A stretch of DNA of 64,000 nucleotides from Rhizobiales bacterium 62-17 (GTDB lineage Bacteria > Pseudomonadota > Alphaproteobacteria > Rhizobiales > Beijerinckiaceae): NCBI GenBank assembly GCA_001898965.1, contig MKVW01000009.1, forward strand, positions 310,001 to 374,000, written 5' to 3'. The notes beneath the pieces were generated by a model that was not told the origin of the DNA, made no database searches, and was given only the letters and a program-made list of their open reading frames with translations. Position 1 is the first letter of the stretch. The number at the start of each line of letters is the position of its first letter. The position numbers and the translations under genes are program-made. Positions 1 to 64,000 of this stretch are shown piece after piece.

Positions 1-114
1 AACCGAAAATGAATATCTCTGCCACGCAGCGTTCAGCCAGCGCCTCCTAATGTCGCCCCATCGTTTCAGTTGCCTGCGGACACACCAGGGCTGAGACAGG
101 CATAGGAGAGTTAC

Positions 115-435
115 ATGAGAACGATTATCCGCAAGACCGCGATGGCCGCTGTTGCCGCCCTTGCCCTGGGTTCTGCGATGGTCGCCTCGACGACCGCTGA
201 CGCCGGCTGGCGCGGCCGTGGCTGGGGCGCCCCCGTCGCCGCCGGCATCATCGGCGGCCTGGCCCTGGGCGCGATCGCCGCGCAAGCCGCGCAGCCGCGC
301 TACTACAGCGAGCCGTCCTACCCGGCTTATTACCCCGTCGCCGAGCCGCAGGCCTATTGCTACGTCGACCGTCGCCCGGCCTACAACGCTTATGGCGATT
401 TCATCGGCTGGCGCCCGGTTCGCGTCTGTAATTAA
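115..435 (+). CDS. small secreted Gly/Tyr-rich protein
   Basis: This 106-residue protein has a clear Sec signal peptide: Arg/Lys-rich start, an Ala-rich hydrophobic core, and likely cleavage after ADA near residue 30. A WRGRGWG stretch follows, then a Gly/Ala hydrophobic segment (about residues 42-60) and a Tyr/Pro-rich tail with two cysteines (CY near residue 82 and VCN at the end). This layout is typical of abundant small periplasmic or envelope proteins of Hyphomicrobiales, including BA14K-like ones; their role is not settled. The start is supported by AGGAG eight bases upstream. A rho-independent terminator follows, so it is probably a monocistronic, well-expressed gene. Family membership is by resemblance only. 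Confidence 0.75.
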   Translation: MRTIIRKTAMAAVAALALGSAMVASTTADAGWRGRGWGAPVAAGIIGGLALGAIAAQAAQPRYYSEPSYPAYYPVAEPQAYCYVDRRPAYNAYGDFIGWRPVRVCN

Positions 436-505
436 GCGCCTTCTTGGCGTCACCGATCGTCGGTCCTGAACTTCAGCCCGCCCCGCACCGCACAGGACCG
501 TCGCG

Positions 506-542
506 CCCCTCCGGATCACCCCGTCCGGAGGGGTAATTTTTT
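506..542 (+). terminator. rho-independent terminator after the small secreted protein gene
   Basis: A perfect 10-bp stem (CCCCTCCGGA / TCCGGAGGGG) with an 8-base loop is followed by TAA and six T residues. It lies 70 bases after the stop codon of the gene at 115-435. Confidence 0.85.
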
Positions 543-626
543 ATGCGCACGATGACGCGCAAAAAATGATGCCGCTGACTCTGACGAGCAGCGGCATATA
601 AAATCAGATCGACCCTGATCGCAATT

Positions 627-2084
627 TTAGCGCGCGAAGGACAAGACGCCCGACGGCAGCGGCTCGTGCGCTCCAGTGATGATGCCCGGCAGCGACGACG
701 TCTTCTGTCTTGGATCGACGACTTTGGAATTCTGTTGCGGATGCTGCTGCGCCGGCGGCTGGCGCAACGATGAACGCGCGGCCGGACGAGACGGCGGCGC
801 GACAACCGGCGTAACGGCAGGTGTCGAAGCCGTCGTATCGGCAGCGGTCGGAGCCGCAGCCGGTGCGGCCTCATCCGCTTTCAGAACATCGGCAATGCCC
901 ATCCAGCGCTGATAGAACGGCTTGTCCGCGGCGGTCGCGGTCGCAGGCACGGCGACCGGCGGCGTGGCCGGCGCAAAAGCAGTGGCGGTCGGCACGGCTG
1001 GCGCCACGGGCTGCGCGGTCGAGCGGGCGACGGCGGTGGCGGCCGGTTGCACGGACGTCGCGGCCGGCGTTGCCTTGGCGACAGCGGTGCGCGGCGCCGG
1101 CTTGCCCTTATCGTCGAGATCGATTTCGACCGGACCGGCGGCGAGCGCCTCGGGACGGCTGACCATGGTGACGTGAGCGAATTGCGGGTTCTGGCCACCG
1201 TCCGAATAGACGACCTTGACCGGCCTCACGCCATTGGCGACGAGTTCGGCGACCTTGGCGTCCTGATCGCGACGACGCTCGGCAACAAGTGCGCTCGTTT
1301 CGGCATCTTGAACCGGTGCGCAACCAGCGCCGTTCATCGAAGCCGAGCCGAAAGTGTAACGGCCATTGCAGACGGCCACGCGCGGCTCGCGCTTGGACAC
1401 TTCGAACTGGTCGTAGCCTTCCTTGATCTCTTTCCAGAACGGCATGTTCGGATCGACGCGATGCTTGGCCAGATTTTCCGGCGACATGCGGAACGGCATC
1501 GACTGCATCTGGATGGCTTGCTGACCGCCGGCGAAAGCCTCGCGCGCGATCGCATAGATTTCGGCGATCTGTTCGTCGGTCATGGAGAAGCAGCCAGCCG
1601 ACGAGCAGTCGCCGTGCACCATGATCATGCTGCCGGTATAGCCCTTCGACCGATCATAGGCGTTGGGATAGCCGACGTTGAACGACAGATAATAGTTGGA
1701 ATTCGGATTCATCTGCGCCGGCGTGATCGAATAGAAGCCTTCCGGCACCTGCCGGTCGCCTTCGCGCTTCTTCGGACCGAGCTGGCCGGACCAGCGGCAC
1801 ATCGGATAGGTTTTCAGATGAACGTAGGAGCCGTCGGCGGTCTGTTTCCAGATCTCGAGTTCGGACTCTTTCTTGTAGGTGCGAATGAGGATCGGCGCGT
1901 TCTTCGACGAGCCCTTGCTCTGGATCAACGCCAATGTGTCGGCGGGAATCGGCTGATAGGCCCTGGCGCTGCGCAGCCCGTTCGAATCCTGACAGGCCGC
2001 AAGCACGCCAGCCACCACGAGCGCTGCCGCGATCTTAATCGCCTTTGCTGAGGTGGCTCTGGAAGCAAACTTCTTCGAGATCAT
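627..2084 (-). CDS. lipoprotein L,D-transpeptidase (YafK/ErfK-type)
   Basis: This 485-residue protein starts with a signal peptide ending in a lipobox (LAAC, Cys near residue 30), so it is probably a lipoprotein. Residues about 60-240 form a YafK-like L,D-transpeptidase domain. The catalytic signature is visible as HGDCSSAGCFSM (near residues 157-168), giving the His and the nucleophilic Cys of the HxxxxxxGCF motif. Such enzymes crosslink peptidoglycan stem peptides or attach proteins to them. After about residue 300 the sequence becomes a long Ala/Pro/Thr-rich low-complexity tail, which could span the periplasm or contact peptidoglycan. The gene stands alone, about 230 bases from accA on the same strand. 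Substrate is unknown. Confidence 0.85.
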   Translation of the reverse strand: MISKKFASRATSAKAIKIAAALVVAGVLAACQDSNGLRSARAYQPIPADTLALIQSKGSSKNAPILIRTYKKESELEIWKQTADGSYVHLKTYPMCRWSGQLGPKKREGDRQVPEGFYSITPAQMNPNSNYYLSFNVGYPNAYDRSKGYTGSMIMVHGDCSSAGCFSMTDEQIAEIYAIAREAFAGGQQAIQMQSMPFRMSPENLAKHRVDPNMPFWKEIKEGYDQFEVSKREPRVAVCNGRYTFGSASMNGAGCAPVQDAETSALVAERRRDQDAKVAELVANGVRPVKVVYSDGGQNPQFAHVTMVSRPEALAAGPVEIDLDDKGKPAPRTAVAKATPAATSVQPAATAVARSTAQPVAPAVPTATAFAPATPPVAVPATATAADKPFYQRWMGIADVLKADEAAPAAAPTAADTTASTPAVTPVVAPPSRPAARSSLRQPPAQQHPQQNSKVVDPRQKTSSLPGIITGAHEPLPSGVLSFAR

Positions 2085-2313
2085 TGCGCAACAAATCCGT
2101 CTAAACGACGTTTAAGGAAACTGAGCGGCTCGAACCGGTTTACGGCCGTTATCGTTACACGCAGGTTACTGGAGCAGGACCGAATTCCCGGACAGGGTAA
2201 ACGGTATGTTAACTGTGCGGCATCCCAGCGCAAATACGTTTCATCAGAAACGGATTTGCGCTTTTACTTCTATTCGACGCGTCCTTGTTCCAAAACGCTA
2301 TGCTTTCAATAGG

Positions 2314-3273
2314 TCAAAGCCGACGGCCAATCGCTAGAAACTTTTCCTCGCGCGCCAACCGGATCGCCTCTGGCGGCATGTTGTCCATGCTGCGCAGCGA
2401 CGTTTCGATGGCGTCACCCGTCCACTGTATCGCCTTTTCCGGATCGCGGTGGGCACCCCCCGTCGGCTCCGGCACGATGGCATCAATGATGCCGAATTTC
2501 AGCAAATCTTGGGCAGTGATCTTCATATTTGTCGCCGCGTCCTGTTTGCGGGCGCTGTCGCGCCACAGGATCGAGGCCGAGGCTTCCGGCGAAGCGACTG
2601 TATAAATGGAATGTTCCAGCATCAGCACGCGATTGGCCGTGGCAATGGCGACGGCGCCGCCCGATCCGCCTTCCCCGACAATCACCGAAATATTCGGCAC
2701 GCCGAGCTGCAGACAGGCATCGGTGGAGCGGGCGATGGCCTCGGCCTGGCCACGTTCTTCCGCATCGATGCCCGGAAAGGCGCCGGCCGTATCGACCAGC
2801 GAAATGACCGGAATCCCGAACCGGTCGGCCAGTTCCATCAGCCGCACCGCCTTGCGATAGCCCTCCGGCCGGGCCATGCCGAAATTGTGCCGCAGCCGGC
2901 CCTCGGTGTCGGAGCCCTTTTCCTGGCCCATGATGCAGACCGACTGGCCGCGGAAACGACCGAAGCCGCCGACGATGGCTTCGTCCTCGGCGAATTTGCG
3001 ATCACCGGCGAGAGGCGTGAAGTCCTCAACCAAACTATTGATATAGTTGCTGAAATGTGGGCGGCTCTGGTGCCGCGCGACCTGCGTCTTCTGCCAGGGC
3101 GTAAGCTTGCCGTAGAGATCGGCCAGCGCCTTGGCGGCCTTGGCTTCAAGCTGCGCCAGTTCGTCGCCGATGGCGATACTGCCATCACGGTCGGCCACGG
3201 CGCGCAATTCGTCGACCTTAGCCTCGAGCTCGGCGACAGGCTTTTCAAAATCCAAATAGGAACGCATCGGCAC
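2314..3273 (-). CDS. accA: acetyl-CoA carboxylase carboxyltransferase subunit alpha
   Basis: AccA forms the carboxyltransferase with AccD, moving the carboxyl group from carboxybiotin to acetyl-CoA to make malonyl-CoA, the first committed step of fatty acid synthesis in the cytoplasm. The 319-residue length is normal for the family. The N-terminal helical segment (YLDFEKPVAELEAKVDELR) is characteristic, and the crotonase-like core shows DTAGAFPG and GEGGSGGA, which build the acyl-CoA and carboxybiotin sites. It is transcribed in the same direction as xerD upstream, but a 214-base gap with a short tandem repeat suggests its own promoter. The xerD/accA neighbourhood is commonly seen in Hyphomicrobiales (from memory). 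Confidence 0.97.
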   Translation of the reverse strand: MPMRSYLDFEKPVAELEAKVDELRAVADRDGSIAIGDELAQLEAKAAKALADLYGKLTPWQKTQVARHQSRPHFSNYINSLVEDFTPLAGDRKFAEDEAIVGGFGRFRGQSVCIMGQEKGSDTEGRLRHNFGMARPEGYRKAVRLMELADRFGIPVISLVDTAGAFPGIDAEERGQAEAIARSTDACLQLGVPNISVIVGEGGSGGAVAIATANRVLMLEHSIYTVASPEASASILWRDSARKQDAATNMKITAQDLLKFGIIDAIVPEPTGGAHRDPEKAIQWTGDAIETSLRSMDNMPPEAIRLAREEKFLAIGRRL

Positions 3274-3457
3274 CTGGAAAAACTGAAGCTAGAGCGTTTT
3301 GCAGTCGGATGAAGTCAAACGCTACGAAATCCAAACAATGAGCCCGGGCAAAATGGCGTCTCGATCGAAACGCGATTTGCTATGGGTTGGCTCGGCGCGC
3401 GGAAACTGGCCTCCAGCCCCCTCGAAGTCAAGAAGATAGCCAGAAATAGCCAAGTAG

Positions 3458-3483
3458 CGGTTTATCTGAACGGTTTATCTGAA
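3458..3483. repeat. 13-bp tandem repeat downstream of xerD
   Basis: CGGTTTATCTGAA occurs twice in direct tandem, and a degenerate third copy (CGGCTTATCCGG) runs into the xerD stop codon. It lies between xerD and accA. No function is evident. Confidence 0.7.
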
Positions 3484-3487
3484 CGGC

Positions 3488-4435
3488 TTATCCGGCCTGA
3501 TCGTCACTGAGCGGATGCAGGTCGCGCACCATGGCCTTGGTCCGCTCGTCCAGCACATGGGTGTAGATCTGGGTGGTGGAAATGTCGGCATGGCCCAAAA
3601 GCTCCTGAACCACCCGCAAATCGGCGCCGTTCTGCAATAAATGGCTGGCAAAGGCGTGGCGCAGCACGTGCGGGCTGATCTGCGCGGCCGCGATGCCGGC
3701 GGCGGCGGCCGTCGCCTTCAGGTCCCGGGCGAAGGCCTGGCGGGTCAGATGACCGCTCTCGCTGTCCGACGGAAAAAGCCAAGGCTGTGTCGCAAGACCC
3801 GGCTGAAGCTGATCGAGCAAAGCCCGATAGGCGGCCATGGCCTGGCGCGCCACATCCGAGATCGGCACGATCCGCTCGCGCCCGCCCTTGCCGCGGATCG
3901 TCAGCCATTGCTGCGACGAAGCCGCCGTGAGCGGCAGCGACACCAATTCGGAGACGCGCAGGCCCGTCGCGTAAAGCAATTCCAGCAGGCAGGACATGCG
4001 CGCCGCCCGCAGCCGCTCGCCAGCCGGGCGCGCCGGATCGTCGAGCCCTTCATGCGCCACCCGCAAGAGACGATCGACATCGGCAATGGTGAGCACTTTC
4101 GGCAGTGGCCGGCCGGTCTTAGGCGCGTCGATCACGATGGTCGGATTGTCGGTGCGCCGCCCCTCCGCGTGCAGAAACTTGTGAAACTGACGTAGGCACG
4201 ACAGCCGCCTGGCCGCCGAAGCAGGTTTCAGGCCGCGCGCCGACAGATCGGCCAGATAAGCCTGCACCCCAGCGCTATCCACCTCGACCGGCGAGACGCC
4301 CTGCTCTTGCAGAAAGCTCAGATAATCTTCGAGGTCGCGGCCATAGGCTTCGAGCGTATTCTTGGCGGCGCCGCGCTCGGCCGCCACCATTTCCAGGAAT
4401 TGGCGAGACAGGACGGAGGCGGGAAGCGGTGGCAT
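3488..4435 (-). CDS. xerD: site-specific tyrosine recombinase XerD
   Basis: XerD acts with XerC and FtsK at the dif site to resolve chromosome dimers. The 315-residue protein has an N-terminal SAM-like core-binding domain (about residues 8-95) and a C-terminal catalytic domain. All active-site residues are recognisable: Arg in ATGLRVSEL, Lys in the RGKGGRER beta-hairpin, the HxxR of SPHVLRHAFASHLL, His in LLGHADIS and the Tyr nucleophile in TTQIYTHV. The length and the absence of a neighbouring integrase, phage or att structure favour the housekeeping recombinase over a mobile-element integrase. A short membrane protein gene lies six bases upstream on the same strand. Confidence 0.93.
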   Translation of the reverse strand: MPPLPASVLSRQFLEMVAAERGAAKNTLEAYGRDLEDYLSFLQEQGVSPVEVDSAGVQAYLADLSARGLKPASAARRLSCLRQFHKFLHAEGRRTDNPTIVIDAPKTGRPLPKVLTIADVDRLLRVAHEGLDDPARPAGERLRAARMSCLLELLYATGLRVSELVSLPLTAASSQQWLTIRGKGGRERIVPISDVARQAMAAYRALLDQLQPGLATQPWLFPSDSESGHLTRQAFARDLKATAAAAGIAAAQISPHVLRHAFASHLLQNGADLRVVQELLGHADISTTQIYTHVLDERTKAMVRDLHPLSDDQAG

Positions 4436-4441
4436 GAGAGG

Positions 4442-4597
4442 CTACCGGTTGAGCCGATTGGGCGGGATAACCTGGATCATCTCACGCGGTTGCGGCTCGA
4501 CGAAGGCAACGAGCGCGAGCATGCCGCCCCAAACGAGGCCGACCAGGATCGCGATGACGAGCAGGAACCGAATCAGGCTCGGCACGGGTGTCTCCAC
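4442..4597 (-). CDS. short single-pass membrane protein
   Basis: The reading frame encodes one hydrophobic helix (IRFLLVIAILVGLVWGGMLA) followed by a conserved-looking tail (FVEPQPREMIQVIPPNRLNR). Short proteins with a tail of the form VEP.PRE are found next to xerD or aroK in other Hyphomicrobiales as far as I recall; their role is unknown. The stop lies six bases before the xerD start, suggesting co-transcription. The start is uncertain: the GTG at 4597 is used here, with a GTG at 4585 or an upstream TTG at 4630 as alternatives. It is divergent from aroKB, with about 140 bases for two promoters. Confidence 0.6.
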   Translation of the reverse strand: METPVPSLIRFLLVIAILVGLVWGGMLALVAFVEPQPREMIQVIPPNRLNR

Positions 4598-4734
4598 GCC
4601 AGAATCGGCGTCTTTGACCACCAATATCAACCAATTGCAAACATCCTGGGCAGGGCGAGCCAGGGGCCAAGTTTGGCTTGGCTGTTGCAGGGACAGGTTT
4701 AATTTTCCCGCGCCGACGTGATAGAGGCTCGCCC

Positions 4735-6432
4735 ATGCTTACTGAAGTCGACCCCCGCGCCGCCTCCATCGTCCGCAAGCTCTGCGGCCGATCGATCGTG
4801 CTCGTCGGCATGATGGGCTCGGGCAAGACCTCGGTCGGCCGCCGCCTGGCCCAGCGCCTCGGCCTCGATTTCGTCGACGCCGATCATGAGATCGAAGCCG
4901 CAGCCGACATGACCATTCAGGAAATCTTCGCCCGCCATGGCGAGGGCTATTTCCGCGATGGCGAGCGCCGCGTGATGGCGCGTCTCCTGGCGGAAAAGCA
5001 AAGGGTGCTGGCGACGGGCGGTGGCGCCTTCATGCAGGCGCTGACACGCGAGAACATTTCCCGCCACGGCGTGTCCGTCTGGCTCAATGCCGATCTCGAC
5101 GTACTGGCCCGCCGCGTCCGCAAGCGCACCAACCGGCCGATGCTGCACACCACCAATCCGGAAGACACCCTGCGCAAGCTCATCGACGAGCGCTATCCTG
5201 TCTATGCGCAGGCCGATGTCTCCGTTCTCTCCATCGACGGCCCGCATGACGTGGTCGTCGATGCCATCCTCGAACAACTCGAAACCAATCTCGATCGTCT
5301 CGTGCGCCAAGAAACTCCCACCCAAGCCACCGTCCGCGTCGAACTCGACAACCGCGCCTATGACATCGTCATCGGCCAGGATCTGATCGTCTCCGCCGGC
5401 CGCTATATCTCCACCCTGTTTCCGAAATCCGCTTGCGCCATCGTCACCGACGAGAATCTGGCGCGCGAACATCTGCCGGCGCTGGAGCGTGGCCTCGATG
5501 CCCATGGCATTCGCCACGCGCGCATCGTCATCACGCCGGGCGAACCGTCGAAATGCTGGAGCACGTTCGCCCGCGTCTGCGACGACATCATCGCCGCCAA
5601 GATGGAACGCGGCGATCTCGTCGTCGCGCTCGGCGGCGGTGTCGTCGGCGATCTGGCGGGCTTCGCCGCCGCCACCGTGCGGCGCGGCATGCGCTTCATC
5701 CAGATCCCCACCAGCCTGCTGGCGCAGGTCGATTCCTCCGTCGGCGGCAAGACCGCTATTAATTCCGACCATGGCAAAAATCTGATCGGCGCGTTCTATC
5801 AGCCTTCGCTCGTGCTGGCCGACACCGGCGCGCTCGCCACGCTGCCGCCGCGCGAATTCCGCGCCGGCTATGCCGAGGTTGTCAAATACGGGCTGATCGA
5901 CGACGCGCCGTTCTTCGACTGGCTCACCACCAACTGGCAGGCGATTTTCGCGCGCGGCCCCGAGCTGATCGAAGCCATCCGCAAGAGCTGCGCCTCGAAA
6001 GCCGCGGTCGTTGCCCGCGACGAGACCGAACAGGGCGACCGCGCGCTGCTCAATCTCGGCCACACCTTCGGCCATGCGCTGGAAACCCTGCTGCACTACG
6101 ACAACGAACGGCTCGTGCACGGCGAGGGTGTCGCCATCGGTGTGGCCTGTGCCGCCCGTTTCTCGGCAAAACTTGGTTATGCCAGCGCCAGCGATGCGGA
6201 ACGCGTCGAGGCGCATCTCAAGGAATGCGGCCTGCCGAGCCGCATCACCCAAATCAAGGGCTGGAACCACGGCCCCGATCAGATTCTCGAAGCCATGTAT
6301 CAGGACAAGAAAGTGCAGCGCGGATCGCTGACCTTCATTCTGATGCGCCGCATCGGCGAGAGTTTTATCGCGCGCGGTGTCGAGGCCGAGAAGGTGCGCG
6401 CCTTCCTCGACGAGGAACTGGCGCACCACTAA
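4735..6432 (+). CDS. aroKB: bifunctional shikimate kinase / 3-dehydroquinate synthase fusion
   Basis: One continuous 565-residue protein carries two consecutive enzyme domains of the shikimate pathway. The N-terminal 190 residues are shikimate kinase: Walker A GMMGSGKT (residues 25-32), the shikimate-binding DADHEIE segment, GGGAF, and the lid arginines near NRPM. From about residue 200 the protein is 3-dehydroquinate synthase, with GGGVVGDLAGF for NAD binding, the PTSLLAQVDSSVGGKT block, and metal ligands Glu in YAEVVKYG, His in NLGHTFGHALE and His in VHGEG. The enzymes catalyse non-adjacent steps (DAHP to dehydroquinate; shikimate to shikimate-3-phosphate). In most alphaproteobacteria aroK and aroB are separate neighbours. 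The ATG at 4735 matches the kinase N-terminus better than an in-frame start 57 bases upstream. Confidence 0.95.
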   Translation: MLTEVDPRAASIVRKLCGRSIVLVGMMGSGKTSVGRRLAQRLGLDFVDADHEIEAAADMTIQEIFARHGEGYFRDGERRVMARLLAEKQRVLATGGGAFMQALTRENISRHGVSVWLNADLDVLARRVRKRTNRPMLHTTNPEDTLRKLIDERYPVYAQADVSVLSIDGPHDVVVDAILEQLETNLDRLVRQETPTQATVRVELDNRAYDIVIGQDLIVSAGRYISTLFPKSACAIVTDENLAREHLPALERGLDAHGIRHARIVITPGEPSKCWSTFARVCDDIIAAKMERGDLVVALGGGVVGDLAGFAAATVRRGMRFIQIPTSLLAQVDSSVGGKTAINSDHGKNLIGAFYQPSLVLADTGALATLPPREFRAGYAEVVKYGLIDDAPFFDWLTTNWQAIFARGPELIEAIRKSCASKAAVVARDETEQGDRALLNLGHTFGHALETLLHYDNERLVHGEGVAIGVACAARFSAKLGYASASDAERVEAHLKECGLPSRITQIKGWNHGPDQILEAMYQDKKVQRGSLTFILMRRIGESFIARGVEAEKVRAFLDEELAHH

Positions 6433-6441
6433 GCTTCGCTC

Positions 6442-7458
6442 TTACGGCGCGAGCATGATCGTTTTCGCCCGCGCGATCACATCCGGCGGCGTATCAAGAA
6501 TGCGGTTGGAGATCTCCTGTGACTGTTCCCCGGTCAAAGGGCTCATATCGAGCCCCATCTTGCCCGCTTCCGCGAGAAAGGCCGGCGACACCACCGTCTG
6601 ATCGAAAGCCCGCCGCAGTGCGTTGAGGCGATCGGCGGGAACGCCAGGTGTCGTCACGAGTGAACGCGACAGGGCGACGCTCGCCGACAGAAAATCGAGG
6701 AGTGCCCGATCGTCGGCATTGGGCGCCAGCTCCAGAAGCAGTGGCACGTCCTTCATGTCGGGATGGCGCGTCAGGCCGATCTGAACGAGCGGGATGATCG
6801 TCTTGTCCTGAACCCAATCGGGTTTCGTCGCCTTCCAGGCGGCCCAGGCATTGGTCGCACGGCCCTGCACTTCGCCGCGCTCCATCGCCAGATTGACCTG
6901 CGCGCCGCCGGCATAGCCCGAGACGACAGAAACCTTATATCCAAGCTGTTGCAGCGCCCGCACATAATAAACCCCGCTATCGCCCGACGTCGTGCCGAGA
7001 ACCAGCGGATTGCCTTTCAAGGCGTCGATGGAGGTGACGCCGGCGGTATGCCAGGCCACCATGACATTGGGGCTGGTGCTGGTGTTGCCGACGAAGTTGA
7101 ACGCCCGCAGATCGAAAGCCACCTCCGGCGTGCCGATCGCCTGAAGCGTGCCGACGCTGGGAAACATCATGTGCAAGGTCGCGCCATCGCGCGGCACGCG
7201 CGTGGCCATATGGTTCATCGCGATGATGCCGCCGCCACCGGGCATATTGCGCGTGATGAAGGACGGATGGCCGGGGATGAACTCCGGCATGAAACGGGCG
7301 AGCAGCCTGGCGCGCAGATCGAAGTCATTGCCGGCCGTCGTCGGCACCAGCATTTCCATCGTCCGGCTGCGATAGAAGGATGCGACAGTGTCCTGAGCCT
7401 GGGCCGGGAGCACGATCGGCACCCAACACAGCGCGAGAAGACCAAGCAACCGCGTCAT
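6442..7458 (-). CDS. Bug/TctC-type periplasmic binding protein 1
   Basis: A 338-residue extracytoplasmic binding protein of the tripartite tricarboxylate transporter (Bug) family, with a Sec signal peptide ending around PAQAQD. Family features visible are the first strand followed by the ligand loop (MLVPTTAGNDFDLRARL), the Asn-Pro-Gly-Gly block (NMPGGGGIIAMNHMA) and the later FNFVGNTSTSPNVM segment. Bug proteins bind organic acids or aromatic acids through water-bridged carboxylates. No TctA or TctB membrane gene is nearby, so the partner is elsewhere or the protein senses rather than transports. An in-frame extension runs upstream, but the ATG at 7458 precedes the signal peptide. It lies 22 bases after a second Bug gene, in the MarR/CoA-transferase cluster, and converges on aroKB with nine bases between. 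Confidence 0.87.
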   Translation of the reverse strand: MTRLLGLLALCWVPIVLPAQAQDTVASFYRSRTMEMLVPTTAGNDFDLRARLLARFMPEFIPGHPSFITRNMPGGGGIIAMNHMATRVPRDGATLHMMFPSVGTLQAIGTPEVAFDLRAFNFVGNTSTSPNVMVAWHTAGVTSIDALKGNPLVLGTTSGDSGVYYVRALQQLGYKVSVVSGYAGGAQVNLAMERGEVQGRATNAWAAWKATKPDWVQDKTIIPLVQIGLTRHPDMKDVPLLLELAPNADDRALLDFLSASVALSRSLVTTPGVPADRLNALRRAFDQTVVSPAFLAEAGKMGLDMSPLTGEQSQEISNRILDTPPDVIARAKTIMLAP

Positions 7459-7480
7459 GAGACTTTCCAACGGCGCATCC

Positions 7481-8443
7481 TCATCCCTGTTTCTCGATAC
7501 CGGCCCGCTGAAAATAATCGGCCCAGTCCTTGATCTCCTTGAGATAGAAGGCCTGCGCATCGGCGCGCGACATCGGCCAGGGCTCGTTGCCGATGCTGAA
7601 CAGAAAGCGACGGGCATCGTCGGTGCGCACCACATCGGTGATCCAGCCATGCAGGGGATCGAGAATGCTGGCAGGCGTGCGCGCCGGTGCGAACACGCTC
7701 CACCAGCTGGCGATATCGATATCGAAGCCCTGCTCGCGCATCGTCGGATATTGCGGCATCGCCGCCGACCGCTCACCCGTCGAAACCGCGATGATGCGTA
7801 CGCGCCCCGCATTGGCGTGACCGACGCCGGAGGCGCTGTCGATGAAAGCGAAATCCAGCGCGCCGTTGCCGAGATCGGTGATCCAATCGGCCGAAGTGCG
7901 ATACTGCACGTCCAAGGGCTTGGCGCCGATGCTGTCGGCGTAGAGAGAGCCCAGGACACGCGCCGTCGGAAATGCCGTGCCGTAGCTCGCCTTGTCGCCC
8001 TTCTCGCGCAGCACCTTCGTCAGCTCGCCTAAGGTCTTCACGGGGGACTTTGGCCCGACGACCATCAAGGTCGGCTGACGCGAAAACATCGCCACCATCG
8101 TCAGATCGTTGGCGACATCGAAGGACATTTTCTTGAAAGTGGCCGGGCTCGCGGCCAGCGAGCCGCCGCCGGTGGGATGCAGCGTATAGCCATCCGGTTT
8201 GGACCGAGCCACATATTCCGCCGCGATATTGCCACCCGCGCCCGGCTTGTTCTCGACCACCACCGTTTTCAGCACCGGACGCAGCTTCTCGGCGAAGAAA
8301 CGGGCGATGACATCGGGGCCGCTTCCGGGCGCATAGCCGAGAACGAAATGCACGTCTTTCGACGGATAGGCCTGGGCATTGGCGAGCGCGGGATACGCTG
8401 CCACCGCAAGGCCCGACATGACGAATGTGCGCCGATCGATCAT
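7481..8443 (-). CDS. Bug/TctC-type periplasmic binding protein 2
   Basis: A 320-residue Bug-family binding protein. The N-terminus MIDRRTFVMSGLAVAAYPALANAQ carries a twin-arginine-like motif (DRRTFVMSG) before the hydrophobic segment, so export may be by Tat. Diagnostic family segments are VHFVLGYAPGSGPDVIARFFAE, VVENKPGAGGNIAAEYVA and PDGYTLHP. The start at 8443 is chosen because a strong Shine-Dalgarno (GGGGAGG) lies just upstream; an in-frame ATG 36 bases earlier lacks one. It is in the same direction as the crotonase and CoA-transferase genes upstream, so an aromatic or short organic acid ligand is plausible but inferred only from context. Confidence 0.9.
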   Translation of the reverse strand: MIDRRTFVMSGLAVAAYPALANAQAYPSKDVHFVLGYAPGSGPDVIARFFAEKLRPVLKTVVVENKPGAGGNIAAEYVARSKPDGYTLHPTGGGSLAASPATFKKMSFDVANDLTMVAMFSRQPTLMVVGPKSPVKTLGELTKVLREKGDKASYGTAFPTARVLGSLYADSIGAKPLDVQYRTSADWITDLGNGALDFAFIDSASGVGHANAGRVRIIAVSTGERSAAMPQYPTMREQGFDIDIASWWSVFAPARTPASILDPLHGWITDVVRTDDARRFLFSIGNEPWPMSRADAQAFYLKEIKDWADYFQRAGIEKQG

Positions 8444-8494
8444 TTTGTTTCCTCCCCTCTCTATTGATGCTTTTCCCAACCCGATCGGCTGGCT

Positions 8495-9325
8495 CTAAGT
8501 GGTTCTCTCAAACGAGCCATGCCCGGGCTTGAAGGACTTGTCGTCCAGGAACTGCGACAAAGCCTTGCCTCTCCCTCTCTCCGGATCCGCGGCGATGAGC
8601 GCATCGTTCTTGCAGTCGAGGAAATCGAGCGCCTGCTCCTTCGACATGCCGCGTACCGTGCGAATGGCTTCCTTCGTGTAACGCACCGCCGCCGGGCTCT
8701 TGGCTTCCAAGGCGCGCGCCAGCACCATCGTCTCCTCCCTCAGCCGATCGTTGGGCACGGCTTTGTTGACGAATTTCATTTGAGCGGCAGTGGCGCCCGA
8801 GAATTTCTCGCCGGTGACCGAATAGTAGAGGGCATCGCGGTAGTTCATCACCTGTGTCACCGCCCAGGCCACCAGGCCGCCGGGAATAATCCCCCAATTC
8901 ACCTCCGAAAGCCCGAACGTCGCATCCTCGGCCGCGATGGCGAAGTCGCAGGCAATGACCGGCGTGAAGCCACCACCGAAGCAGTATCCGGGCACCATCG
9001 CGATGGTTGCTTTGGGAAAAGCAACAAGCTTGTTCCAGCGCCATTCATGCGCCGCGCGCCGGGAGCGCCGCCGCGCTTTGGGATCGTCTTCCGTCGCCCG
9101 GAAGAAGAGCTTGAGATCCTGACCCGCGCAAAAATTTCCGCCGGCGCCGGTGAGGACGACCACTTTCGTGGCCTCATCATCCTCGGCCCAATCGAGCGCG
9201 GCACACATATCGATGTGCATCTGCGGGCTCATGGCATTCTTCTTTTCCGGGCGATTTAGAATAAGAAATGTCGTGCCGCCATCGCGCTCGATCTTCACGG
9301 TTTCAAAATTCGGCACGTCATCCAT
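8495..9325 (-). CDS. crotonase-family enzyme resembling p-hydroxycinnamoyl-CoA hydratase/lyase
   Basis: This 276-residue protein is a crotonase fold enzyme. Along most of its length it resembles p-hydroxycinnamoyl-CoA hydratase/lyase (HCHL), which converts feruloyl- or coumaroyl-CoA into an aromatic aldehyde plus acetyl-CoA. Shared blocks include LNRPEKKNAMSP, the oxyanion-hole CFGGGF segment, FGLSEVNWGIIPG with the catalytic Glu (Glu143 of HCHL) and the C-terminal QFLDDKSFKPG. Several substrate-pocket residues differ from HCHL by eye alignment: Met70 to Gln, Tyr75 to Phe, Ser123 to Thr, and both candidate positions for Tyr239 are Phe/Asp. A related but altered acyl-CoA substrate is therefore likely. 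Its start overlaps the stop of the CoA-transferase gene, with GGAG seven bases before the second ATG, so the two are translationally coupled. Confidence 0.8.
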   Translation of the reverse strand: MDDVPNFETVKIERDGGTTFLILNRPEKKNAMSPQMHIDMCAALDWAEDDEATKVVVLTGAGGNFCAGQDLKLFFRATEDDPKARRRSRRAAHEWRWNKLVAFPKATIAMVPGYCFGGGFTPVIACDFAIAAEDATFGLSEVNWGIIPGGLVAWAVTQVMNYRDALYYSVTGEKFSGATAAQMKFVNKAVPNDRLREETMVLARALEAKSPAAVRYTKEAIRTVRGMSKEQALDFLDCKNDALIAADPERGRGKALSQFLDDKSFKPGHGSFERTT

Positions 9326-10490
9326 TATCATGCTCCGTCAAGTGTTCTGTTCGATCCAGCCGCGTCGAGGAATTAAGTTCGTCGAGAATGGCTTGCGTGT
9401 GCTCGCCCAGAAGCGGTGGTGCCCGCATGTTTGAATTGAGCCGTCGGCCATCGGCGAGAACCGGACAGTCGATGCCGATGACATCGCCGCGTTGCGGGTG
9501 CTTCATGGTCACCGTGGTTTGCAGCGCCGCAACCTGCGGATCGGCAAGCACCTCGTCCACACGATGGATCGGCGCATAGGGCACGTCGGCGACGGAGAGC
9601 CTTTGGCTCCATTCGGCGCGACTGCGCCTCTGAAACAATTGCGCGAGTTCATCGCGCAACACGCGATAATTTTTCGTCCGATCAGAATGTCGCAGAAAGC
9701 GGTGATCGCTCAGAAGGTGGGGAGCCTCCAGCGCCTCGATCAAAGACCGCCAGAATTTCTCGGTCGTCGACAGATGCAGTGAAATCAGCCCGCCGTCCTT
9801 GCATCTGAGCGAAAAACACTGCGAACGAGAGGGGCGCGTGTATCGATCGCTGACGGTGCCGGTCTGCGTGAATTCCGCAAACCGATCTTGGATGAAGGCG
9901 ATAGAGGCTTCCAGCATATTGACCTCGAGACGCTGGCCGAGCCCGGTGCGCGATCGCTGATGCAGTGCGCCCATGATGGCATAGGCTGCATACATCGCCG
10001 TGGCCGTGTCCGAGATCGTCGGCCCAATCGACTCTGGATGATCGGGATCGACGAACAGGCTGCTGATGCCGCTCAATGCCTGGCCGACGGAATCGAAGGC
10101 TGGCCGCGCGCGATCAGGCCCGGTCGACCCAAAACCCGTAATGGAGCAGTGAATGAGCCTGGGATATTTAGCGCGCAGGCGCGCGGGCGAGAACCCCAGC
10201 TTTTCAAGGGCTGCGGGACGCATATTGTCGATCAGGATGTCGGCTGTATCCAGCAACCTGTCTTGGATGGCGCGACCGGCAGCGGTGGTTGCGTCAATGA
10301 CGATACTGCGCTTGTTGCGATTGTAAGCGCAGAAGGTCGGACCGTAGTCATCGCCGTGGCTGCGCCGAAAGGGATCGCCAGCCGGCCGCTCAAGCTTGAT
10401 GACATCGGCACCGAAGTCACCAAGCATCATGGCGGCCAATGGCGCGGTGATGAACGAGCCGACATCAATCACACGAATGCCAGTCAACAT
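9318..10490 (-). CDS. CaiB/BaiF family (family III) acyl-CoA transferase
   Basis: Family III CoA-transferases move CoA between acyl-CoA and a free acid through an aspartyl-CoA thioester. The 390-residue protein starts with the hallmark GIRVIDVGSFITAPLAAMMLGDFGADVIKLE. It continues with RNKRSIVID, the ITGFGSTGP loop and the FDSVGQALSG segment carrying the catalytic Asp. The start at 10490 (MLTGIRVID) fits the family; an ATG 27 bases upstream is possible. It is coupled by overlap to the HCHL-like crotonase downstream, suggesting the transferase activates the acid that the crotonase then acts on. A 162-base region holding a candidate operator separates it from the MarR gene. Confidence 0.9.
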   Translation of the reverse strand: MLTGIRVIDVGSFITAPLAAMMLGDFGADVIKLERPAGDPFRRSHGDDYGPTFCAYNRNKRSIVIDATTAAGRAIQDRLLDTADILIDNMRPAALEKLGFSPARLRAKYPRLIHCSITGFGSTGPDRARPAFDSVGQALSGISSLFVDPDHPESIGPTISDTATAMYAAYAIMGALHQRSRTGLGQRLEVNMLEASIAFIQDRFAEFTQTGTVSDRYTRPSRSQCFSLRCKDGGLISLHLSTTEKFWRSLIEALEAPHLLSDHRFLRHSDRTKNYRVLRDELAQLFQRRSRAEWSQRLSVADVPYAPIHRVDEVLADPQVAALQTTVTMKHPQRGDVIGIDCPVLADGRRLNSNMRAPPLLGEHTQAILDELNSSTRLDRTEHLTEHDNG

Positions 10491-10599
10491 CGTCTTGTCC
10501 CTGCGTCCAGAAGGCATGTGCGATGGAGATGAAAATGCGCCGACGCCCCGTCACACGACGGACGCCGGCAAAGTTTCATTCCTCCCAGATGATTTTCTT

Positions 10600-10617
10600 T
10601 ATGGTATGCCTACCATA
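10600..10617. promoter_or_regulatory. perfect inverted repeat, candidate MarR operator
   Basis: TATGGTA-TGCC-TACCATA is a perfect 7-bp inverted repeat with a 4-base spacer. It lies between marR and the CoA-transferase gene in the promoter region expected for the catabolic operon. Size and symmetry fit a MarR dimer site; binding by the adjacent regulator is inferred. Confidence 0.6.
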
Positions 10618-10679
10618 CGGATTTTGTCAAACGCGAACCGACCAGTGGTCGAGCGTTAGCCATGCACCCGATGAAACGA

Positions 10680-11186
10680 TCAGCGCGCGGCTTCGGCTGG
10701 CTCGTCTTCGTGCGCGATCTCGGCAGCACGCTGCTTCGATGCGGCGTTCAAATTCGAAGTTACTTGCGCTAACAGATCAAACAGTTGACGGTAGGCCTGC
10801 TTGCTGAGTTCACCACGCGCGGTCGTGTTGGTCACCGCCGCATGGTCGGCCAAACGGGTCACCATGTCATTTCCCGCTGCTGTCATCGACAGGATGATTT
10901 TCCGCTTGTCGGTGGCGTCACGGCGGCCGCGGATCAACTTGCGGCTCTTCAGGGCTTCGATATCGTCGGTCGCGGAAGCGCGCGTGATCCCCGCTCTCTG
11001 GGCGAGTTCGACTTGCGACAGGTTTTCCTCAATGCTCAGAATCCAGAGAAAGGTGAATTGCAGCGGCGTGATCCTATGCGCCGCGAATCCCGCCTCAAGC
11101 TCTTTCGTGTAGGCGCGATGCGCTTCTCTCAGAAAAAAGCCCAGTCCTGCTTTCCCAAGCTTAGATGAAACCGAAAGTGTTTCCAT
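10680..11186 (-). CDS. MarR-family transcriptional regulator
   Basis: A 168-residue winged-helix regulator. The recognition region is visible as SQVELAQRAGITRASATDDIEALKSRKLI, followed by the wing RGRRDATDKRKIILSMTAAG, both typical of MarR/HcaR/FerR-like proteins. These usually repress aromatic or hydroxycinnamate catabolic genes and release DNA on binding an aromatic acid or its CoA thioester. It is the first gene of the minus-strand group leading to the CoA-transferase and HCHL-like crotonase, with a perfect inverted repeat directly downstream of it. A role as local repressor with an acyl-CoA effector is inferred. It is 47 bases from the ndvA stop on the same strand. Confidence 0.88.
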   Translation of the reverse strand: METLSVSSKLGKAGLGFFLREAHRAYTKELEAGFAAHRITPLQFTFLWILSIEENLSQVELAQRAGITRASATDDIEALKSRKLIRGRRDATDKRKIILSMTAAGNDMVTRLADHAAVTNTTARGELSKQAYRQLFDLLAQVTSNLNAASKQRAAEIAHEDEPAEAAR

Positions 11187-11233
11187 GGAAAGGCACTCAG
11201 TTACAGCCGAAACAAACCTACATCCAGGCAGAC

Positions 11234-12991
11234 CTAATGCGCGTCGGCCATGAACTGCGCCCGCGCCAAAGCGGCGAATTTACCGTTCAGCGCGACCAGC
11301 TCATCAAACGTTCCGCTCTCGACCACCCGGCCCTGATCGAACACCAGAATGCGCGAGGCATTGCGGATCGTCGCCAGACGGTGGGCAATGATGAAAGTGG
11401 TGCGGCCCTGCATGGCGGCTTCCAGCGCCGCCTGCAATAATTTCTCCGTCGTCGCATCGAGCGCGCTCGTCGCTTCGTCGAAAATCATGATCGGCGGATC
11501 TTTGAGCAGCGCACGGGCGATGGCGACGCGCTGACGCTCGCCGCCCGACAAGGAACGACCACGCTCGCCGACAACGGTCTTGAGCCCGTCCGGCTGGCGC
11601 TCGATGAAGTCCTTCGCCTGCGCCCGCTCGATGGCGATCTGCACTTCTTCGTCGGTCGCATCGGGTTTGCCGACGCGGATGTTTTCCTCGATCGAACGGG
11701 CAAACAGCATCGGCTCCTGGAACACGACGCCGATATTGCGACGAAGCGATTCGAGCGTCATGGCGCGAATGTCGACACCATCGATTAGCACTCCGCCCTT
11801 CACCGGATCATAAACCCGGTGCAGCAGACCCAATGTCGTCGATTTGCCCGAGCCGGTGGCGCCGACCAGGGCGATGGTTTCGCCAGGCGAAACGTCGAAG
11901 CTGACATCATCGACGGCGACGCGGCGCGTGTCATAGTTGAACGTCACATGATCGAAGATCACACGCCCTTCCAGCCGGCCGATGTCGCGCGCACCCGGCA
12001 GGTCACTCACCTGCGGCTTGGTGTCGAGCACATCGAAATATTCCTGCATCTTCGGTGCCACCATGAACATCCAGTTCACGAAGGTAACCACCTGTTCGAG
12101 CTTGCTGACGAGCAAGGCGGCGAAGCTCATGAAGGTGACGATCTGGCCGATGGTCGTCAGCCCGTGCATGTAGAGCCAGGTGCCGAGCAGAAAGATCGAC
12201 AGCAAGGTCAGGGTCGCCGCGGCGCGCGTCGCCACCGCCGCCAAGGCCCACCAGGAGAGCACCGGGATCTGCGCCTTCAGGAACATGTCGCTGATGCTGC
12301 GCAATGCCTGCGACTCGCGCTGGATGCGCGTGAAACTCTGAATGACCGGCACATTGCCCAGCGCGTCCGAGGCGCGTTCAGCGAGATCGGTCGACAGCAT
12401 CTCGACCTGGCCCTGCAGACGCTCGGTGTGATGCAGCACCCACCACATCACGGCCGCGAACAGGAACACCAGCACCACCAGCAAGGCGCCCAGCCGCCAA
12501 TTGATGAACATGGTCGCCGGCAGCAGGATGAACAGGCCGACGAAGGACGAACAATTGTCGCGAAAGAAAGTCAGCCACAGGCCGGCCATCGAGGTCGCGC
12601 CGTCGAGCATGGTCTTCAACAGGCGGCCGGAATGAACCGAAGAGTGGAAGCCGAGCGGCAGATGCAGCACGTGCTCGAAATATTGTCCCATCACGACCAG
12701 GCGGCGCCGGTGCGACAGCCGGTCGGCATGCATGGCGACCAGCACCGAGGCGGCGATGGTGAAGAAGCCGAACGCGCCCCAAGCGCCCATCAGGACGCTC
12801 AACTCGTTCCAGCTCACCGCCCGCGCCTCTTTCTGGGCTTCCGTCAGCTTGTCGATGATGCGGCCGAACAGGACCGGCTCGGCGAAGGCCGCGACCGCCA
12901 GCGCCATATTGGCGAGCACCAGGGCAATGGCGAGGTTGCGCTCGCTGCCGAGCTGGCCAAGGACGCGGATATAAAGCTTAAAAATCTTCAT
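11234..12991 (-). CDS. ndvA: cyclic beta-(1,2)-glucan ABC exporter (ATPase-permease)
   Basis: A 585-residue half-transporter with an N-terminal six-helix transmembrane domain (about residues 20-310) and a C-terminal ATPase (about 340-575). It has Walker A GATGSGKST, Q-loop VVFQEPMLF, signature LSGGERQR, Walker B IMIFDEATSALD and the H-loop His in IIAHRLATI. Length, the N-terminal FKLYIRVLGQLGSERN segment and the SSVHSGRLLKTMLDG region match NdvA/ChvA, which exports cyclic beta-1,2-glucan to the periplasm for osmotic adaptation and plant interaction. The glucan synthase ndvB/chvB is not in the window, which is common. It is divergent from the CoA-transferase pair. Confidence 0.93.
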   Translation of the reverse strand: MKIFKLYIRVLGQLGSERNLAIALVLANMALAVAAFAEPVLFGRIIDKLTEAQKEARAVSWNELSVLMGAWGAFGFFTIAASVLVAMHADRLSHRRRLVVMGQYFEHVLHLPLGFHSSVHSGRLLKTMLDGATSMAGLWLTFFRDNCSSFVGLFILLPATMFINWRLGALLVVLVFLFAAVMWWVLHHTERLQGQVEMLSTDLAERASDALGNVPVIQSFTRIQRESQALRSISDMFLKAQIPVLSWWALAAVATRAAATLTLLSIFLLGTWLYMHGLTTIGQIVTFMSFAALLVSKLEQVVTFVNWMFMVAPKMQEYFDVLDTKPQVSDLPGARDIGRLEGRVIFDHVTFNYDTRRVAVDDVSFDVSPGETIALVGATGSGKSTTLGLLHRVYDPVKGGVLIDGVDIRAMTLESLRRNIGVVFQEPMLFARSIEENIRVGKPDATDEEVQIAIERAQAKDFIERQPDGLKTVVGERGRSLSGGERQRVAIARALLKDPPIMIFDEATSALDATTEKLLQAALEAAMQGRTTFIIAHRLATIRNASRILVFDQGRVVESGTFDELVALNGKFAALARAQFMADAH

Positions 12992-13233
12992 TCGCCGTCT
13001 CTACCGGGTCTTTCGCGACAAGATAATCCATACATGAATAACCCGGCTATAATCGAGCCGCGCCGGCTGCGCCAGCCATGGCCGCTCGGCGAGAGCGCAT
13101 CAGAATCGTATTACATGGCGGGTCAACGGCCCCCTGACATCCCCCGTTCCCCGCCGGCCGATAAATGGCTTGGATTCAGCGGGGCTGGCGGGTATTCATC
13201 TGCGGTCACTTTCCGACATTTTCCGGTGGTTCC

Positions 13234-13941
13234 ATGAACAAGGTATATCCTGACGCCCGTAGCGCCATGGCCGGTCTGCTTAAGGACAACATGACGATCA
13301 TGTCCGGCGGCTTTGGTCTCTGCGGTATTGCTGAAGTTCTTGCCGACGCGATTCTCGAATCCGGCGTTAAGGGCCTGACTGTCATTTCCAACAATGCTGG
13401 CGTCGACGGCATTGGCCTCGGCAAGCTTTTGGAAACCCGGCAGATCAAAAAAATGATCTCCTCCTATGTCGGCGAGAACAAGATTTTCGCCCAGCAGTAT
13501 CTGGCCGGCGAGCTGGAGCTGGAATTCACGCCGCAAGGCACGCTGTCGGAGCGCATCCGCGCGGGTGGCGCCGGCATCCCGGCCTTCTTCACCAAGACCG
13601 GCGTCGGCACGATCATCGCCGAAGGCAAGGAAGTGCGTGAATTCGACGGCGAGAAATATGTGATGGAGCGGGCGCTGCGCGCCGACCTGTCGATCATTCA
13701 CGCCTGGAAGGCAGACACCGAGGGCAATCTTGTGTTCCGCAAGACGGCGCGCAATTTCAACCCGATGATGGCGACCGCCGGCAAGGTCACCGTGGTCGAG
13801 GTGGAAGAGCTGGTCGAAGCCGGCCAGATCAATCCCGACAGCATTCATACGCCCGGCATCTTCGTCAATCGCATCGTGCTGGCGAAGGACGCCCCCAAGC
13901 GCATCGAGTTCCGCACCACGCGCAAGCGCGTGATGGCATAG
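13234..13941 (+). CDS. scoA: 3-oxoacid CoA-transferase subunit A
   Basis: A 235-residue alpha subunit of a family I CoA-transferase, which transfers CoA from succinyl-CoA to acetoacetate or 3-oxoadipate. The family signature [16 protein letters not shown] is near the N-terminus, followed by [16 protein letters not shown] and the [19 protein letters not shown] segment. The ATG at 13234 is chosen because it precedes the conserved [12 protein letters not shown] start; an in-frame upstream extension looks like leader sequence. The beta subunit gene follows after 22 bases and the two products form the enzyme. Succinyl-CoA:acetoacetate specificity (scoAB) is favoured over 3-oxoadipate (pcaIJ) because no pca genes are present, but the sequence does not decide it. 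Confidence 0.92.
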
Positions 13942-13963
13942 CTATCGTAAAGGGAGAGGCACT

Positions 13964-14623
13964 ATGGCCTGGACACGCGAACAAATGGCCGCCCGCGCCG
14001 CGAAAGAGCTGCAGGACGGGTTTTACGTCAATCTCGGCATCGGCATTCCGACGCTGGTTTCCAACTACATTCCCGCTGGCATCAGCGTGCAATTGCAAAG
14101 CGAGAACGGCATGCTCGGCATGGGTCCGTTCCCCTATGAAGGGGACGAGGACGCCGATCTCATCAACGCCGGCAAGCAGACGATCACCGAACTGCCGACG
14201 ACGAGCTATTTCTCGTCCGCCGACTCCTTCGCCATGATCCGCGGCGGTCACATCGACCTGTCGATCCTCGGCGCCATGCAGGTGGCCCAGAACGGCGATC
14301 TCGCCAACTGGATGATCCCCGGCAAGATGGTGAAGGGCATGGGCGGCGCGATGGATCTCGTCGCCGGCGTCAAGAAAGTCGTCGTCGTCATGGAACATGT
14401 CGCCAAGGACGGCCCGAAACTGCTCAGCCGCTGCACGCTGCCGCTGACCGGCGCCGGCGTCGTCGACATCGTCATCACCGATCTCGGCGTCTTCAAGGTC
14501 GATCAGAAGGGCAAGGACGGTTTGACCCTGCTCGAACTGGCCGACGGCGTCACGCTCGAGGAAATCAAGAGCAAGACAGAAGCGCCGTTCAAAGTGGCGC
14601 CGGGTCTCGCCGTCGCGGCGTGA
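13964..14623 (+). CDS. scoB: 3-oxoacid CoA-transferase subunit B
   Basis: A 219-residue beta subunit. It carries the catalytic Glu in the SENGMLG motif (near residue 46), which forms the glutamyl-CoA intermediate, preceded by [30 protein letters not shown] and [14 protein letters not shown] follow as in SCOT-type enzymes. A Shine-Dalgarno (AGGGAGAGG) precedes the ATG. The gene ends the pair and a strong terminator follows, so scoAB is a two-gene operon likely used for ketone body, polyhydroxyalkanoate-derived acetoacetate or aromatic catabolism. Confidence 0.93.
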
Positions 14624-14650
14624 TTTTAAGCGTCAAACACGTCTTTTCGC

Positions 14651-14676
14651 GCCGGGCTCAATGCCCGGCGTTTTTT
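14651..14676 (+). terminator. rho-independent terminator of scoAB
   Basis: GCCGGGC-TCAAT-GCCCGGC forms a perfect 7-bp GC stem followed by G and six T residues, 28 bases after the scoB stop. Confidence 0.9.
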
Positions 14677-14767
14677 GTTGGAACCGTTCGTCCGGCCATG
14701 CATTTCGCCAAGTGGCGGGACGAGATAGACTGGCGCCAAAATCCATAAATTCGTCAGGGAGTTTTCA

Positions 14768-15532
14768 ATGTCATATCTGGGCATGGTCACCGAGGTTGTG
14801 CCGTTCGCCGCCCACGGGGGCGAGGCGGGACAGGCCTATTACGCGCGGCCGACGACGCAGCAGACCGTCGGCGGCGTCGTGCTGATCCACCATATGCCCG
14901 GCTGGGACGACTGGATTCAGGAGGCGACGCGCAAGCTCGCCCATTTCGGCTTCGCCTGCATTGCCCCCGATCTCTACTTCCGTGAACGGCCGGGCTCACC
15001 CGACGATTGCGCCGCCCGCGCCCGCGCCAAGGGCGGCGTCAGCGACGACCAGGTGATGGGCGATGTCGCCGGCGCCATGGCCTTTTTGCGCGCGCAATCC
15101 AACAGCAACGGCAAGGTCGGCGTGATGGGCTTCTGCTCCGGCGGCCGCCACACTTATCTCGCCGCCTGCCGGCTCAAGCGCATCGATGCCGCCGTCGACT
15201 GCTGGGGCGGTCGCGTGATCGTCGAGGATCCCGCCGACATCACGCCGGCCCGGCCGGTGGCACCGATCGAATTGTCGGCCGGCATCTCCTGCCCCCTGCT
15301 CGGCATTTTCGGCAATGACGACGCCAATCCGAGCCCGAAACAGGTCAACGACACCGAAGCCGTGCTGAAAAAACTCGGCAAAACCTACGAATTCCACCGC
15401 TACGACGGCGCCGGTCACGGCTTTTTCGCCGCCGATCGGCCGGCCTATCGGCCCGAACAGGCCACCGACGGCTGGCGCAAGGTCATCGATTTTCTCGACC
15501 GCACCATCGGCCCGCGCGCCCGCTTCGCCTGA
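14768..15532 (+). CDS. dienelactone hydrolase-family protein
   Basis: A 254-residue cytoplasmic alpha/beta hydrolase of the dienelactone hydrolase family. The nucleophile elbow is GFCSGG with Cys instead of Ser, as in carboxymethylenebutenolidase. The rest of the triad is recognisable as Asp in FGNDDANPSP and His in DGAGHGFF. VLIHHMPGWDDW near the N-terminus is the oxyanion strand. True dienelactone hydrolases act in chlorocatechol degradation, but many relatives are general esterases; no chlorocatechol genes are nearby, so the substrate is open. A small conserved gene follows after 21 bases and the two are probably co-transcribed. Confidence 0.85.
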   Translation: MSYLGMVTEVVPFAAHGGEAGQAYYARPTTQQTVGGVVLIHHMPGWDDWIQEATRKLAHFGFACIAPDLYFRERPGSPDDCAARARAKGGVSDDQVMGDVAGAMAFLRAQSNSNGKVGVMGFCSGGRHTYLAACRLKRIDAAVDCWGGRVIVEDPADITPARPVAPIELSAGISCPLLGIFGNDDANPSPKQVNDTEAVLKKLGKTYEFHRYDGAGHGFFAADRPAYRPEQATDGWRKVIDFLDRTIGPRARFA

Positions 15533-15553
15533 AGAACATCAAGGAAACCCGCC

Positions 15554-15829
15554 ATGTGCTCATACATCGTCGAAAAGGTCGCCCTCTACGGCAGCGCCAA
15601 GGCGCAAACGGACTGGCGCAGCATCGACACCGCCCATGTCTATTTCGACCATCCGTTCCACACGCCGCTCGACCACGCCCTGTCGATCGACTTCATCAAC
15701 GAAGCGGCCGGCGGGCGTGAGCGCATCGCCGTGGAACTGTCGGCCGAAACCGCCCGCGAACTGGTGAAGGCGATCTCCGCCGCTCTCGATCGCGGCGAGA
15801 TGGAACACGCCGGTCTTAACCAGTATTGA
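15554..15829 (+). CDS. small conserved protein (DUF6295-like)
   Basis: A 91-residue soluble protein with no signal peptide or membrane helix. It begins MCSYIVEKVALYGSAKA, contains a YFDHPFHTPLDHALSIDF block rich in His/Asp, and ends with a helix (VELSAETARELVKAISAALDRGEM). I recall this organisation as DUF6295, a family of unknown function common in Hyphomicrobiales; that assignment is from memory. It directly follows the dienelactone hydrolase-family gene, with a ribosome binding site in the 21-base gap. The YDHP-like block could bind metal, but no function is known. Confidence 0.7.
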   Translation: MCSYIVEKVALYGSAKAQTDWRSIDTAHVYFDHPFHTPLDHALSIDFINEAAGGRERIAVELSAETARELVKAISAALDRGEMEHAGLNQY

Positions 15830-15956
15830 GGCTTTCCCGTCACAGTAGAAAGTTACGTTCCGATCCGGGATATACAGTTCTTCCCGGGTACTATATGGTT
15901 TAGCTGGGGTTAAGCTGGCCTGGACAGCCGGCTAACGCGTGTAAGGAGCGTAAGGG

Positions 15957-17366
15957 GTGGCTGCGAAAATCTCGCCGGATTGCGGGCCGGCGAACGTTTG
16001 GGGGCGTGGCGATCAATCGGGGACGCGCCTCGGCCGATGGATTCAACGTCAGGCCGTCACCGCGCTGGGCGCGGCATTTCTCGTCCTTTCAACGGCTTCC
16101 TCGCAAGCGCAAACGGCGCAGCGAGCCGAGTTCGAACAGTTGTTCCAGGCCTCCCTGCGCAATCCCAGCGACGCCGCCTTGGCCTTCCGCTTCGCCGAAG
16201 TCGCCTCCCAGATTCAGGATTACGAAGCCGCCATCGGCGCGCTCGAGCGCATCCTGTTTTACAACAGCACCCTCGGCCGCGTTCGATTGGAACTCGGCAT
16301 TCTTTACTTCCGCCTCGGCTCTTATGCACAGGCCAAATCTTATCTTGAAACGGTTCTGGCCGAGCCGAACGTGCCCTTCGAAGTGCGCGCCCGCGTCCAG
16401 CCCTACCTGACCGAAATCGAGCGCCGTAACAGCCGGCACGGCTTCCAGGCTTTCGCCCAGATCGGCGTGCGCCATCAGAGCAATGCCAATGCCGGGCCGG
16501 ACGGCGGCAATGTCCGCATCTTCGGTTTCGACGGACAGATCAGCCAGAACTTCGCCCGCCGGCCGGACTGGAATCTCTTCGCCCTCGGCGGCATGCGCTA
16601 TGTCTATGACTTCGACAATCAGCGCGGCGACACCTGGGAAACCTTGGTGCAGGGCTACGCGACGCGGCAGAACCGCTTCACCCAGCTCGACGTCCTGCTC
16701 GGCGAGATCAACACCGGCCCGCGTCTCGCCATCCTGCCGGATGTGCTGACCGGCTGGACGTTCCGCCCCTATGTCATCGCCAACGGCTTCCAGCTCGGCG
16801 GCAATCCCTACATGCGCACCTTGGGCTATGGCGCCAGCGTCGCCGCGCCGACGCCATTCGGCGGCATCATCGAAGTGGGCGCCGAAAGCCGTCGCCGCAC
16901 CTTCTCCAATTCCTTCACCTATCCGACCGCCTTCGGCCAGACCGGCCGGCTCGACAACGCCTATGCCACCTTCGTCTATCCGGTGGCGCCTTGGGCGCGG
17001 TTGAACCTGCGCGCCGTGCTCGGCCGCAATGCCTCGATCGAAAGCTACAATTCCTTCAACCAGAACGGCTTTGAAGCATCGCTGTCGATGGACTTCGAAC
17101 CGCCTTTCGCGGCAATCCAGAAGCGCTGGACGGTGACGCCTTTCGTCAGTCGCTACGCCACCCGCTATACGACGCCCAACATCATCATCGATCCGTTCGT
17201 GCGTCGCAACGATATCGACTGGCGTGCCGGCGTCGCCTTCGACATGCCGGTGCATGAGAATTTCGGTTTCGGTGCGCAGCTCGTGTGGTCGAAGACCACG
17301 TCGAGCCTGGCCAACTACCGCACCAATAATTTCACCATCGTGATGGGCCCCACGGCTCGCTATTGA
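15957..17366 (+). CDS. TPR plus outer-membrane beta-barrel protein, Slam-like (DUF560)
   Basis: This 469-residue protein has a cleavable signal (core AVTALGAAFLVLSTASSQAQ, cleavage near residue 52). A TPR-like helical domain follows (about 55-150, for example YEAAIGALERILFYN and GILYFRLGSYAQAKSYLETVL). The remaining 300 residues consist of alternating aromatic/polar strands ending in an aromatic residue (TARY), the sign of an outer-membrane beta-barrel. The layout and length match Slam proteins (surface lipoprotein assembly modulator, type XI secretion), including the GVRHQSNANAGP stretch at the TPR/barrel junction. The next gene, ten bases downstream, ends in a TbpB-like domain, the usual Slam cargo type. 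Start is GTG at 15957 with AAGGAG upstream. A different TPR-barrel family is possible. Confidence 0.7.
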   Translation: MAAKISPDCGPANVWGRGDQSGTRLGRWIQRQAVTALGAAFLVLSTASSQAQTAQRAEFEQLFQASLRNPSDAALAFRFAEVASQIQDYEAAIGALERILFYNSTLGRVRLELGILYFRLGSYAQAKSYLETVLAEPNVPFEVRARVQPYLTEIERRNSRHGFQAFAQIGVRHQSNANAGPDGGNVRIFGFDGQISQNFARRPDWNLFALGGMRYVYDFDNQRGDTWETLVQGYATRQNRFTQLDVLLGEINTGPRLAILPDVLTGWTFRPYVIANGFQLGGNPYMRTLGYGASVAAPTPFGGIIEVGAESRRRTFSNSFTYPTAFGQTGRLDNAYATFVYPVAPWARLNLRAVLGRNASIESYNSFNQNGFEASLSMDFEPPFAAIQKRWTVTPFVSRYATRYTTPNIIIDPFVRRNDIDWRAGVAFDMPVHENFGFGAQLVWSKTTSSLANYRTNNFTIVMGPTARY

Positions 17367-17375
17367 TCGGAGACG

Positions 17376-19796
17376 ATGATGAAGCTGCGATCGACCCTTC
17401 TTTCCGGCCTCTCGCTTCTGGCACTGGCTTGCACGCCAGCGCTGGCGCAACAGAAGGTCGGCACCGCCGGCGCGGTCAATCCGGCGACGACATCGCAACG
17501 CGGCACGACGAGCCGCACCATCGACATGGGCAGCGACGTCATCTTCCGCGAGCGCATCGTCACCTCCGGCTCCGGCTCGCTGCAGGTCACCTTCGTCGAC
17601 AAATCGACGCTCAACATCGGACCGAACAGCCAGCTCGTCATCGACGAATTCGTCTATGATCCCAATGCGCAGACCGGCCGCACGGCGATCAGCCTGACAC
17701 GCGGCGCCATGCGCTTCGTCGGCGGCCAGATCAGCAAGAGCGGCAATGTCGCCATCAAGACGCCGACAGCGACGATCGGCGTGCGCGGCGGTGTGGCGAT
17801 GATCTTCCAGACGCCGCAGGGCACGCAGGTGACGAACCTGTTTGGCCGCACCACGGTGTCAACCGCTGGTGGCACCGAAGTGATCTCCAGGCCTGGCTTT
17901 GGCGTCGAGATCGTCGACCCCAATCAGTCGCCGCCGACACCCGAGCGCGTGACGCAAGCGCAGCTCGACGCGGCCAACAAACAATTGACCAGCCGCACCG
18001 CGCAGACCGGCGGCTCCAAGAATCCGCCCAGCGATACCACGGCGACGCAAAGCGGCCTCGGCCTCACCAATGCGATGACCGAGCCGCGCAACACCATTCC
18101 GCAGCAGCAGGCGAGCACGTCGACCAACGGACCACAAATCCTGTCGAGCTCACCGCAATACGTCAGTCAACTGACGCAAAACGCCACATCGGGAACCGCG
18201 GCCTCGCAGCGCCCCAACCCCAACGTGGCGCCGCCACCTCCGCCCCCGCCGCCGCCTCCACCCCCGCCGACCGCGCATAAGCCACGCACCTATGCGCTCG
18301 TCAGCGCCGGCGGCGCGCCCTATCTGATGGGCAATTTCATCACCAACGGTGCCGTCGTCATCACGCCGGCCTATGGCTATCGCAACGGCGGCGAAGGCAC
18401 CGCCGGTTCGCGTACGCGCTTTGCCACGGCCGCTCTCTCGATCAATGGACAGGGTGCCAACCAGCGCTCGACGCTGGCCGGCGCGACCGGCAGTTTCATC
18501 AGCGACGGCACGCCGGAGGGCTCGCGCTTCACCGGCGGCTTCGTCGCCGCAAGCCGCCAGAGCGCGGGCCAGGGCGCCGGCTTCTCCAGAGGCAATCTGA
18601 CATCCGTGCCCGGCAGCATCGCCCTCAACAATGATACGCTGCCGACGCAGATGGTGCTCAACCAGAACCGCTACGTGCCTTCGAGCGGCCAGATCGTGCC
18701 CGATCTCGCGACCCAGCATCTCGGCGACATGTCGCCGACCACGACCTACGGCTATCAGATCCCGGTGGCGGGCGGGCCCGCACCGAGCAACGTCGGCAAC
18801 AATCGCGCCGCCGGCGATTGGCAGGGCTATGCCGCCGGGACGATGCAATCCTTCACCATCGACTCGAACGGCAATGCATCGTCGAACGGCGACGCCGCGA
18901 TCATCTATGGCCAGACGCAACTCAAATTCAATCCGGGCAATTCGACGGCCTCCGGCTCCATCACCTTCGTCGAGGCTTTGGGCGGCTCGATCGGCGCGCT
19001 GGTCGGCGGCATTTTCCAGTTCGGCGCCAATCCGGCTGATCCGGCCGCACCCGTACGCTCCGCCTATATCGATCAAAACAATTGGGTGATGCGCGAGCAG
19101 GTCTCGCGCAACGGCACCACTGTCACGGGCAATTCCTACGCTCTCGAATACGAGCCATCGGAAACCTTCGCGCCCAGCAACAGCGGCAGCAGCGTCGCCC
19201 GTCCGTCCGATCCGAACCGGCCGAACAACATGGTGCTGGTGCCCTGGAGCATGTTCGAGGCGCAGGACGCCGCGACGGCGCGCAGCTTCTTCCCGACCAT
19301 CACCCAATGGCGCAATTACGAATACAGCCAGTGGGGCTTCTGGGCCGGCGAGATGAACTACACGTCGAACGACGGCACGCGCCAGCAATTGCGTACCGGC
19401 AACCTCAACACCTGGGTCGCCGGTCAGCCAACCGACATCGCCTCCATGCCGACCACGGGCTCGGGCACCTATACCGGCCATGCGGTCGCCAATATCCGCG
19501 CCGGCAGCAGCGAATATGTCGCCGGCGGCGATTTCTCGCATACGGTCGACTTCGGCGCCCGCACCGGCACCTTCGCCATCAACAATCTCGACGGCCGCAA
19601 CTACACCGGCACGTCGAACTTCCTCTCCAACAGCGTGAATTTCTACGGCGGCCTGACGGGCACGAATGCCGTTGGCACTTTCGACGGTTCGTTCTATGGC
19701 CCTAATGCCATCGAGACCGGCGGCCGCTTCATGTTCCAAAACACCGGCTACTCATCACCTTACATGGGCTCGGGTATTTTCATCGGCCGGCGCTAA
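17376..19796 (+). CDS. secreted FecR-domain protein with polyproline hinge and TbpB-like C-terminus
   Basis: An 806-residue exported protein with a signal peptide cleaved after PALA (about residue 24); a Cys lies at residue 19 but the surrounding lipobox is poor. Residues about 45-150 form a FecR domain (RERIVTSGSGSLQVTFVDKS, LNIGPNSQLVIDEFVYDP, IKTPTATIGVRGG). A Gln/Ser/Thr-rich linker leads to 13 consecutive prolines (286-298). The remaining 500 residues are Gly/Asn/Ser-rich beta structure. The C-terminus contains FYGPNAIETGGRF (773-785), the hallmark of the transferrin-binding-protein-B-like beta-barrel. It lies ten bases after the Slam-like gene, so the pair looks like exporter plus cargo. 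There is no sigma factor or FecA-type receptor beside it, so a classical FecR signalling role is unlikely. Confidence 0.75.
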   Translation: MMKLRSTLLSGLSLLALACTPALAQQKVGTAGAVNPATTSQRGTTSRTIDMGSDVIFRERIVTSGSGSLQVTFVDKSTLNIGPNSQLVIDEFVYDPNAQTGRTAISLTRGAMRFVGGQISKSGNVAIKTPTATIGVRGGVAMIFQTPQGTQVTNLFGRTTVSTAGGTEVISRPGFGVEIVDPNQSPPTPERVTQAQLDAANKQLTSRTAQTGGSKNPPSDTTATQSGLGLTNAMTEPRNTIPQQQASTSTNGPQILSSSPQYVSQLTQNATSGTAASQRPNPNVAPPPPPPPPPPPPPTAHKPRTYALVSAGGAPYLMGNFITNGAVVITPAYGYRNGGEGTAGSRTRFATAALSINGQGANQRSTLAGATGSFISDGTPEGSRFTGGFVAASRQSAGQGAGFSRGNLTSVPGSIALNNDTLPTQMVLNQNRYVPSSGQIVPDLATQHLGDMSPTTTYGYQIPVAGGPAPSNVGNNRAAGDWQGYAAGTMQSFTIDSNGNASSNGDAAIIYGQTQLKFNPGNSTASGSITFVEALGGSIGALVGGIFQFGANPADPAAPVRSAYIDQNNWVMREQVSRNGTTVTGNSYALEYEPSETFAPSNSGSSVARPSDPNRPNNMVLVPWSMFEAQDAATARSFFPTITQWRNYEYSQWGFWAGEMNYTSNDGTRQQLRTGNLNTWVAGQPTDIASMPTTGSGTYTGHAVANIRAGSSEYVAGGDFSHTVDFGARTGTFAINNLDGRNYTGTSNFLSNSVNFYGGLTGTNAVGTFDGSFYGPNAIETGGRFMFQNTGYSSPYMGSGIFIGRR

Positions 19797-19916
19797 GCAC
19801 ATTGCGTTTCGATAAAACGCCTGGAACGATGGACTTGCTCCGCGAGTTTGCCTTTGGGCAGCGGGTTCCACGGTAACGGTCGCAAGCCGCGACGGTGAAG
19901 ACGAAAGGAATGCACC

Positions 19917-20876
19917 ATGACGGAGCTTTCCGAGAGTCGAGACAATACGCTCATCGAAACGCCCGGCTGCAGCGCGGCCGAAGGCACCGTGCACTGGGAC
20001 CTCGTTCATTCCCTCTGGAATGGCGGCATGCTCGCCGCCGCTTTAATCCTGGGACCACTGTTCTTCACCTGGAGCGCCCTGGCGGTTTTCTTGGCTTTGA
20101 CCGGCGCGGCGCTTCTCCTCGGCCACAGCGTCGGCTTCCACCGCCGTCTGATTCACCACAGTTTCGATTGTCCGTTGTGGCTCGAACGCACGCTGGTATG
20201 GGTCGGCACTTGCGTCGGCATGAGCGGCCCGTTCTGGATGATGAAAACCCATGACCTCAGAGACTGGGCGCAGCGCCAGCCGGTCTGTCACGATTATCTC
20301 GGCCATGGCCGCCCGATGCTGATCGATGGGTTTTGGCAATTGCACTGCCGGCTCGAACTGACGCGCCCGCCTACTTTCGATCTCGGCGCCGCCGGTCGCG
20401 ATCCCTTCTATCGTTTTCTTGAAGCCACCTGGATGCTGCAACAAGTGCCGATTGCCGCACTGCTCTTTCTCGCTGGCGGTTGGCCTTGGGTGATCTGGGG
20501 TGTCTGCGCCCGCGTCAGCCTGTCAGTGACCGGCCATTGGCTCGTCGGCCATCTCGCCCATCGCCACGGGCCGCAGAGCTGGCTGGTGCAAGGCGCCGCC
20601 GTGCAGGCGCACGACGTACCCTGGGCCGCTGTACCAACCATGGGCGAAGCCTGGCATAACAATCATCACGCCTTCCCCCGGTCGGCGCGGATCGGCCTTT
20701 ATCCCGGACAAAGCGACTGGGGCTATCGTTTCATCCTTCTGCTGGAACGTCTCGGCCTCGCCTGGAACATTCTCCTGCCCACGGATTTGCCGCACCGACA
20801 GATGCTGGTGCCCGCCCCGTCGGAAGGCTCGCATCACGCCCATGCGGCAGTCGCACGCGCGCCTGGGAGAAGCTGA
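19917..20876 (+). CDS. acyl-CoA desaturase-like membrane di-iron protein with altered His box 2
   Basis: A 319-residue membrane protein with hydrophobic helices at about 34-80 and 155-190. It has desaturase histidine boxes: box 1 as FHRRLIHHSF and box 3 as EAWHNNHHAFP, plus GHLAHRHG at the position of the auxiliary ligand. The second box, normally HxxHH, reads THDLRDWAQRQ followed by CHDYLGHG, so some metal ligands must come from other His or Asp residues or differ from stearoyl-type enzymes. Such proteins introduce double bonds into fatty acyl chains, but the substrate here is unknown. Four bases separate it from the next gene, indicating an operon. Confidence 0.8.
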   Translation: MTELSESRDNTLIETPGCSAAEGTVHWDLVHSLWNGGMLAAALILGPLFFTWSALAVFLALTGAALLLGHSVGFHRRLIHHSFDCPLWLERTLVWVGTCVGMSGPFWMMKTHDLRDWAQRQPVCHDYLGHGRPMLIDGFWQLHCRLELTRPPTFDLGAAGRDPFYRFLEATWMLQQVPIAALLFLAGGWPWVIWGVCARVSLSVTGHWLVGHLAHRHGPQSWLVQGAAVQAHDVPWAAVPTMGEAWHNNHHAFPRSARIGLYPGQSDWGYRFILLLERLGLAWNILLPTDLPHRQMLVPAPSEGSHHAHAAVARAPGRS

Positions 20877-20880
20877 CGGG

Positions 20881-22209
20881 ATGCGCGCAGTGTTTTCCCT
20901 GAAAGGCGAACTGTCTCAGCCGCTCTATGCGCTGACGGCGCCAATTCTGCTGCTGATGCAACATCTCGTGGTTGCCCTCGCCACCAAGGCGCTCGGACAG
21001 ACACCGAACTACGACATCGGATTCTGGCTGCTGCCGCTGCGCCGCCTTGCCTTCCTCGCCGACTTCGCGCCCTGGGCCACGGCGCTGGCTCTGGTCTTCA
21101 GCCTGGCGGTCGCCTGGGCGCTCGCCGTTCTGTCGTTTCAACGCGCCTCGCGCGCGCACGGCGGCTATACACTGGCCGCCCTGGCGATCGTTCCCGGCGT
21201 GCAAATCCTGTCGGTGATCCTGCTCGCTCTTTTGCCCGATCGCCCGGTCACTCCGACCTTGGATCAAAAGACCGGCGTGAACGTCGCGCATATCCTGCAA
21301 GGCGTTTTCGCCGGCGGCGCGATCATCGTTCTGGCGGTGCTCATCTCCGCCGTCACGTTCGGCACCTATGGCTGGGGCCTTTTCGTCGCCACGCCCTTTC
21401 TAGTCGGCGTCATCACGGCCTATCTCGCCAATCGCGACAGCGCGCTGACGTTCAAGCAGACCGCGCTGCTCGTTGTGCTGGCCGCCGGCCTCGGCACTTT
21501 GGCGCTCGTCATGCTGGCGCTCGAAGGCATCGTCTGTATCGCGCTCGCCGCGCCGCTGGGCGCGCTCGTCGCCATCGCCGGTGGCGCGCTGGGACGCATG
21601 GCCGCCTTGAGGGGCCGCAACCAGGGCCGACCACTGACGAGCATCGTCTTTCTGCCGGCGGTTTTCTTCGTCGAGACGGTCGTGCCGCCGGCACTCCCCA
21701 TCGCCATGCACGAGACGATCGACATAGCGGCACAGCCATCAACCGTCTGGCAGGCGCTGACCAGCGATGCGCCGATCGCCGCCCCGCCCGGTCTCGTCGC
21801 CTATGCCGGCCTCGCCTATCCGATCCGCGGCCGCGTGATCGGCGAAGGCGTCGGCGCCGAACGCATCGGCGAATTCTCGACCGGCCTCGCCTGGGAACAG
21901 GTCACCGCGTGGGAGCCGGACCGCAAACTCGCCTTCACCGTCCTGATCCAGCCGCCGATCATGAAGGAGATCAGCCCCTATCGCCATGTGCACGCGCCGC
22001 ATGTCTCAGGCTATTTCGAGACGAGCACCACGAGTTTCGAATTGCAGCCTCTGGCCAATGGCACCACGCGGCTGACGGCGCGCGCCGCGCATATGCTGCG
22101 CATGGACCCGGTGTTCTATTGGGAGCCGATGGCACGATGGGCTATTCACGCCAACGTCACGCGCGTTTTGCAAGACATCAAGCAGAAGGCCGAAACAGCG
22201 CCGCACTAA
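20881..22209 (+). CDS. polytopic membrane protein fused to an SRPBCC (START-like) domain
   Basis: A 442-residue protein in two parts. The first 270 residues contain about seven hydrophobic helices and resemble DUF805-like membrane proteins (weak, from memory). From about residue 285 a soluble SRPBCC/polyketide-cyclase-like domain begins (MHETIDIAAQPSTVWQALTS, GRVIGEGVGAERIGEFSTG, WEPDRKLAFTVL, and a long C-terminal helix). SRPBCC domains bind hydrophobic ligands. The gene starts four bases after the desaturase stop, so a role in handling a lipid or the desaturase product is plausible but inferred. The ATG at 20881 is used because the upstream in-frame ATG lies inside the desaturase gene. Confidence 0.7.
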   Translation: MRAVFSLKGELSQPLYALTAPILLLMQHLVVALATKALGQTPNYDIGFWLLPLRRLAFLADFAPWATALALVFSLAVAWALAVLSFQRASRAHGGYTLAALAIVPGVQILSVILLALLPDRPVTPTLDQKTGVNVAHILQGVFAGGAIIVLAVLISAVTFGTYGWGLFVATPFLVGVITAYLANRDSALTFKQTALLVVLAAGLGTLALVMLALEGIVCIALAAPLGALVAIAGGALGRMAALRGRNQGRPLTSIVFLPAVFFVETVVPPALPIAMHETIDIAAQPSTVWQALTSDAPIAAPPGLVAYAGLAYPIRGRVIGEGVGAERIGEFSTGLAWEQVTAWEPDRKLAFTVLIQPPIMKEISPYRHVHAPHVSGYFETSTTSFELQPLANGTTRLTARAAHMLRMDPVFYWEPMARWAIHANVTRVLQDIKQKAETAPH

Positions 22210-22371
22210 AACCGGGAATTTTTCGCCGAAAAATGCCCTTGCATGGGGTTGTTCCTCAAAATCTCGCACCCCCCTCCCCAAACACGATTCTGGGCGCCAA
22301 CCGCCACAGTGAAACCGTACTTAAAATACGAAGGGAGGACGGCGGAATTATGCTCTCGAAACGCGATGATC

Positions 22372-22677
22372 CTACAGCCCTGAACGGGCCGCCAGCTTGT
22401 CGATCTCGCGCGCCAGAGCGATATCGCGCTCCGACAGGCCCTTGGCATCGTGGGTGGTCAGCAGGATCGAAACGCGGTTGTAGACATTCGACCATTCCGG
22501 ATGGTGATCGGCCTTCTCCGCCAGGAGCGCCACAGCGGACATGAACGAGAACGCCTCGACGAAATTCTCGAACTTGAAATCGCGCGTAATGGCATCGCGT
22601 TCGAAATGATAATGCCAGGCGCCTAAGCCCGCCAAAGCCTTGTCGCGCGCCGCCGCATCGAGCTTCTTGACCATCAT
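22372..22677 (-). CDS. phhB: pterin-4-alpha-carbinolamine dehydratase
   Basis: PhhB dehydrates 4a-hydroxytetrahydrobiopterin formed by phenylalanine hydroxylase, regenerating the pterin cofactor. The 101-residue length is normal. The active-site signature [18 protein letters not shown], with the two catalytic histidines and the Pro-Glu-Trp, is followed by [12 protein letters not shown], as in PCD/DCoH proteins. The start overlaps the phhA stop by four bases, so the two are coupled and co-expressed. Confidence 0.94.
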
Positions 22678-23555
22678 CCCGCCTTTGACTGCGTTTGTCC
22701 CTTGGCATGCGCATAAGCCTGCGTGCCCAGATGATAGACGATATCGTCGGGCAGCACCGCATCGGTCGCATAGGGCTCCGAGCCTTCGAGCTCTTCGTAG
22801 ATCGGCCCGAAATCGGTCTTCTCGGTCTTTTCGAGCAGATCTTCCAGACTGTCGATGACGAAATAGGTCTGCTGATAATCGTCGATCTTGTAATTGGTGC
22901 GCATCAAACGCTTCAGGCCGAAACCCAACCGATTGGGTGAGGGATCGTCGAGCGCGAACACCGATTCGCCATAGGACGAGACGATGCCGGCGCCATAGAT
23001 GCGCAGATGATCGCCGTCACGGATCAGGCCGAACTCCACCGTGTACCAATAGAGCCGCGCCAGCTTTTCGATGGCACCGCGTCCGGCGGCGCGCAGGCCG
23101 CCCCGGCCATAAGCCTGCATGTAATCGGCGAAGACCGGATGGGCGAGCAGCGGCACGTGGCCGAAGACATCGTGAAACACATCCGGCTCTTCGAGATAAT
23201 CGATCTGCTGCGGCGTACGAATGAAGCGTCCGGCGACGAAACGTCGATTGGCGAGATGGTCGAAGAACACTTCGTCGGGCACGAGGCCCGGCACGGCCAC
23301 CACCTGCCAGCCGGTCGCCTTCATCAGCCGATCGCTGAGTTCGTTGAAATCGGGAATGCCCGGTTTCGACAGACGCAGAATGTCGAGCCCTTCGAGGAAA
23401 GCCGGCGTCACGCGCTGCGGCAGCATGGCCGACTGTCGCTGAAACAACCGATCCCACATGGCATGCTCGTCCGGCCGATAGCTGGACCAGTCTTGCGGAA
23501 TGGTCCAGTCCGTGGCCGCACCCGGCGGCGGGGAAGATGACAAGACCGTCGTCAT
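22674..23555 (-). CDS. phhA: phenylalanine 4-monooxygenase
   Basis: A 293-residue bacterial-type phenylalanine hydroxylase that converts phenylalanine to tyrosine using tetrahydropterin, O2 and a mononuclear iron. The catalytic core is intact: [25 protein letters not shown] carries the two iron-binding histidines, and [10 protein letters not shown] carries the iron-binding Glu. [15 protein letters not shown] corresponds to the substrate and pterin pocket. No N-terminal ACT regulatory domain is present, as usual in bacteria. phhB follows with a 4-base overlap. The gene is divergent from the ABC binding protein gene, with 404 bases between, and no TyrR/PhhR-type activator gene lies beside it. 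Confidence 0.95.
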
Positions 23556-23959
23556 GCGCAGAGCTTAGCAGAAAATGCGGCGCTTTTCCACGCGGTCGAT
23601 GTCAAAGTGATCCCGCAAATTGACCCTGGTCCTTATCGCAGCAACGATCGTTTGCAATGTTTGTTCGCGCCGCACCGCACAGTGGCTCGACAAAGCCAAA
23701 GAGGCAGGCGAAACTCCGCCGCAGACGAGCCCTCTGCGGGGTTCGACACTGAACTAATTGATAAGTCCCGTTCCTACGGGTTTTGCTGAAGAGTGGGAGA
23801 TCACGAAGGCTTTGCGCCAAGGCAAAGTCCAACCGGGACGAAGGGGCCGGCCCGCCATCATGTCACTGCATCCGTGCCGTCGACAGCCACTTCACCGTCC
23901 CAAACAATAACGCGACCAGATCGCCGCCTTAAAGCGCGGCGGGGCAGGAGGGATCATTC
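23556..23959. promoter_or_regulatory. divergent intergenic region with stem-loop pair (possible attenuator)
   Basis: This 404-base region separates phhA (minus) from the ABC binding protein (plus). On the plus strand there is a 7-bp stem CCGCAGA/TCTGCGG (23719-23739). A terminator-like hairpin CCCGT-TCCT-ACGGG followed by TTTT (23767-23784) lies about 175 bases before the binding protein ATG. Two successive hairpins of which the second is terminator-like suggest leader attenuation, but no known riboswitch or convincing leader peptide was recognised. GGAGGG precedes the ATG at 23960. Confidence 0.4.
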
Positions 23960-25198
23960 ATGTTGATTGACCGTTCGAAGTTCAGCCGGCGCACCGTTCT
24001 TGCCGGTACCGCCGCCGGCACGGCCGTGCTGGCCACCCCATCCATTCTGCGCGCTCAGGCGCAGACCCTGAAAATCGCGGTTCTCCTGCCACGCTCCGGC
24101 TATCTCGCCCAGGCCGGCCAGAGCTGCCATCGCGGCGCCTTGGTCTCGGCGCCCGTGTTGGCCGATCTCGGTTACAAGGTCGAAATGGTGCATATCGACA
24201 TCGAGTCCAATCCCGATGTCGCACGCACGCAGGCCGAGCGCGCCATCAACGAAGGCGCCCATTGCATCGTCGGTGCTTTTGACTCGGCGGGAACGCTCGC
24301 CATCGCGCAGGTGTGCGAACAGCGGCAGGTGCCGCTCATCGTCAACATCGCCGCCGCGCCGCAGTTGACCGAACAGGGCTATAAATTCCTCGTGCGCAAT
24401 TTCCCCACGGGGCAAATGCTGGTGAGCGGCGGCCTGCAACAGCTCAAGACGCTGATCTCCGCCACCAAGGTTGAGCCGAAGACGGCGGTCTTCCTGCATG
24501 CCAACGACACGTTCGGCATGGCGCAACGGCAAGGCATGGACAAACTGTTCCCCGCGGCCAACATGCCGTTCAAACTGGTCGAATCGATCGCCTACGATCC
24601 CAAGGCACAGGATCTGTCGGTCGAAGTCACCAAGATGCGCAGCCTCAACCCGGACGTTCTGCTGGTCGTGACCCGCGCCGCCGACGCGATCAAGCTGATC
24701 CGCGACGTTGTAAGGCAGAAGTTCCAGCCGATGGCCATCCTCTCGCCCGGTTCGCCCGGCCTCTATGACGAGGAATTCTTCAAGGCCCTCGGACCGCTCG
24801 CCGATTTCTGCGCCTATGCTTTGCCCTGGGCCAATCCCAAGTCGAAATCGTCCCAGGCGCTGGAAGCCGCCTTCAAGAAGATGCAACCGGACTTCCGCTT
24901 CCCGATTGAATGTTTCAACGTCGGCTTCACCTTCGACGCCTTGCTCACCGCCGCCGATGCTTTCAAGCGGGCCGGCTCGACCAATGGCGTCGAACTGATG
25001 AAGGCGCTGAAGAGCACCAATCTCGTCGATCATGCCATGATCGGCCCGCCGATCACCTTCGACGAGAAGGGACAGAACAACAATATCCCGGCCGCCGTCG
25101 TGCAAAACCGTGGCCGCGTGCCGACCGTCGTTCTGCCCGCCGATGTCGCCACCATGACGCCGGTTCTTCCCGCGCCGCCGTGGCAGGGTCGCACCTGA
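23960..25198 (+). CDS. Tat-exported branched-chain-type ABC substrate-binding protein
   Basis: A 412-residue periplasmic binding protein (type I fold, LivK/amide/urea group). The N-terminus has a twin-arginine motif (FSRRTVLAG) before an Ala/Gly hydrophobic core and cleavage near RAQAQ, so export is by Tat. The first strand KIAVLLPRSGYLAQAGQSCHRGAL is typical of this family. It precedes livHMGF in the same direction, separated by about 250 bases that hold a palindromic repeat, and is most likely the importer's binding protein. Together with the downstream amino-acid-synthesis-family protein and hydrolase, an amino-acid-like or amide ligand is possible but unproved. Confidence 0.9.
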   Translation: MLIDRSKFSRRTVLAGTAAGTAVLATPSILRAQAQTLKIAVLLPRSGYLAQAGQSCHRGALVSAPVLADLGYKVEMVHIDIESNPDVARTQAERAINEGAHCIVGAFDSAGTLAIAQVCEQRQVPLIVNIAAAPQLTEQGYKFLVRNFPTGQMLVSGGLQQLKTLISATKVEPKTAVFLHANDTFGMAQRQGMDKLFPAANMPFKLVESIAYDPKAQDLSVEVTKMRSLNPDVLLVVTRAADAIKLIRDVVRQKFQPMAILSPGSPGLYDEEFFKALGPLADFCAYALPWANPKSKSSQALEAAFKKMQPDFRFPIECFNVGFTFDALLTAADAFKRAGSTNGVELMKALKSTNLVDHAMIGPPITFDEKGQNNNIPAAVVQNRGRVPTVVLPADVATMTPVLPAPPWQGRT

Positions 25199-25246
25199 GC
25201 CACGGCGCCCAGCCTCAGTGTCATCCCGGACACGCCGAAGCCTTCG

Positions 25247-25391
25247 TGTCATCCCGGGCGCCGGAGGCGACCCGGGAACCAGGGGCCAAAGGTGCAAAAG
25301 CCGATCGTCGACGGCTATGATGGAACTGACGTAGCATTCGCCTTTGACTCCTGGCTCCCGGATCGCGCCGATGGCGCGTCCGGGATGACAC
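25247..25391. repeat. palindromic intergenic repeat element, copy 1
   Basis: The element begins TGTCATCCCGGG and ends with its reverse complement CCGGGATGACAC. Inner arms ACCCGGGAACCAGGGGC and CTCCTGGCTCCCGGATCG pair as well, so the whole unit can fold into a long hairpin. A partial extra end (TGTCATCCCGGAC, from 25219) lies just before it. It sits between the binding protein gene and livH. A related copy is at 29567-29678. Confidence 0.8.
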
Positions 25392-25454
25392 CGAGACTTC
25401 GGCCACCGCCATAAGCCCACCGGCGAGGACAAAGAATTTGAGGATCAGCACATC

Positions 25455-26321
25455 ATGACGGCCATCACCTTGAATATCATCGTTCAAGGTCTGCTGACCG
25501 GTCTCGTCTATGGTTTGATGGCGCTCGGCCTGTCGGTCATCTTCGGCGTCATGCGCGTCGTCAATTTCGCCCACGGCGAATTTGCTGTGGTGGCGATGTA
25601 TGCGGCCTTCATCCTGTTCGAGCGGCTCCACCTCGATCCCTTGATCTCGCTGCTGCCGATCGCCGTGGCCTTTTTCATTCTCGGCTATGGATTGCAGCGC
25701 ACTTTGATCAATCCGTTCATCGGCCGCGCCGAACACGAACAATTCATTCTCCTCGTCGGCCTGGCGACGGTCGTCATCAACGTGCTGCTGATCGCCTTTG
25801 GCCCGGACGCGCGGCCGGTCAACCTGTCCTATAGCTTCGACAGCTATGACGTCGGCCCACTGATCATCGACAAGGTGCGGGTGTTCGCCGCGCTCGCGGC
25901 CCTCGCCGTCTCGGCGGCGCTGTTTCTGTTCTTTCGCTATACGCGCACCGGCACGGCGATCCGCGCCTGCGCCGACAATCTGACGGGTGCGGCCGTCGTC
26001 GGCCTCAACGTCAAACAGCTTTATGCGGTCACCTTTGGCATCGGCTTCGTCTGTATCGGCGCGGCCGGCGCCCTGATGGAGACCATCGCCGACGCCTCGC
26101 CCAGCCTCGGCCCGTCTTACACCCTGATGGCCTTCGTCATCGTCATCATCGGCGGCCTGGGCTCGATGGCGGGCGCCCTCGTCGGCGGCGTCCTCATCGG
26201 CGTCTCGGAAGCCTTGGCGGGCTTCTTCATTCAGCCCTCGATGAAAAGCATGTTCTCCTTCGCCCTGTTGATCCTGGTGCTGATCCTGCGGCCGCAAGGC
26301 CTGATGGGGCGCCGCCTATGA
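25455..26321 (+). CDS. livH: branched-chain-type ABC transporter permease LivH
   Basis: A 288-residue inner-membrane permease of the LivH family with about eight hydrophobic helices. The signature start (IIVQGLLTGLVYGLMALGLSVIFGVMRVVNFAHGEF) and the later IGGLGSMAGALVGGVLIGVSEAL contain the EAA-like contact region for the ATPases. With LivM it forms the channel of a branched-chain amino acid/amide importer. The stop overlaps the livM start by four bases. The four transporter genes are tightly packed and certainly one operon. Confidence 0.95.
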   Translation: MTAITLNIIVQGLLTGLVYGLMALGLSVIFGVMRVVNFAHGEFAVVAMYAAFILFERLHLDPLISLLPIAVAFFILGYGLQRTLINPFIGRAEHEQFILLVGLATVVINVLLIAFGPDARPVNLSYSFDSYDVGPLIIDKVRVFAALAALAVSAALFLFFRYTRTGTAIRACADNLTGAAVVGLNVKQLYAVTFGIGFVCIGAAGALMETIADASPSLGPSYTLMAFVIVIIGGLGSMAGALVGGVLIGVSEALAGFFIQPSMKSMFSFALLILVLILRPQGLMGRRL

Positions 26322-27316
26322 CCGCGCTCTGGAATGAAATCCCCCGGCATGGCAAGTGGCTCACCGCCTTGCTGCTGCTCGTCTTCATCGCCGCGCCGCT
26401 GGTGGTCGACCGCTATCTGCTGTCGGTCCTCGTTTTGGTGCTCTATTTCGCCTATCTCGGCCAGGCCTGGAATCTGCTGATGGGCTTCGCCGGCCAATTG
26501 TCGCTCGGCCATGCCCTCTATCTCGGCCTCGGCGCTTATACGGCGACGACGCTCTGGCTGTTGTTTGGCATCGGCCCATGGATCGGCGTCTTCGTCGCCA
26601 TTGCGGTTGCGGCGGCCGCCGGCCTGATCGTCGGCTGGCTCGGCTGGCGCTTTGGCGTCGAGGGCGTCTATTTCGCTTTGCTCACCATTGCCTTCGCCGA
26701 ATTCACCCGCATCGGCTTCGATCATCTGGGCCTCACCGGCGCGTCGGGCGGCCTGTTCCTGCCCGTCAGCCCGACGGCGCATGACTGGTGGAATCTGAAC
26801 GGCGGCGTGCATCTGTTCTACTACGTGGCCTTGATCCTCGCGATCGCCGCCACCCTGCTCGCCGCCTGGCTGCGGCAATCGCCGCTCGGCTATCGTTGGC
26901 TCGCCGTGCGCGAGGATCCGGAGGCGGCGCAAGCGGTCGGCATCAATGTCTTTCGCGTGCGCATGATCGCCATGCTGATCTCCGCCGGCATGACCGCTGT
27001 CGGCGGCGTCTTCTACGGCTTCTATTATCGCAACCTGTTTCCCTCGCAGATTTTCGACATCAGCCGCTCCATCGAATTGATTCTCGGCCCCATCATCGGC
27101 GGTCTCGGCACGATCTTCGGCCCGATCGTCGGCGCCATCATCCTGACACCGGTGGGCGAAAGTCTCACCACCTTCATGCAGAGTTCCGGCCTCAACGTGC
27201 CCGGCGCCAAATCGATCTTCTACGGCATCATCCTGATGATCATCATTTCGTTGCGGCCATCGGGCGTCTGGCCCTGGCTCGCCAAACATCTGCGTCTCGA
27301 CAGGCCGAAGTCATGA
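26318..27316 (+). CDS. livM: branched-chain-type ABC transporter permease LivM
   Basis: A 332-residue permease with about nine helices. Family signatures are YFAYLGQAWNLLMGFAGQLSLGHALYLGLGAY near the N-terminus and the GLGTIFGPIVGAIILTPVGE block near the C-terminus, preceded by AVREDPEAAQAVGINVFRVR. It pairs with LivH. Start and stop overlap livH and livG by four bases each, showing translational coupling. Confidence 0.95.
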   Translation: MTALWNEIPRHGKWLTALLLLVFIAAPLVVDRYLLSVLVLVLYFAYLGQAWNLLMGFAGQLSLGHALYLGLGAYTATTLWLLFGIGPWIGVFVAIAVAAAAGLIVGWLGWRFGVEGVYFALLTIAFAEFTRIGFDHLGLTGASGGLFLPVSPTAHDWWNLNGGVHLFYYVALILAIAATLLAAWLRQSPLGYRWLAVREDPEAAQAVGINVFRVRMIAMLISAGMTAVGGVFYGFYYRNLFPSQIFDISRSIELILGPIIGGLGTIFGPIVGAIILTPVGESLTTFMQSSGLNVPGAKSIFYGIILMIIISLRPSGVWPWLAKHLRLDRPKS

Positions 27317-28035
27317 GCGGCCTGCTTTCCGTCAACGGCGTCAACAAGCGCTTCCGCGGCCTCGCCGCGGTGAGCGATGTCAGTTTCGAGGTGCAACCGG
27401 GCGAAATCTTCGCGGTGATCGGGCCCAATGGCGCCGGCAAGACGACGCTGTTCAACATGATCGCCGGCGCCATGGTCGCCGACAGCGGCACGATCCATTT
27501 CGACGGCCGGCCGATCGACGGACTGCGCGCCGACGAAATCGCCCAGCGCGGCATCGGCCGCACCTTTCAGATCGTCAAACCCTTTCCAGCGCTCTCCGTC
27601 GAAGAGAATGTCGTCATCGGCGCCCTGCTGCACACCGCGACGATCGACGAGGCGCGCATGGTGGCGCGCGACATTCTGCAACAGCTTGATCTGAGCGCCA
27701 AACGCAACCAGATCGCCGCCAGCCTCACCTTGCCTGACCGCAAGCGCCTGGAAGTCGCCCGCGCCTTGGCGACCAAACCGAAACTGCTGCTGCTCGATGA
27801 AGTGATGGCCGGTTTGCGGCCAACGGAAACCGATCGCATCGTCGCCATCCTCAAGGATCTCAACCGCACCGGCCTCACCATTCTGCTGATCGAACATGTC
27901 ATGCGCGCCGTCACCGCGCTCGCCTCGCGCATCCTGGTGTTGCAGCACGGCGCAGTGATCGCCGAGGGCACGCCCGAGACGGTGCTGCGCGAACGCGCGG
28001 TGATCGAATCCTATCTCGGCGTGGAGGAACTGTGA
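27313..28035 (+). CDS. livG: branched-chain-type ABC transporter ATPase LivG
   Basis: A 240-residue ATPase with Walker A GPNGAGKTT, Q-loop GIGRTFQIVKPF, Walker B LLLLDEVMAGL and the H-loop His in IEHVM. The ABC signature is unusual: LTLPDRKRLEVARAL instead of the LSYGQQRRLE form, and the residue after the catalytic Glu is Val rather than Pro. Similar variants occur in some rhizobial LivG-like proteins as far as I recall. An in-frame reading runs far upstream inside livM, but the ATG at 27313 overlaps the livM stop and begins the domain properly. It couples to livF by a 4-base overlap. Confidence 0.93.
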   Translation: MSGLLSVNGVNKRFRGLAAVSDVSFEVQPGEIFAVIGPNGAGKTTLFNMIAGAMVADSGTIHFDGRPIDGLRADEIAQRGIGRTFQIVKPFPALSVEENVVIGALLHTATIDEARMVARDILQQLDLSAKRNQIAASLTLPDRKRLEVARALATKPKLLLLDEVMAGLRPTETDRIVAILKDLNRTGLTILLIEHVMRAVTALASRILVLQHGAVIAEGTPETVLRERAVIESYLGVEEL

Positions 28036-28739
28036 TGCTCACAGTCGACAACCTCAGCGTCTTCTATGGCGATGCCCAGGCCCTCGATGACGTGAGCCTT
28101 GCCGTCGAGGCCGGCACGATCGTCGCCATCGTCGGCGCCAACGGCGCGGGCAAGACATCGTTGATTCGCACCATCGGCGGCATGATCAAGCCGGCAACGG
28201 GCCGTATCCGCTTTCGCGATCAGGAGATCGCCGGCTGGCCCAGCCATCTCGTCTGCAATCTCGGCATCGGCCAGGTGGCGGAAGGCCGCCAGGTTTTCCC
28301 CTCCCTCACTGTCGCGGAAAATCTCGACATGGGCGCCATGCTGCCGCGCGCCCGGGCCAATCGGGCGCGCAACCGCCAGCGCGTCGAAGCCATGTTCCCC
28401 AAACTGTCGGAGAGACTTGGTCAGGCGGCGGGCACTTTGTCGGGCGGCGAACAGCAGATGCTGGCCATCGGCCGCTGCCTGATGGGCGAGCCGGAGCTGA
28501 TCATGTTCGATGAGCCCTCCCTTGGCCTCGCCCCCTCCATCGTCCATGACGTGCTGAAGGCCATTCGCGATCTCAATGCGTCGGGCATGACCTGCGTCCT
28601 GGTCGAGCAGAATGTCGCCGTGTCGCTGAAAATCGCCAATCGCGCCTATGTGCTCGAAAACGGCCGCGTCACCCTGTCGGGCACCGGGGCGGAATTGCTC
28701 GCCGACGAGCGCGTGCGCCAAGCCTATCTCGGACTTTAA
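28032..28739 (+). CDS. livF: branched-chain-type ABC transporter ATPase LivF
   Basis: A 235-residue ATPase with Walker A GANGAGKTS, the LivF-type VAEGRQVFPSLTVAENL segment, a complete signature LSGGEQQML, Walker B LIMFDEPSLGLAP and H-loop/switch region VEQNVAVSLK. It pairs with LivG to power import. It is the last transporter gene; the GntR-family regulator gene starts 49 bases downstream and may be co-transcribed. Confidence 0.95.
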   Translation: MMLTVDNLSVFYGDAQALDDVSLAVEAGTIVAIVGANGAGKTSLIRTIGGMIKPATGRIRFRDQEIAGWPSHLVCNLGIGQVAEGRQVFPSLTVAENLDMGAMLPRARANRARNRQRVEAMFPKLSERLGQAAGTLSGGEQQMLAIGRCLMGEPELIMFDEPSLGLAPSIVHDVLKAIRDLNASGMTCVLVEQNVAVSLKIANRAYVLENGRVTLSGTGAELLADERVRQAYLGL

Positions 28740-28788
28740 CAAGCCCCGGCAAGCACTGGCTTGTCAGCATCTTGGCGTATCTCGTATT

Positions 28789-29532
28789 ATGGCATTCGAA
28801 AAACCATCGCGAGACGCAAAGGCCGACATGCCTCCCCCGAAGAAAGCCGCCGTCGAACCCTTGTCGCTGAATGTCGGCGGGCTCTCGCGCAGCTTGCGCG
28901 AGCTGGCGCTGGAAAAGATGCGCGACGCGATCATCGAATCGCATTTCAAACCGGGCGCGCGCCTGGTCGAACGCGATCTGTGCACGCAGCTCGGCGTCAG
29001 CCGCACCATCGTGCGCGAAGTGTTGCGCCATCTCGAATCCGAGGGGCTTGTTTCAACGACAGGCACGCGCGGTCCCATCGTCGCGCTGACGACGCCCGAG
29101 CAGGCGATGCAGATCTATGAAATCCGCGGCGCCCTCGAAGGCATGGCCGCCAAGGCCTGCGCGCAAGGCAACAAGGCTGAAATCGCCGATGCGCTCGACG
29201 CGGCATTGGAACGGATCAGAAGCGCCTATCGCAAGCGCGACATGAACCGCGTGCTGAGCGAGACATCGGAATTCTACCGCACCTTGTTCGAAAGCGCCGG
29301 GCGCGATGTCGCCTGGGGCGTGGTGAGCGCACTCACCGCCCGCATCAATCGCCTGCGCTCGATGACGATCCGCACGCCGGGACGCGACGCCAACGGACCC
29401 GCCCAAATGCAGCGCATCGTCGATGCCATCCGCAAGGGCAATGGCGACGCCGCCGCCCGCGCCGCCCAGGAGCATGTCGCCCAGGCCTCGGCCATCGCCC
29501 GCGACGTGCTGGCGGACAGCGCGACGGCTTAA
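28789..29532 (+). CDS. GntR-family regulator, FCD (FadR-like) subgroup
   Basis: A 247-residue regulator with an N-terminal winged helix (about 30-100). Motifs are KMRDAIIESHFKPGARLVERDLCTQLGVSRTIVREVLRHLESEGLV and the wing GTRGPIVA. A helical FCD ligand domain follows, starting at YEIRGALEGMAAKACAQG. FCD regulators bind organic acids with a metal through three His residues and usually repress adjacent catabolic or transport genes. The ATG at 28789 follows the livF stop by 49 bases; an in-frame opening upstream lies within livF. A TGGTATGCCA half-palindrome in front of the downstream catabolic genes (29729) is a likely operator. The effector is unknown. Confidence 0.9.
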   Translation: MAFEKPSRDAKADMPPPKKAAVEPLSLNVGGLSRSLRELALEKMRDAIIESHFKPGARLVERDLCTQLGVSRTIVREVLRHLESEGLVSTTGTRGPIVALTTPEQAMQIYEIRGALEGMAAKACAQGNKAEIADALDAALERIRSAYRKRDMNRVLSETSEFYRTLFESAGRDVAWGVVSALTARINRLRSMTIRTPGRDANGPAQMQRIVDAIRKGNGDAAARAAQEHVAQASAIARDVLADSATA

Positions 29533-29566
29533 ACTTCTTAACTATCTGATTTATCTAAAATCTGAG

Positions 29567-29678
29567 TGTCATCCCGGACACCTGCGCAGCAGGTGATCCG
29601 GGACCCAGGGGCGTCCGGCTGAAGGCCCTACCACGCGCCCCTGGCTCCCGGGTCGCCTGTCGGCGCCCGGGATGACAC
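29567..29678. repeat. palindromic intergenic repeat element, copy 2
   Basis: Starts TGTCATCCCGGACACC and ends GCGCCCGGGATGACAC. Inner arms include TGATCCGGGACCCAGGGGC and GCCCCTGGCTCCCGGGTCG, so it folds into a long imperfect hairpin. It shares outer and inner arms with the copy at 25247-25391 but has a different loop. It lies between the GntR gene and the amino-acid-synthesis-family gene and could also act as a terminator. Confidence 0.85.
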
Positions 29679-29728
29679 CGGGGTTTAAGCAAGCCTCCCC
29701 CAATTCGGCCGATTGACGCCTGCCATTT

Positions 29729-29738
29729 TGGTATGCCA
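29729..29738. promoter_or_regulatory. candidate GntR/FCD operator
   Basis: TGGTATGCCA differs by one base from TGGTATACCA, the palindrome type bound by several FadR/VanR-subgroup GntR regulators. It lies within an AT-rich promoter-like stretch (ATAATATAATAG) 37 bases before the GTG start at 29775. Regulator assignment is inferred from proximity. Confidence 0.45.
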
Positions 29739-29774
29739 TAATATAATAGTATTGAATGGCACAGGAAGAAGCCC

Positions 29775-30377
29775 GTGGCTTTAGCGCTCCGTAAAACACT
29801 GCTGCAGGTCGAGACGACCTTCATCGAAGGCCAGAAGGCCGCCGCGCAACCGCTGAAACTGTTCGCGGCCATGGCGGTGCTCACCAATCCTTGGGCCGGC
29901 CGCGGCTTCGTTGAAAATCTCAAACCCGAAATCCACGAGATCGCGCCGGTGCTCGGCCAGCTCCTCACCGGCATGATCCTCGAGGCCGTGGGTTCCGGCG
30001 AAGCGGTCGAGGGCTATGGCAAGGCGGCGGTCGTCGGCCTCGATGGTGAGGTCGAACACGGTTCCGCGCTCATCCACACGCTGCGTTTCGGCAATCACTA
30101 TCGCCAGGCCGTCGGCGCCAAATCCTATCTCGCCTTCACCAACACGCGCGGCCCCGCCAACGCGCCGCTCATGATCCCGCTGATGGACAAGAATGACGAA
30201 GGCCGTCGCTCGCATTATCTGACGATCCAGACCGCCATTCCCGATGCGCCGGCGGCCAACGAAATCGTCATCGCGCTCGGCGCTTCCGTCGGTGGCCGGC
30301 CGCATCACCGCATCGGCAACCGCTACGAAGACCTCAAAGACCTCGGTCATGACCTTTCCAATCCCGCCGCGGTCTAA
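29775..30377 (+). CDS. amino acid synthesis family protein (DUF1185/PF06684-like)
   Basis: A 200-residue cytoplasmic protein without membrane segments. It begins MALALRKTLLQVETTFIEGQ and carries the conserved-looking blocks AVLTNPWAGRG, EAVEGYGKAAVVGLDGEVEHGSALIHTLRFGNHYR and VGGRPHHRIGNRYEDL. I recognise this as the family Pfam calls amino acid synthesis (DUF1185); its biochemical role is not established. The start is GTG with AGGAAG eight bases upstream. The downstream alpha/beta hydrolase gene overlaps its last 29 bases, so the two products are coupled and probably act in one pathway fed by the LivHMGF importer or the Bug protein. Confidence 0.8.
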   Translation: MALALRKTLLQVETTFIEGQKAAAQPLKLFAAMAVLTNPWAGRGFVENLKPEIHEIAPVLGQLLTGMILEAVGSGEAVEGYGKAAVVGLDGEVEHGSALIHTLRFGNHYRQAVGAKSYLAFTNTRGPANAPLMIPLMDKNDEGRRSHYLTIQTAIPDAPAANEIVIALGASVGGRPHHRIGNRYEDLKDLGHDLSNPAAV

Positions 30378-31146
30378 AACGCGCGGCGGCGCGGCCTACA
30401 TCGACATAGGCAGCGGCGCCCCCCTGGTTCTGATCCACGGCGTCGGCCTGCGGCTCGAAGCCTGGCTGCCGCAGATCGCGGCGCTTTGCACCGACCATCG
30501 CGTCATCGCCATCGACATGCCCGGCCATGGCGAGAGCGACCGCCTCCCCGACGACGACGCACCGCTTGAAACCTTCGTCGCCTGGTGCGGCACGGCGCTC
30601 GATGATCTCGGTCTCGCTGAGGTCAACCTCGCCGGTCACTCCATGGGCGCCATGATTGCCGGCGGCATGGCCGCCACCTTTGGCAAACGCGTCAAGCGCG
30701 TCGCGCTGCTCAACGGCGTCTATCGCCGCGACGATCAAGCGCGTGCCGCCGTCATCGCCCGCGCCGACGCCATCCGCGCCGGTGAGATCGATTACGACGG
30801 CCCCTTGCAGCGCTGGTTCGACGCGGGTTGCCAGGCGAGCGGCGCCTATCAACTGACCAAGACACTGCTGCGCCAGCTCGATCCGAAAGGCTATGCCACC
30901 GCCTACAGCGCGTTCGCGCGCGGTGATCGCACCTTCGCCGATGCCTGGCCGACCGTTGCTGGCCCCGCGCTGTTTCTCACCGGCGAAGGCGATCCCAATT
31001 CGACGCCCGCCATGGCGCGGGAGATGGCCGCCGCCGCGCCGGCCGGCGCCGCCGAAATCATCGAAAACCACCGCCACATGGTCAATCTGACCGCGCCGCA
31101 GACCGTCAACAAGCTGCTGCGCGACTGGTTGGCCCGCGCAGCTTGA
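30349..31146 (+). CDS. alpha/beta-fold hydrolase
   Basis: A 265-residue hydrolase. The oxyanion segment LVLIHGVGLRLEAW, the DMPGHGESD loop and the nucleophile elbow GHSMGAM are clear; the catalytic acid lies near FLTGEGDPN and the catalytic His is in ENHRHMVN near the C-terminus. This pattern occurs in 3-oxoadipate enol-lactonase-like and carboxylesterase-type enzymes. The ATG at 30349 lies inside the preceding gene (29-base overlap), and the family start (MTFPIPPRS...GAAYIDIGSG) supports it. The substrate is unknown, probably an ester or lactone related to the neighbouring importer. Confidence 0.85.
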   Translation: MTFPIPPRSKTRGGAAYIDIGSGAPLVLIHGVGLRLEAWLPQIAALCTDHRVIAIDMPGHGESDRLPDDDAPLETFVAWCGTALDDLGLAEVNLAGHSMGAMIAGGMAATFGKRVKRVALLNGVYRRDDQARAAVIARADAIRAGEIDYDGPLQRWFDAGCQASGAYQLTKTLLRQLDPKGYATAYSAFARGDRTFADAWPTVAGPALFLTGEGDPNSTPAMAREMAAAAPAGAAEIIENHRHMVNLTAPQTVNKLLRDWLARAA

Positions 31147-31180
31147 GGGCGCACATCTTGAGGGCGGACATCTTGAGGGA
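31142..31180. repeat. 15-bp tandem repeat at the hydrolase stop codon
   Basis: CTTGAGGGCGCACAT and CTTGAGGGCGGACAT are adjacent 15-bp copies followed by a partial third copy (CTTGAGGGA). The hydrolase TGA lies in the first unit, and in-frame TGA triplets recur in each unit. Slipped-strand duplication is a simple explanation. Confidence 0.75.
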
Positions 31181-31222
31181 AAGCCTGCCGTCGCAGGCGC
31201 TGAGAAAGACCGGGAGGGTCGC

Positions 31223-32194
31223 ATGCGTTTTTGGACAACATGGATCGCCACAGCCGTCGCCACGGCCTGCGCTTTCGCGCAACCCGCCGCCGCCGACTAT
31301 CCCGATCGGCCCATCACCTTGATCGTGCCTTATGCCGCCGGTGGCTCCTCCGACATCGTCGGCCGGCTGTTCGCCGAACGGCTTGAGCGGCAGATCGGCC
31401 AACCCTTGGTGATCGAAAATGTCGGCGGTGCCGGCGGCGGGGGCGGCGCCCATCGTGTCGCCACCGCCAAGCCCGATGGCTATACGCTGTTGATCGGTTC
31501 GGGCTCGGAAGTGCTGATCCGCCAGCTCCTGCAGCCGACACCCTATGATGGCCTGAAAGACCTCACCGCCATCAGCATGATCGGCACCGGGCCGATGGTG
31601 GTCATCGGCAAGCCCGGTCTCGCCGCCACATCGCTCGCCGACGTGCTGGCACTTGCCCGCGCCAAGCCGGACACATTGTCTTATGGCAGCGCGGGCGCCG
31701 GCACCTTCATGCATCTCGCCGGCGAAGCGATCAAATTCCGCACGCAGACGAAAATTTCCCATGTCGCCTATCGCGGTGCCGCCCCGGTGATCACCGACGT
31801 GATCGCCGGCCATATCGATCTCGGTGTCGCGTCTCTCGCCTCGGCCCTGCCCTTCATCCAGGCCGGTCAGGCCAAGGCTTTCGCCGTGACCTCGCCCGGA
31901 CGCACCGAATTCGCGCCGCAAGTGCCGCCGCTGTCCGATACGCCAGGCCTTTCGGGATTCAATCTCGAACTCTGGATCGGCTTCTTCGGCCCAGCCAACA
32001 TGCCCGCCGCCATCACCGACAAACTGCGCGCCGGCACTTTGAAAGTTCTCGACGATCCCGAGCTGAAGAAGAAACTCGCCGATCAGGCCATCGCCGTCCG
32101 CAAGCTCGTCGGCGACGATCTCACCCACTTCCTGACCAACGAGAACGATAAATACCGCACCATCATCAAGGATGGCGACATCAAGATGCAGTGA
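31223..32194 (+). CDS. Bug/TctC-type periplasmic binding protein 3
   Basis: A 323-residue Bug-family binding protein with a Sec signal peptide (cleavage near PAAADYP). Typical segments are ITLIVPYAAGGSSDIVGRLFAERL, VIENVGGAGGGGGAHRVATAKPDGYTL and the late LELWIGFFGPANMP block. GGGAGGG precedes the ATG. It lies 76 bases after the alpha/beta hydrolase in the same direction, so it probably belongs to that catabolic group. No TctAB membrane genes are present. Its 3' end overlaps the convergent thiE gene by 14 bases. Confidence 0.92.
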   Translation: MRFWTTWIATAVATACAFAQPAAADYPDRPITLIVPYAAGGSSDIVGRLFAERLERQIGQPLVIENVGGAGGGGGAHRVATAKPDGYTLLIGSGSEVLIRQLLQPTPYDGLKDLTAISMIGTGPMVVIGKPGLAATSLADVLALARAKPDTLSYGSAGAGTFMHLAGEAIKFRTQTKISHVAYRGAAPVITDVIAGHIDLGVASLASALPFIQAGQAKAFAVTSPGRTEFAPQVPPLSDTPGLSGFNLELWIGFFGPANMPAAITDKLRAGTLKVLDDPELKKKLADQAIAVRKLVGDDLTHFLTNENDKYRTIIKDGDIKMQ

Positions 32195-32806
32195 GGGGAC
32201 GATCGAGCGCGGCGCGGAAGCGAAGCACCACCGCTTCCGGATCTTCCGCGCGCATCACATCGCCCATCACCGCAACACCGGCAGCGCCGGCGGCCAGACA
32301 AGCCGGCGCCCGATCGCTGGTGATCCCGCCGAGCGCGATCACCGGCAAGCCGATGGCCCGGACGCGCTGCAATGTCGCCGTGCCCAAAGCTGGGCCATAG
32401 CCGGGCTTGCTGGCGGTGAGGAAGATCGGGCTCAAGGTTGCATAATCAGCACCGGCCGCTTTCGCCGCTTGCACCTCGGCCTCATTGTGAGCGGAGAAGC
32501 CGATCAGCGCATCGGCGCCGAGCAACGCGCGCGCCGCACCTATATCGTCTATCGACGACAGATGAACCGCTGGCGTGCCCACCTCGACCGCCAGCCCGGC
32601 ATCGCCGCCAATCGTCAGCACCGCGTCATATATTCTCGTCAAATCGCGTAGACGCCGTGCAATGTCCCGACGCTCGCCGGCCGCCAGATCGCGATCGCGA
32701 AACCAGATCCAGCGTGCGCCGCCGGCAAGCGCCGCAGCGACCACATCGATGAGATCGCGCGGCGCCTGATGCCGGTCGGTGACAACCAGCAGTCGGTCCG
32801 GCAGGC

Positions 32807-32810
<4 letters not shown>
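32181..32810 (-). CDS. thiE: thiamine phosphate synthase-like (ThiE/TenI family)
   Basis: A 209-residue TIM-barrel protein, the last gene of thiO-S-G-E. ThiE joins HMP-PP and thiazole phosphate into thiamine phosphate. The family outline is visible ([65 protein letters not shown]), but classic ThiE residues are changed: the R-x-KD motif is FRDRD, and the HxGQ-D motif reads HLSSIDD. The GFSAHN segment also resembles TenI thiazole tautomerase (which has SVHS). Position in the operon favours thiamine synthesis, but ThiE versus TenI cannot be decided here. Its start overlaps the thiG stop by four bases. Confidence 0.82.
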
Positions 32811-33574
<764 letters not shown>

Positions 33575-33575
33575 A

Positions 33576-33788
33576 TCAACCTCCCGCAAAAGCGCGGATG
33601 ATTTCCACGCGGTCATCATCGGATAAAGACGTCTTGGCCCACTCGGGCTGACGCACGACCTTGCCGTTCAGCGCGATGGCGAAGCCCTTCGTATTCGGCA
33701 GATCGAGCTCGGCGGTTTCCTCGCGCCAGAGCGCATCGAGCGTCGCGGCGGCGCTGTCGCGTTCCTGGCCATTGACGATCAGTTTCAT
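33576..33788 (-). CDS. thiS: sulfur carrier protein ThiS
   Basis: A 70-residue ubiquitin-like protein ending in the required Gly-Gly (FAGG), which is adenylated and thiocarboxylated to deliver sulfur to ThiG. The start MKLIVNGQE and the [11 protein letters not shown] segment are typical. An in-frame reading extends upstream through thiO, but the ATG at 33788 overlaps the thiO stop by four bases and gives the standard length. The thiG start follows at once. Confidence 0.93.
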
Positions 33789-34969
33789 GCGTGTGCTCCC
33801 ATCAGTTCGTTGAAGCGGGCCGGGCCGAAGTCCGCGGCCGGGCCGGTGATCCGGCCATCGACAACGCATTGCTCGATCGCCGCCGCCGTGACGGGCGCCA
33901 GCAAGTAGCCGTTGCGATGATGGCCGGTGGCGACGAGCAGGCCGGCGACACCGGTCTCGCCGAAAATCGGGGCATCGTCGATCGAGGTCGGCCGGAAGCC
34001 GCTCCACACTGCTTCCAGCGGCATGTCTTCCACACCCGGGAGGGCACGCCGCGCCGCTTCGAGCAGAGCATAGAGACCGCCGGCGGTGACATGATCGTCG
34101 AAGCCGCATTCCTCCATCGTCGCGCCGACGATCAGCGTGCCGTCGCTCTTCGGCGCCAGATGAATCTGTTCGGTCCAGACCATGCGCGACAGGGCTGGCG
34201 CCGTGGGGCGCAACGCCAACGATTGCCCCTTCAGCGGCCGTACGGGAATGTCGAGGCCCATATGATGCGTCCAGGCCCCTTCAGCCAGAACGACGATCCG
34301 CGCCGAACACGTGCCACGCTGCGTCGCAACGCCGATCACGCGGCCTGACGCCAAATCCGGTTGCGCCTCGCATTGCTCCATCAGCGAGCCGCCTTGCGCC
34401 AGAAAGGCCTGACGCAGCGCCGCCATGACACGCGGCGGATCGACCTGATGATCGGCGGGACAGAAAATACCGGCGATGACAGACGGTTTGAGACCGGGCT
34501 CTAGCGCCCGGCATTGCGCGGCGTTGAGCCATTGCGCGGCCAGGCCGCAACGCTGTTGCAGATCGTAACGCATGCGCAGACGGTCGACCTCTTCGCGGCC
34601 GAGCGCCACCAGAAGCACGCCATCGGCGCGATAGTCGACGCTCCCGCCGCCATCACCTTCAAGCTCACGCGCGAACAGCGGCCACAACCGCTGACTTTCG
34701 AGCGCCAGAGCCACATGCGTTTCGCCGCCCGGCTCCAGTTCAGCGGCGGCGGCAAGCATGCCGGTGGCCGCAAGGCTGGCGCCCTGGCCGACAGTGCCGC
34801 GCTCGAACAGCGCAACATCAAGACCGCGGCGCGCCAGACGCCAGCCGATCGACAGACCGATCAAACCGCCGCCGATGATCGCCACGTCGCACGAAGACGG
34901 CTGTGCGCATGCGGGGGTCTGGGCGTCCGGTCGGACACGTCGAAAAGCAGTCTGGGGTGGGCCTCGCAT
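33785..34969 (-). CDS. thiO: glycine oxidase ThiO
   Basis: A 394-residue FAD-dependent oxidase that converts glycine to dehydroglycine for thiazole formation. The dinucleotide-binding motif VAIIGGGLIGLSIGWRLARRG follows an approximately 27-residue N-terminal extension, and the C-terminal ATGHHRNGYLLAP is the conserved FAD-contact region of DAAO-type enzymes. It is the first gene of the operon. Its Shine-Dalgarno GAGGAG lies five bases before the ATG at 34969 and is inside a hairpin, downstream of a TPP riboswitch. Confidence 0.93.
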   Translation of the reverse strand: MRGPPQTAFRRVRPDAQTPACAQPSSCDVAIIGGGLIGLSIGWRLARRGLDVALFERGTVGQGASLAATGMLAAAAELEPGGETHVALALESQRLWPLFARELEGDGGGSVDYRADGVLLVALGREEVDRLRMRYDLQQRCGLAAQWLNAAQCRALEPGLKPSVIAGIFCPADHQVDPPRVMAALRQAFLAQGGSLMEQCEAQPDLASGRVIGVATQRGTCSARIVVLAEGAWTHHMGLDIPVRPLKGQSLALRPTAPALSRMVWTEQIHLAPKSDGTLIVGATMEECGFDDHVTAGGLYALLEAARRALPGVEDMPLEAVWSGFRPTSIDDAPIFGETGVAGLLVATGHHRNGYLLAPVTAAAIEQCVVDGRITGPAADFGPARFNELMGAHA

Positions 34970-34972
34970 CGC

Positions 34973-35001
34973 ATCTCCTCGGCCGGTGTGCCGGCGGAGA
35001 T
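34973..35001 (-). promoter_or_regulatory. Shine-Dalgarno-sequestering hairpin of the thi operon
   Basis: On the minus strand ATCTCCGCCGG and CCGGCCGAGGAGAT can pair around a CACA loop, with a small bulge. The 3' arm contains GAGGAG, the ribosome binding site of thiO. Located just after the TPP aptamer, it is the natural expression platform for translational control. Confidence 0.7.
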
Positions 35002-35029
35002 GATCGGTATGGCTTGCGCGCGAAATCCA

Positions 35030-35137
35030 ATCCCTCCGCCGGTATGAACCGGATCAGGTTCTAAGGATTTCCGCGCGTTCATCCGGATGATCCGGCGTGC
35101 CAGCGGTTTCTCAGCCCCTTGCCGGGGATCTCCCTGG
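35030..35137 (-). promoter_or_regulatory. TPP riboswitch (THI element)
   Basis: Read on the minus strand the region contains the conserved THI-box halves: GGGGCTGAGAAA and ACCTGATCCGG followed by TTCATACCGGCGGAGGGA, closed by GGGAGATCCCC at the 5' side. These are the pyrimidine- and pyrophosphate-sensing parts of the TPP aptamer. It lies about 60 bases before thiO and in the same direction, so thiOSGE is repressed by thiamine pyrophosphate. Confidence 0.95.
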
Positions 35138-35172
35138 AATGGACGCAGTGTGAAACCACGCCCGCCGCGATG

Positions 35173-36141
35173 TCAAGACGCGAGCGCGCTTTCACCGATG
35201 GCTGCGAACAGATCAGCGTCTTCGCCCAGATCGGCATTTGGCGTCGTCAGCAGCGTATCGCCATAGAACAGCGAATTGGCGCCGGCGATCAGACAGAGAA
35301 TCTGCGCTTCACGGTTGAGATATGAACGACCAGCCGACAGCCGCACGGTCGATTGCGGCATGACGATCCGCGCCGTCGCCACCATGCGCACGAGTTCCAG
35401 CGGATCGATGCGCGAACGGTTGGCGAGTGGCGTTCCCGCCACCGCAACGAGCGCATTGATCGGCACGCTTTCGGGATGCGGGCTCATCTGTGCCAGAACC
35501 TGCAACATCGAAGCGCGATCGCGGATCGTCTCGCCCATGCCGATAATGCCGCCGCAGCACAGATCGATGCCGTAGGAACGCACGGTGGCGAGCGTGTCGA
35601 GGCGATCCTGATAGGTGCGCGTCGAAACGATCTTGCCGTAAAACTCCGGGCTCGTGTCGAGATTGTGATTATAAGCGGTGAGACCGGCCTCGGCGAGACG
35701 TTCGGCCTGATGCGGCTGCAACATGCCCAGCGTCACGCAGGCTTCCATGCCGAGCGCGCGCACGCCTTTCACCATATCGATGACCGCATCGAACTCCTGG
35801 CCGTCGCGCACCTTGCGCCAAGCCGCGCCCATGCAGAAACGCTGGGCTCCGGCCGCTTTCGCCGTCGCCGCGAGCGCCAGCACCTGTTGCGGATTCATCA
35901 GCTTTTCACGCGTCAGCTTCACCTCGCGGTGATGCGCCGATTGCGAGCAATAGCCGCAATCTTCCGGACAGCCGCCAGTCTTGATCGACAGCAGGCTCGC
36001 GCGCTGCACTTTGTTGGGATCGTGATGCTGGCGATGCACCGCATTGGCGCGGCCCACCAGTTCGAGCAGCGGCAGATCATGCAGCACGACGATATCGTCG
36101 ATCGTCCAATCGTGGCGGATCGTTCCGTCGGTGCTGTTCAT
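35173..36141 (-). CDS. bioB: biotin synthase
   Basis: BioB inserts sulfur into dethiobiotin. The 322-residue radical-SAM protein carries the [4Fe-4S] motif CPEDCGYC (CxxxCxxC), the YNHNLDTS segment, [10 protein letters not shown], and the SAGR motif with the Arg that ligands the [2Fe-2S] cluster. The start at 36141 ([12 protein letters not shown]) overlaps the bioY stop by four bases; an upstream in-frame opening lies within bioY. Other biotin genes (bioF, D, A) are absent, so they are elsewhere or the cell salvages precursors through BioY. Control is probably by BioR through the box before bioY. Confidence 0.96.
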
Positions 36142-36707
36142 GAGCGCAGGCTCCGCAGATGCGCGAGCAAAGCCGGCAGGGTCGAAGCGCCAGCGGCCAC
36201 CAGAGCGATCTTCACGAGATCGCCGAACAGGAACGGCGCGACGCCGACGGCGAGAAGTTGCCCCGCCGGCACGTAGAGCGCGAGCCACGCGACGCCGAGC
36301 CCATAGACCAGAGCCAGACCGACGAGCATGGCGGTGAAGCGGCCGAGCAGAGCTTTGCCCGCCGCGAGCCAACCGACCACAGCGGAGGCCAGAAGATAGC
36401 CGGCGAGATAACCGCCCGTCGGGCCGGCCAGATAAGCCAGGCCGATGCCGCGCTCCGGCGCGCCGGAAAACATCGGCAGGCCTGCGGCGCCGGCCGCCAG
36501 ATAGGCGAGAAAGATCGCCATGGCGCGACGCGGCCCGAGGGCGACGGCAAAGCCCATCACCGCCAGGGTGTGCAGGGTCATCGGCACCGGCCAGAATGGA
36601 ATCTGCACCTTGGCGGCGAGCGTCAGAACGGCTGCCCCAGCGGTGATGAGAACAGGAAGAGACCAGGAGGCGCGGCGGTCAGCCGTCCCAGCGCCAATGT
36701 CGTGCAT
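36138..36707 (-). CDS. bioY: biotin transporter substrate-binding component BioY
   Basis: A 189-residue integral membrane S-component that captures biotin, alone or with an ECF module. The family motifs [17 protein letters not shown] and [18 protein letters not shown] are present, and about six hydrophobic helices are visible. bioB follows with a 4-base overlap. A BioR box lies 17 bases before the ATG. No bioM/bioN genes are seen. Confidence 0.94.
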
Positions 36708-36723
36708 GTCAGCCCACCCAAAA

Positions 36724-36733
36724 TTATAGATAA
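36724..36733. promoter_or_regulatory. BioR operator in front of bioYB
   Basis: TTATAGATAA (reverse complement TTATCTATAA) matches the alphaproteobacterial BioR box exactly as I remember it. It lies 17 bases upstream of the bioY ATG, and an identical box precedes the bioR gene. Confidence 0.85.
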
Positions 36734-36805
36734 TTTATGAACTCTATCGCTAAAAGAGTCCATAGACGGGCGAGGATTGCAAGAGCTTGGCCGCAAAAAG
36801 TCGGA

Positions 36806-37462
36806 TCAGCCGCGTGTGGTAGCCTTCAACCGACTGGTTTGCCAGGGTTTTTGCCCAATGGTCTGAACATGTCGGGCAAGCACCTGCGCCGCGGTCTCCA
36901 CCTGGCCCGCGCGCAGCGCGTTGAGAATCGCCCGGTGATCGCGGTCGGTCGGCGCTTCCCATTCGGCCCGCCAGCCCGAAAACAGAAAGCGCGCGCTGGC
37001 GGTGTGCAGATCATCGATCGCCCTGAGCAGGCGCGGCATGGCGCAGGGGGTGAGGATGAGGCGATGGAAATGCCGGTTCGCCAGCTCCCAGGCCTGCACA
37101 TCGGTTGCCTTGTCGCCCGCCCGGGTCGCCTCTTCCGCTTGATCCAGCAGGGCTTTCGTCAGATGCGGCGCGGCCTGGCGCAAGGCCAGCACTTCGAGCG
37201 CGGCGCGCATTTCAGCGACCTCCCGCACCTCCTCGACGGTGAAACCCGCTACCCGCACGCCCCGGCGCGGCTCGCTGACCACCAACCCCTGCGCCTCGAG
37301 CCGGCGGAAGGCCTCGCGCACCGGCACATGGCTGGCGCCAAATTCCTCGGCGATATGATCCTGCCCCAGCCGCACGCCCGGCGCGATGGCACCAGCAATG
37401 ATGCGCTCCGCCAAAACCTTGCTGATCCGCACCGCCAGGGTGTCGTCTTTCGCCGTCGTCAT
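36806..37462 (-). CDS. bioR: biotin repressor BioR (GntR family)
   Basis: A 218-residue GntR/FCD-type regulator. The winged-helix domain (about 8-75) shows ERIIAGAIAPGVRLGQDHIAEEFGASHVPVREAFRRLEAQGLV, then the FCD domain starts at EMRAALEVLALRQ. BioR replaces BirA as the biotin repressor in many alphaproteobacteria. Identity rests on location next to bioYB and on two identical TTATAGATAA boxes, one in front of bioY and one five bases before this gene's own ATG, indicating autoregulation. The ATG at 37462 is chosen because the upstream extension would run through the operator. Confidence 0.92.
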   Translation of the reverse strand: MTTAKDDTLAVRISKVLAERIIAGAIAPGVRLGQDHIAEEFGASHVPVREAFRRLEAQGLVVSEPRRGVRVAGFTVEEVREVAEMRAALEVLALRQAAPHLTKALLDQAEEATRAGDKATDVQAWELANRHFHRLILTPCAMPRLLRAIDDLHTASARFLFSGWRAEWEAPTDRDHRAILNALRAGQVETAAQVLARHVQTIGQKPWQTSRLKATTRG

Positions 37463-37466
37463 GATT

Positions 37467-37476
37467 TTATAGATAA
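37467..37476. promoter_or_regulatory. BioR operator in front of bioR (autoregulation)
   Basis: A second TTATAGATAA box identical to that before bioY lies only five bases upstream of the bioR ATG. At this distance it occupies the place of a Shine-Dalgarno, and none is visible, so the bioR transcript may be leaderless or nearly so. Confidence 0.85.
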
Positions 37477-37574
37477 TTCGATGGGATGGAGAATGGCAAT
37501 GCCGGGCTCCGAAGCGGCGAAACCGCGCTGGGATCAGGAGCTGAGGCTTCAGCGCCGGAAACGAAGGCTCAATT

Positions 37575-37862
37575 CTACAGATCCGCTTCCTGAGCAAGGA
37601 TGATCAGAACCAGCGACCGCGCGATTGAACTGACTGGCTCTCCGCGTCGATAGGCGCTGGAGATCATCTCGGTCACGGCCCGAGCCTCCAGATAGGGATT
37701 GGCGATTAAGCCAAGTTCCGCACATACGATCTTGCGCACCCGATCATGATAGCCGTTGCTGCGCACGGCGATGATGACCATCCGCGCAACAACGGCGGCG
37801 GCCAGAAAGCCGATAACAGTCAGAACTATTGTCACTGCCGCCCCCACCCGACGGGCCACCAT
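37575..37862 (-). CDS. hypothetical single-pass membrane protein
   Basis: A 95-residue protein with an N-terminal hydrophobic helix (AAVTIVLTVIGFLAAAVVARMVIIA, about residues 8-32), followed by a soluble part with basic residues (RVRKIVCAELGLIANPYLEARAVTEMISSAYRRG) and a hydrophobic end. I do not recognise the family. It is 112 bases upstream of bioR on the same strand and about 180 bases from the polysaccharide genes. Codon composition looks ordinary, but the evidence that it is translated is limited to the open frame and the membrane helix. Confidence 0.5.
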   Translation of the reverse strand: MVARRVGAAVTIVLTVIGFLAAAVVARMVIIAVRSNGYHDRVRKIVCAELGLIANPYLEARAVTEMISSAYRRGEPVSSIARSLVLIILAQEADL

Positions 37863-38042
37863 TTTTAAGGCGTTGATCGCCTTTTAAAAGGGATTTCGCG
37901 CGCCGGCTGGGTAGCTTTTACACGATTTCCGCGCGGCCATGGCGTTCGGATCTGATGGCAGATCAATGCAGCGCAAAAGCATCAAGACAAGGAGCACATC
38001 GCGCTTCCGGCGAAACGCGACCTAGCCTCGATGGCTCACGCC

Positions 38043-41000
38043 CTAAACGCGCTCGCCATCTGCCGTGTCCTCTTGAACGATATGGCCCGCCGACGCGAAA
38101 GAGCGTTCAAGCCTCAAGGCCTCGATCAATCCCGTAAGCCGCGCCGCCAGCGCTTCATAAGAATGATCCTGACGCCACTTGTCCGCCGCGCGTACCTTCT
38201 CCTCGACCACAGAACCACCGGTTCGCAGCTTGGAAATAATATCGCGCAATCCAGCCGCGAGTATCTCCGGCGCGCCATCTGTGACTTGGAAGACAGCGGG
38301 CTTAACATCGTCAAAAATCGGCAAGCTGGTCGTGGCCACCGGCCGTCCGCTGGCAATACCGAAACGAACGGCACCGCTCGCCGACTCTCCGGTGTTTTCA
38401 TAGGGAAACACGATCAGATCACAAGCACGCAGATATCCGAGCGCTTGATCGTCCGGCAGGAAGTCGCCCGTAAAGCGCGCGCGCGCGCCAACACCGAGTT
38501 GCGCGATCTCGGCACGCAACCTTCGCGCAAGTTCATGGGACACATCGACAGGATATTCGGCATTGACCAGGTGCAGATGTAACGAAGTATCCTTGCGTGC
38601 GAGCAAGCCATAGGCGGCCACGAGAGCGTGGAGCCCCTTATGCGGCAGACAGAAGCCATAACTGCCGATCGTGAAAGTCGAATTGGATCTCCGCGCCTTG
38701 AAGTCAGACGGAGGGCCATCGATGATGCCGTGAGGAAGCAACGTCGTATTCCCCACGACCCCGATCGCCTTCAAGCGATTGAGGTCATGATAGGAATGAA
38801 CCAGAACACGATCGCAGGCTTTGAGCGTTTTCGTCAGAAGCGAAAATATTTTGGTTTCGTCGTCAGGATTGCCCCACGTCGAATGCATCACCATGAGAAC
38901 GGTCCGGCCAGACTGCTTCTGAGCTAGGACAAATTTCTCAAGCTCCATGAAATCGAAGAAACTATTGTTGAACTGGATGACGAGCGTGTCGACACCAGAT
39001 TTTTCGACTGCTTGAGCAAGACCCTCGAGGCTGGCTCCCGACATATATTTTTGCCAGGCGCGAACGACATCCTCGTCATCGGGCGTGATGACATCATCAT
39101 TGGTCGCACCAAAGATAATCGGCTTTTGCGGCAACCATCGGATCAAATATTCCGAATAGGTCGCGATACCGCATTTGCAGTTCCATGTCGTGACCCAGCC
39201 GACGCGACCTTGCAGCGGTTCGCGCGGCTTTGCCCATCTGTCGACAGCGGCGGACAGACGATTGACGACCGCATTCCAAGTATGACCCTTGAGTAATACG
39301 TCGCGACCCGCAGCCGCTTTCCCGGTCCTTTCCGTCGCCGAGGCCGCGTGGGCTTCACGCATGCACAAGGCGAGATGATCCCGATCGGGCTCAGCCCAGA
39401 CGGACGATGACAGCTCAAGATGGGTTTGAGCAGGAGCAAAACTGTAGTCGACCAACCACGCCGTCTGTTCATTGCAAAAGTCGGCCTGACCGCCCCAAGC
39501 GGTCACGATCACGGGAAGTCCGGACAGCGTCGCTTCTGCGATCGGTAGCCCATAGCCTTCCGCGCGGCTTGGAGCGACGAGCACATGACAATGTTGATAA
39601 AGCGCCTTGAGTTCGGGATCAGGCAGATCCTCGAAAATCAGAGCGACATCCGGAAATTCCGGATCTTGGGTGCGGGCAGCAGCGAGCCGCGCCTCGATAT
39701 CATTGTGCGGGTTTTTGAAAGTCTTGATGATGAGCGTGACATCGTCAGAGCGTCTGAATGCCTGTCCATACGCGGCCAACAGTACGTCAGCACCTTTCCT
39801 CGGAAAACACGAGGAAACATGAAGGAATCGAAAGCTCTTTCCCGGCAAGCTCTCAAGCTTCGCCGCCTTCACACGTTCCCAATGATCGACACCGTTTCCG
39901 ACCACGCTTAACGGTACGGCGACGCCGCTGTCTTGCAGAAGCTTCGAGACATGCGACGAGACGCTGCCGATGCCATCCAAATGGAGATTGAACTGATCTA
40001 CCCATTCGGACGGAAAGCGACTCTCTTCCCAAGCATAGGAATGCAGGATGTTGACGGTGCCGCCGCCATTGTCGACGCGCGGCGGATAGAGATTTCGCGA
40101 TGCAATGACGGGCCTGTCGCGCATATCGATTTCGGCGCGATCTCGCCAAAGCGTCAGAATGTCGGGATGATTTAGCGCGAGGAAAGACTCATTGGGTGGA
40201 TAGTCGCCGGGTCCCTCGGATGAATGCAGAAAAACCTCTTCTCCCTGGGCCTTGAGCGCCCGGGCGGTTTCCCGATTGACGAGGGAGAGGCTGTAGTTCG
40301 AGTCAAACGGCCCCTCAATACGCCAGACACGCTTCTCGTTATGAAATGTCAGGACAGGAAGCGCATCGATCGCGTTCTGATTGAAGGCAACGACATTAGC
40401 GATTTGTCTCAGCTCGTCAGCCGTTGGATGCCCCTGCGCCTTTGCCAAAGCCTTGAGCGCTTTGATCAGCGCCTGGTAACGTGCCGCCCGATTGAGTCTC
40501 GGTCGATTTAGAAAATCACCGGACGCCAATGCGTCTTCAAGGGCACGCCAAGTGGCGATCGCGGATCGGTCCCAGGTAAACAAGGCCCGGCGCTGAACGG
40601 CGTTCTCCTTGAGGCGCTGACGAAACTGATCGTCGCGAACGATCCGGAGCATTTTGGTCGCGATTTCTTCCGTCGACGTCGGATCGAACTGCGCTTCATC
40701 AAGACCGATGATCTCGGGAATGCTGGTAACGTTCGAACCGATCACCGCGGCGTCAAGATGCATGGCCTCAAGAATGGGAAGGCCAAATCCTTCATGTAGG
40801 GAAGGATACACCATCGCAACGCATCGGCGATAAAGTTGCGTCAGGTCTGTATCGCTGATCTGACCTGTCACGATAACGTCGGAATCGCCTAGGCCAGCCT
40901 CGCTGGCAAGCGATGAAATCATAGCCAGGACTGCGGGCTCGTTGGACGTGACCAACACCAATTGATGTTGCCCGCCCATTTGCGAGGCAAAACGGCCGAA

Positions 41001-41735
41001 CGCGGCGATCAGGCCTTCGAAATTTTTCCGTTGCTCGAACGAAGCCGCATAAACGAAGAACGGCTTCGTTATGCCCAACCTCGTGTCTAAGTCTGTGCCG
41101 CTCTCTTTCAGTTCCGTCGCGCGGACAGCGAATTCATCACCGCCCGCCATGACGCTGATGGCGCGACCGGGATCGATCTTGGCATCTTCAATGATCTCGA
41201 GGCGGGTGGAATCCGAGTTCGTGAGAAACAGATCGCAATCGCAGAACGCCGCAAGCTTGTCATAGTACCAGCCGCGAACCTCCGGCGCATCGAGATACTT
41301 TTCCGGATTGCGCAGAGGTATCAGATCATGGGCGATCACCGCGCGGAGCGACTCGCCGCACAAACCTCCGCCCGAGGTGATGACATCTCCCTCGAAACCT
41401 TCAAACAAGCTTGTAAATAAAATGGCGTCCGCCTGCAGGCCCGCAAAAAAATGCTCCCTCGTCAATTCTCTGGCTCTGCGCCAGTAAACCGAAGACCGGG
41501 GATAAGGGCCACCATCAAGCGTGCGATACGTTACGATGCGATGCGGAGGCGCAAGATCGCCAAAATCCGCACGAATGGCCTCCGCCGTACCAGAAGGATT
41601 CTCGCTGACCGCCAGCCAGACTTCATGTTGTCCGGCGGTGCGCAGCAAGCCGGCAGCAAGACCACGCGCATATCGACCAATGCCTCGAAAGCGACTCCCG
41701 CTTTGCAAGCCGGTTAGATCAATAACCAATCTCAT
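38043..41735 (-). CDS. three-domain GT4-type glycosyltransferase
   Basis: This 1230-residue protein contains three consecutive GT-B (GT4-like) glycosyltransferase units. Unit 1 (about 1-420) has the EGFGLPILEA motif (E-x7-E); unit 2 (about 455-835) has EGYGLPIAEA; unit 3 (about 840-1210), starting GRVGWVTTWNCKCGIATYSE, has the variant ENTGESASGAVRFGIASG. No membrane helix is seen, so it works at the cytoplasmic face. Multi-unit GT4 proteins make repeating O-antigen or capsule oligosaccharides in one polypeptide, as WbdA does for mannan. It follows an FkbM methyltransferase gene whose stop touches an alternative GTG start (41747); the ATG at 41735 is preferred. Sugar specificity cannot be read from the sequence. 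Confidence 0.88.
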   Translation of the reverse strand: MRLVIDLTGLQSGSRFRGIGRYARGLAAGLLRTAGQHEVWLAVSENPSGTAEAIRADFGDLAPPHRIVTYRTLDGGPYPRSSVYWRRARELTREHFFAGLQADAILFTSLFEGFEGDVITSGGGLCGESLRAVIAHDLIPLRNPEKYLDAPEVRGWYYDKLAAFCDCDLFLTNSDSTRLEIIEDAKIDPGRAISVMAGGDEFAVRATELKESGTDLDTRLGITKPFFVYAASFEQRKNFEGLIAAFGRFASQMGGQHQLVLVTSNEPAVLAMISSLASEAGLGDSDVIVTGQISDTDLTQLYRRCVAMVYPSLHEGFGLPILEAMHLDAAVIGSNVTSIPEIIGLDEAQFDPTSTEEIATKMLRIVRDDQFRQRLKENAVQRRALFTWDRSAIATWRALEDALASGDFLNRPRLNRAARYQALIKALKALAKAQGHPTADELRQIANVVAFNQNAIDALPVLTFHNEKRVWRIEGPFDSNYSLSLVNRETARALKAQGEEVFLHSSEGPGDYPPNESFLALNHPDILTLWRDRAEIDMRDRPVIASRNLYPPRVDNGGGTVNILHSYAWEESRFPSEWVDQFNLHLDGIGSVSSHVSKLLQDSGVAVPLSVVGNGVDHWERVKAAKLESLPGKSFRFLHVSSCFPRKGADVLLAAYGQAFRRSDDVTLIIKTFKNPHNDIEARLAAARTQDPEFPDVALIFEDLPDPELKALYQHCHVLVAPSRAEGYGLPIAEATLSGLPVIVTAWGGQADFCNEQTAWLVDYSFAPAQTHLELSSSVWAEPDRDHLALCMREAHAASATERTGKAAAGRDVLLKGHTWNAVVNRLSAAVDRWAKPREPLQGRVGWVTTWNCKCGIATYSEYLIRWLPQKPIIFGATNDDVITPDDEDVVRAWQKYMSGASLEGLAQAVEKSGVDTLVIQFNNSFFDFMELEKFVLAQKQSGRTVLMVMHSTWGNPDDETKIFSLLTKTLKACDRVLVHSYHDLNRLKAIGVVGNTTLLPHGIIDGPPSDFKARRSNSTFTIGSYGFCLPHKGLHALVAAYGLLARKDTSLHLHLVNAEYPVDVSHELARRLRAEIAQLGVGARARFTGDFLPDDQALGYLRACDLIVFPYENTGESASGAVRFGIASGRPVATTSLPIFDDVKPAVFQVTDGAPEILAAGLRDIISKLRTGGSVVEEKVRAADKWRQDHSYEALAARLTGLIEALRLERSFASAGHIVQEDTADGERV

Positions 41736-41746
41736 TGAGGCTTCCA

Positions 41747-42958
41747 CTACTCGTGATCATTGAGATCGTTGAAAATCTGCCTGGCCGGCAGCGAAAGCGG
41801 CCGCGTGGGCGAGCCGGGCTCCGCAGTTGGAGACATCGGCTTAACCGACCGCGCTTTGCTCGACGAAGATTGGGAGGATCCTTTCAATGACAGCAGCCGG
41901 CTCATTGTATCACGCAGCATTTGCCTCGGCCCCGAAGCGATCCAGCGCAACGGCGCTGTTATGCGCCAGGAAAACGAGGAATGTACGGCGTGAAGCGCAT
42001 CCAAGGCATATTTGATTTCAACTTCCTTCTGACGCAGGATCGCTTTGATATCAGCCTCTTTTTGACGCAGAAGCGCGACATTCGCCGTATCTCGCTTGAT
42101 TAGTTGCACAACGCCACCTTCGAGCTGATGCAAGACTTCTGGTAGCTCCGCGTGTGTTATCGCTCTTGAAGAGCCGAACATGTGCGAATGGAGAGCCGCA
42201 TCAAGCGCCGCCGTCTTCGCCTTTGCCGCATCAACAACGGACAGCTTTTTCGCCAGCTCAAAATTGAAATGCGAATGCTCATCGAGCTGGAAGAAATCAA
42301 AAAAGTTTGGCCCCGGGCCGAATGGAGCCTTGAGTTCGATATGCTCCTGGCTCACATAAAATCGGTTTACGCCATCGAAATACGCGAACTCATAACCGAG
42401 AGCGATCAGCTTGGGCTCCCAGTTCGCGTAGCTTGGCTCCTGCGTGTTTGGCTTTGTGCTCTCGACAACCACGATCCAAGGCCTGACGGGCGACGGACGC
42501 CAGCTGTCAATGACATCGTCTTCCCGACCTTCGACATCGATCTTGAGCCAATGAATCGGCCGATCGGCATAGGCGTCGAGAACTTGCGACAGCGGCATGC
42601 ACGGGACTTCAATCTGCAGGCACTCATGATTGTTGCGCGCATGTTCGGCGGCAATCGCGGGATCACCCGTGCTCAAGCCCGTTCCCGGAATCTCCCAAAA
42701 CGGTATCGTCCCCTCACGGGTTCCGATCGCGGCTTGGATCACCACGTCGCCTTGACGGTAGAGGCGGAGCTTCTCGGCGTAGTGCGGCGTTGGTTCAACA
42801 TGCACGCCACGCCAGCCCTGGTGGTGAAATGCGATGCTGACGGAATCGATGACCGGATCCTGGGCACCGATATCGATAAAGAAGCCGCGCTCGACATGCT
42901 TGAGCGCACGCCAGAGGATAACGTCTTCAAAATTCTGGGCGTTTGAAAAGAAAGTCAC
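41747..42958 (-). CDS. FkbM-family methyltransferase with C-terminal coiled coil
   Basis: A 403-residue protein. The N-terminal 230 residues are an FkbM-type SAM methyltransferase: SNAQNFEDVILWRAL, the SAM-binding FIDIGAQDP and HWLKIDVEGREDDVI. The rest has a charged helical, probably coiled-coil stretch (DTANVALLRQKEADIKAILRQ), then SFSWRITAPLRWIA, a segment often seen at the ends of polysaccharide-locus glycosyltransferases, and a Ser/Pro-rich tail. Homologues start at the SNAQNFED block, so the GTG at 42958 is used; a TTG at 42994 is possible. Likely role: O-methylation (capping) of a surface sugar made by the adjacent glycosyltransferase. Confidence 0.8.
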   Translation of the reverse strand: MTFFSNAQNFEDVILWRALKHVERGFFIDIGAQDPVIDSVSIAFHHQGWRGVHVEPTPHYAEKLRLYRQGDVVIQAAIGTREGTIPFWEIPGTGLSTGDPAIAAEHARNNHECLQIEVPCMPLSQVLDAYADRPIHWLKIDVEGREDDVIDSWRPSPVRPWIVVVESTKPNTQEPSYANWEPKLIALGYEFAYFDGVNRFYVSQEHIELKAPFGPGPNFFDFFQLDEHSHFNFELAKKLSVVDAAKAKTAALDAALHSHMFGSSRAITHAELPEVLHQLEGGVVQLIKRDTANVALLRQKEADIKAILRQKEVEIKYALDALHAVHSSFSWRITAPLRWIASGPRQMLRDTMSRLLSLKGSSQSSSSKARSVKPMSPTAEPGSPTRPLSLPARQIFNDLNDHE

Positions 42959-43064
42959 CGGCGAGCAAGTAGCGAATCCGACCCGATATTGCAACTGAAC
43001 GCTGGCATTGCTCCCCGGGGTGCAAGAGGGAGAATGCTGCGCCTAACATGCTGTTCATATTGAT

Positions 43065-44150
43065 TTATTGCGCCAAAGAAGCACTGTCGGATCGGACGCC
43101 AATCTGGCGAGGTGTCGCGGCGCGCGTCAAGCGGACGCCAACGAGCAGAACCTCGCCCTCTATGGCGCCTTTGAGGAGCTGCAAGCGAAGCTCAAGAGGC
43201 TTGTGACTTTCCGTGACCTCAAACGATATATCGATCGCAAAAGACCCATTCCTCGGCCAGCGCATGGAAACCGCACCTAAAATCTCGCCATTGAACACGT
43301 CCAGAAGCGCCAGCGTGTCGGTGCCGCAACCGGCCAACTCAATCTGCATCTCTCCATGCCAGATGCCGGCTGGGAGGTGCATATAGGGGCCATAAGAAAG
43401 AATGCGCGCGGGACCGACCAGAAGCTTGGAGCCCACAAGGCGATGTCCTGGAATATCGCCGTCCAGAAAACAACGCCGCGGCCAATAAAAAGTCGACTGA
43501 GATCGTTCGTCGCCGATGAAATTGTAATCCTGGCCCACGTGCTCGATGAGGGAGATATCTTCATCCGAAAGCATTCCGGCAAAACTCTTCACCGAATGCC
43601 ACTTCGGAAACTGGGCGAGAATAAAATCCAGGAAACTCGCTCGGCTGCCCTGCTCTCCGCCCAATGCGGCTTTCACAAGCTCCAACTGTTGTTGTTCAGC
43701 CGGAATGCCGAAAAAAATCATGATCTCTCGAGATAAATCGAGAATTGACGTAGCGTAACGGCCGGAGTCCAAGACTAAAGATCTACTGCAACGCGTCAAA
43801 TGAGCCGATTGCACCGTCGTATTGGAAACATTTTGCAGCGCAGTCGCAAGATCGAAGCCGCAATCCAATATAAGATACTTCAGAATATCCTCGGCATCCT
43901 GGTGACACACGAGAACGGGCAGTTTTGTTTCAACAAAAACGTCCGTGAGATCAGCGGATGGGGCATTACTTAAGAGGACGAAAGTCTTATCCGGATTACT
44001 CCGGATATCATGCCAATGATCGCGCAGTTGAGCTCTAGATACGACATATAATTCCTGCGCATCTCCAATTACTGCCTCTGTAATAATCGAGATCAGGCGT
44101 TGGGTCGCCGCGAAGACTGCCGAATTCGTACCGAAAACGCTGAGAATCAT
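43065..44150 (-). CDS. hypothetical protein of the polysaccharide locus
   Basis: A 361-residue protein I do not recognise. No signal peptide or membrane helix is evident. The N-terminal 130 residues look like an alpha/beta fold (MILSVFGTNSAVF, KTFVLLSNAP, KLPVLVCHQDAEDILKYL). A helical middle follows. The C-terminal 120 residues look like a beta-sandwich (GPYMHLPAGIWHGEMQIELAG, LLDVFNGEIL, LELRLQLLKGAIEGEVLLVGVRL), similar in style to carbohydrate-binding modules at the ends of glycan-locus proteins. It lies between two FkbM methyltransferase genes on the same strand, which suggests a role in the same glycan, not more. Confidence 0.6.
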   Translation of the reverse strand: MILSVFGTNSAVFAATQRLISIITEAVIGDAQELYVVSRAQLRDHWHDIRSNPDKTFVLLSNAPSADLTDVFVETKLPVLVCHQDAEDILKYLILDCGFDLATALQNVSNTTVQSAHLTRCSRSLVLDSGRYATSILDLSREIMIFFGIPAEQQQLELVKAALGGEQGSRASFLDFILAQFPKWHSVKSFAGMLSDEDISLIEHVGQDYNFIGDERSQSTFYWPRRCFLDGDIPGHRLVGSKLLVGPARILSYGPYMHLPAGIWHGEMQIELAGCGTDTLALLDVFNGEILGAVSMRWPRNGSFAIDISFEVTESHKPLELRLQLLKGAIEGEVLLVGVRLTRAATPRQIGVRSDSASLAQ

Positions 44151-44445
44151 GACAAAACTGGCACTTTCATCTCACGATCCTGCATTTCACGAGACTTGAT
44201 TGAGAAATAGGCTGATCGTAGAGCGACTATTTTCCGACGGGCTGGTCATGATGTTGCTGAGGCTTGCCTGAATTCAACATCATAAAGCAGCATGAGAACT
44301 GAATATACTGGGCAAAATTACGTCTCCAAGGAAACGCGATTTTGCCCGATGAAGACATCTCGATTTTGTAATGCGCGGGCGTTCATCCGCTGACACAAGC
44401 TTCAGGCTCTCCGCCCCGGGCTTTCGGCGCCGTCCATGGCGTCAC

Positions 44446-45381
44446 TCACGCCAGATAGACCATCCAGTCGGAACCGACGTTCTCAGACGACAATGTCTCC
44501 ACGGTCGTCGAATAAACGTGACCATCGTCATGAACATACCGGATGGATCCATAGATGGCGGCCAGTTCAACAAGCATCGGTGTCGGGTTGTATCCTCGAC
44601 CAAAATTTATCTCGGCGACAATTTGCGGCTTCTGGGCGCGGATGAAATCCATCATTCCCTGCATGATGACGAACTCGGCGCCCTCGACATCGAGCTTGAC
44701 GAAATCAATCGCGCCCATCTCCTTGGCGACATCCGAAAACGATTGCGTACGAACGGCAATCACGTCGCCTTTGGTCAGCAGCTCATCCGTTACGTCGGCC
44801 ACGAAACGCGCATTCTTGGGTTCGGCACGCGGAACATAAAACGTACTATCGTCGCCGGAATGTTCGGCCAAAGCTATCTGCTTCACCGAGGATCTGCTGT
44901 CGAATCCGTTGACCGACAATGATTGCTGCAAAAGGCCAGCTGCGCGCGGGTTTGGCTCAAACGCGTAACAATAACCGCCCGGGCCGACCAGATCGGACAT
45001 CAGCAAGGAATAATAGCCAAAATTCGCGCCGATATCGGCCACGCGCATCCCCGGCTTTACCGTGCGGGTGATGAACTGGGTGAGGCCCATTTCCCATATA
45101 CCCCGCATGAGGAGGTGCGTGGCGAAGCCGACATCGCGCGTATCGACAAAGACCATATATTGCCCGAGGACACGGCACAGCGCCGTGTAATCGCCGAGAT
45201 AGCTCGAATAGCACCTGCCTGCTATTTTGTTTTCGATGTCGATGCGATCTCCGTTGATCAAATCGGCCGGCGAAAGTCTGCTATAACCTGACTTCTCTGC
45301 CGCGACCGGAGAAAGCGCATCAGACGATACCCCACCCAAGAGCTGTTTTAATTTCGTTGTGATGGACATTCCTCTCTCCAT
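44446..45381 (-). CDS. FkbM-family methyltransferase
   Basis: A 311-residue SAM-dependent methyltransferase. A 95-residue N-terminal region (ending in GIWEMGLTQFITRTVKPG) precedes the Rossmann core: motif I MRVADIGANFGYYSLLM, the acidic ribose-binding YAFEPNPRA, and the FkbM-type VKLDVEGAEFVIMQGM with the catalytic-region DVEG. It is the first gene of the minus-strand polysaccharide group, with a 295-base gap to the next gene. An ATG 12 bases downstream (45369) is an alternative start. It may methylate a sugar hydroxyl. Confidence 0.82.
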   Translation of the reverse strand: MERGMSITTKLKQLLGGVSSDALSPVAAEKSGYSRLSPADLINGDRIDIENKIAGRCYSSYLGDYTALCRVLGQYMVFVDTRDVGFATHLLMRGIWEMGLTQFITRTVKPGMRVADIGANFGYYSLLMSDLVGPGGYCYAFEPNPRAAGLLQQSLSVNGFDSRSSVKQIALAEHSGDDSTFYVPRAEPKNARFVADVTDELLTKGDVIAVRTQSFSDVAKEMGAIDFVKLDVEGAEFVIMQGMMDFIRAQKPQIVAEINFGRGYNPTPMLVELAAIYGSIRYVHDDGHVYSTTVETLSSENVGSDWMVYLA

Positions 45382-45551
45382 TCGTCAGCCAGCATAAAGT
45401 CGCCTGCCGCATATCATTTAAATCCACTCATCGGGAGGGTTTTAAGCGAAATGCCGGCGAGATCTAAGGCTTTGTTCAAAGCCGAAATCAGGGCTGTTGA
45501 CCGGCACCGGTAAGCTCAAGTCGTTCATGGACTTGAATGTACGAGCCAAAC

Positions 45552-47018
45552 CTACTGCCCCTTCAGCGACGCCGGCGGCTCGCTCCAACCTCCGCCCAGC
45601 GCCTGGAAGAGGCTCGTCACCGCCAGCATCCGGCTCAGGCGCACCTGCGCCAGCGTGGTCTCGGCGGTGAACAGCGTCTGCTGTGTCTGCAACACCGACA
45701 CCAGATCGGCTGTGCCGCCGCGCAACTGCGTTTCCGCCACTTCGAAAGCCTTGCGCGAACTGGCGACGACCTGGCCTTGAAGCTGCAACTGCTGCGTCGT
45801 TTGCTGCAGAGTGACGAGCGCCACCTCCACGTCCGAGAAAGCCGAGACCACCGCCTTGCGGAAGCTTTGCAGATATTGCAACTGCACGCCCTGCGCCTGT
45901 TTGAGCTGGTTCTCGAGCTGGAAGCCATTGAAGATCGGCTGCGCCAGCCCCGCCGCCATCGTGTAATACCAGGCGCCGGGCACGAACAAAGACGACAGCG
46001 AATTGCTCTGGAAACCGGTGGTGCCGGTGAGCGTGATCTGCGGGAAGAAGGCGGCGCGCGCCGATTCGACCGAGAAATTCGACGACGCGAGTTGTGCCTC
46101 TGCCAGAGCGATATCCGGCCGGCGGGTGAGCAACTCCGAGGGCAGGCCTGGCGTGACGCGCGGCATTGTGATGCGGGAGAGGCTCGTGCCCTTGATCCTG
46201 AAGCCCGTCGCCGGACGCGCCAGCAACACCGCCAAGGCCGCAAGATTCTGTTTCAAAGTCACTTGCAGTGGCGGGATCGAAGCCTTCACCTGGCCGACCA
46301 GAGCTTCCTGTTGCGACAGTTGCAATTGCGACGCGGTGCCGCCGGCCATCTGCTTGCGGATCAGATCGAGGATGCGGTTGGCGGCGGAGAGATTGTTTCG
46401 CGCCACTTGCAACTGATCGAGGGCGGCCAAGGCCTGGAAGTAGGCATTGGCCACCGAGACGGTGGTGGTCAACGCCACCACATCGCGATTATAGCGGCTG
46501 CCGATGGCGGTTTCCGAAGCAGAGTAGAAAGCGGCGCGGTTCTTGCCCCAGAAATCCAGCATATAGCTGGCGGAAAGACCGAGACTGAAGGTGGAGGTCA
46601 GCGTACCGCTCGAACGCATGCGCTCGGCATTGCCGACGCCACTGAGGCTCGGCAACAAAGGCGCACCGGCAATGCCCGCTTGCGCTTCCGCCTGGGTGAT
46701 CTGCGCCACGGCAACGGCGATATCGAGATTGTCGCTTTGCGCCTCGACGATGAAATCGCTCAATTCGGACGAGCGAAAACCACGCCACCAATCAGGCTTC
46801 GGCAGCGCCGCATCGGGCTTGCGGGGCGCCGTCTCATAGGCAGCGGGCACTTCCAGGCCGGGATCGGGATGTTCGCTGTTCAGGATGCAACCGGACAGGC
46901 CGATGGCGATCATCGGCACGACGACGAGACGAAATCCTCTCGCAGCTGCGCCTTCTGAAAAACGCATGGATGCTGCCATCAACGCAGAAACCCCACGCAC
47001 GCCGACTCCAGAACCCAT
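45552..47018 (-). CDS. RND efflux outer-membrane channel lipoprotein (OprM/NodT family)
   Basis: An outer-membrane factor that forms a trimeric channel with the RND pump. The signal peptide ends in a lipobox (GLSGC, about residue 44 from this start), so the protein is lipid-anchored. Typical segments are WWRGFRSSELSDFIVEAQSDNLDIAVAVAQITQAEAQ and RRPDIALAEAQLASSNFSVESARAAFFPQITLTG, repeated in the two halves of the family. The start is uncertain; ATGs at 46979 and 46967 give a shorter n-region. It lies 11 bases after the second RND permease, completing a four-gene efflux operon. Confidence 0.93.
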   Translation of the reverse strand: MGSGVGVRGVSALMAASMRFSEGAAARGFRLVVVPMIAIGLSGCILNSEHPDPGLEVPAAYETAPRKPDAALPKPDWWRGFRSSELSDFIVEAQSDNLDIAVAVAQITQAEAQAGIAGAPLLPSLSGVGNAERMRSSGTLTSTFSLGLSASYMLDFWGKNRAAFYSASETAIGSRYNRDVVALTTTVSVANAYFQALAALDQLQVARNNLSAANRILDLIRKQMAGGTASQLQLSQQEALVGQVKASIPPLQVTLKQNLAALAVLLARPATGFRIKGTSLSRITMPRVTPGLPSELLTRRPDIALAEAQLASSNFSVESARAAFFPQITLTGTTGFQSNSLSSLFVPGAWYYTMAAGLAQPIFNGFQLENQLKQAQGVQLQYLQSFRKAVVSAFSDVEVALVTLQQTTQQLQLQGQVVASSRKAFEVAETQLRGGTADLVSVLQTQQTLFTAETTLAQVRLSRMLAVTSLFQALGGGWSEPPASLKGQ

Positions 47019-47029
47019 CCGTCACACCT

Positions 47030-50000
47030 TCAGTTCGGCGACCCGCTGCCACGCAACACCGGACGCGCCGGCCGCCGCCAGCTTTGTGCCCAGAGCCGGA
47101 AGCGATCGATGTAAATATAGATCACCGGGGTCGTATAGAGTGTCAGAACCTGGCTCAGGATCAAGCCGCCGACGATCGCCACCCCCAGCGGCCGGCGCAA
47201 CTCGCTGCCCTCGCCAAAGCCGATCGCCAGCGGCACCGCCCCCAGCAGCGCCGCCATGGTCGTCATCATGATCGGGCGGAACCGCAGCAGGCAAGCCTGA
47301 TAGATCGCATCATGCGCCGACAGATTTTCGGTACGCTCCGCATGCAAGGCGAAATCGATCATCATGATCGCATTCTTCTTGACGATACCGATCAACAGGA
47401 TGACGCCGATCAAGGCCATGATCGAGAACTCAAGACCAAAGACATCCAGCGCCATCAGCGCGCCGACACCCGCCGAGGGCAAGGTCGAAAGGATGGTCAG
47501 CGGATGGACATAGCTTTCATAGAGAACGCCGAGCACGATATAGACAGCGATCAGGGCGGTCAGGATCAGCATCGGCTGGCTGGCGAGAGAATCCTGAAAG
47601 GCACTGGCCGTACCCTGGAAACTGCCGTGAATGGTCGCCGGCATGCGGATGCGCACCTTGGCTTCGTCGATCGCCGCCACCGCATCGCTTAACGCAATTC
47701 CCGGCGCCAGATTGAAGGAAATGGTGCTGGCGACGAAAAGACCCTGGTGGTTGACCGATAGCGGCGTGCTGCCGGGCGCGAATTGCGCCACCGCCGCCAG
47801 CGGCACCATGGTCTCGGCCGTTGTACTCACCGCCGATCCCGTGGAGCTGACAGTCTTGCCGACGGCGCCGATGGAATTGTTCGCCTGGTTGATCGCCGCT
47901 TTCGCATTGGCAGACGCGGCCGCCGCCGATTGTCCGGGCGCAGCATAGGTGCCGGCCACCGCATTGGTCGCCTGCGAGCCGGTGACCGAACCGCCCGACG
48001 TACTGATATAGACTTGTTTCAAGGTTTCGGGGTTCTGCCAATATTGCGGCGCCACCTCCATCACCACGTGATACTGATTGCGCGCGACATAGATGGTCGA
48101 CACTTGGCGTTGGCCGAACGCGCTATAGAGCGTGTTGTCGATCTGGCTGACGGTGATGCCCAGGCGGGAGGCCGTATCGCGATCGATCACGATATTGGCC
48201 TCGAGGCCCTTGTTCTGTTGATCGCTGTTGACATCGCGCAGGCCGGGCTCCTGCTGCAGAGCCGCCGTCAGCTTGGGAGCCCATTCGGCAATCTCCGCCG
48301 CATCGTCGCCTTGCAGCGTATATTGATACTGCGCGTTCGATTGCCGCCCGCCCATGCGGATATCTTGCGCCGCTTGCAGAAACAGCGTCGCGCCCGGCAC
48401 GACCGCGAGCCGGCCGCGCAACCGCGCGATCACCTGATCGGCGGTGACGCCGCGTTCCGCCAAAGGCTTCAAGGACACGAACATGAAGCCGGAATTGGTC
48501 TGGCCGCCGCCCGTGAAGCCCACGGCCGTATTCACCGCCGGATCGCTTTTTACGATATCGGCGAACTGCGTCAGCTTCTGCGACATCGCCTGGAAGGAGA
48601 TCGCCTGGTCGGCCTGGATGGCGCCCATGATCTGCCCGGTATCCTGCTGCGGGAAGAATCCCTTCGGGATCGAAACGTAGAGATAGCCGTTGAGGCCAAG
48701 TGTTCCCAGCAGCAGCAGCATGATGAAGCGCGGATGATCGAGCGCCCAGGATAAGGTGCGGCGGTAGAGATCGAGCATCGCCTCGAAAGCCCGTTCGCTT
48801 GCCCGATAGATGCGGCCGTGTTCGCCGCTTTCCTCGCGCAGCAACACCGAACACATCATCGCCGTGGTGGTCAGCGAAATCACCAGCGAGACCAGGATGG
48901 CCGCCGACAAGGTGATGGCGAATTCCCGGAAGAGCCGACCGACGAGCCCGCTCATCAGCAGGATCGGAATGAACACGGCGATGAGCGAAAAACTCATCGA
49001 CACGACCGTGAACCCAACCTCCTGCGACCCCTTGATGGCCGCCTCGATCCGCGAAAGCCCCAAGGAGCGATGCCGCGAGATATTTTCCAGAACCACCACC
49101 GCATCGTCGACGACGAAACCCGTCGCCACCGTCAGCGCCATCAGCGACAGATTGTCGATGCTGAAGCCGAGCAGATACATGATGCCGAGCGTACCGATCA
49201 ATGACGCCGGCACGGCAACAATAGGCACCAGAGTGGCGCGCCAGTCGCGCAGAAAGGCGAACACGACCAGGATCACCAGGATGATCGAAATCATCAAAGT
49301 GCGTTCGACCTCTTTCAGCGAGGCGCGAATGGTGGTCGAGCGGTCGAGCGCAACCGAAAGCTCGATGGCCGGCGAAACCGAGGCTTGCAGTGTCGGAATG
49401 AGGGCGCGGACGCGATCGACCGTATCGATGATATTCGCATTGGGCGAGCGAAACAGCACCAGCAGCACCGCCGGCTTGCCGTTGGCAAGGCCGGCATTGC
49501 GCAGGTTTTCGACGGAATCGTTCACCGCCGCCACGTCGCGCAGATGCACCGGCGCATTGTTGCGATAGGCGATCACCAGATCGCGATAGTCGGCAGCGAC
49601 GATGCCCTGATCATTGGCATAGATCTGATAGCGCAGCGGACCTTCTTCGATCGCGCCTTTCGGCGCGTGCGCATTGGCGGAACCGAGCGCCGCGCGCACG
49701 TCTTCCAGGCCGATGCGATAATGATAGAGCAGTTGCGGATTGAGCTCGACGCGCACCGCCGGCAGCGAGCTGCCGTTGACATCCACTTCGCCGATGCCGC
49801 CGACCTGCGACAATTTCTGCGCCAGCACCGTGCTTGCCGCATCGTAGATCTGGCCACGCGTCAGCGTGTCCGAGGTCAGCGCCAGAATGAGGATCGGCGC
49901 ATCGGCCGGATTGACCTTGCGATAGGTCGGATTGGAGCGCAGGCTCGTCGGCAGGTCGGCGCGCGCCGCGTTGATCGCCGCCTGCACGTCGCGCGCCGCG

Positions 50001-50308
50001 CCGTCGATATCCCGGTTCAGCCCGAATTGCAGCGTCACGCGCGTGCTGCCGACGCTGCTCGACGAGGTCATTTCATTGACGTCGGCGATCTGCCCGAGAC
50101 GGCGCTCCAGGGGGCTCGCCACCGTATTGGCCATCACCTGCGGGCTGGCGCCGGGCATGGTGGCGCGCACGGAAATCACCGGATAGTCGACCTGCGGCAG
50201 CGGTGCCACCGGCAACAGCGGAAAGGCGACGAGGCCTGTGGCGATCAACCCCACCGTCAGCAAAGTCGTCGCCACCGGGCGGCGGATGAAGGGGATCGAC
50301 AGGTTCAT
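47030..50308 (-). CDS. mdtC: RND multidrug efflux permease, MdtC/MuxC type
   Basis: A 1092-residue HAE1-family inner-membrane proton/drug antiporter with 12 helices and two large periplasmic domains. The start [17 protein letters not shown] at 50308 is the standard one and overlaps the stop of the first permease gene; the in-frame upstream extension is spurious. The proton-relay Asp pair is visible in [17 protein letters not shown] Ser/Ala/Thr-rich insertion (about residues 780-840: [31 protein letters not shown]) occurs in the second periplasmic domain and is longer than in most MdtC. Two different permeases in tandem form a mixed trimer in MdtABC/MuxABC systems. Confidence 0.93.
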
Positions 50309-53300
50309 GGCGTCAGATCCGCCCCCCGTCCCTCCGGCAGTTCCGGATGCCCGCGCAGCCGCGTCGCCAGCCCGTCGAACCACAGATAGATGACCGGTGT
50401 GGTGAACAGGGTCAGCACCTGGCTCACCAGGAGGCCGCCAACGATGCTCACGCCGAGCGGATGACGCAATTCCGAACCGACGCCGGAGCCGAGCATCAGC
50501 GGCAGCGCGCCGAGGATCGCCGCGGTCGTCGTCATCAGGATCGGCCGGAAGCGCAGCAGACAGGCTTGATAGATCGCCTCGCGCGGCGAGCGGCCCTCAT
50601 GGCGCTGCGCTTCCAACGCGAAGTCGATCATCATAATGGCATTTTTCTTGACGATACCGATCAGCAGAATGATGCCGATCAGCGCAATGATGGTCAGGTC
50701 TTCGCCGGCCAGCATCAGGGCCAGCAGCGCACCGATCCCGGCCGACGGCAGGGTCGAGAGAATGGTGATCGGGTGGATGAAGCTCTCATAGAGCACGCCG
50801 AGCACGATATAGACGGTCACCACCGCCGCCAGGATGAGGAACAGCTCGTTGCCCAGCGCCGCCTGGAAGGCCGCGGCCGTGCCCTGGAAAGTGGCGATAA
50901 TGCTGGCCGGCATGCCGATCTCGGCCTGCGCCTGTTTGATGGCATCGACCGCATCGCCCAGCGAGGCATTCGGCGCCAGGTTGAACGAAATGGTCGTCGA
51001 GGGAAATTGTCCCATATGGGTGACTTGCAGCGGCGCCGTCTCGATGCGCGGCTTGGCGACGACCGAAAGCGGGATCGGATCGCCGCCCGTCGAGGTCGGC
51101 AGATAGATCGACGACAGCGACCGCAACGACTGCTGCATGTCGGGCGACGCTTCGAGAATGACGCGCTGCTGGCTCGACGCGGTGAAAATGGTCGAGACGA
51201 TACGCTGGCCGAACGCGTCATAAAGCGCATTGTCGACGGTCGCCGGCGTCACGCCGAAACGGGCCGCCTGGCTGCGATCGATATCGACGAAGACCGAAAG
51301 GCCACGATCGGACAAATCGCTGGTGACATCGGCGAGCTGCGGCAGAGTGCCGAGCTTGTCGACCAGTTTCGGCGCCCATTCCGACAGCTCCGCCGCATTG
51401 GCATCCTGCAGCACGAATTGATACTGCGTGCGACTGACCGTGCCGCTGATCGTCAAGTCCTGCACCGGCTGCATGTAGAGCGTCATGCCCGGCACCACCT
51501 GGGCGCTCTCCTTCAGCCGGTCGATCACCGTCGTAATGTCGGACTGGCGCTGTTCGCGCGGCTTCAGATTGATCAGCATGCGCCCGACGTTAAGCGTCGT
51601 ATTGGTGCCATCGACGCCGATGAAGGACGACAGGCTGTCGATATCCTTATCCTTGAGAAGCACCGCCGCCAGCTTCTGCTGCCGTTCGGCCATGGCGGCG
51701 TAGGAGGTCGCCTGCGGTGCCTCGGTAATGGCCTGGATGACGCCCGTGTCCTGAACGGGGAAGAAGCCCTTCGGGATAATGATGTAGAGATAGGCCGTCA
51801 GACCGAGGGTCGCCAACGCCACCAGCAGCGTCGCAGCCTGCCGGTCGAGCACCCAGGTGAGCATGTGGCCATAGCCGCGGATCACCCAATCGAAGAATTC
51901 GCGGCTGGCGCGCTGAAAGCGATTCTCGCGCACCTCCGCCTGCGCTTGCAGCAGCTTGGCGCAGGCCATCGGCACCAGCGTCAGCGACACCACCGCCGAA
52001 ATCAGGATGGTGGTCGACAATGTGACGGCGAATTCGCGAAACAGCCGCCCGACCACGTCGCTCATGAACAGAAGCGGGATCAGCACGGCGATGAGCGAAA
52101 CGGTGAGGGAGATAATGGTGAAGCCGATCTGCTCGGAGCCCTTCAGCGCGGCTTCCAGCGGCGTATCGCCCTCCTCGATATAGCGCGAGATATTCTCGAT
52201 CACCACAATGGCATCGTCAACGACGAAGCCGGTGGCGACGGTCAGCGCCATCAAGGACAGATTGTCGAGGCTGTAGCCGAACAGATACATGACGCCCAAG
52301 GTGCCGACCAGCGACAGCGGCACCGAAAGACTGGGAATGAGCGTGGCGCGGGCGCTGCGCAGGAAGACGAAGATCACCAGAACGACCAGGATCACCGCCA
52401 GGGTGAGTTCGTATTCGACATCGCGCACCGAGGCGCGGATCGTCGTCGTGCGGTCGGTCAGCACCGTCACCTCGATGGCGCGCGGCAGCGAGGCTTCGAG
52501 CTGCGGCAGTAACCCCTTGATGCGATCGACCACGTCGATGACATTGGCGCCGGGCTGGCGCTGAATGTTGACGATAATAGCCGGCGTCTCGTTCATCCAG
52601 GCGGCGAGCTTATTGTTCTCGGTGCCGTCGACGACCACGGCCACGTCGCTCAGCCGCACCGCCGCGCCATTCTTGTAGGCGACGATCAACGGTCGATATT
52701 GATCGGCGCTCTGCAATTGGTCGTTGGCGTTGACCGTATAGCCGCGCGTCGGCCCATCGAAATTGCCCTTCGGCTGATTGACATTGGCATTGCCGAGCGT
52801 CGTGCGCAGATCGTCGATATTGAGGCCATAGGCCGCCAATTTGCGCGGATCGGCCTGCACGCGCACCGCCGGACGCTGCCCGCCGCTGAGGCTGACGAGA
52901 CCGACGCCGGGCAATTGCGAGATCTTCTGCGCCAGCCGCGTGTCGGCCATCTGCTGCACGTCCCGCAAGGCCAACGTCTTGGAGGTGAGCCCAAGGGTGA
53001 GCACCGGCGCATCGGCCGGATTGACCTTGGCATAAATAGGCGGCGCCGGCAGATCGGCCGGCAGCAGATTGCCGGCGGCATTGATCGCGGCCTGCACCTG
53101 CTGTTCGGCGATATCGAGCGAAATGGCGAGGCTGAATTGGAGAGTAATGACCGAGGCACCCGCCGAGCTGATCGAACTCATCTGCTCCAGATTGGGGATC
53201 TGGCCGAGTTGCACTTCCAGCGGCGCGGTCACCGACGAGGTCATCACGTCCGGGCTCGCACCCGGATAAAACGTCTGCACCTGAATGGTCGGATAATCGA

Positions 53301-53418
53301 CTTGCGGCAGGGCCGAGATCGGCAGGAAACGAAACGCCAGCATGCCCGACAGCAGGATCGCAATCATCAGAAGGGTCGTTGCGACCGGCCGCAGGATGAA
53401 CGGGCGTGACGGGTTCAT
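50305..53418 (-). CDS. mdtB: RND multidrug efflux permease, MdtB/MuxB type
   Basis: A 1037-residue HAE1-family permease, the first of two in the operon. [47 protein letters not shown] is the classic MdtB N-terminus; the Asp pair [16 protein letters not shown] and [15 protein letters not shown] are intact. It overlaps the adaptor gene upstream and the MdtC-type gene downstream by four bases each. Known MdtB2C pumps export bile salts, novobiocin and aromatic compounds; the substrate here is unknown. Confidence 0.95.
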
Positions 53419-54770
53419 GGCGATGGACCGCCTTGATTGCGTCGGCTGCCGCCCTGGCCCGTGCCTTGTCCGCCCGGCCCGTTACGCTGTCCATTGCCAG
53501 GCTCGCGCGGCGCGGCGTTGGGGGCGCCCGGCTGCGCCGGCACGGCCGAGGCCGGTGCATTGGCATCGCGATGCACGTTGATATGGGCGCCGTCGCGCAG
53601 CCTGTCGATGCCGTCGACGACGACGGCTTCGCCGGCCTTCAGCCCGTCGCGAATTTCGACACGCTCGCCATTGGTCGTCCCCAAAGTGACCTTGCGCACC
53701 GAGACCGTGCTGTCGGCATTCACCACATAAACGAACGTGCCGGGTGAGCCACGCTGGATCGCTGGCGTCGGCGCGATCACCACATTGTCGCGTCGCTCGA
53801 CGAGCAGCTCCACATTGACGAATTGATTGGGATAGAGGCCGTGGTTGGCATTGTCGAACATGCCACGCAGCTTGATCGTGCCCGTCGTCGTATCGATCGC
53901 GCTGTCGAACGTGCTCAGCTTGCCGTCGGCCAGTTTGCTGTTGCCGGTACGATCGAAGGCCGTCACCGGCAGGGTCGCGCCACTGGCGAGGCGCTGGCGG
54001 ATCGCCGGCAATTGATCTTCCGGAACGGTGAACAGCACGCTGATCGGCTGCAATTGCGTGATCACCACGATGCCGTTGGTATCGGTCGGTGTGACATAAT
54101 TGCCCTGGTCGATGAGGCGCAGGCCGGCCCGGCCATCGACCGGCGAAACGATGCGGGTGAAGACCAGATTGACTTCGGCCGCCTTGACGCTCGCCTGATC
54201 GGCCTCGACGGTGCCCTGATATTGCGCCACCAGGGCCACCTGAGTGTCCAGCGTCTGGCGCTGCACCGCATTCTGCGCCGCCAATTGCTGATAGCGCTTC
54301 AGATCGACCTGGGCGCCTTGCAGCATCGCTTGATCGCGCGTGAGCTGACCTTTCGCCTGCGCCAAGGCCGCCTCATAGGGACGCGGATCGATCTGCGCCA
54401 GCAGATCGCCTTTCTTGACTTCCTGCCCCTCGGTGAAGGCCACCTGAACGAGCTGACCGCTGATCTGCGTGCGCACCGTGATCGTCGCCAGCGACGTCAC
54501 CGTGCCCAGCGCATCGAGCGCGATGTCGATACTACCGGTGCTGATCGCCGCGACACCGACGGAGGCGGGCGGCGCGCCGCGGCGCACCTGGGCGGGGCCG
54601 GACTGCCCGGCCGGCTGCTGACGATGCGTCCACCAATAGGCGCCGACCGCGAGCAGAGCGAGAACGATAAGCCAGACGATCCCCGATCCACGCGATCGGC
54701 GCTGCGTCGGATTGACGACGTCCTTTTCCTTCGGAGGATCGACACGTTGCTCCAAAGCCGCCATCTCCAA
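53415..54770 (-). CDS. mdtA: RND efflux periplasmic adaptor (membrane fusion protein), MdtA type
   Basis: A 451-residue adaptor with an N-terminal membrane anchor ([20 protein letters not shown], about 29-48). It continues with a lipoyl/hairpin region ([38 protein letters not shown]), a beta-barrel domain and a Pro/Gly/Asn/Gln-rich C-terminal tail ([20 protein letters not shown]). It links the permeases to the outer-membrane channel. It is the first gene of the operon mdtA-mdtB-mdtC-outer membrane factor; start at 54770 or an in-frame ATG six bases downstream. Confidence 0.94.
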
Positions 54771-55169
54771 CCTGCTTCAGCTTCGATATGTCGAAATTCG
54801 CGAGAGCCGTCGAATTAACAGTTTGCAAGAATCACGGGATCGAGAATCGCAGATCGAACGCTTCACTATTCCCCAACCGGGGCCACGCCGCCAACGAAGC
54901 CTCCGTGTCGCCGCGCGCCACCCACGCACCAAAGGCTCTAAGCCGATGAAATATCTAAAATATACCGATTGTGGCGGATAGACAAATACGGCTTTGGTCG
55001 CGCCACTGAAACGGGCCTGAGCGATCACGACAATGTGCGCTTCGCTGGAGGGCATCGCGGGGCGACAGATTTGCTGGGGTAATCCGACACGAACGGCATT
55101 GCTCGCACCATGCTCGGCGAGCCCGTGCTACAGCACATGCATGTCGTGCCAAGCTGGGATTTCGCACCG
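54771..55169. other. divergent intergenic region between the efflux operon and the PNPOx-like gene
   Basis: About 400 bases without a convincing gene. It must hold the promoter of the mdtA operon (minus) and of the PNPOx-like gene (plus). I saw no strong inverted repeat, riboswitch or leader peptide. No TetR/MarR-type regulator gene lies beside it. Confidence 0.5.
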
Positions 55170-55823
55170 ATGTCGATGATGAGGGACAAGCTTCGCGCTC
55201 TGAAATCCTTGGCGGGTCCCTACACGCCCTTCGATCCGTCAACGGCGCCGGATGATCCCACCGACCTGTTCGCGCAATGGCTGCAGATGGCTATCGATGC
55301 CGGCCTTCGCGAACCACATGCCATGACATTGTCGACGGTCGACGAAAAAGGTTTCGCCGATGCCCGCGTTCTGATCCTGAAGAATGTCGATGAACATGGC
55401 TGGCACTTTGCCATCACCAAATCGAGCCCGAAGGGCAAGCAGATCGCCGCCAATCCAAATGTGGCCTTGACCTTCTATTGGCCGACACTCGGCCGGCAGG
55501 TCTGTATCAGGGGCGTGGCTTGCGACATGGGCGCCGCAGTCCGCGACGCTGATTTTCTCGCCCGCCCAGTCGGATCGCGTGCCGGCGCGCTGCTGGAACG
55601 CCAGAGCGACGTTCTCGACGATGAAAGCGAACTCGACAATGGCCTCGAACAGCAGCGCCAGCGCATTGCCGCCGACCCGCAGCTCGTTTCAACCAATTGG
55701 GCGGTCTATGCGGTGAAACCGGCCGAGATCGAGTTCTGGCAAGGCAATGAGGAACGCCGCCATGTCCGTTTGAACTATCGGCGCGACGGCCACACATGGC
55801 TCCGCGAACGCCTCTGGCCATGA
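55170..55823 (+). CDS. pyridoxamine 5'-phosphate oxidase-family protein
   Basis: A 217-residue flavin split-barrel protein resembling PdxH, which oxidises pyridoxamine or pyridoxine phosphate to PLP with FMN. Matching segments are EPHAMTLSTVDEKGFADARVLILKNVDEHGWHFAI (FMN site), SPKGKQIAANPNVALTFYW, GRQVCIRG, and the C-terminal PAEIEFWQGNEERRHVRLNY and LW-P end typical of PNPOx. The ATG at 55170 (MSMMRDKLRAL) is preferred over one 60 bases upstream because the family begins with such a helix. It is a lone gene, convergent with the LivK-like gene. Vitamin B6 salvage is likely; another FMN-dependent role is possible. Confidence 0.8.
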   Translation: MSMMRDKLRALKSLAGPYTPFDPSTAPDDPTDLFAQWLQMAIDAGLREPHAMTLSTVDEKGFADARVLILKNVDEHGWHFAITKSSPKGKQIAANPNVALTFYWPTLGRQVCIRGVACDMGAAVRDADFLARPVGSRAGALLERQSDVLDDESELDNGLEQQRQRIAADPQLVSTNWAVYAVKPAEIEFWQGNEERRHVRLNYRRDGHTWLRERLWP

Positions 55824-55880
55824 CCGATGAAGACAGCCCATCGCCGCCTTTGATAGATTTCCACCACCCAGAATCGAACA

Positions 55881-55902
55881 GGCAGGCGATGGCTCGCCTG
55901 CC
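55881..55902. terminator. hairpin between convergent genes (possible bidirectional terminator)
   Basis: GGCAGGCGA-TGGC-TCGCCTGCC is a perfect 9-bp inverted repeat located between the stops of the PNPOx-like gene and the convergent LivK-like gene. No long T-tract is present on either side, so a terminator role is only probable. Confidence 0.55.
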
Positions 55903-55939
55903 TGCCTATTAGAGTATCGATCCCAGCCGAAAACCGTGC

Positions 55940-57106
55940 TTACGGCTTGCACTGCGCGGCGAAGGGATCGACGTAGTTCGTCAGGATCGTGCCCGTCGTC
56001 TTCAACGTCGGCGCACCGCTTGCGTCCTTCTCGACTTTCATCGCATACCAATTCTGGATCGGATGCTGATTGGCGCCGAACTTGAAGGGACCGCGCACCG
56101 ATTCAAAATCCGCTTGCAGCATCGCGGTGCGGAACGCTTCGGTGTCGTCGATCTTGCCACCCGTCTTGCGCAGCGCCGCGCCAATGGCGAGCGCCGTGTC
56201 GTAGCCCTGCGCCGCATACATCGTCGGCACACGGCCATAGGCCTTTTCGAAAGCGGCGACGAAGGTCTTGTTGGCCGCATTGTCGAGATCGGTGTTCCAA
56301 TGTCCGGAAACGTTCAGTCCGACGGCGGCCTCGCCGACCGCCTTGAGAATGGCGTGATCCATCGAAGGCTCGGCGATCACCATCGGAATCGTGCCGAGCA
56401 GACCCGCCTGCTGATATTGGCGCAGGAAGGCGATGCCGAGACCGCCGGGATGGAACTGGAACACCACATCGGGCTTGGCGGCGCGGATCTGCGCCATCTC
56501 GGCGGCAAAGTCTGTCTGATCGAGGCGCGTATAGATTTCGCCGATCACCTGACCTTCGAAGAAGCGCTTGAAGCCGGTGATCGCATCGCGGCCGGCGGCA
56601 TAGTTCGGCGCCAGGACGAAAGCTCTTTTGTAACCGAGCTGCGTCGCATTGCGGCCGGCGCTGCCCTGCATCGTATCGGTGAGCCAGGACATCACGAAAT
56701 AATTGCGATGGCATTCGCGGCCGGCGAATTCCGACGGGCCGGCGTTCGGGCTGATGACGATGCCGCCGGCATCGACCACGTCGGGCACCACGGCGGAGGC
56801 GACATTGGAGAAGACCAGGCCGCTGATCAGCTTGATCTTGTCGACGCTCATCATCCGCTCGGCGATCTGCTTGCCCTGGCCGGGCTTGAGGCCGTCGTCC
56901 TCAATGACCATTTCGATCGGCGCGCCACCGAGCTTGCCATCGGCCATGTCAACGGCGAGCTTGAAGCCGTCGCGCACGTCCTGCCCGAGATAACCCGCGG
57001 GTCCCGACAGCGTCGTGATCATGCCGATCTTGACCGGCTGTTGCGCCATCGCTGCCGTCACCAGCCCTGAGAGGGCCAGCCCTAAAAGCAATCCACCGCG
57101 TTTCAT
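55940..57106 (-). CDS. LivK-like ABC substrate-binding protein
   Basis: A 388-residue periplasmic binding protein with a Sec signal (LLLGLALSGLVTAAMAQQ). The first strand VKIGMITTLSGPAGYLGQDVRDGFKLAVD and MVIEDDGLKPGQGKQIAERMM are typical of binding proteins for branched-chain amino acids and aromatic acids. GGAGCC precedes the ATG. No permease or ATPase gene accompanies it. It is followed upstream on the same strand by SDR, Bug and BKACE genes, so it probably belongs to a catabolic group, with a 200-base gap that may hold its own promoter. Confidence 0.9.
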   Translation of the reverse strand: MKRGGLLLGLALSGLVTAAMAQQPVKIGMITTLSGPAGYLGQDVRDGFKLAVDMADGKLGGAPIEMVIEDDGLKPGQGKQIAERMMSVDKIKLISGLVFSNVASAVVPDVVDAGGIVISPNAGPSEFAGRECHRNYFVMSWLTDTMQGSAGRNATQLGYKRAFVLAPNYAAGRDAITGFKRFFEGQVIGEIYTRLDQTDFAAEMAQIRAAKPDVVFQFHPGGLGIAFLRQYQQAGLLGTIPMVIAEPSMDHAILKAVGEAAVGLNVSGHWNTDLDNAANKTFVAAFEKAYGRVPTMYAAQGYDTALAIGAALRKTGGKIDDTEAFRTAMLQADFESVRGPFKFGANQHPIQNWYAMKVEKDASGAPTLKTTGTILTNYVDPFAAQCKP

Positions 57107-57305
57107 CTTGGGCTCCTGTTTTTATTTCAGTTTTGGGCCTCAACACGCGCTACTGATAGCTTCAACGCGTAGGCATACGGGCGCGAAACGGCCACTGCAC
57201 GCGCACGAGGCGGCCGGATCATGCGATCCGGACCGACCCTTGAGAATTCGACATATTCGTATGAATGCAGATGTTTTGGCGATGAATCGCCAGCCTATCC
57301 CGAAC

Positions 57306-58067
57306 CTACAGATGCCGGCCCTCGTCCACCGGCACGACGATGCCCGTCGAACTCGTCAGATTGACGATGCAGGCGATCACGGCGCGGGCAACGTCATCGG
57401 GCGTGGTGACATGGGCGAGCGGCAGCCGCTCGGCGGTCTTCTGCAGTTGCTCAAGCGTCCGGCCCGGTACAAAATCCGTATCGACGCCCGCCGGCGAAAC
57501 GGAGAAGACGCGAATTTTCGGGGCCAGCACTTTCGCCAATGCGATGGTCAGCGCATCGACACCGGCTTTCGCGGCGAGATAGGCCAGGCTGCTGCCAAGG
57601 CCCGTGCGCGCCGCGATCGATGAAATATTGACGATGGCCGCGCCGCTGCCGCGCTCCAGCAACGGACGGAAGGCGCGCACCATCGCAAAGGGGCCGCGCA
57701 GATTGACCGCAACCGTGCGATCGAAAATATCGTCCGTCAGTTTGTTGAGATCCTGAGCGGGCACGGGCGTCGTCGCGCCGCCGCAATTGACCAGCGCATC
57801 GAGCCGGCCGTAGCGCTCCGCGACCACCTTCGCCGCCGCGCCGATAGAAGCTGGATCGTCGATTGCGATCCGCAGGGCAAGATGACCCTTGCCCTGCAGA
57901 GCCCCGACGACAGCATCGGCCCGTTCCTTGCGGCTGTTGTAACCGACCACGACGGCTGAACCCATCGCGGCGAGGCGCGCGGCCGTGGCCTGGCCGATCC
58001 CGCTGTTGGCACCCGTGACGAGCGCCACCGTCGGGATCGACAGCGCCGGAATATCAAGACCGATCAT
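57306..58067 (-). CDS. short-chain dehydrogenase/reductase
   Basis: A 253-residue classical SDR: cofactor motif TGANSGIG, a basic-residue context GYNSRKER suggesting NADP(H), NCGG in place of NNAG, the catalytic Ser in ISSIAARTG and the YLAAK catalytic pair. It starts seven bases after the Bug protein stop on the same strand, so the two are co-transcribed. In the context of a beta-keto acid cleavage enzyme it may oxidise a beta-hydroxy acid to the keto acid, but this is inference. Confidence 0.88.
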   Translation of the reverse strand: MIGLDIPALSIPTVALVTGANSGIGQATAARLAAMGSAVVVGYNSRKERADAVVGALQGKGHLALRIAIDDPASIGAAAKVVAERYGRLDALVNCGGATTPVPAQDLNKLTDDIFDRTVAVNLRGPFAMVRAFRPLLERGSGAAIVNISSIAARTGLGSSLAYLAAKAGVDALTIALAKVLAPKIRVFSVSPAGVDTDFVPGRTLEQLQKTAERLPLAHVTTPDDVARAVIACIVNLTSSTGIVVPVDEGRHL

Positions 58068-58074
58068 GCGAATC

Positions 58075-59055
58075 CTACATGGTGATGTTGGCGGCCTTGA
58101 TCACCGGTGCCCATTTGCTGAGTTCACCGCCGATGAACGTTTTCAAATCATCCGGCGAGCCGCCGACGCCTTGCAAGGCATTCAGATTGAGAATGGACTT
58201 GCCACGCTCGCTCTTCAGAAAGGCGTTGACGCCCTTGTTCATCTTGGCGACGATTTCCGGCGGCGTGCCCGTCGGCGCGACGATCGCATACCAGGCGGTC
58301 GCCTCGAAGCCTTTGAAACCCGCCTCCTGCACCGTCGGCACATTGGGCAATTGCGGCGCGCGCTGGCTGGTCGTCACCGCCAAGGCGCGAATCTTGTTGT
58401 CGTCGGCCAGCGGCACATAGGTCGGCATGAAATCCATGACCACGTCGACCTGGCCCGAAAGCAGGTCCGCCATCAGCGGCGCCGTGCCGCGATAGGGCAC
58501 GTTGGTCATCTCCACACCGGCGAACTGCTGAATGAGAACCGAGCTGATGTGGCCGAGCGTTCCGATGCCAGGATGACCGACATTGACCTTGCCGGGATTC
58601 TTCTTGGCATAGGCAATCAACTCGCCCAGCGTCTTGGCTGGAAAATCGAGCTTCGCTGAAATGGCGAGCGGCGATTTGGCAACCAGAATGACCGGCGTGA
58701 AATCGCGCTCGGAATCATAGGACAAGCCTTTGTACATGAGCTTGTTGAGCGCGATCGGCGCCGGCGTGCCGAACAGGAAGGTGTAGCCATCGGCCGCCGA
58801 TTTCGCGACCGCCGCGCCACCGACATTGCCGCCGGCACCGCCGCGATTGTCGACGATGAACTGTCTGCCGAAATCCTCGCTCAAGGATTGCGCGACGGAG
58901 CGAGCCAGCGTGTCGACAGCGGAGCCGGCCGGGAATGGCACGAGCAAGGTGACCGGCCGATCCGGCCAAGCTTGCGAGGCATGGGCGGTGCCCGGAACGA
59001 CATATGGCACCAGCGCGAGCGCAAGGCCGAATAAACCCAGAGACAATGAACGCAT
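58075..59055 (-). CDS. Bug/TctC-type periplasmic binding protein 4
   Basis: A 326-residue Bug-family binding protein with a Sec signal peptide (GLFGLALALVPYVVPGTAHASQ). Family segments are VTLLVPFPAGSAVDTLARSVAQSL, FIVDNRGGAGGNVGGAAVAKSAADGYTFLFG and NVPTVQEAGFKGFEATAWYAIVAPTGTP. The ATG at 59055 has GGGAGGGG upstream; a longer in-frame reading is spurious. It lies between the BKACE and SDR genes, all on the minus strand, and may deliver the acid they degrade. Confidence 0.92.
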   Translation of the reverse strand: MRSLSLGLFGLALALVPYVVPGTAHASQAWPDRPVTLLVPFPAGSAVDTLARSVAQSLSEDFGRQFIVDNRGGAGGNVGGAAVAKSAADGYTFLFGTPAPIALNKLMYKGLSYDSERDFTPVILVAKSPLAISAKLDFPAKTLGELIAYAKKNPGKVNVGHPGIGTLGHISSVLIQQFAGVEMTNVPYRGTAPLMADLLSGQVDVVMDFMPTYVPLADDNKIRALAVTTSQRAPQLPNVPTVQEAGFKGFEATAWYAIVAPTGTPPEIVAKMNKGVNAFLKSERGKSILNLNALQGVGGSPDDLKTFIGGELSKWAPVIKAANITM

Positions 59056-59099
59056 GCTTTTCCCCTCCCAGTTCAGGCCTGCGTGGCTTGATGGATTCC

Positions 59100-59990
59100 C
59101 TAACTCATGCAGCTCTCCCGCAGCCCCAGCATGTCGCGAGCCTGCCGTGCGGTGGCGACCTCTCCGCCCAAGGATTCGACGATGCGGCGCGCCTTCTCGA
59201 CCATGAGCGCATTGGATGGCGCGAGAACGCCTCTCTCCAGATAGATCGCATCCTCCAGGCCGACGCGGACATGGCCGCCGGCGAGATAGGATTGCGCCAC
59301 CATCGGAAAGGCCGAACGGCCGGTGCCGAAAGCGGTCCACACCGTGCCGGGCGGCAAAAGCCCACGCGCGTAAAGCACGGTCTCAGGCGACGGCTGAAAA
59401 CCGTATTTCACGCCCATGACGATCGAACACAGAACCGGACCATCGAGCGTGCCATCGCCGACGAGATCGCGGCACAGAGCGATGTCGCCTGAATCAAACA
59501 ATTCGATCTCCGGTTTCACGCCGGCCTGGCGGATCACCGCCGCCATGCGGCGAATGTTGCCCGGCGTGTTGATGACGACCTCCTTGCCGGAGTTCATCGT
59601 GTTGAGATCGAGGGTGCAGATATCAGGCTTGAGCAGCGCGATATGCGCCACGCGATCTTCCGGCCGCATCAGCGTCGTGCCGGGGCCGGCGATTTTCGGA
59701 TCGTCCTTATCGGGCGCGAACCGGCCGCCCGGTCCGGTCGTCAGGTTGAGGATGACATCGGTATTCTTGGCGCGGATACGCGCGACGACATCGCGATAGT
59801 AATCGATCTCCATGGACGGCCGCCCGCTCTGGGGATCGCGCACATGAATATGCACGGCAGCGGCGCCAGCCTCTGCCGCGCCCAGGCAAGCCTCGGCGAT
59901 ATCCTGCGGCGTGATCGGCAAATGCGGTGTCATGTCGGGCGTGGTTTGATTGCCCGTCACGGCGCACGTGATGAGGACGCGCGATTGCAT
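59100..59990 (-). CDS. beta-keto acid cleavage enzyme (BKACE/DUF849, Kce-like)
   Basis: A 296-residue TIM-barrel zinc enzyme. BKACE proteins condense a beta-keto acid with acetyl-CoA to give acetoacetate and a new CoA ester. Visible features are the start VLITCAVTGNQTTP, the zinc-ligand VHIHVRDPQSGRPS, LNLTTGPG, the MGVKYG segment, and GHVRVGLEDAIYLERG with the late acidic ligand. The start at 59990 (MQSRVLITC) is chosen by family comparison; the longer frame is not supported. Known substrates range from 3-keto-5-aminohexanoate to dehydrocarnitine and beta-ketoadipate; which one is unknown. It heads a Bug-SDR group. Confidence 0.9.
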   Translation of the reverse strand: MQSRVLITCAVTGNQTTPDMTPHLPITPQDIAEACLGAAEAGAAAVHIHVRDPQSGRPSMEIDYYRDVVARIRAKNTDVILNLTTGPGGRFAPDKDDPKIAGPGTTLMRPEDRVAHIALLKPDICTLDLNTMNSGKEVVINTPGNIRRMAAVIRQAGVKPEIELFDSGDIALCRDLVGDGTLDGPVLCSIVMGVKYGFQPSPETVLYARGLLPPGTVWTAFGTGRSAFPMVAQSYLAGGHVRVGLEDAIYLERGVLAPSNALMVEKARRIVESLGGEVATARQARDMLGLRESCMS

Positions 59991-60210
59991 CGGCGGTTCC
60001 AGCCCCCTCGAATGACCTGTTCGCTCTGGCCGTCCGCGACGGCGGCGCTGCTCAGGCTCTACGATGGGGAGAAGCCGCTGTCCGCGAAACGTCCGACCGT
60101 TTCGCATCACGGAACAGCGCGGGCTGCGAGCGATGCCATCCTAGCGCCGCGCCGATGACAACGTAGACTTATCACTTTGTAATTATTGGATTATTATCAA
60201 TGGATCCGTG

Positions 60211-60852
60211 TCAGGCAAGACCGGGCAGCATGGCCTTGGCACCATCGAAGACCATTTCGACGGCGATGGCAGCGAGAATCATGCCCATCAGGCGGGTCAT
60301 CACCACACGGATTTTCGATGACAGCAATTTGCCGATCGTCGCGGCGAAAAAGAGAACGACGAACAAAGCGAGGAGGACGGCCAGCAGCACCACGCCGAAC
60401 GATATGGAGCGTTCGACCTGATGCGATTGCGCCGCATAGACGATCAGGGTGGCGATGGTGCCCGGCCCGACGATCATCGGAAACGTCATCGGATAGAAAG
60501 CGATGCTGCTGTCTGGGCTCGCACTGTCTTCCGCGCGCTTCTCCTGTTCGCCCCGCTCGTGCGACGTGATGGGCTGACCATTGAGCATGGAAAGCGCGAT
60601 GCCCAGAAGCACCAATCCGCCGGCAACGCGGAAGGAATCGATGGTGATGCCGAAGAAGTCGAGAATGTAGCGGCCCGCCAGGGAAATGATGATGCACATG
60701 ATCGCCGTGTAAAGCAGGATCACGCGCGCCATGCTGCGCTGCTCGGCCACGGATTTGCCGGCGGTCATCGCCAAGAAGATCGGCAGATTGATGAACGGGT
60801 TCATGATGGCGAACAAGGCACCCAGGAACTTGGTGGCAAAAGCAAAATCCAT
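60211..60852 (-). CDS. MarC-family integral membrane protein
   Basis: A 213-residue inner-membrane protein of the MarC (UPF0056) family with about six helices. The start FLGALFAIMNPFINLPIFLAMT and the central YPMTFPMIVGPGTIATLIVYA are the two family signatures. MarC was once linked to multiple antibiotic resistance, but that role was not upheld; function is unknown. It is a lone gene, 33 bases after a small gene on the same strand. Confidence 0.92.
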   Translation of the reverse strand: MDFAFATKFLGALFAIMNPFINLPIFLAMTAGKSVAEQRSMARVILLYTAIMCIIISLAGRYILDFFGITIDSFRVAGGLVLLGIALSMLNGQPITSHERGEQEKRAEDSASPDSSIAFYPMTFPMIVGPGTIATLIVYAAQSHQVERSISFGVVLLAVLLALFVVLFFAATIGKLLSSKIRVVMTRLMGMILAAIAVEMVFDGAKAMLPGLA

Positions 60853-60885
60853 CGCTTCGTTTCTCGTCGAAAATAGCTGTGTCGC

Positions 60886-61227
60886 TTAGGGCTGTTGCGC
60901 ATCGACCTTGGTGACGGCGACCAGAAGCGAAAGAACCTGTCGCGCCAACCGCTCCGCTTCTTCATCATTAAGCGACGAAATGGTGGCCTGAAGAAAATCG
61001 ACGCCCGGCTGATCCCTCACACGCGTCGCCGCGTCGATGAGCATCGCATAGGCTTTCTTGATATCGGGGAATGCATCAAGATCGGCTTCCTCCGGAGCCG
61101 GCATGGAGCGAAAAGCAGCCAGCAAGCGCGTTTCGATATCGGCCGCGCCCACGAGGATTTCCGCTGCTGCCAGAAGTTGCTCGGCTTGATAAGACAGTTT
61201 CGGCATGACCACCGCCTTGTCGCTCAA
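60886..61227 (-). CDS. hypothetical protein
   Basis: A 113-residue, mostly helical cytoplasmic protein without recognisable domain (MPKLSYQAEQLLAAAEILVGAADIETRLLAAFRSM, then FPDIKKAYAMLIDAATRVRDQPG). It lies nine bases after the DUF488 gene on the same strand, so co-transcription is likely. Function unknown. Confidence 0.6.
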   Translation of the reverse strand: MSDKAVVMPKLSYQAEQLLAAAEILVGAADIETRLLAAFRSMPAPEEADLDAFPDIKKAYAMLIDAATRVRDQPGVDFLQATISSLNDEEAERLARQVLSLLVAVTKVDAQQP

Positions 61228-61236
61228 TTCAACGCA

Positions 61237-61638
61237 TCAGTCTTTCTGTATCGCCGATCGACCGGCCTTTCCCCGCAGAAGAAAATTCCTCAGGGCCACG
61301 GCGTTATTGTGCAGCTCATCATGCGCGCCATAGACGAGGGTCACCGTCTGTTTTTTGGCGAGGGCGCGAATGCGCTCAAGTTCTGACGGATGCTGCTGAA
61401 GCTCGATCTCGTAACGGTGCTGAAATTCGGCCCATCGATCGGGATCGTGACCGAACCATTGACGCAGCGCCGTGCTGGGCGCGATGTCCTTGAGCCAGTC
61501 GCTCACATCAGCCTTGTCGCGGCTCAATCCACGCGGCCAAAGCCGGTCGACGAGAAGACGCGTTCCGTCATCCGAGGCCGCCGGTTCATAGGCACGCTTC
61601 ACGCGCAGATGGGAGGCGGGAAAAGGCGGCTTCGTCAC
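61237..61638 (-). CDS. DUF488-family protein
   Basis: A 133-residue protein with the DUF488 motifs RVKRAYEPAASDDGTRLLVDRLWPRGLSRDKADVSDWLKDIAPSTALRQWFGHDPDRWAEFQHRYEIEL. These small proteins are widespread, sometimes linked to stress or redox functions, but no activity is proved. It precedes a small hypothetical gene at nine bases and follows another small gene at 33 bases. Confidence 0.88.
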   Translation of the reverse strand: MTKPPFPASHLRVKRAYEPAASDDGTRLLVDRLWPRGLSRDKADVSDWLKDIAPSTALRQWFGHDPDRWAEFQHRYEIELQQHPSELERIRALAKKQTVTLVYGAHDELHNNAVALRNFLLRGKAGRSAIQKD

Positions 61639-61671
61639 GCAAGGCTCCTCATCGTCCTGGCGAGAACAATA

Positions 61672-61866
61672 TCAGTTCATGTTGCGGAAGGCATGGCCGT
61701 TGGCTTTGATGCCATCCTGCACGGAGGCCGGCAACAGATCTCGCGCGAACGTTCCTTCGAAAACCCAATCTTCTTTGTCGGCGAGATCGGGTAGGTCCTC
61801 GCCCTTAGGGACATAAAGACCGACCGAGGGTCTTTTCACATTGAGATAGAGATCGTACTCGTCCAC
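61672..61866 (-). CDS. small conserved hypothetical protein
   Basis: A 64-residue soluble protein (DEYDLYLNVKRPSVGLYVPKGEDLPDLADKEDWVFEGTFARDLL). The start is decided by the ribosome binding site: GGGGAGGA lies six bases upstream of a GTG at 61866, whereas the ATG further upstream (61884) is itself just before this Shine-Dalgarno. I do not know a function; such short DLADKEDW-type proteins are common in Hyphomicrobiales near DUF488 genes (weak recollection). Confidence 0.65.
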   Translation of the reverse strand: MDEYDLYLNVKRPSVGLYVPKGEDLPDLADKEDWVFEGTFARDLLPASVQDGIKANGHAFRNMN

Positions 61867-61959
61867 GGCCGATCCTCCCCGCATGTCACAGCGTCAAGTA
61901 TCAAACGCCCGCCGACGACAACGGTTGCAACAGCCCTACGAACGATCTCATTCCGTGCG

Positions 61960-62214
61960 TCACAGCTTGACTGGACGGCCGGAAGATTCTTCCTCAAGCG
62001 TGACAGCGATATCCGCATTCGCCGAGAGGCGGACTTTGTTGCCTTCGACGCCAGCCACAAAACCCATTTCGATATAATGCGCATGGCCTTCATGACGCCC
62101 GAAGCTGTCGCTCTTCTTGAGCTTGATACGATGACCGGCGACACCATCGACCGTTCCCACATGGACGCCATCGGCGCCGATGACTTCCATGTCCTTCTTC
62201 ACCTTGTCATTCAT
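61960..62214 (-). CDS. DUF2171-family protein
   Basis: An 84-residue PRC-barrel-like protein with the DUF2171 pattern MEVIGADGVHVGTVDGVAGHRIKLKKSDS, then the His-rich GRHEGHAHYIEMGFV and a final strand NADIAVTLEEE. GAGGAG precedes the ATG at 62214; the longer frame is not supported. Function unknown; such proteins are often stress-associated in alphaproteobacteria. Confidence 0.85.
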   Translation of the reverse strand: MNDKVKKDMEVIGADGVHVGTVDGVAGHRIKLKKSDSFGRHEGHAHYIEMGFVAGVEGNKVRLSANADIAVTLEEESSGRPVKL

Positions 62215-62389
62215 ATCGCTCGCTCCTCTGCTGAACGCGTTGATGCAACAACCAAGGAAACGCATGATAGGGGCCGATCGATGACATCCTGTCCACCCCT
62301 CGTTTGATCGAACTTCGCCACATTGACCGGTTAGCCCAGTTGGATAGGATCGCGGCGTCATTCTGACAGGACCGCAAACTCGGCTTCAG

Positions 62390-62755
62390 ATGCACTGGAT
62401 CAGGCACCATATTCAGCAGGCGGGTTGGCTTGCGTTGATCGCGCTCACGATCAACCTGGGCCTCTCGTTCGGCCATGTGCACGAGATCCCAGGCAGAGTG
62501 GCTTATGGCGCTGAAAACGCGTCCTTTCTTTCTGCCCCGTCGCCGAACGATGGACTGCCGTCAGGCCAGACGGACAACGATCTCTGTCCGATCTGCATGG
62601 CGATGTCGGAGATGGCCAATGCCATCACCGCGCCGCCGCCGATCCTGTCGGTCGAATTCTCTGTCGTATCAATCGACTATGCCATTACGTCGACGACTGA
62701 CGTTTGGCCTGCGCATCGCAGCGTCTTCCACTCGCGCGGCCCCCCGATCGCCTGA
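62390..62755 (+). CDS. secreted CPIC-motif protein (DUF2946-like)
   Basis: A 121-residue protein with an N-terminal hydrophobic segment (AGWLALIALTINLGLSFGHVHE) and a central CPICMAMSEMANAITAPPPIL motif, ending HSRGPPIA. The CxxC and the histidines (HVHE; HWIRHH) resemble DUF2946 proteins, small membrane or periplasmic proteins found beside TonB-dependent receptors in heme, copper or iron loci. The next gene, 140 bases downstream in the same direction, is a TonB-dependent receptor. A metal-binding role is plausible but inferred. Confidence 0.7.
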   Translation: MHWIRHHIQQAGWLALIALTINLGLSFGHVHEIPGRVAYGAENASFLSAPSPNDGLPSGQTDNDLCPICMAMSEMANAITAPPPILSVEFSVVSIDYAITSTTDVWPAHRSVFHSRGPPIA

Positions 62756-62895
62756 CTGACATTGCCGTCTCGATTGCCGAAGCGAAGTGTCGCGAGACAT
62801 GTCGCTCTGCGATCGATTGAAGGCCGTCCATCGATGCAAGTGGAGGCGCTTTAGCGCCAACGACTTGCCGTGAACATTCCGGTCAGGACATTCTT

Positions 62896-64000
62896 ATGCA
62901 CCCTATTGGCTCTCTGCGCTTGAAGCGCGACCTTCTGCTATCTGTCTCATCCATCATTTGGCTCGCCGCGTCGGGCTTTTCTTCTTTCGCGCAAGAAAGC
63001 GCCCCACAGGCGCAGCCCGCCCCCAACTCCGCACCGCAAGCCGCGCCCTCGGAGCCGGCTCCGGCCGCCGCACCGCCAGCTCAACCCAATCAGGCACAGC
63101 CCAATCCGCAGCCGTCCCCGCCGCAGAACGCGGCACCTCCCGAGGAACCGCAGCCGGCGGCTGACGAGAAGCCGGCGACCGGCGGCAACGTCTTGCCCGA
63201 GACCCGTATCGCGGCGCCCGTGGAACGGCGGCGGCCGCGCAGGGTTCCGGCAACGCGCATTGTGGCCAGACGATCTTCTTCAACCGCGCAGGTGCGCACG
63301 CCGGTGGACCAGGACCTGCCGCCAGCCAACGAACGGCCAGTGACGCCGACACCCACCCAGGCACAGGTGGTGGCGCAACGGCACGAGGTCTTCAACACGG
63401 CGCTGCGCAACATCTATACGCCCGTCGGCACCAATCCTTACCGGCTCAGCCAAGAGAATATCGACATCCTGCCGCAGGGCGCCAACACCAGTCTCGACCG
63501 CGTGCTGTTGCAGGCGCCCGGCGTGTCGCAGGATTCGGCGGCCAGCGGCGATCTGCATGTGCGCAACGAGCACGCCAACGTGCAGTATCGCATCAACGGC
63601 GTCATGCTGCCCGACAGCGTCGCCGCCTTCGGGCAGATTCTCGACAGCAATATCATCGGCAATCTGTCGTTGATCACTGGCGCTTTGCCGGCGCAATACG
63701 GTCTGCGCACCGCCGGCGTCGTCGACATCACGACCAAGCAGAATGCCTTCGACAATTCCGGATCCATCGGCATTTACGGCGGCAGTCGCGGCACCATCTC
63801 GCCCAGCGCCGAATATGGCGGCACCGTCGGCAACACGCAGTATTACGTCTCCGGCCGCTATTTCGGCAGTGACATCGGCCTGGAAAATCCGACGCGCGGC
63901 ACGTCGGCGATCCACGACCACACCGATCAAGGCAAGGGCTTTGCTTATGTCTCGACGGTGATCGATCCGACCCTGCGGCTCACCTACATGGGCGGCGTCT
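62896..64000 (+). CDS. TonB-dependent outer-membrane receptor (5' part, runs off the window)
   Basis: An open frame from ATG 62896 continues without a stop to the last base; at least 368 residues are visible. It has a signal peptide (ending near SGFSSFAQE), then an approximately 60-residue Ala/Pro/Gln-rich linker and an Arg-rich stretch (PVERRRPRRVPATRIVARR). The plug domain follows from about residue 170: LPQGANTSLDRVLLQAPGVSQDS, HVRNEHANVQYRINGVMLPD, LITGALPAQYGLRTAGVVDITT. Barrel strands begin at once (GSIGIYGGSRGTISPSAEYGGT). The Pro-rich segment before the plug is unusual compared with a standard TonB box. It lies behind a CPIC-motif protein, which suggests metal or metal-chelate uptake. 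Confidence 0.88.
   Translation, partial: MHPIGSLRLKRDLLLSVSSIIWLAASGFSSFAQESAPQAQPAPNSAPQAAPSEPAPAAAPPAQPNQAQPNPQPSPPQNAAPPEEPQPAADEKPATGGNVLPETRIAAPVERRRPRRVPATRIVARRSSSTAQVRTPVDQDLPPANERPVTPTPTQAQVVAQRHEVFNTALRNIYTPVGTNPYRLSQENIDILPQGANTSLDRVLLQAPGVSQDSAASGDLHVRNEHANVQYRINGVMLPDSVAAFGQILDSNIIGNLSLITGALPAQYGLRTAGVVDITTKQNAFDNSGSIGIYGGSRGTISPSAEYGGTVGNTQYYVSGRYFGSDIGLENPTRGTSAIHDHTDQGKGFAYVSTVIDPTLRLTYMGGV

Follow-up and report, generated by a model that had tools for sequence, protein, structure and literature searches.

Two adjoining genes in a 64,000-nucleotide stretch of Rhizobiales bacterium 62-17 (the whole of which we call the window) probably encode an outer-membrane exporter and its cognate substrate, which operate in the manner of type 11 (Slam) secretion. 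An earlier note on this DNA had proposed such a Slam-like pair, and the proposal is supported by a TPR-bearing 14-strand barrel in the first protein, the fold of the C-terminal lobe (C-lobe) of the second and the adjacency of their genes; translocation itself, and its direction, we infer from these. Both open reading frames lie where the earlier note had placed them, separated by 9 bases rather than the ten it had counted, and comprise the following features.

15957..17366, + strand: gene for a Slam-like outer-membrane protein (469 aa from a GTG start; signal peptide up to about residue 50; from the ORF, TPR matches and hhalign against PF04575-positive Slams)
16107..16430, + strand: six N-terminal TPR-type helices, periplasmic by analogy with Slam (AF2 helices, mature residues 2-109; TPR_9 9e-6)
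16437..17360, + strand: 14-strand transmembrane beta-barrel (14 long strands in AF2, mature residues 112-419, pLDDT mostly 85-98)
17376..19796, + strand: cargo gene (ORF with ATG start, 806 aa; Pfam and AF2 model; signal peptide, FecR domain, helix, Pro-rich linker, beta region and C-lobe)
17376..17450, + strand: Sec-type signal peptide, residues 1-25 (ending PALAQ), without a lipobox (sequence; family-wide lipobox scan)
17553..17846, + strand: FecR domain, residues 60-157 (PF04773 1.3e-12; 5ix9 E 2.5e-6; hhalign to retention modules E 1.9e-10)
17955..18020, + strand: following FecR, a helix and a conserved GQxGGxxxxPPxD-type motif (AF2 helix, full-length residues 194-204; motif count)
18231..18269, + strand: 13-proline run in a disordered linker, residues 286-298 (sequence; pLDDT <50 over most of the linker)
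18285..18776, + strand: beta-rich middle region, residues 304-467 (pLDDT mostly 85-95, a confident fold; no Pfam family)
18801..19793, + strand: C-lobe, a handle and 8-strand TbpB/fHbp-like barrel, residues 476-806 (TbpB_B_D and FHBP_C above cut-off; structural Z-scores)

The pair recurs in other genomes, as a survey of neighbour conservation suggested by the earlier note made clear. Among 297 genomes of the order, the C-terminal half of the cargo is present in 26 of the 34 with the barrel protein versus 1 of the 263 without it (Fisher 3e-29, a value that ignores kinship among genomes), and in all 26 co-occurring genomes the two genes stand side by side. Adjacency is conserved in 11 families within the order and also outside it, and genera in which this branch occurs include Nitrobacter, Microvirga, Chelatococcus and Roseibium (Alphaproteobacteria; free-living, nitrifying, marine). 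The named cargo loci (n = 35) were searched for without FecR in the query, and 34 of them have FecR and barrel in a single ORF. The outer-membrane protein gene lies just upstream in 26, and for all six Nitrobacter-type loci without an adjoining one it is encoded at another place in the genome. In three genomes of the same genus, a FecR-TbpB cargo overlaps an outer-membrane protein clearly matching PF04575 (38-51 bits). At class level, 11 of 40 loci have no FecR gene adjoining the outer-membrane protein, which we count against the pair reading. In the window itself, the neighbours of the pair are a dienelactone hydrolase, a DUF6295 protein and a desaturase-like protein. A promoter scan of positions 15500-20000 found no sigma-70-like site, such a scan being uninformative in G+C-rich DNA like this.

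The AlphaFold2 model of the barrel protein is of high confidence (pLDDT 90.8) and contains TPR helices and 14 long strands, bearing out both the TPR plus beta-barrel architecture first read from the letters and the strand number on which that reading had been made to depend. A TPR domain with a 14-strand barrel is the fold of Slam (PMC5449769). The match to PF04575 (SlipAM/DUF560) that the earlier note would have sought in this protein failed to appear, as a Pfam search with the window protein returned none at E ≤ 1. Some clade relatives pass the cut-off of 22 (22.5 and 23.4 bits), 3 of 25 clade members match at E ≤ 0.01, and hhalign relates the clade to PF04575-positive Slams as one superfamily, end to end over TPR and barrel (Prob 99.9, E 1.1e-34, 370 columns). 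Slam structures were absent from the Foldseek matches to the barrel-protein model, a result that also counts against the pair reading.

The C-lobe of the cargo has the fold of T11SS substrates. Pfam places TbpB_B_D at residues 691-790 (31 bits versus a cut-off of 26) and FHBP_C at residues 690-784 (30.5 versus 28.1 bits), and the NCBIfam model slam_lipo gives 7e-13, yet stays below its cut-off (49 versus 80 bits). The TbpB-like signature noticed earlier near the C-terminus, FYGPNAIETGGRF, occupies residues 773-785, inside the TbpB_B_D match. The best structural matches of the lobe are NHBA (Z 17.1), fHbp (15), TbpB (14.8), hemophilin (14.1) and HpuA (13.6), and the C-terminal barrel that had been proposed for checking is thus found by profile and by structure alike. 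Foldseek aligns the whole two-lobed TbpB to the cargo model; when the middle region and the C-lobe were compared as profiles, the probability was 0.1 and no second copy of the C-lobe barrel was detected.

The remainder of the cargo is less conventional. It had been described as an exported protein of 806 residues, and the ORF has that length and begins with a signal peptide of SPI type, read by eye from the sequence. The peptide, MMKLRSTLLSGLSLLALACTPALAQQ, contains a Cys and no lipobox; the Cys is missing from an orthologue of 82% identity, and a scan of 119 FecR proteins for a lipobox yielded one plausible case only (L251), so the missing lipobox of the earlier description holds for the window cargo and almost throughout its relatives. 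FecR itself, to be checked with PF04773, matched at 48 bits (cut-off 24), but the claim that it forms the N-terminal half stands only in part, since the domain covers about 100 residues and the rest is helix and disorder. The GQxGGxxxxPPxD-type motif that follows it occurs in 14 of 31 members versus 1.8 in shuffles. We considered and rejected a role of FecR in iron signalling, no sigma factor or TonB receptor being seen beside the pair in the window. The 13 consecutive prolines of the earlier description are real and are encoded by a mix of all four proline codons. The two closest members have runs of 13 and 14, G034 has Pro-Thr repeats, L095 has 19 separate runs and many relatives have none. 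We therefore rejected polyproline as a defining family feature, the run being variable and specific to the closest relatives, and because of this variation a fixed membrane-spanning length is unsupported.

The FecR domain and the stretch just before it are homologous to LapA-type retention modules (hhalign E 1.9e-10), which in T1SS and T5bSS adhesins are periplasmic (PMC13090378). Because of this homology, and because a lipobox is essentially absent, FecR may, on sequence grounds, serve as a lipid-free anchor of the cargo, the second of the two alternatives (soluble or FecR-anchored) in the earlier note and a suggestion that we make tentatively. That Slam1 translocates only unfolded TbpB (PMC9090332) speaks for an anchor as well. 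Several observations count against it: retention-module likeness extends over only ~75 residues and seems common to FecR-type domains generally, the proline run is unconserved, and a LapG cleavage motif of the form [T/A/P]AAG downstream of the module is not enriched (4 of 31 members versus 2.9 in shuffles). LapG-type release was accordingly rejected, though a single Peptidase_C93 protein is encoded on a different contig of the genome. Anchoring by one plug per channel is also awkward because some genomes, such as G611, have many cargos for few outer-membrane proteins.

If the pair works as we propose, both proteins would reach the periplasm via Sec, and the barrel protein would sit in the outer membrane, its TPR domain projecting into the periplasm. 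The barrel lobe of the cargo would be held unfolded and recognised, would pass either through the 14-strand barrel or along it, and would fold once outside the cell. As the cargo lacks a lipid, FecR might fold early and remain in the periplasm as an anchor, with the disordered Pro-rich linker spanning the membrane. We are doubtful of the broader proposal that this is a lipid-free, LapA-like form of T11SS display, in which FecR would be a periplasmic retention module and the Slam-like exporter the anchor too, and which would be a major T11SS form in Alphaproteobacteria, missed since its barrel falls below the Pfam threshold.

It is quite conceivable that, with the same exporter and cargo, FecR also crosses the membrane and acts outside in binding or adhesion, the protein being released or held otherwise; this touches the anchor step only. 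FecR resembles Leptospira LipL45 and the surface adhesin Lsa33, soluble cargo export by T11SS is known (PMC8406197, PMC12282271), the usual T11SS cargo plan is an N-terminal effector with a C-terminal barrel, and in some genomes several cargos seem to use one exporter. However, while the effectors of other T11SS cargo vary, no part of this cargo is as constant as FecR (31 of 31), and its profile homology is to periplasmic retention modules. An improbable reading is that the barrel protein acts mainly with FecR, as a plug or regulator on the TPR or barrel from the periplasm, the TbpB-like lobe being optional. That lobe is indeed not universal, because in some relatives (G010, G015, G051, G274, G321) the outer-membrane protein is paired with a FecR protein without a C-terminal barrel, which we also count against the pair reading. 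More distant outer-membrane proteins of the clade stand beside FecR-only proteins. All 34 order-level outer-membrane protein genes have a FecR gene within ~3 kb, and FecR-only paralogues stand in tandem with FecR-barrel cargos (L104, L117, L174). Most loci nevertheless retain the T11SS-cargo barrel, with the fold of exported Slam substrates. We consider it very unlikely that the barrel protein is a BcsC-like polysaccharide exporter with FecR as accessory: the cellulose exporter BcsC, the nearest solved TPR-barrel fold, is its top Foldseek match, but the TM-score is just 0.30-0.39, no polysaccharide synthase gene was seen beside the barrel gene in the window, and the profile match is to Slam, with a T11SS-cargo fold in the adjoining gene. 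That the two are chance neighbours with unrelated functions, as a window context silent on secretion might allow, is scarcely credible and is refuted by their co-occurrence and adjacency across families.

The exporter-substrate reading matters because experimentally verified T11SS exporters all come from one animal-associated sequence cluster (PMC12282271), whereas this pair would be a widespread Alphaproteobacterial branch with its own cargo architecture. FecR is unmentioned in the main text of three T11SS surveys (PMC12282271, PMC8406197, PMC5449769), and a surface location is predicted for many proteins otherwise filed only as FecR-domain proteins. With this pair one could ask directly whether a Slam-type cargo can be kept on the cell, without lipid, by a folded domain at its N-terminus.

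Among known systems, Leptospira LipL45 and Lsa33 share a FecR domain on an envelope protein; we know of no T11SS-type barrel lobe or Slam-like partner for them. LapA-type retention modules (NF033682; the M. primoryensis adhesin anchor domain, 5ix9) share ~75 homologous residues around the first part of FecR, and their order of beta domain, helix and disordered stretch (PMC13090378) is that of the cargo. They differ in that the cargo scores 15.3 bits against the NF033682 cut-off of 50, lacks a LapG site, bears a Sec signal peptide and is paired with a Slam-like barrel rather than with a T1SS or T5bSS. T11SS cargo (TbpB, LbpB, fHbp, HpuA, hemophilin/HphA/HrpC) and the related NHBA share with the window cargo a Sec signal peptide, a C-terminal lobe of handle and 8-strand barrel, and a Slam-like neighbour, but the window cargo has FecR at its N-terminus where these have an effector or a lipid anchor, and it lacks a lipidation signal, which is typical of T11SS cargo though not required. 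The Slam/T11SS outer-membrane proteins (DUF560; PF04575 SlipAM with PF24575 TPR_Slam) match the window protein in N-terminal TPR, 14-strand barrel, end-to-end profile and adjoining TbpB-barrel cargo; Pfam SlipAM detection misses the window protein along with most of the clade, and here the outer-membrane protein gene precedes the cargo gene, whereas in classic Slams of the same genus a lipoprotein cargo comes first.

Both reading frames of the candidate secretion pair were found where the earlier note had placed them, closely spaced on one strand, the gap being 9 bases and not ten.

Features of the gene pair
15957-17366 (+), barrel gene, ending at 17366
17376-19796 (+), cargo gene, starting 9 bases past the barrel gene end
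Cargo residues 60-157, FecR domain (48 bits; Pfam cut-off 24)
Cargo residues 286-298, run of 13 prolines
Cargo residues 690-790, TbpB_B_D/FHBP_C domain (each above its Pfam cut-off)

The cargo carries a Sec-type signal peptide, and the FecR domain and proline run proposed from the sequence are both present. The expected TbpB-like C-terminal barrel was borne out by Pfam and by structural matches to TbpB and fHbp. In a model of the mature cargo, confidence is mostly 85-97 in the C-terminal lobe and low in the linker and signal-proximal stretch; TbpB structures rank best by Foldseek (E 2.7e-7), and VIA-align scores were 17.1 for NHBA, ∼15 for fHbp, 14.8 for TbpB, 14.1 for hemophilin, 13.7 for HphA, and 13.6 for HpuA, all of which, NHBA left aside, are Slam/T11SS cargo in the papers cited here. 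Elsewhere in the window, 22674-23555 (-) encodes a biopterin-dependent aromatic amino acid hydroxylase, probably phenylalanine 4-monooxygenase (PF00351, 1e-47).

The HMM comparison thus held for the cargo but not for the barrel protein alone, in which a Pfam search found TPR repeats and faint TPR_Slam similarity (E 0.24) but nothing for PF04575. Because it fails PF04575 as Pfam draws the family, we do not class it as a plain Slam. Single members of its clade do exceed the cut-off (22.5 bits in G051, 23.4 in G050), and in a broader group of 25 proteins 3 have a match with E≤0.01. When a profile of nine members of the clade was compared by hhalign with one of eight separately aligned PF04575-positive proteins from related genomes, 370 columns spanning TPR and barrel were aligned (probability 99.9, E 1.1e-34), which places the protein in the Slam superfamily at the profile level. 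The predicted 14-strand barrel appears in the AlphaFold2 model (25 sequences; mean pLDDT 90.8) as 14 long strands, accompanied by six TPR-type helices. The best Foldseek match was BcsC, a TPR-barrel cellulose exporter; general porins also matched, and no Slam structures were among the matches listed.

The pair recurs among 61 related genomes in G022 (82/88% identity), G034, G035, G004, and, from another family, G050. In G029, G013, and G020, in reversed gene order, a FecR-TbpB protein overlaps by 4 bases a PF04575-positive barrel protein (38-51 bits), a direct link between recognised Slams and the new cargo type. When named genomes were scanned with the C-terminal half of the cargo alone, FecR left out, 35 loci were returned, 34 with FecR in the same ORF and 26 with the barrel gene just upstream, directly or with one FecR gene between; the other nine comprise six Nitrobacter-type loci, all with a barrel gene elsewhere in the genome, and three short contigs or contig ends. 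Across 297 Rhizobiales genomes, 34 hold the full-length barrel protein, 27 the cargo half, and 26 both, always adjacent (11 families; Fisher 3e-29, uncorrected for kinship), so the anticipated co-occurrence extends to 26 of the 34 barrel-bearing genomes. Outside the order, a FecR gene adjoins the barrel gene in 29 of 40 alphaproteobacterial loci, which were the best hits and not a random sample; in 15 of the 29 a barrel is detected by HMM in the FecR ORF. Among 14 genomes chosen mostly for a lone barrel gene, the cargo profile has a match at another locus in 13; several of these matches are full-length FecR-barrel proteins, and G611 carries more than two. A FecR and barrel-lobe cargo also adjoins a Slam-like protein in a Deltaproteobacteria MAG (L121:3231-6510), which suggests transfer or a spread wider than Alphaproteobacteria.

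FecR is the constant part of the cargo family (31/31 by Pfam; FHBP_C 20, TbpB_B_D 10), followed by a helix and a GQxGG..PP motif, and the linker is the variable part: the closest pair has 13-14 prolines, G034 has Pro-Thr repeats, many members have no proline run, and one cargo (L095:4348-7578) has 19 separate polyproline runs. The cargo was said to lack a clear lipobox, and lipoboxes are all but missing from the family, with one plausible example in a scan of 119 FecR proteins. Certain barrel proteins are partnered by FecR-only proteins, and several genomes carry two or three FecR proteins in tandem (L174, L175, L177, L180, L182). In G051 (L076), a FecR-only partner at 6373-7143 (-) ends in a proline run, and downstream, in frame past two stops, lies a long RTX-like (GGxGxDxxx) repeat ORF, possibly a broken or slipped joint of FecR to a different surface module. 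At L242:4420-5718 (-), a FecR protein adjoining the barrel gene ends in many PPPPVVT repeats and is missing the barrel lobe. Second barrel-gene copies in G100 and G281 are followed by barrel-lobe proteins with no detectable FecR (L183:6544-8673, L184:5057-7177). The window's own genome has a second FecR protein on contig C1 (L002:961-2103 (-)), adjoining a DnaJ-like gene, with a long Pro/Gly/Arg-rich tail and no barrel lobe.

The one solved structure matched by the cargo FecR profile was 5ix9 (E 2.5e-6), recorded as an antifreeze protein, which we take to be the Marinomonas primoryensis adhesin. Its matched segment is a LapA-type retention module by NCBIfam (1.3e-10), and a 75-column alignment (probability 96.9, E 1.9e-10) joins the FecR profile to a profile of 19 such modules, which matches neither the cargo barrel nor the outer membrane protein (0.2 or less). 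Retention modules remain in the periplasm, where they tether adhesins of the T1SS and T5bSS to the outer membrane, and run beta domain, helix, disordered stretch (PMC13090378), the order also seen in the cargo. Because Slam1 transports TbpB only when unfolded (PMC9090332), an early-folding periplasmic domain could halt transit; given this limit, the homology, and the shared order, it is plausible that FecR would fold early in the periplasm, halt transit, and anchor the cargo. This stays a proposal because similarity to retention modules seems to be a common trait of FecR-type domains at large (the retention model finds some match in 137 of 299 genomes, in most cases below its cut-off and confined to its first ∼65 positions), because LapG sites are not enriched in the cargo family, and because permanent plugs sit uneasily with exporters shared in cargo-rich genomes. 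The genome's sole Peptidase_C93 (LapG-like) protein (G000:C3:757258-757734, L217) is unlinked to the pair locus.

About ten T11SS cargo architectures have been described, from cluster 1 with a few from cluster 3 (PMC12282271), and the window-type barrel proteins may belong to one of the clusters unexamined there. The claim that no described Slam cargo has the FecR architecture agrees with the main texts of PMC12282271, PMC8406197, and PMC5449769, in which FecR is unmentioned; an earlier description outside the openly indexed literature is possible. The modelled barrel protein shares the TPR domain and 14-strand barrel of Slam (PMC5449769), and ordinary Slams with lipobox cargo occur in the same genus (G023, G007, G021, G002). 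Judged by sequence and model, the pair would work like a T11SS, and we call its FecR-bearing cargo and Slam-like barrel protein a new variant of that known kind.
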